Positions 1 to 17,281 of a stretch of 17,281 nucleotides of DNA are shown here, piece after piece. A program made the translations under genes and the position numbers. The notes below the pieces were generated by a model. The model made no database searches and was not told where the DNA came from. It saw only the letters and a list, made by a program, of their open reading frames with translations. Source of the stretch: Cyanobacteria bacterium UBA11153. GTDB taxonomy: Bacteria; Cyanobacteriota; Cyanobacteriia; Cyanobacteriales; Coleofasciculaceae. Location of the stretch: NCBI GenBank assembly GCA_003511885.1, contig DOIX01000022.1, positions 1 to 17,281 on the forward strand. Direction: 5' to 3'. Within the stretch, counting starts at the first letter, position 1. Each line of letters opens with the position of its first letter.

Positions 1-283
1 TCGAGTTTCCGTGAAAAACTGTCTGAATTTTCAGGGGTGTAACTCTTATTCCTGGTACTTTTCCCAACTCAAGACCGCACTCGAAGCTAATTGTTGTCAA
101 GGTTAATGACTTATACAGCAAGCCCTAATTAACCTAAGTTGCTACTGTAGCAGGCATTTAGAGAATTGGTATTATATAGCAGTGGACAATTAACAGTTAT
201 GGTAGTCACGCTACCAATAGTGGATGGTGCGTTAGCTTTCGCATAACTCACCATCCAGATAGCGCTCGAATTCCTCTCACCTT
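1..283. other. Non-coding flank downstream of hlyD, with two small hairpins
   Basis: No convincing gene is visible in these 283 bases. They lie 3' of the hlyD stop on the minus strand. Two perfect inverted repeats are present: GGTAG/CTACC at 201-205 and 211-215, and GGATGGTG/CACCATCC at 222-229 and 249-256. The second encloses a copy of a GCGTTAGCTTTCGC-type dispersed repeat that recurs inverted at 14941-14970. Either hairpin could help end the secretion-operon transcript, but neither is followed by a clear T-tract in the minus direction. Confidence 0.6.
222..256. repeat. Palindromic dispersed repeat (GGTGCGTTAGC type), copy 1
   Basis: Perfect 8-bp arms GGATGGTG (222-229) and CACCATCC (249-256) flank a core that contains GCGTTAGCTTTCGCATAA. 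The reverse complement of this core is found at 14946-14967, so the two are copies of one dispersed palindromic family in opposite orientation. Similar palindromes are common between cyanobacterial genes. No coding potential is seen. Confidence 0.65.
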
Positions 284-1876
284 TTACCTCACATTTTTTA
301 AACTATCCAATTTCTTCACAAACAAATCGCTAAAAATACTCATGACAGTCCGCTGCCTTACCTTAATATTAACACTAACAGACATCCCGGATTGCAATTC
401 CACTTCACCCAATTTACCCTTATTCACAGAAATTGACTGTTTATCAATTTTGATCTCCGCTGGAAAACGGTAAAATGGGTAAATTTCATCTGGCGGCAAA
501 GCATCGGAGCCAATTCTCACTAATTTACCTTTAATATCGCCAAATTCACTATAAGGAAACGAATCAACCCGCACATCTACATCAATCTCTTTTTTAGAAT
601 TAATATCCATCTCTCCCTTAATAAAACCAATATCTCGGTTAGTAATAAATACCTTGGCAATTAAGCCTTCATCTGGAACTATTTTTAAAACTGGTTCGCT
701 GGTATTAGCGACAAAACCAGGGCTTTTAGCTTTAAGTTCAAAAACTGTACCTGTGACTGGTGAAACTAAGTCTTGATATTTTAAAGTCAACTTAGTTTGG
801 CTAATTTGGCTATCAATTTCTCGGATTTTTTTATTATTTTCGACAATAATTTTTGTGATCTGGCTATTAATATCAGAAATTCTCTTGTCGTTATCGGATA
901 TTTTAGCACGTACATCAGTTTCAGATAAAGATTTTGTATTTTTTAATTTTTCTCTGGCTTGTTCGATTGCTAATCTTAAACGTTCTTCTTCTTGGGTTAA
1001 ACGAATTACATCAGCTTTACTACTGGTAACTTCCTGCTGCTGCTTCAAAAATTGAAGGCGAGCAAACCCTCCTTCTTTTACCAAAGGTTCTATGTTTGTG
1101 ACAATTTCTTGATTGACAGATAGGATATTTCTTGCATTAGCTAACTGTATTGTAGTTTGACTAAGCTGCTGGGTTAGTTGTTGGACTTCCAATTCAGCAG
1201 CAGCTTCGCGAGATCGCCGTTCATCTAGAATAGATTGTAAGCGCAGTTGTTGTTCTGAATTTAATCCTGTACCAGTAATATCTTCTTGTAATTGAGCTTG
1301 GTATAGTTTATTTTCTGAGATTAAAGATGCCCGATTTTCGGTCAGCGATATCATTTCTGGTGATATACGCAACGACGTTTTTTCTAAAAATTTACTACCA
1401 GTACCTTGAAGCTGACTGATGTAGAATTGATTTTCTTGAAGCAGGGATTCTCGAATTTTTTGTAATGATTGAAATTGAGCTTCAGCAGCAGTTTGGTCAA
1501 ATGTCAATAGGCGATCTCCTACTTCTACCCGTTGCCCTTCTTTCACGTCAATTGTTTTAACTACTCCAGCAATAGGGGCTTGTACGTCTTTGACTGCACC
1601 TTTGGGTTCCAATTTTCCTTGTGCGGGAATTGCTTCATCAATTTTCGCGAAATAAGCCCAAATAAGCGTGGAAGCCGTTACTCCGACAATTGCCCAAACA
1701 ATACATCGGGACCATATCGGAGATTGTTGTAAAATTACAGGTCGATCGAATTCTGCTTCTCTGCCAAAATGATTCGATCTTCCTCTATGATTATTTCCTG
1801 AATCAGACAGCAAAGGTCGATTTTGTCTCCGTCTTGTTGTAGCTGAGTTAGGTTGAGAGCCATTGGGACTGTTCAT
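284..1876 (-). CDS. HlyD-family periplasmic adaptor of a type I secretion system
   Basis: Membrane fusion protein of 530 residues that would link the inner-membrane ABC exporter to an outer-membrane TolC-like channel. A polar cytoplasmic N-terminus (1-52) precedes one transmembrane helix (about 56-76). The first half of a lipoyl/barrel-sandwich motif follows (about 90-128), then a long Gln/Glu-rich coiled-coil hairpin (about 130-365), the second half-motif (around LVSPVTGTVFEL) and a C-terminal beta-barrel region. This is the usual HlyD order; the length is slightly above E. coli HlyD. The gene is last in the isomerase-exporter-adaptor set. The start ATG at 1874-1876 abuts an 11-unit heptamer tract and has no Shine-Dalgarno, so translation may depend on the upstream genes. 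The family call is secure, the substrate unknown. Confidence 0.9.
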   Translation of the reverse strand: MNSPNGSQPNSATTRRRQNRPLLSDSGNNHRGRSNHFGREAEFDRPVILQQSPIWSRCIVWAIVGVTASTLIWAYFAKIDEAIPAQGKLEPKGAVKDVQAPIAGVVKTIDVKEGQRVEVGDRLLTFDQTAAEAQFQSLQKIRESLLQENQFYISQLQGTGSKFLEKTSLRISPEMISLTENRASLISENKLYQAQLQEDITGTGLNSEQQLRLQSILDERRSREAAAELEVQQLTQQLSQTTIQLANARNILSVNQEIVTNIEPLVKEGGFARLQFLKQQQEVTSSKADVIRLTQEEERLRLAIEQAREKLKNTKSLSETDVRAKISDNDKRISDINSQITKIIVENNKKIREIDSQISQTKLTLKYQDLVSPVTGTVFELKAKSPGFVANTSEPVLKIVPDEGLIAKVFITNRDIGFIKGEMDINSKKEIDVDVRVDSFPYSEFGDIKGKLVRIGSDALPPDEIYPFYRFPAEIKIDKQSISVNKGKLGEVELQSGMSVSVNIKVRQRTVMSIFSDLFVKKLDSLKNVR

Positions 1877-1880
1877 AGTT

Positions 1881-1957
1881 AGTTGATAGTTGATAGTTGA
1901 TAGTTGATGGTTGATAATTGATAGTTAATAATTGATAATTGATAGTTGATAGTTACT
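1881..1957. repeat. Heptanucleotide tandem repeat (AGTTGAT)n, 11 units
   Basis: Eleven exact 7-bp steps of AGTTGAT and close variants (GGTTGAT, AATTGAT, AGTTAAT) run from 1881 to 1957. This is a short tandemly repeated repetitive (STRR) sequence of the cyanobacterial type. It occupies the gap between the exporter and hlyD and touches the hlyD start, leaving no room for a normal ribosome binding site. Confidence 0.9.
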
Positions 1958-1970
1958 TGAATTTACTTCC

Positions 1971-2005
1971 TGTCAACTGTCAACTGTCAACTGTCCATTG
2001 TCCAT
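1971..2005. repeat. Heptanucleotide tandem repeat (TGTCAAC/TGTCCAT), 5 units
   Basis: Three TGTCAAC units are followed by two TGTCCAT units, in perfect 7-bp register, ending four bases before the exporter stop codon. It is a second STRR family in the same intergenic gap; TGTCAAC is almost the complement of the neighbouring AGTTGAT unit, so the two tracts could pair in RNA. Confidence 0.85.
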
Positions 2006-2008
2006 TGT

Positions 2009-5000
2009 TTAAAGTTGTGCTTCTTGTTGTTGATAGAGGCAATAATACCTGCCATGAAGTTCCATTAATTGATGGTGGGTTCCTTGTTCGACTACGGCAC
2101 CTTTATCCATCATTAAAATGTGATGGCTGCTGCGAATTGTGGTGAGACGGTGGGTGATGAAAAAGACTGTTCGTCCGCGAAATGCTTCGATTAAATTTAA
2201 ACAAACTTGCCTTTCTGTTTCGTAGTCTAAGGCACTGGTAGCTTCATCTAAAATTAGTAGTTGGGGATTTTGGAGGATAGTGCGCGCGATCGCAATTCGT
2301 TGTCTTTGTCCTCCAGAAAGTGCCGATCCTCTCTCTCCTACTTTGGTATTATAACCGCTCGATAAGCCCATGATAAAGTCATGGGCACAGGCAACCTTGG
2401 CTGCCTCAATAATTTCTTCAGCAGTGGCTTCGGGATTAGTTAGAGCAATATTTTCTTGTACTGTGCCGTCGAATAAGAGACTATCTTGGGGTACAATTCC
2501 TACCTGACGGCGGAGCGAATATAATTCTACTTTACTGATATCGTATTGATCGATGAGAATTCGTCCGGAGTTAAGATCGTAGAGGCGAGGTAGGAGTTTC
2601 ATTAAGGTACTTTTACCGGAACCACTTTGACCAACTATACCGACAAATACGCCAGCGGGAAACTCTAAGTTAATATTTGTTAATTGTAAGGGACCTGTTT
2701 GCCCAAAGCGGAAGGAAACATTTTCATAAGTTACTGCCCCTTTAATTACGGGCATCGGAATGTTATATCGATCTTCTTCATCTGCTTCTTGAGGATGATC
2801 GATAATATCGCTTAAACGTTCCAATGATAGGGCAGTTTCTTGGAAGTTTTGCCAAATTCTGGCTAAACGTAATAAGGGGCTAGTGACATAGCCGGAAATA
2901 ATCCGGAAAGCAATTAATTCTCCCAAGGTTAATTTCTGATCTAAAACTAAATATGCTCCTACCCAGAGAACTAATAAAGCTGAAAGTTTGTTGAGAAAGT
3001 CACTAGCGGAGCCTGCTGTTGTGGATGTGATGACTGTTTTGAAACCCGCCGATACATACCGGGCATAACGTTCCTGCCATTGCCAGCGCGATCGCAATTC
3101 TATATTTTGTGCCTTAACTGTTTGAATTCCTGAGAGTACTTCCACTAGATAAGATTGAGTTTCGGCGTTTCTTTCGGCCTTGACTCGTAATTGACGGCGT
3201 ACAATTGGCGAAACAATTATCGTTAATAATATAAATAAGGGAATTGTCGCCAGTGCCACCAGCGTCAGAAGCCAACTATAAATAAACATTACGGCAATAT
3301 AAATTACCGAAAAAATCGCATCTAGCACCACAGTCAGCGCTGTTCCTGTGAGAAACTGACGGATATTTTCTAATTCATTAATCCGGCTGGAAAGTTCCCC
3401 CACCGGACGTTTTTCAAAGTATCGCAGCGGCAATCGCAAAAGATGATCGATAATTTCCGAACCTAAAGCCATGTCAATCCGATTGGTGGTATCGACGAAC
3501 AAATAAGTCCGCAAGCTAGACAGAATTGCCTCAAAGACTGCCACCACTAACAGAAAAACACCTAAAATATGCAAAGTATCAATACTGTTTTGGACAATTA
3601 CTTTATCGATAATAATCTGAATCATCAAGGGATTTGCCAGTCCGAATAACTGTACAAAAAAGGAAGCGATCAAAACTTCCAATAACACATGACGATATTT
3701 AACCAAAGATGGTAAAAACCACTGCAAACCAAAGCGTTGTTGGGGAGTTTGCTTTGTCCGTTGTAGCAATAAAACTTGAATAACTTCCTCATTCCCACCT
3801 TCACCCTCACTCAAGAGTAAAATATCGAGCGCATCTGCCATTCTGCGCCGCACGATCCCAATTTCCGGTACTCCCAAGACAATACCCCTGTCGCTGACTT
3901 CGTAAATGACAGCAAAACTCTCATTCCAGCGCACTAAAGCTGGCACTTCCACGCGACTCATCGCTGAGGGAGGTAAGGAAACTAATTGGGCATGTAACCC
4001 CAATAAATCTGCTACTGCACCGCAAAGAGGTAAAGATAAACTGCCAGTACGAGCCATTTGATCTCCCATGACTCGTAGTACCACATCTTTGCGGAAAGGC
4101 ATCTCCAAATATTGACTAATCATTTGGAAGCAAGCTGCGCCTCCATTTAACATTCCTCTCCCCCGAAAATGGGGATATTTTCTACCTTTACTATAAGTAT
4201 CTTCTCGATTTTCTCTAGGTGGTGGTGGTTGAGTATCTGCATCGATAATCTCAATCGAGTCATTTCTTTCTTGTTGGTTATCAGTTGTGAGTTGTTGGTT
4301 AGTGGTTGTAAGGTTTCCGTTGTTTGTGACTGGCTCAAGTACTTCTGCTTCCTTAACTTCTAACTCCACATCCCATATTTCTGACAAATCAGCTTTCCGA
4401 AAACCCACAATTCTGGCTGGAATATTTCCCAGCAACTTAATCGGAGACGAACCCTCTATTGAACTAAGTTTACTGCCAACCGGAAAATCTGCAAGAGTTC
4501 CACCACCACTCACAAACCATTCGCGATCGCTATCCAGTCGATCGGGCGTAGTTTTCCGATCTTCAATATATCGCACTACGGCTTCTGGGTAAGCTGTAGA
4601 TGCTAATTCTTTGAGATTAATTCCACCATTAGCTTGTCTGGCTAACTCAGCCCCCAGCAAAGTAAAAGCTTCAATGAGAGTACAGCGCTCTTGGAAAGCT
4701 GCTACCACTGATGGCTCTTGCGCCATTATTGACAAAAAATCCATCCCATTAAATGTTAAGCAGATAGACTCTTCAGATGCGATCGCAGTTTCGCACGCTA
4801 TTCCCCTAATTAAACTTACCCACCCTAAAATAGCCCCAGGTTTGAGCAAGCCTAGGGTAACAGGTTGTGGCGTGCGCGGATCGTAACCCAACAAACGCGC
4901 CTTTCCTTCGTATAAAATCGAAACTTGGCCAGGCATTTTATCTGATGTTAAGATCGGTTTACCGAACCCGTAACGTAACAGTTGGCTTTTTTCCGACAAC

Positions 5001-5083
5001 TTAGCGATTGTTGCAGGAGTTAGTCTATCAAAAGGAAATAACTTTTTGAGAAAATCTTGAATATTTGCTTTGGTGTAAGTCAT
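2009..5083 (-). CDS. Type I secretion ABC exporter with cNMP-fold and degenerate C39-like domains
   Basis: Inner-membrane ABC exporter of 1024 residues, a fused permease-ATPase. Domains in order: a cNMP-binding-like beta-roll (about 10-140); a linker with a Gln/Asn/Thr stretch (about 250-272) encoded by heptamer-like repeats; a C39 peptidase-like domain (about 303-440); a six-helix transmembrane domain (about 465-745); and the nucleotide-binding domain. The last has Walker A GQSGSGKST (818-826), signature LSGGQRQ (922-928), Walker B LLILDEATSALD (942-953) and the His loop (H978). ATPase motifs look intact. The C39 triad does not: the Cys position is Gly314 in NGGAAC, the His region reads WNESF and the Asp-Pro reads VP. 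The cNMP cassette reads LGWVSL and CETA in place of the usual GE and RTA. It probably moves unprocessed substrates, like HlyB. Operon partners are the isomerase (5175-5894) and hlyD. Confidence 0.9.
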   Translation of the reverse strand: MTYTKANIQDFLKKLFPFDRLTPATIAKLSEKSQLLRYGFGKPILTSDKMPGQVSILYEGKARLLGYDPRTPQPVTLGLLKPGAILGWVSLIRGIACETAIASEESICLTFNGMDFLSIMAQEPSVVAAFQERCTLIEAFTLLGAELARQANGGINLKELASTAYPEAVVRYIEDRKTTPDRLDSDREWFVSGGGTLADFPVGSKLSSIEGSSPIKLLGNIPARIVGFRKADLSEIWDVELEVKEAEVLEPVTNNGNLTTTNQQLTTDNQQERNDSIEIIDADTQPPPPRENREDTYSKGRKYPHFRGRGMLNGGAACFQMISQYLEMPFRKDVVLRVMGDQMARTGSLSLPLCGAVADLLGLHAQLVSLPPSAMSRVEVPALVRWNESFAVIYEVSDRGIVLGVPEIGIVRRRMADALDILLLSEGEGGNEEVIQVLLLQRTKQTPQQRFGLQWFLPSLVKYRHVLLEVLIASFFVQLFGLANPLMIQIIIDKVIVQNSIDTLHILGVFLLVVAVFEAILSSLRTYLFVDTTNRIDMALGSEIIDHLLRLPLRYFEKRPVGELSSRINELENIRQFLTGTALTVVLDAIFSVIYIAVMFIYSWLLTLVALATIPLFILLTIIVSPIVRRQLRVKAERNAETQSYLVEVLSGIQTVKAQNIELRSRWQWQERYARYVSAGFKTVITSTTAGSASDFLNKLSALLVLWVGAYLVLDQKLTLGELIAFRIISGYVTSPLLRLARIWQNFQETALSLERLSDIIDHPQEADEEDRYNIPMPVIKGAVTYENVSFRFGQTGPLQLTNINLEFPAGVFVGIVGQSGSGKSTLMKLLPRLYDLNSGRILIDQYDISKVELYSLRRQVGIVPQDSLLFDGTVQENIALTNPEATAEEIIEAAKVACAHDFIMGLSSGYNTKVGERGSALSGGQRQRIAIARTILQNPQLLILDEATSALDYETERQVCLNLIEAFRGRTVFFITHRLTTIRSSHHILMMDKGAVVEQGTHHQLMELHGRYYCLYQQQEAQL
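4267..4330. repeat. In-frame heptamer-like repeat in the exporter linker
   Basis: On the minus strand the coding sequence can be parsed as roughly 7-bp steps ACTAACC, AACAACT, CACAACT, GATAACC, AACAAGA, encoding the segment TTTNQQLTTDNQQ between the cNMP-like and C39-like domains. Units are diverged, so this is less certain than the intergenic tracts, but base content and step match the STRRs nearby. Confidence 0.55.
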
Positions 5084-5090
5084 TAATTTC

Positions 5091-5154
5091 AGGGACTAGG
5101 GACTAGGGACTAAGAAATGGGTTTTGAGTAGTCACTTTTGACTTTTGACTTTTG
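5091..5154. repeat. Two short heptamer tracts, (AGGGACT)3 and (ACTTTTG)3
   Basis: AGGGACT is repeated three times at 5091-5111 and ACTTTTG three times at 5134-5154, both in exact 7-bp register. They fill the 91-bp gap between the isomerase stop and the exporter start. No Shine-Dalgarno is visible in front of the exporter ATG. Confidence 0.85.
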
Positions 5155-5174
5155 ACTTATCCACTCCCCATTAT

Positions 5175-5894
5175 TTAACTAATCTTTGTTTGTTTAACTT
5201 GTTCTTGCACCCAGCTATTAAATAGCTCGTCGGTTAGCTGCCGACGCATTTGGTCATCTAGTTGGGCGGGAAAAAACTTCTCTAGTCGTACAATGATAAA
5301 CCATTCTCCCAGACGAGTAGGAGGCCATAATTGACCAGGTTGGCTCACTCTAAGCATCTGAGCCAACATTGGATGGGGGAAATTCAGTTGCACAGGTCCA
5401 ATTAAGCCTCCCGTTTGTACTTCTGGCCCTTGGGAATATTCTTTCGCCAAGTCGCTAAAAGACTGTTCCCCTTCTTGGATGCGGAAGTACAGCTCTTGTG
5501 CCATCGCCCCATCCTTTGTCCGGAGGAGAGAATAAATTGCTCTGTCTAACATTTCTTTCCGTTTGAGGAAATAGGAATCTATTTTATTTGCCCAATTTAA
5601 TTGTTTAAATTTTTCGATCTTTATTCCTCTATCTACTAACTCTTCAACTTGTTCGTTAGTCATGTTTTGACGTTCCAGCCATGCCAACCGGTCGGCCTCC
5701 GTCATTAGCTGATTCCGTTCGTAAAACTGCTGACAAGCTAAGGTTTTTTCTTCTGGAGTACAATCTATAGCGGTAATTGCTCCATCAACAATAATTTCCC
5801 GCAGTAGTTGAGGGAGTAATTGATATTTGGCTAAGAGCGGAATTAGTTCTTCAGCCGCGATCGTGCGATCTCCTACCTGTAAAACGCTATTCAT
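5175..5894 (-). CDS. PpiC/parvulin-type peptidylprolyl isomerase, first gene of the secretion operon
   Basis: A 239-residue protein with a helical N-terminal part resembling the SurA/PpiC chaperone segment (about 1-120) and a parvulin domain (about 125-215). Recognisable parvulin elements are FSDLAKEYSQGPEVQTGGLIGP, with the DLA...S...GG pattern, then FPHPMLAQML and the terminal strand GEWFIIVRLEKF. The family catalyses cis-trans isomerisation at prolines. No signal peptide or membrane helix is visible, so unlike SurA it should be cytoplasmic, where it could keep exporter substrates unfolded or export-competent; this role is inferred from the operon. It lies 91 bp upstream of the exporter on the same strand. 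The start ATG at 5892-5894 lacks a strong Shine-Dalgarno. Confidence 0.85.
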   Translation of the reverse strand: MNSVLQVGDRTIAAEELIPLLAKYQLLPQLLREIIVDGAITAIDCTPEEKTLACQQFYERNQLMTEADRLAWLERQNMTNEQVEELVDRGIKIEKFKQLNWANKIDSYFLKRKEMLDRAIYSLLRTKDGAMAQELYFRIQEGEQSFSDLAKEYSQGPEVQTGGLIGPVQLNFPHPMLAQMLRVSQPGQLWPPTRLGEWFIIVRLEKFFPAQLDDQMRRQLTDELFNSWVQEQVKQTKIS

Positions 5895-6025
5895 TTGAGC
5901 GAGCTGTTTCTCAATAATGTATTGTTACTTATACTTAGATTTATTTTAAACTAACACAGTTAGTATCCTAAAGCCTAGCCTTACTGGAAAATATTAAGTT
6001 TCATTTAACAAGGTTGTGAAGAGAG
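5895..6025 (-). promoter_or_regulatory. Putative promoter region of the type I secretion operon
   Basis: AT-rich region directly upstream of the isomerase start. A perfect inverted repeat ACTAAC-ACA-GTTAGT (5950-5955 and 5959-5964) sits about 55-70 bp before the ATG and could be an operator. TATAAG-like hexamers occur between it and the gene on the minus strand. No consensus -35/-10 pair can be assigned with confidence. Confidence 0.3.
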
Positions 6026-6051
6026 CAAAATACCCTTGCTTTATCAAGGGT
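6026..6051 (-). terminator. Candidate terminator of the tmk-holB transcript, copy of an AAACCCTTG hairpin repeat
   Basis: Perfect 7-bp stem ACCCTTG/CAAGGGT (6032-6038 and 6045-6051) with a 6-base loop. Read on the minus strand it is followed by ATTTTG, a weak T-run, about 100 bp after the holB stop. The same hairpin with a similar tail recurs at 13840-13863, so it may be a dispersed repeat co-opted as a terminator. Confidence 0.4.
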
Positions 6052-6140
6052 TTAATTTCTGTCAAATAACGGTTAACTGTCCACGGCTATCCAAGTTACT
6101 GTTCCCGGATTGATGTCCCCTACCTCAAACCTCTCTATCC

Positions 6141-6168
6141 TCACCCCTCACCCCTCACCTCTCACCCC
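6141..6168. repeat. Heptamer tract (TCACCCC)4 across the holB stop codon
   Basis: Four 7-bp units TCACCCC, TCACCCC, TCACCTC, TCACCCC. On the minus strand they encode the last residues GVRGEG of the delta' subunit, and the TGA stop (6148-6150) is itself part of a repeat unit. Confidence 0.85.
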
Positions 6169-7110
6169 TAAAAATTTCAGAAACGTCACTTCCCAAACCA
6201 ATCGCGATTGAGCATAACTCTTCAGATATTGTCGCGTTTGCTCCAAAAGTTGGATAATAGATGTTTGATGCTGTTTTTGCCAGTAATAATGTTGCAAATA
6301 ATCCACTAACCACAACTGAGATTGAGAATCGAGAGTTTTGTCAATTTCCTTGGCTAGTTGTAATGCCATCCGCAGGGATTTGGGAAATTGAGTAACTCGA
6401 TTGAGTAATTCTGGCGAGATAGCTTTGAGTTGGGCAAAAGATGCGATGGCATCTCCGGGACTACCTTGGGCAATTCCCAATATTGAAGGTTGTGCGAGAA
6501 TCTCTTGATAACCTGTTTGTCGGAGTACAGTTTCCATCTCCTCTGGCGCTAACCTATCGAAGGGAATCCGCTGACACCGAGAAACGAGGGTTGGTAACAA
6601 AGATTCGACGCTAGGTGCAATTAACATTAATGTCGCACGTCCTGGTTCTTCCAGCGTCTTTAACAAGCCATTTGCCGCTGCCTCTGCCATTGTTTCTGCC
6701 TGCTCCATTACTACTACCTGACGCGGTGCTTCTAGAGGGCGACGCGCTAAAAACTGAGTAATTTCGCGAATTTGTTCTAAACGAATTTGGGGAGAGCCTT
6801 TCCGTTTTAATCCTTGTTGTGCTGCTTCTTTGGCAGATAATCTAATTCCATTATGGAGGTAAGTTGGTTCCACCCAAAGTACATCTGGATGATTCCCCTG
6901 TTGCAAACGTCTCCGCACTAATACTTGTTTCTCAGGCGAGACATCCTGACAAAACAACAGGGCAATAAATGCCCGTGCTACCAAACTCCGCCCCACCCCA
7001 TCTGCACCCGCAAATAGATAGGCAGGAGCAATCCGGTTTGCCTCAACTGCCCCTTTTAAAAGTGCGATGGCTTGTTTTTGCCCCACTAATCCAGCAAAGT
7101 CATTAATCAT
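6148..7110 (-). CDS. holB: DNA polymerase III delta' subunit (clamp loader)
   Basis: Non-catalytic AAA+ subunit of the clamp loader that places the beta sliding clamp on DNA. From the ATG at 7108-7110 the protein has 320 residues. FAGLVGQKQAI (5-15) is the typical start of the family. The P-loop is degenerate, GADGVGRS (35-42), with Arg where ATPase-active subunits have Lys, as expected for delta'. LLKTLEEPG (149-157) and the SRC motif (177-179) are clear. The four-Cys zinc module of E. coli delta' is not visible; only C54 lies in that region. An in-frame GTG three codons upstream (7119) is possible, but AAGGGG is better spaced for the ATG. It follows tmk by about 35 bp on the same strand. 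The last residues come from a heptamer repeat. Confidence 0.92.
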   Translation of the reverse strand: MINDFAGLVGQKQAIALLKGAVEANRIAPAYLFAGADGVGRSLVARAFIALLFCQDVSPEKQVLVRRRLQQGNHPDVLWVEPTYLHNGIRLSAKEAAQQGLKRKGSPQIRLEQIREITQFLARRPLEAPRQVVVMEQAETMAEAAANGLLKTLEEPGRATLMLIAPSVESLLPTLVSRCQRIPFDRLAPEEMETVLRQTGYQEILAQPSILGIAQGSPGDAIASFAQLKAISPELLNRVTQFPKSLRMALQLAKEIDKTLDSQSQLWLVDYLQHYYWQKQHQTSIIQLLEQTRQYLKSYAQSRLVWEVTFLKFLGVRGEG

Positions 7111-7130
7111 CTCACTCACTATCCCCTTTG

Positions 7131-7200
7131 CCTAACCCCTAACCCCTAGTCCCTAACCCCTAGCCCCCAGTCCCTAGCCCCCAGTCCCCACTCCCCAAAC
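7131..7200. repeat. Heptanucleotide tract of 10 units forming the tmk 3' end
   Basis: Ten uninterrupted 7-bp units (CCTAACC, CCTAGTC, CCTAGCC, CCCAGTC and similar) run from 7131 to 7200. The minus-strand reading encodes the last 17 or so residues of thymidylate kinase, including WGLGARDWGLGVRD, and supplies its TAG stop (7146-7148). The tract also fills the tmk-holB gap. Confidence 0.92.
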
Positions 7201-7844
7201 CGCTGAGATAAAATCTGGCGAATGTCTAACTGTACAGCTTCCTCGCTCTGGCTGCCGTCAATCCTGACAATGCGATCGCGATATAATGAGGCTAATTGAG
7301 TAAAACCCTTCTGGACTCGTTGGTGAAAGGATAATTCTGCTTCTTCCATCCGATCCGCTTTGCCCCTAGCACGCGCCCGCTGTAAGCCAAGGGAGACATC
7401 CACATCCAGCCAGATGGTAAGATCGCTATTGAGTCCACCTGTGGCAATTTGGTTAAGTTGGGCGATTAATTTTAAGTCGATACCTCGCCCGTAACCTTGG
7501 TAGGCTATCGTAGAGTCAGTATAGCGATCGCACAAAACAATTGCCCCTTGCTCGAGCAATGGTTTAATAAATTCTTCCACATGCTGTGCCCGATCCGCTG
7601 CGTACAATAGAAGCTCGGCACGGTCTTTAATCTGTAAGCTTTGTCCCTCCAGGAGGATTTGGCGCAGTGCTACTCCTAATGAAGTTCCTCCTGGTTGTCT
7701 GGTGAGAGCGACATGTCTCGGTTTGCCGAGATTCCCCAAAAATGCTAGAGTACCACTGGCAAGCAGCCAATCTCGCGATCGCGCAATTTGGGTGGTTTTG
7801 CCGCTACCTTCAACTCCCTCAAACACAATCAGCTTCCCGTTCAT
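7146..7844 (-). CDS. tmk: Thymidylate kinase (dTMP kinase)
   Basis: Phosphorylates dTMP to dTDP with ATP for DNA synthesis. From the ATG at 7842-7844 the protein has 232 residues. The P-loop GVEGSGKTT is at 10-18, the DRY motif of CDRYTDSTIAYQG at 106-108, and the Arg-rich lid RARARGKADR at 156-165. The usual TREPGG dTMP-site motif reads TRQPGG (Gln50), a small oddity. The open frame continues upstream to a TTG at 8081, but the extra 79 residues have no family similarity and overlap the divergent gene at 8028, so they are rejected; an ATG at 7871 is a second option. The C-terminus from about residue 216 is encoded by a heptamer repeat. It forms an operon with holB. Confidence 0.93.
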   Translation of the reverse strand: MNGKLIVFEGVEGSGKTTQIARSRDWLLASGTLAFLGNLGKPRHVALTRQPGGTSLGVALRQILLEGQSLQIKDRAELLLYAADRAQHVEEFIKPLLEQGAIVLCDRYTDSTIAYQGYGRGIDLKLIAQLNQIATGGLNSDLTIWLDVDVSLGLQRARARGKADRMEEAELSFHQRVQKGFTQLASLYRDRIVRIDGSQSEEAVQLDIRQILSQRFGEWGLGARDWGLGVRD

Positions 7845-8027
7845 TTGCCAATTTTCTATCCTTAACTCCATTTTTTGGTAATCTTTATCCGGATAAACCG
7901 CTAATATACTGGTAGCTGAGAGCAGTTGCCAATTCCTTTGTTCATCCTTTTCTTCTCTCCTAACCATCAGGAGACGTTCGATATAATTAAAAGCGTCTAG
8001 CTGCGTGACACCTACGGTTATATTAAT
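7845..8027. promoter_or_regulatory. Divergent intergenic region between tmk and the 115-residue gene
   Basis: These 183 bases separate the divergent starts at 7844 (minus) and 8028 (plus) and must hold both promoters unless either is read through. A TATATTAAT stretch lies directly before the plus-strand ATG, too close for a normal -10 unless that mRNA is nearly leaderless. GGATAG lies upstream of the tmk ATG. No strong consensus promoter is seen. Confidence 0.35.
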
Positions 8028-8375
8028 ATGGCTCGCTATACTTGTTCTTTTACAGTTGCAGTTTCTCTCGATCTCCTTCAAAAGATACTGATTGAGGTTT
8101 TACAGTCTTGTAATTTCGACATTATTTACGATACGGGAGACTACTTAATGGCGCGGGAGATACCCGGACAAGTTGCCTTTGCTAAACTGGTAACTGTGGA
8201 AGTATTGATCGACAAATCGATTGCCACTAGTGAGGGAATTCGGATGAATTTTGTGATCAAGAATGAAGAATTGCCCCTTCAGTTTGAAAATCACTGCCAT
8301 CACATGTTCAATCTGGTCCAAGATGCAATTGCCCAAAATCAGCATTGGCAGTTATTGGAAACCGTTCCCGGATAG
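8028..8375 (+). CDS. Small hypothetical protein, probably conserved in cyanobacteria
   Basis: A 115-residue soluble protein with no membrane segment or signal peptide. It looks like an alternating alpha/beta fold: an amphipathic strand ARYTCSFTVAVS, a helix LLQKILIEVLQSC, strands DIIYDTGDYLMARE and KLVTVEVLIDKS, and a C-terminal helix around HCHHMFNLVQDAIAQ. No known catalytic motif is recognised. A His-Cys-His-His cluster (HCHH) could bind a metal, but nothing else supports that. The balanced composition, even codon use and divergence from tmk argue for a real gene. No clear Shine-Dalgarno precedes the ATG. The stop codon lies in the loop of a hairpin (8367-8382). Function unknown. Confidence 0.7.
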   Translation: MARYTCSFTVAVSLDLLQKILIEVLQSCNFDIIYDTGDYLMAREIPGQVAFAKLVTVEVLIDKSIATSEGIRMNFVIKNEELPLQFENHCHHMFNLVQDAIAQNQHWQLLETVPG

Positions 8376-8406
8376 TTCCGGGCTTTGAGATTGAGGGGGC
8401 TTTTTA
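8367..8406 (+). terminator. Hairpin at the stop of the 115-residue gene, possible terminator
   Basis: Perfect stem CCCGGA/TCCGGG (8367-8372 and 8377-8382) with loop TAGT, which contains the stop codon. A CTTTTTAT run comes about 15 bases later. The distance makes it a poor intrinsic terminator, but its position fits a transcript end. Confidence 0.35.
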
Positions 8407-8497
8407 TGGGGGAAAACTCGCGCAATTGTCTGCTCTTCCCCATCAAATCAGGCAATTTCAACCAGTTAGACTTAATTGGGAGGCAGCTTTTTTCTGA

Positions 8498-8560
8498 CTT
8501 AACCTGGACCTGAGCCTACTATATGACGACTTTTGTCCAGGTTAAGCACATTTTGTCCAG
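8498..8560. repeat. 12-bp perfect inverted repeat plus 10-bp direct repeat between convergent genes
   Basis: CTTAACCTGGAC (8498-8509) is the exact reverse complement of GTCCAGGTTAAG (8535-8546), with a 25-base spacer. The decamer TTTTGTCCAG occurs at 8531-8540 and again at 8551-8560. The site lies between the 3' ends of the convergent 115-residue and FHA genes, so a two-way terminator or a small mobile-repeat remnant are both possible. Confidence 0.75.
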
Positions 8561-8578
8561 ATTTTGGCCTTCAGTTGC

Positions 8579-9028
8579 TTAACCCCATTCATCCAATTCG
8601 GCTGTAGGATCTCCTACCATCATATTGGGGCTAATTAAGGTGATGTCAAACTCATCGGGTGGCCCAGTTGGGACAGCATCTCGCTTGAGTACATAATATT
8701 TAGCACTCACCTGGGGACCGAAGATCACTTCGTCCTCATCTTCGAGATCGTGGGCTTGAGTCTTTTTACTGTTAATCAAGAGTCCATTTGCACTTGCCTT
8801 GCCCTTGAGATTGCCATCAACAATTCGATAGTAGAAACTACCGTCCTCGCGCTGTCGGCGCACTAGGGTGGCATGTCGGCGGGAGACAAACTGGGAACAG
8901 AGGCGAATATCCGAATCTGGATCTCTGCCGATGGAGTAGACAGCTTCTTTTAAGGGAAATTCTCTACGTCCCTGATCGTCTTCAATAATTAGCAAATGAT
9001 GGTGAACTGAATTTGATTTTGGAGGCAT
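8579..9028 (-). CDS. FHA-domain protein
   Basis: A 149-residue protein made almost entirely of one forkhead-associated domain (about 12-115), which binds phosphothreonine peptides. Hallmarks are visible: SIGRDPDSDI with Gly34-Arg35, the VSRRHA core with Ser49 and His52, and NG at 81-82. No kinase or second domain is attached. The tail (116-149) is acidic and carries DITLISP and PTAELDEWG, where threonines could be phosphorylated and bound by its own or another FHA domain; this is inference. It sits alone, convergent with the 8028 gene and downstream of the omega-RNA-like copy B on the same strand. No Shine-Dalgarno is evident. Confidence 0.88.
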   Translation of the reverse strand: MPPKSNSVHHHLLIIEDDQGRREFPLKEAVYSIGRDPDSDIRLCSQFVSRRHATLVRRQREDGSFYYRIVDGNLKGKASANGLLINSKKTQAHDLEDEDEVIFGPQVSAKYYVLKRDAVPTGPPDEFDITLISPNMMVGDPTAELDEWG

Positions 9029-9339
9029 CGAAAAACAGGGATTGGATGGAGTTGGTTGCTGAAAAATATTTTGGCTTTTTTCGGGAACCAGAACTAGCAG
9101 TGGTAAAATTATCGCACCAGTTTTCCCGATTGAGGTCGATAGCTACAATTTCCGACTAGATCTAGAGACAGGCGTTTCGCCTGTTCCCAGAATTTACACT
9201 GATAGGGATGCTCCCATAAAATTAATATATTATGTTGATTTACCCTACTCCTGATGACTCTTGATAATTAGAGTTCCCGATCCTTTTAACCCAGACATTG
9301 GCGGACATCAGAAATATTCTGAAGATAAATATACAATGT
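9029..9339. other. Upstream region of the FHA gene, with an ACAGGCG hairpin
   Basis: Non-coding stretch that must contain the FHA promoter on the minus strand unless it is read through from iscB. It holds a perfect 7-bp hairpin ACAGGCG-TTT-CGCCTGT (9168-9174 and 9178-9184), which looks like a dispersed cyanobacterial palindrome, and a weaker ACTCT/AGAGT hairpin (9257-9261 and 9270-9274). No ORF of interest is seen. Confidence 0.5.
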
Positions 9340-9502
9340 CACTAGACAGATGTTTAATCCTTGGATTCTAGTGCTGCACACTGGTTCAGGCATTTGTAGG
9401 TAGGAACTTTAACACTTGCTCTGAAGGGAGTTCTCTTAGAACTTAGGCTGGTCAGGTTTGAGCTTTATTCAAGCCCCCGCATTCTATGGGTGGGGTTCCT
9501 GA
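9340..9502 (-). ncRNA. Omega-RNA (HEARO)-like copy B, without its own nuclease gene
   Basis: This region aligns along its length with the sequence upstream of iscB (copy A). Shared plus-strand blocks come in the same order: TTCTAG, then GTAGGTAG or GGTAGG with CTTTAACACTTGC (about 9397-9419), then CTTAGGCTGG (9442-9451), an AGCTTTA block, and a C-rich/G-rich hairpin (CCCCCGC around 9475-9480 and TGGGGTT at 9490-9496). The internal loop differs (CTCTGAAGGGAG instead of CCGATAACGTAG), so it is a diverged copy, not a recent duplicate. It begins about 30 bp after the iscB stop on the same strand and could be cut from the iscB transcript. No iscB follows it; the next gene is FHA. By family precedent the guide would be the roughly 16 bases just above 9500. 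Confidence 0.6.
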
Positions 9503-9531
9503 CATATACTAGAGCAGCGTATCTGGGAACG

Positions 9532-10911
9532 TCAAGTTGACTCATCAGAATACCTCCGTCGCTGGAAACTCCGTGTATGCGAGACCGGAGAGGAAAGCGC
9601 GGCAGCGAATTTATTCGCCTCCAGTCTTGAAAATCCATAACCATAGCCATCCTTTTGATGAATTTGTTGGCAGTGTTTGTAACTGATTCCTTGAACCAGT
9701 CCGTTTGTTGTTGAAATATTGAAACTACCAGTAGATCGCACAGCAACTCTTCCTGTATAAGTTCCAATCTTTTTTCCAGAAGTAACAATTGCTTTGACAA
9801 TGTCACCCGTTTGAAAACCTTTCACAAACTTGAATTGAGTGACATAGCGTGAGGGGAATCCAAACTTATCAGTACGGCACATTTGCCTTGAGCCATGTCC
9901 TGTTGCCTTGATTAACAATGGTTGATTAGCTAATACCAAAAGTTCTGGGGTATCGCCTACACAAGCAGCATCAAAGAAATGAGTTTTAGATAGTTGTAAT
10001 CGAGTTCTGTTAAATTTGGTTAAGCCCCCTGAACCTGTGGCAACTTCTAGCCCCGTTTTTTTTAACCGATTAAATAATGACCAGCGAGTTGAATTAACTG
10101 CGGCTGCATCTTTTAACGGTTGTTTAGCTTGAGCTAAAACCTTTTTCAAGACATCAGGCTTTTTCTTGAGAAATTCTTCAATGTTTTTCGTTCCTTTCTT
10201 GATGTTGCAAGGTTCGCAAGCCAAACACAAATTAGAAACTCGGTTTGTACCGCCTTTGGCTTTAGGGTGGATATGCTCAATCTGTAATGGTATATTCTCA
10301 ATGCCACAGTAAGCGCATTTTCTCTCCCATTTGTTAAGTAGGTACTCGCGAACCTCGTAGCCTGCTAATCCACCCTGTTGGTATTCAATCCCTGATATTT
10401 CAGGATTGTCCATTTGCTGTAAATCAAACCTGACTAGCTCTTGAGCAACAACGTTAATCGGTCCTGACCTAGTTAACTTTTTAACCCAGGTTAGTGTTGT
10501 TTCAACCCGATGCTGAAGACTTGGCGCTAACCAACCGTTGAAACGGGTACGATTCAAAAATCGGGCTTGACGATAACGAGTATGTCGATTTCTGCGACCA
10601 CGACGCAATGAGTGCCTTGACTCTAGAGATGCTTTGATTGTTTGACCACGATGTGTTAGTTCTGCTACCCAAAGCAAATTGCAGCCAGAAAGTATTGCTA
10701 ATCCTGTGGTCTTAGAGCCAGGATCAATTTTCAAAGTTAATGGTTCCGGGATTTCAACCACCTCCTTATTTAAAATGATTGCGAACGGATACAATCTGAA
10801 AACTTTAGCCTTGCCAGCATTTAGTAACTTACGTGCTATTGATGGCTTGCAAGGTGTTAAAGGTTTCCGATTAGTATCAAGAACAAATGCGTAATTGGGT
10901 TGATTAGACAT
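9532..10911 (-). CDS. iscB: IscB, RNA-guided RuvC-HNH nuclease
   Basis: A 459-residue IscB, the omega-RNA-guided nuclease of IS200/IS605-like elements related to Cas9. In order: the PLMP domain, here PLTPCKPSIARKLL (17-30); RuvC-I with Asp63 in DPGSKTTGLA; an Arg-rich bridge helix RRGRRNRH (103-110, matching the RRXRR family); RuvC-II with Glu158 in QELVRFD; an HNH domain with CxxC 199/202, EHIHPKAKGG (His213), Asn227 and CxxC 232/235; RuvC-III HFFDAACVG (His311, Asp314); and a C-terminal region ending DGYGYGF (421-427). All catalytic residues are visible, so it should be active. ATG 10911 is chosen because the PLMP domain follows at once and AAGAAGAG precedes it; the frame opens at 10974. 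Residues after about 427 come from element-end DNA. HNH distinguishes it from TnpB and IsrB. Confidence 0.93.
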   Translation of the reverse strand: MSNQPNYAFVLDTNRKPLTPCKPSIARKLLNAGKAKVFRLYPFAIILNKEVVEIPEPLTLKIDPGSKTTGLAILSGCNLLWVAELTHRGQTIKASLESRHSLRRGRRNRHTRYRQARFLNRTRFNGWLAPSLQHRVETTLTWVKKLTRSGPINVVAQELVRFDLQQMDNPEISGIEYQQGGLAGYEVREYLLNKWERKCAYCGIENIPLQIEHIHPKAKGGTNRVSNLCLACEPCNIKKGTKNIEEFLKKKPDVLKKVLAQAKQPLKDAAAVNSTRWSLFNRLKKTGLEVATGSGGLTKFNRTRLQLSKTHFFDAACVGDTPELLVLANQPLLIKATGHGSRQMCRTDKFGFPSRYVTQFKFVKGFQTGDIVKAIVTSGKKIGTYTGRVAVRSTGSFNISTTNGLVQGISYKHCQQIHQKDGYGYGFSRLEANKFAAALSSPVSHTRSFQRRRYSDEST

Positions 10912-10959
10912 TGTTGTGTCTCTTCTTTTCAGTAACGTTAGCTTCGCCAATGTTATCGG

Positions 10960-11158
10960 TCGGTAACTATCCAAAAAGCACTGTTTCAGTGACCTTAAAA
11001 CTGTTTAACTTTTCGGTTCTAGAGCAGTGGACTAGCTACGCATCCACTGGTAGGTTCTTTAACACTTGCCGATAACGTAGTCAGTTAAGACTTAGGCTGG
11101 TAAGCACGGCTTTAGCTAATTTCTTGGCCAAAGCCCCGTGTCTTCAGACCGGGGTTGC
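10960..11158 (-). ncRNA. Omega-RNA (HEARO) upstream of iscB, copy A
   Basis: Position and structure fit the omega-RNA that guides IscB: it lies on the same strand between the element's left end and the nuclease gene. The 5' hairpin has arms CCCCG and CGGGG (11134-11138 and 11150-11154) that can be extended inward by GTCT/AGAC. A conserved core follows (CTTAGGCTGG 11091-11100, TTTAACACTTGC 11058-11069 on the plus strand), then a perfect 7-bp hairpin CAGTGGA/TCCACTG (11025-11031 and 11043-11049). CCGATAAC at 11069-11076 can pair with GTTATCGG at 10952-10959, a possible long-range stem or pseudoknot. The guide is expected immediately 5', within the ATPase codons above about 11158. The 3' boundary is uncertain. 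Confidence 0.75.
10973..10991 (-). terminator. Terminator-like hairpin between omega-RNA and iscB
   Basis: On the minus strand CACTG-AAA-CAGTG is followed by CTTTTT (stem arms 10979-10983 and 10987-10991, T-run 10973-10977). It could end the omega-RNA or attenuate iscB expression so that RNA exceeds mRNA. The stem is only 5 bp, so it may instead be part of the omega-RNA fold. Confidence 0.4.
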
Positions 11159-13646
11159 TTACCTGATAGCGGAGGAGGAGGGAACTGGTGACAACACTAA
11201 CCGAACTAAAAGCCATTAATCCTCCAGCGGTAGCAGGATTGAGAACCATTCCAAATCCGGGTAAAAGGACACCCGCTGCTATGGGAATTCCTACAATATT
11301 GTAGCCTAATGCCCAGAATAGATTATGTTGGATCTTGTTAAAAGTGGCACGGGCTAGTTTAATGGACTCCACAACATCAAGCAAGGAAATATGATGTTTG
11401 CTGTGGGGAGAGTTTGTCTCCCGGATGGCACGACTTTGAGCAACTAGATGGGATCTGAAGCGGCGCGTTAGGATAATATCTGCTGTTTCTACGGCAATAT
11501 CAGTCCCGCCGTCCATGGAAATCCCGACATCGGCTTGGGCTAAGGCGGGACTATCATTGATGCCATCCCCAACCATGGCGACTAAGTATCCTTGAGATTG
11601 TAACTTGGCGATCGCAGCGGCTTTCCCTTCTGGACTAACGGATGCGATCGCATCTTCTGGGTTAATCCCAATTTCTGTGGCGACGGCATGGGCTACTTCT
11701 TCCCGATCCCCGCTCAAGATCATCACTCGTAATCCTAAGTTTCTCAGTCTTTCTACAGTTGCTTTAGCGTCAGGTCTTATTTTGTCTTTTACGGCAATTA
11801 TCCCGGCTAAAACCCCATCTAGAGCCACGTAGACGACTGTTTTACCCTCTCTGGCTAGCCTCTCACCTTCAGCTTGAGCTGTATCATCGATTTTGATACC
11901 TTTTCGATCCAACCAGTTGGGATTGCCAACTAATACTTGTTGATTTTCGACGATCGCGGATATTCCTAATCCTGGTTGGGTATAAAAATCAACAGCCGCT
12001 AATGGCGGTAATCCTTCCTGACGGGCTGCTTGACAAATTGCGATCGCGAGCGGATGAGAAGTACCGCTTTCTGCGGCTGCTGCTAGTTGCAATAGTTTTG
12101 AGGAATCAGTTTTGAGGTTTAATTTAACCGATTCTCTATTCTCCATTCTCGACTCTCCACTCCCCACTCCCCATTCCCCAACTAACAAACAATCTGTTAC
12201 AGTTGGTTCGCCGCTAGTGAGAGTGCCTGTCTTATCAAAAACGATGGTATTAATTTGATGGACTCGTTCTAAAATATCGCCACCTTTGATTAATAAACCT
12301 CGCCTAGCCCCCAGACTGATACCGACTAAAATGGCTGTGGGTGTTGCCAAACCCAAAGCGCAGGGACAAGCAATGACTAAAACGGCGATCGCTAATTTTA
12401 AACTCAGTAATAAGGGAGAAGTGGCATGAGCCATATTATGACCCATATTGTCAGCCATAGGTGACAATATTTCAGGCCAAATTCTCGTCCCTACTAAATC
12501 CCAAAATAAAAAGGTGAGAATCGCGATCGCTAATACCCCTGATGTAAAGTATCCTGCTATGGTATCGGCTAGCTGTTGAATTGGTGCTTTGCGGGTTTGG
12601 GCTGCTTCTACTAGGGCGGCAATCTGAGCTATGGTAGTCTGTTCTCCAGTGCGAGTAGCCACAATTGCGATCGCGCCTGATTGATTTAAAGTACCCGCGC
12701 TAACTGTATCTCCCGGTTGTTTAAATACGGGTATGGCTTCTCCGGTTAACATCGACTCATCTACTGAAGATTTTCCGGATACTACTTCCCCATCTACGGG
12801 AATTTTTTCTCCCGGCAAAACCCGCAACCATTCTCCTACCCGCACTTGTTCGACAGGAATTTCAATTCCTAAGTCTGTGGTGGTTGATTTGCCAATTAAA
12901 CGGGCAATTTTTGGTTTGAGTGCCAATAAGGATTCAAAGGCAGCGGAGGCTTTTCTTCTCGCTCGTTGTTCTAAGGTTCTTCCTAAGAGGATAAAGCCTA
13001 ATAACATCACTGGTTCGTCAAAGAAACACTCCCATCCTATTTGAGGAAATACTAAAGCAATCGAACTGGTAATATAGGCGATCGACGTACCCAGTCCGAT
13101 CGAAGTATTCATGTTAGGGGATCGATGTCTGAAGCTGCGCCAACCATCTATAATTATAGGCCACCCTGGTCCAATTATTGCCGCAGTTGCTAATCCCCAA
13201 TGAAACCAAATATTACTTAATATCGGTAATTTATGAATATCTAACCAATGACCAATATGTCCTATTGTCGATAAAGTAACTAAAATTCCCGCAATAACTA
13301 ATTGCCGCATTTGTCTTTGGGCTTCTCGTTGGTGTCGCTGGGCTAGAGTTAAAGTATCTTGGTGAGTAGAGGCAAGCTCGGATTGAGGAAGACGGGGTTG
13401 AGCAGGAAATCCTGTAGATGTTAATTTTTCGGCTATTAGTATGGGATCGACTGTACCAGATTCACACTCTACCACAGCCACCTCAGTCACGAGATTGACA
13501 CAAGCAGACATAACGCCGGGATAATTGGTTAATTGTCTTTCTACCACCCTGACGCAACCTGCACATTTCATCCCTGTGACATCGAGAGTAATGGTTTCTG
13601 AGGCAATGGATTCTCTTGTTTTTGGTATATCGAGGGACACTTGCAT
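11112..13646 (-). CDS. Copper-transporting P-type ATPase (P1B-1, CopA/PacS type)
   Basis: ATP-driven Cu(I) pump of 844 residues. One N-terminal HMA domain has GMKCAGC (Cys28, Cys31). Then come TGE (301-303), the metal-site CPC (427-429), the phosphorylation motif DKTGTLT with Asp471, HP at 531-532, GDGINDSP (693-700), YN (782-783) and MAFSS (811-815); CPC, YN and MxxSS together define Cu(I) pumps. The loop before the CPC helix is Met/His-rich ([13 protein letters not shown], 397-409). Two in-frame insertions stand out: a 7 x 7 bp repeat in the nucleotide-binding domain (about 490-506) and about 25 residues (729-753) between the normally close ADIIL and LLDVVESI. About 14 terminal residues (831-844) are encoded by the omega-RNA/IS end. 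Import or export, and plasma or thylakoid membrane, cannot be told. Confidence 0.93.
11386..11462. repeat. In-frame palindrome-bearing insertion in the ATPase gene
   Basis: About 75 bp with no counterpart in the usual copper ATPase sequence between ADIIL and LLDVVE. It contains a perfect hairpin GGGAGA-GTTTG-TCTCCC (11406-11411 and 11417-11422). The reading frame is kept and encodes a basic segment including [16 protein letters not shown]. It behaves like a small palindromic mobile repeat that settled inside a coding region, comparable in principle to the in-frame palindromic elements of Rickettsia. Confidence 0.6.
12131..12179. repeat. Heptanucleotide tract, 7 x 7 bp, inside the ATPase gene
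   Basis: Seven exact 7-bp units (ATTCTCT, ATTCTCC, ATTCTCG, ACTCTCC, ACTCCCC twice, ATTCCCC) within the coding sequence. The minus strand encodes [16 protein letters not shown] (about 491-506). The tract is 49 bp and the frame stays open, so either extra bases were gained or the surrounding sequence adjusted. Confidence 0.92.
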
Positions 13647-14017
13647 ATAAGATTTTGAAATTGACTGGGATACCTTAACTGACTAAACTTCTTTTTCCGA
13701 TGTTATGCGACCTCCTGGGCAATTAGGAGGGAATCCTTTACTTTTCTTAATCCTTTGGTCAAGAAACGGGGTTTCAGAACTTCTGTTATAGCAATCGCCA
13801 CATCGGCTAGAGGAGACATAACGCGATCGATAGAGGCTTAAACCCTTGCTATGTAAAGGGTTTGATTCTTCTCAAATAATTGTCAACTGTAAAATACTAT
13901 ACATGAAGTACAGAAAATAAATCGGGTTTCTCTAATCAAGATGGTTTGGCAATCTTTGGAAATTTTCGGCTTAATTTTGTCATGTTAAACTAGAAGATAG
14001 TTATTTCTCAATATTAT
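13647..14017. promoter_or_regulatory. Divergent intergenic region between the copper ATPase and the Uma2 gene
   Basis: These 371 bases separate divergent starts and should hold both promoters. Near the ATPase is a perfect inverted repeat CCTCCT/AGGAGG (13711-13716 and 13725-13730), about 65-85 bp before its ATG, which could be an operator or leader hairpin; no known copper-regulator box is recognised. The AAACCCTTG dispersed hairpin lies at 13840-13863. Before the Uma2 gene, TTGTCA (13977-13982) and TTATTT (14001-14006) are spaced 18 bp and form a weak promoter candidate. No small ORF is convincing here. Confidence 0.4.
13840..13863. repeat. AAACCCTTG hairpin repeat, copy 2
   Basis: Perfect arms AAACCCTT (13840-13847) and AAGGGTTT (13856-13863). 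The arms and the following sequence (GATTCTTCTCAAATAA, then GTCAACTGT) resemble the tail of the copy at 6032-6070, so similarity extends beyond the palindrome. A third partial copy, AAACCCTTGATTT, ends the window at 17269-17281. Confidence 0.75.
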
Positions 14018-14902
14018 ATGTTTCCGGTTAAATATCCCGTTCCCCAAACTGAGCCACCACCACCGCCTAGGGAAGCTCTTCCCACCATGTATGATTTACC
14101 CAGTGAAAATTCGGAGGAACCTGGTTTGCCTGATGAATTCCATGGCTTACAAGCACAATTTTTAAGCAGTGTTTTCCGTCCCCCAAATTATCCACTTTCA
14201 CAAGTATTTAGTACTGGGTATATGAATCTATATTATGATGTGCGCCATCCTCAATGGTACAAGCGCCCGGATTGGTTTGGGGTGGTGGGGGTATCCCGAC
14301 TTTATGATGAAGTGGATATGCGGCTTTCTTATGTGGTTTGGCAAGAGGGTGTTAATCCTTTTGTAATTGTTGAATTTCTTTCTCCGGGAACTGAAAAAGA
14401 AGACTTGGGTAAAAATCAGGATAAGTCTGAGTCTGATGCGTCGGAAAATTTGACAGATAATGGGCAAGTTATTGAAGCTAAATCTGATGTCAATCCACCG
14501 CGCAAATGGGAGGTTTACGAGAAGATATTACGGATTCCTTATTATGTTGTTTTCAGTCGCTATACCAATCAGCTACGAGTATTTAAACTGACGGGAGGGC
14601 GTTATCAAGAAATAACATTACAGGAGTCAAGATTGTGGATTCCGGAATTAGCATTAGGTTTGGGGTTGTGGCAGGGAGAATATCAAGGAGTTGAGCGATT
14701 GTGGTTGCGTTGGTATGATTTTCAGGGGAATTGGATTCCTACTGAAGCAGAAGAAGCTTTACAACTAGTCTCTCTGGAGAGACAACGGGCTGATGATGAG
14801 AGACAACGGGCTGATGATGCCGAATCTAGGCTAGAGTCTCTGATGCAGCGACTTCGGGAATCGGGAATCAATCCTCATGATTTTTTCAACAATCAAAGCT
14901 GA
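14018..14902 (+). CDS. Uma2-family (DUF820) protein with PD-(D/E)XK nuclease fold
   Basis: A 294-residue member of the Uma2 family, which is strongly expanded in cyanobacteria and has a restriction-endonuclease-like fold; its cellular role is not established. Family blocks are clear: LPTMYDLPSE (21-30), GLPDEFH (36-42), LYYDVRHPQWYKRPDWFGVVGV (71-92) with Pro84-Asp85 of the PD motif, VVWQEGVNPFVIVEFLSPGTE (106-126) with Glu119, and KWEVYEKILRIPYYVVF (163-179). Residues 127-160 form a polar, acidic insert with no visible motif. The C-terminus (250-284) is a heptad coiled coil, RQRADDERQRADDAESRLESL, partly made by a 21-bp tandem duplication. The only plus-strand gene in the right half; it diverges from the ATPase. 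No strong ribosome binding site. Confidence 0.88.
   Translation: MFPVKYPVPQTEPPPPPREALPTMYDLPSENSEEPGLPDEFHGLQAQFLSSVFRPPNYPLSQVFSTGYMNLYYDVRHPQWYKRPDWFGVVGVSRLYDEVDMRLSYVVWQEGVNPFVIVEFLSPGTEKEDLGKNQDKSESDASENLTDNGQVIEAKSDVNPPRKWEVYEKILRIPYYVVFSRYTNQLRVFKLTGGRYQEITLQESRLWIPELALGLGLWQGEYQGVERLWLRWYDFQGNWIPTEAEEALQLVSLERQRADDERQRADDAESRLESLMQRLRESGINPHDFFNNQS
14777..14818 (+). repeat. 21-bp tandem duplication in the Uma2 coiled coil
   Basis: Two identical 21-bp units (14777-14797 and 14798-14818) each encode one coiled-coil heptad, ERQRADD in register. Copy number at this point would lengthen the coiled coil one heptad at a time. Such heptad duplications are common in Uma2 tails. Confidence 0.9.
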
Positions 14903-14915
14903 ATTTAACAAAATC

Positions 14916-14998
14916 AGGAGTTACGCAAAGCATCTATCTGTAGGGTGCGTTATGCGAAAGCTAACGCACCATCCAAATTAAGACTTTGCGTAAGTACT
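14916..14998. mobile_element. MITE-like palindromic element between the Uma2 and RDD genes
   Basis: Outer perfect inverted repeats TTACGCAAAG (14921-14930) and CTTTGCGTAA (14984-14993) enclose an inner palindrome with arms GGTGCGTT/AACGCACC (14944-14951 and 14963-14970). The inner core is the inverse of the repeat at 222-256. Termini of the ACTTACGCA type are, to my knowledge, typical of small non-autonomous elements in cyanobacteria. No target duplication can be fixed. It nearly fills the gap between the convergent genes and may also act as a terminator. Confidence 0.6.
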
Positions 14999-15005
14999 AT
15001 TTTGG

Positions 15006-15395
15006 TCATTTATTCACAACTAGCGTACCAGCAAGCATATCATGAAGGGCTTGTTTTTTCTCGGTAAACAATACCATAAGATAGCCAATTAGTAAGATTA
15101 TGCCAGAAAGAATCTTGGAAAAATGTCTGATTGTAGCTGTAACGAAAGAAATCGGCTGATTATTCAAGTCAGTCACAACAATTCCCAACGCCTGCTTGCC
15201 AATAGTTGCTTGTTTTGGAGAACTTTCTTGTACTGCATAGTAAACCCAACCAACTAAAATCCCGACAAGAGCAACCAAATTCATGTTACCTCCGAGGGCG
15301 AAGCCAAGGATTTTATTAATAATTACTAAAATAATCCCATCTAGAAGAGCGGCTAAAAACCTCTTGCCAAAACCCGCATACTGAATCTCATTCAT
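15006..15395 (-). CDS. RDD-family membrane protein
   Basis: A small membrane protein of 129 residues from ATG 15395, of the RDD family, whose function is generally unknown. The RDD signature is RFLAALLDGIIL (Arg12, Asp19) in the first helix. A second helix (about 37-55), the conserved GKQALGIVVTD block, a third helix (about 95-112) and the terminal ALHDMLAGTLVV complete the family pattern. ATG 15395 is preferred because GAGG lies about 10 bases upstream; the frame extends to a TTG at 15419 without support. Convergent with the Uma2 gene across a MITE-like element; downstream of, and on the same strand as, the protease gene at 15564-17174. Confidence 0.85.
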   Translation of the reverse strand: MNEIQYAGFGKRFLAALLDGIILVIINKILGFALGGNMNLVALVGILVGWVYYAVQESSPKQATIGKQALGIVVTDLNNQPISFVTATIRHFSKILSGIILLIGYLMVLFTEKKQALHDMLAGTLVVNK

Positions 15396-15482
15396 AATGG
15401 ATTGCCTCAAATACTTCAAAATGGACTTTTCTATTAGCTATTGGAATATGGGCTAATGGTAGAACTATTTTCATATTTTACA

Positions 15483-15517
15483 ATTAGCCATTAGCCATTA
15501 GCCATTAGCCATTAGCA
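15483..15517. repeat. Heptanucleotide tract (ATTAGCC)4-5
   Basis: Four perfect ATTAGCC units and a fifth with one change (ATTAGCA) between the RDD start and the CPBP protease stop. An isolated inverted unit (GGCTAAT) occurs at about 15451-15457, which could pair with the tract. Confidence 0.88.
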
Positions 15518-15563
15518 ATTTTGGCAACCCAATGGGTTATAACTAGCAACTAACGTTACCGAA

Positions 15564-17174
15564 TTAACTTGAGCCGCTGCCGAGAATAAAGAGACTGATG
15601 AGAGTACCGCTATTCCAGAGACTATGGAGTAACATAGGAGCGAGGAGACTGCGCGATCGCGAATAGACCAATCCTAACACCATTCCCAGTGTCGTGAGGG
15701 GTAGGACTTCTGATAGACTGAGGTGTGCGATCGCAAATACCAAACTACTCGCTACAATTGCCCCCCAAACTGGCAGATAACGTGTCAATGAGGGCAACAA
15801 AAACCCTCTAAACATCATTTCTTCAAACAGGGGTGCAGCCAAACTTGCCGTCATGAAAAATATGAGAAGGGCAATATTATCTTGTCCTTCCAATACTAAA
15901 GGCAGAATCGGATTGCTGCCACCTTGCCCTTGCCATAATTGTTGATTGATTAAGGATACCCCAATCACTAAAGGTAACGCCACTAAATAACCACCCAATC
16001 CCCATAAAAACCAATTGCTGCGGAATTTTAAGCGAAACCAATCTGACGACAGGGGAAAAAATTGTTTAATCGAAAGATATAAAATCCACAATCCCCAAGA
16101 TGCCAAAATTATGTAGGTGGATAAAGTATATAATGCCTTGCTCCGCGCCGTAAAATTACCTGGATCCAGGTGTAAAATATGGATAAACTGACCAACGAGT
16201 AAGGGGAGTAGCAATTGACCAAAAAAGAAAAAACCTAGAATCAAAACTTGCCAAATTATTTCTCCATTCCATGGTGTTTGCCAAGCTAAATCTCCATTAA
16301 TTGATAGGATCGAATTCCTCCCTTTTAATAGTCGTTGCGCGACTAAAAATAGCAAAAGTCCTACCCCCAATAGTCCTGCCACACCTGGTATTAATCCAAT
16401 TACTGCTAACTTGATAACGGATTCCTGCGCAATCTTTTGTTCTTGATTTTCCAGAGAAATAAGAAGAGCCTGACGATCTTGTGATTTATATAACTCAGTC
16501 AAGGCTCGATAGCGAAACCAGCTATCTAAGTTTTGGTTAATTTGGGCTTCAGCATCTGGTAATAATTGGGGTGGTTTACTCCATAAACCGATTAAGATAT
16601 TTGCTGTTTGGCTGGATGGTGTTAAACTTTGATCTGGAATAACTTCGTCTTTTTTCAAGTCACGCCAATTTTTAATTGCTGCATCTGTTTCCCCTCGATT
16701 GGCTTGAATAATTCCCAAGCGTAACTTTAGCTCAGTTATGAGTTGTTTGGTTTGAGATAAAGATCCTTCCAGTTGCTTTTGCTGGGCTTGGACAATTTGA
16801 CTGTTTTTTAGACGAGCTAATTTTAATTGAGATTTGCCCAAAATTGGAGATGGTTCTGTGGCTATTTTTTGAGAAGATAGTTCTTGAATCTTCGCAATAA
16901 TTTTTTCCTGAGTGGTTTGAGTGGCTGCCACAGCATCTTCATATTGAGTTTGGGCATTTTTGAAAGGCTCTCCGCCTATAAGGGCAGACTGTGTTTGAGT
17001 TTTTCCTCCTTGCCATTCGGCGGCATGGAGTAGTAGATTTGTTTGGTAAAGTTCCAGCCGACTTTGAATTTGAGGTTCCCCCCAACTGGCAACTAGAGAC
17101 AAGCTGAGTTGAAAGATTACCACAAATGTCAGTATGACTAAAATAATTAGCTTTAGCGATCGCTTAATGCCCAT
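15564..17174 (-). CDS. CPBP-family intramembrane metalloprotease (Abi/CAAX-like)
   Basis: A 536-residue polytopic membrane protein. The C-terminal CPBP domain (about 385-530) has the expected motifs: EEMMFR (Glu451, Glu452, Arg456), FAIAH with His484, and HSLWN with His517 and Asn521. The family includes CAAX prenyl-protein endopeptidases, and bacterial members have roles in membrane-protein processing and self-immunity; the substrate here is unknown. The N-terminus starts with one helix (about 8-30), followed by a soluble, Gln-rich, partly coiled-coil region (about 35-245) that most stand-alone CPBP proteins lack, then several more helices. This two-part layout is often seen in cyanobacterial members. 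The ATG at 17172-17174 has CGAGG about 6 bases upstream. Confidence 0.9.
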   Translation of the reverse strand: MGIKRSLKLIILVILTFVVIFQLSLSLVASWGEPQIQSRLELYQTNLLLHAAEWQGGKTQTQSALIGGEPFKNAQTQYEDAVAATQTTQEKIIAKIQELSSQKIATEPSPILGKSQLKLARLKNSQIVQAQQKQLEGSLSQTKQLITELKLRLGIIQANRGETDAAIKNWRDLKKDEVIPDQSLTPSSQTANILIGLWSKPPQLLPDAEAQINQNLDSWFRYRALTELYKSQDRQALLISLENQEQKIAQESVIKLAVIGLIPGVAGLLGVGLLLFLVAQRLLKGRNSILSINGDLAWQTPWNGEIIWQVLILGFFFFGQLLLPLLVGQFIHILHLDPGNFTARSKALYTLSTYIILASWGLWILYLSIKQFFPLSSDWFRLKFRSNWFLWGLGGYLVALPLVIGVSLINQQLWQGQGGSNPILPLVLEGQDNIALLIFFMTASLAAPLFEEMMFRGFLLPSLTRYLPVWGAIVASSLVFAIAHLSLSEVLPLTTLGMVLGLVYSRSRSLLAPMLLHSLWNSGTLISLFILGSGSS

Positions 17175-17199
17175 GAAAACCTCGAAAACAAGTCAAAAG

Positions 17200-17220
17200 G
17201 GGGAATGGGGCATGGGGAGT
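17200..17220. repeat. Heptamer tract (GGGGAAT, GGGGCAT, GGGGAGT)
   Basis: Three 7-bp units directly upstream of the protease gene. The unit type equals that of the tract inside the ATPase gene read on the minus strand (GGGGAAT and GGGGAGT), so the same STRR family occurs both in a coding and a non-coding site in this window. Confidence 0.8.
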
Positions 17221-17268
17221 TTTGAATTATCGCAACCACTAGGGCAGCCCCGACATTCTCAATTCCTC

Positions 17269-17281
17269 AAACCCTTGATTT
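17269..17281. repeat. Partial AAACCCTTG repeat at the window edge, copy 3
   Basis: AAACCCTTGATTT matches the left arm and loop start of the hairpins at 6032-6051 and 13840-13863. The right arm would lie beyond the window, so it is only a candidate third copy. Confidence 0.45.

Follow-up and report, generated by a model that had tools for sequence, protein, structure and literature searches.

HEARO elements insert at ATGA or GTGA sites, and elements encoding IscB or TnpB are retained through guided cutting of the unoccupied site. In 2021, Altae-Tran and colleagues reportedly described omega-RNAs that stand alone, in genomes where IscB genes are less numerous. In a nuclease survey, HEARO RNAs are placed 5′ of 65% of the surveyed nucleases (PMC9755519). 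The report on the OgeuIscB-omega-RNA complex gives the order of the IscB omega-RNA as a 5′ guide, the scaffold and the TAM (PMC9640706), which is the basis for the guide placement used here.

We analysed a stretch of 17,281 nucleotides from Cyanobacteria bacterium UBA11153 (the window), whose minus strand carries, in this order, a heavy-metal ATPase gene, a first HEARO sequence (HEARO1), iscB, a second HEARO sequence (HEARO2) and an FHA-domain gene (Table 1). The locus resembles the described HEARO RNA (RF02033)/IscB OMEGA systems, in that HEARO1 scores above the curated threshold and is followed on its 3′ side by an IscB that contains RRXRR and HNH domains; as in other HEARO elements, the mobile unit ends beside ATGA. 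Unlike in those systems, the ATPase reading frame now continues into omega-RNA DNA, where it meets a stop at 11112, and iscB runs past the stop of its sister copy. The locus was initially annotated as a possible multi-guide locus, in which one nuclease is served by two guide RNAs. We propose, with high confidence, that it is an intact-looking IscB element beside a decayed, independent, iscB-less HEARO copy.

Table 1. Coordinates of the features discussed, numbered along the window.
Feature	Position	Strand	Remarks
Mobile IscB element (HEARO type)	9546..11162	(-)	left end GTAAGC, right end TTCTG
HEARO1, omega-RNA scaffold of the element	10932..11162	(-)	RF02033, 155.6 bits; 62 of the model's 67 pairs are standard
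Expected guide of HEARO1, equal to the 3′ end of the ATPase coding sequence	11163..11179	(-)	placed by analogy with the IscB omega-RNA guide
iscB, 459 aa	9532..10911	(-)	RRXRR and HNH domains
HEARO2, degenerate second HEARO copy outside the mobile unit	9286..9503	(-)	RF02033, 57.9 bits; 47 of the model's 67 pairs are standard
Possible right end of the HEARO2 element, CAGAATATTTCTG then ATG	9309..9321	(-)	similar to the TTCTG-ATGA end of the intact element; no more than suggestive
Would-be guide of HEARO2	9504..9520	(-)	18-nt pattern search
Heavy-metal P-type ATPase gene, cut by the element near its approximate original 3′ end	11163..13646	(-)	Pfam
FHA-domain gene, the next gene downstream of the ATPase gene in most of the relatives compared	8579..9028	(-)	Pfam

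Two homologous HEARO copies and the borders of the mobile unit

Omega-RNA-like sequences do lie on both sides of iscB in one orientation, as first proposed, and the coordinates given for them were about right. The RF02033 match of HEARO1 (E 1.8e-33) is above the curated cut-off of 83 bits, and that of HEARO2 (E 1.1e-9) is under it. The ordered blocks that the copies were said to share were also found, in the form of two direct repeats, one of 21 nt with 90% identity at a spacing of 1650 nt and one of 20 nt with 85% identity at 1649 nt. A covariance model of our own (R1), covering the first half of HEARO and built from 17 copies of the same genome with HEARO1 included and HEARO2 left out, detects HEARO2 over 9503-9364 with 60.3 bits (E 7.6e-11). 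Since both Rfam and a model in which HEARO2 had no part match it, the likeness of the two copies reflects homology, and chance resemblance is ruled out by these E-values. The covariance scan of the downstream copy, suggested in the initial annotation as a check, therefore yields a match, one that stays below the cut-off; the absence of any such match, named there as grounds for refutation, was not observed. HEARO2 is thus related by descent to the HEARO RNA without being a full member of the family.

The ORF lying between the two copies matches Pfam PF14239 (RRXRR) with E 2.9e-70 and PF01844 (HNH) with E 1.2e-9, as well as solved IscBs (best E 1.2e-35; OgeuIscB, 7xht_A, E 4.5e-23). Judged by its sequence, the predicted product combines a RuvC-type (RRXRR) and an HNH domain in one protein within the range of about 400-500 aa expected of an IscB. 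The locus shares with the OgeuIscB-omega-RNA complex (PMC9640706) this protein match and an RNA order in which the 5′ guide is followed by the adaptor hairpin and the nexus. No transposase is apparent among the ORFs of at least 80 aa inside the element.

The borders of the element were obtained from its relatives in the same genome, where the window IscB has 15 matches, several of them weak. The nearest of these lies on contig C242 and has 91% identity; at the DNA level the two loci are 90% identical (1464/1623) between 11162 and 9542, where the alignment stops. A copy without iscB (L004) carries a similar omega-RNA and a right end identical to that of the window element. All three aligned copies read TTCTG-ATGA and diverge thereafter; because ATGA (9545-9542) is common to them, the 3′ border of the element is at 9546 or 9542. 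This ATGA is the sole target-adjacent-motif-like signal seen. The element, consisting of omega-RNA and iscB, is about 1.62 kb long. Within 9532-9630 (-), iscB has a sense codon in place of the TAA of the C242 copy, so that it ends a few codons beyond the element border. HEARO2 starts at 9503, 38 nt beyond 9542 (42 nt if the border is 9546); the unit stops before it, and HEARO2 is therefore a separate, independent element outside the mobile unit. Contig C242 carries a single HEARO only. In a side observation, a cobalamin riboswitch (62.8 bits) was found at L004:422-565, near the iscB-less copy on contig C373.

The same orientation and close spacing of the two copies would also be expected if one element had been duplicated in place, in tandem, and the second copy had then lost its iscB. 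However, a DNA search of the genome with HEARO2 returned sequences on contigs C47 (73%) and C364 (80% over 56 nt) and not HEARO1, the C242 copy matches the HEARO1 element at 90% identity along its entire length, and 38-42 nt of non-element sequence separates the two. A tandem duplication is almost certainly not the origin of this arrangement.

The insertion site and iscB neighbourhoods in related genomes

In the one other genome of the same genus that was compared (G001), the homology of the ATPase gene stops where the element is inserted in the window, and the next BLAST match begins 68 nt further on; this empty site contains neither HEARO1 nor HEARO2. We also compared 28 loci from relatives (L046-L073), each from a different genome, leaving out L074, which had been chosen by its HEARO part. 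The ATPase and FHA genes are adjacent on one strand, 85-720 nt apart, in 25 of the 28, and three (L061, L065 and L069) have no ATPase within the stretch examined. With the element subtracted, 518 nt separates the ends of the two genes in the window. At this place in the 25 loci R1 finds no HEARO beyond a weak match in L047 (11.9 bits, E 0.96). Both HEAROs are absent from this place in the relatives examined, and for this reason we regard both as insertions seen here in their own genome only. Apart from the insertions, the ATPase gene seems to have an in-frame stretch of about 20-26 residues, placed by eye at approximately 11382-11462 (-), that is common to G001, whose match spans 450 nt for 150 residues; the matches of most other relatives are shorter.

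We compared the neighbourhood of iscB in 59 related IscB loci of other genomes; in 56 of them the sequence extends 500 nt or more past the downstream end of the match. Upstream, R1 detects a HEARO in 55 of the 59 (iscB is split in L118), and the four that have none (L128, L129, L133 and L139) are all partial IscB matches. A downstream HEARO was found by R1 in none of the 59 loci, nor in any of 27 family loci outside the window's own genome (L148-L174, scanned from the longer IscB match list), some of which have short flanks; in five of these (L156, L157, L166, L168 and L171) there is no HEARO whatever. The two sets are not independent, because some loci repeat each other, with contigs of equal length occurring in both lists. 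A scan of the 59 loci for the right-end motif gave matches in 4 and settled nothing.

These comparisons bear on the idea of a built-in two-guide locus, in which both omega-RNAs would serve IscB in cis with different guides and be selected as one unit. Such a locus would be consistent with the shared strand, the short distance and the real homology of HEARO1 and HEARO2, and with an adaptor half of HEARO2 that still folds and a central stem that keeps 8 of its 11 pairs (9 of 11 in HEARO1). Nevertheless, HEARO2 lies outside the mobile unit, falls short of the Rfam cut-off and lacks pairs of the nexus stem and 3′ hairpin; no HEARO was found at this place in the 25 relatives' loci, and none downstream of the related iscB genes examined. 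We consider a built-in two-guide locus extremely unlikely, and a conserved design of this kind is rejected on the 59 related loci. The first observation was a good one, with an ordinary cause.

The own genome of the window has 26 HEARO matches, 15 of them over the cut-off. A substantial downstream IscB match accompanies six (L001, L002, L003, L008, L011 and L013), while L010 has an N-terminal IscB stub, L004 a C-terminal stub and L026 a weak overlapping fragment. The other 17, HEARO2 included, have no downstream IscB match in the stretch examined (up to 1.5 kb), and in this they resemble the stand-alone omega-RNAs of Altae-Tran and colleagues; any action in trans of these 17 is putative. Among the matches listed, HEARO is present in 16 of 19 family genomes, the own genome included, with 40 matches in G001. 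As a separate observation, G016 shows, among the matches listed, 44 HEARO and 34 IscB, a strong expansion in one relative.

In such a genome, rich in these elements, neighbouring insertions are unremarkable. That they do occur follows from L085 (Planktothrix sp. PCC 11201), where a second HEARO lies upstream on the opposite strand. Another close pair on the same strand, among the matches listed, is found on contig C302 of G001; there is no IscB match between its copies, and only an N-terminal fragment beyond the second. When 26 sites were placed at random, any two fell within 1.7 kb of each other in 15% of simulations, and did so on one strand in 8%, for a distance chosen after seeing the data and with contig breaks and insertion preference ignored. 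Neighbouring insertions of a common element can thus mimic a multi-guide nuclease locus, and the borders of the second copy, together with the same place in relatives, settle such a case.

Decay of HEARO2 and the putative guides of both copies

The pairs counted on the Rfam alignment (Table 1) exclude the pseudoknot, which is absent from the Rfam model, and the counts are biased towards structure because the alignment was fitted to structure. HEARO2 keeps 18 of 23 pairs in the 5′ half (HEARO1, 21 of 23), 8 of 10 in the hairpin next to the central stem (10 of 10), 2 of 5 in the nexus stem (4 of 5) and 11 of 18 in the long 3′ hairpin (18 of 18). Its losses are greatest in the last two, and the 5′ half is better preserved than the rest. 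In two adaptor-stem pairs of HEARO2 both bases differ from those in HEARO1, as would be seen if compensation had preserved the pairing. The fold z is -1.21 for the first 140 nt of HEARO2 and -2.03 for the first 148 nt of HEARO1. The conserved ACTACGTT block is ACTCCCTT in HEARO2, at a position where a few other copies vary too.

The nexus stem was assigned among the Rfam helices by our own interpretation of the OgeuIscB report. According to that report, changing four bases of the nexus-pseudoknot loop abolished editing, so the RNA core matters (PMC9640706). In contrast to the complex described there, little of the presumed nexus stem is kept in HEARO2. The copy has decayed, and it is probably a poor guide for IscB, if it guides it at all; use of this second RNA by IscB is unlikely. 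Specifically, it is very improbable that RNA is still made from the worn HEARO2 and loaded into the adjacent IscB, giving a site with two guides. If it were, the guides would aim at the empty ATPase site and at an empty intergenic site about 40 nt away, forming a double lock.

HEARO2 might instead be an inner-deleted, iscB-less element that was mobilised and guided in trans by IscB made elsewhere, that came to lie here by chance and whose RNA may still be weakly used. In this genome L004 is such a copy, deleted internally but with omega-RNA and right end kept, and a right-end-like TTCTG-ATG follows HEARO2. Yet HEARO2 reaches only 57.9 bits against 136.5 bits for L004, and its nexus and 3′-hairpin pairs have been lost, which makes this reading improbable as well. 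With 26 HEARO matches but a smaller number of full iscB genes, the genome would be usable for testing whether IscB serves guides in trans.

By analogy with other IscB omega-RNAs, the expected guide of HEARO1 would comprise the approximately 16-17 nt 5′ of the scaffold. Elsewhere in the own genome its 18-nt pattern is nowhere matched exactly; the best other site, on contig C143, has 2 mismatches. The near-matches comprise one with 2 mismatches and six with 3, and their count about equals that of the reversed control pattern (8 vs 7). For the 18-nt pattern of HEARO2, too, the own genome offers no second exact site, and the best is one site with 3 mismatches.

Proposed course of events and further features of the window

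For transcription, guide use, cutting, retention and the order of insertion, we infer a course that follows the preferred reading, an intact-looking element beside a decayed one. In this reading a HEARO-type IscB element, made up of omega-RNA and iscB, inserted near the 3′ end of the heavy-metal ATPase gene, and a second HEARO copy without its own iscB is decaying just past it, in the intergenic stretch that separates the ATPase gene from the FHA gene. Transcription in the direction of the ATPase gene may produce an RNA that begins with the 3′ end of this gene as its guide and whose scaffold, as expected from the family, binds IscB. The IscB-RNA complex could then cut chromosomes without the insertion at the ATPase site, adjoining the ATGA motif, and the element would be retained when the break is repaired from the occupied copy, by analogy with IscB and TnpB elements. 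HEARO2 would be a relic of the same process of insertion and retention.

Elsewhere in the window, Rfam matches to MIR827 and ssnA were dropped as below the cut-off. Beneath the sub-threshold MIR827 match, at 1888-2001, lies an AT-rich short repeat, GATAGTTGAT-like, and we regard the match as chance. From the look of the ORFs only, 284-5894 appears to encode consecutively an HlyD-like protein, an ABC transporter and a PpiC-like protein, a gene row that is perhaps a type I export cluster.
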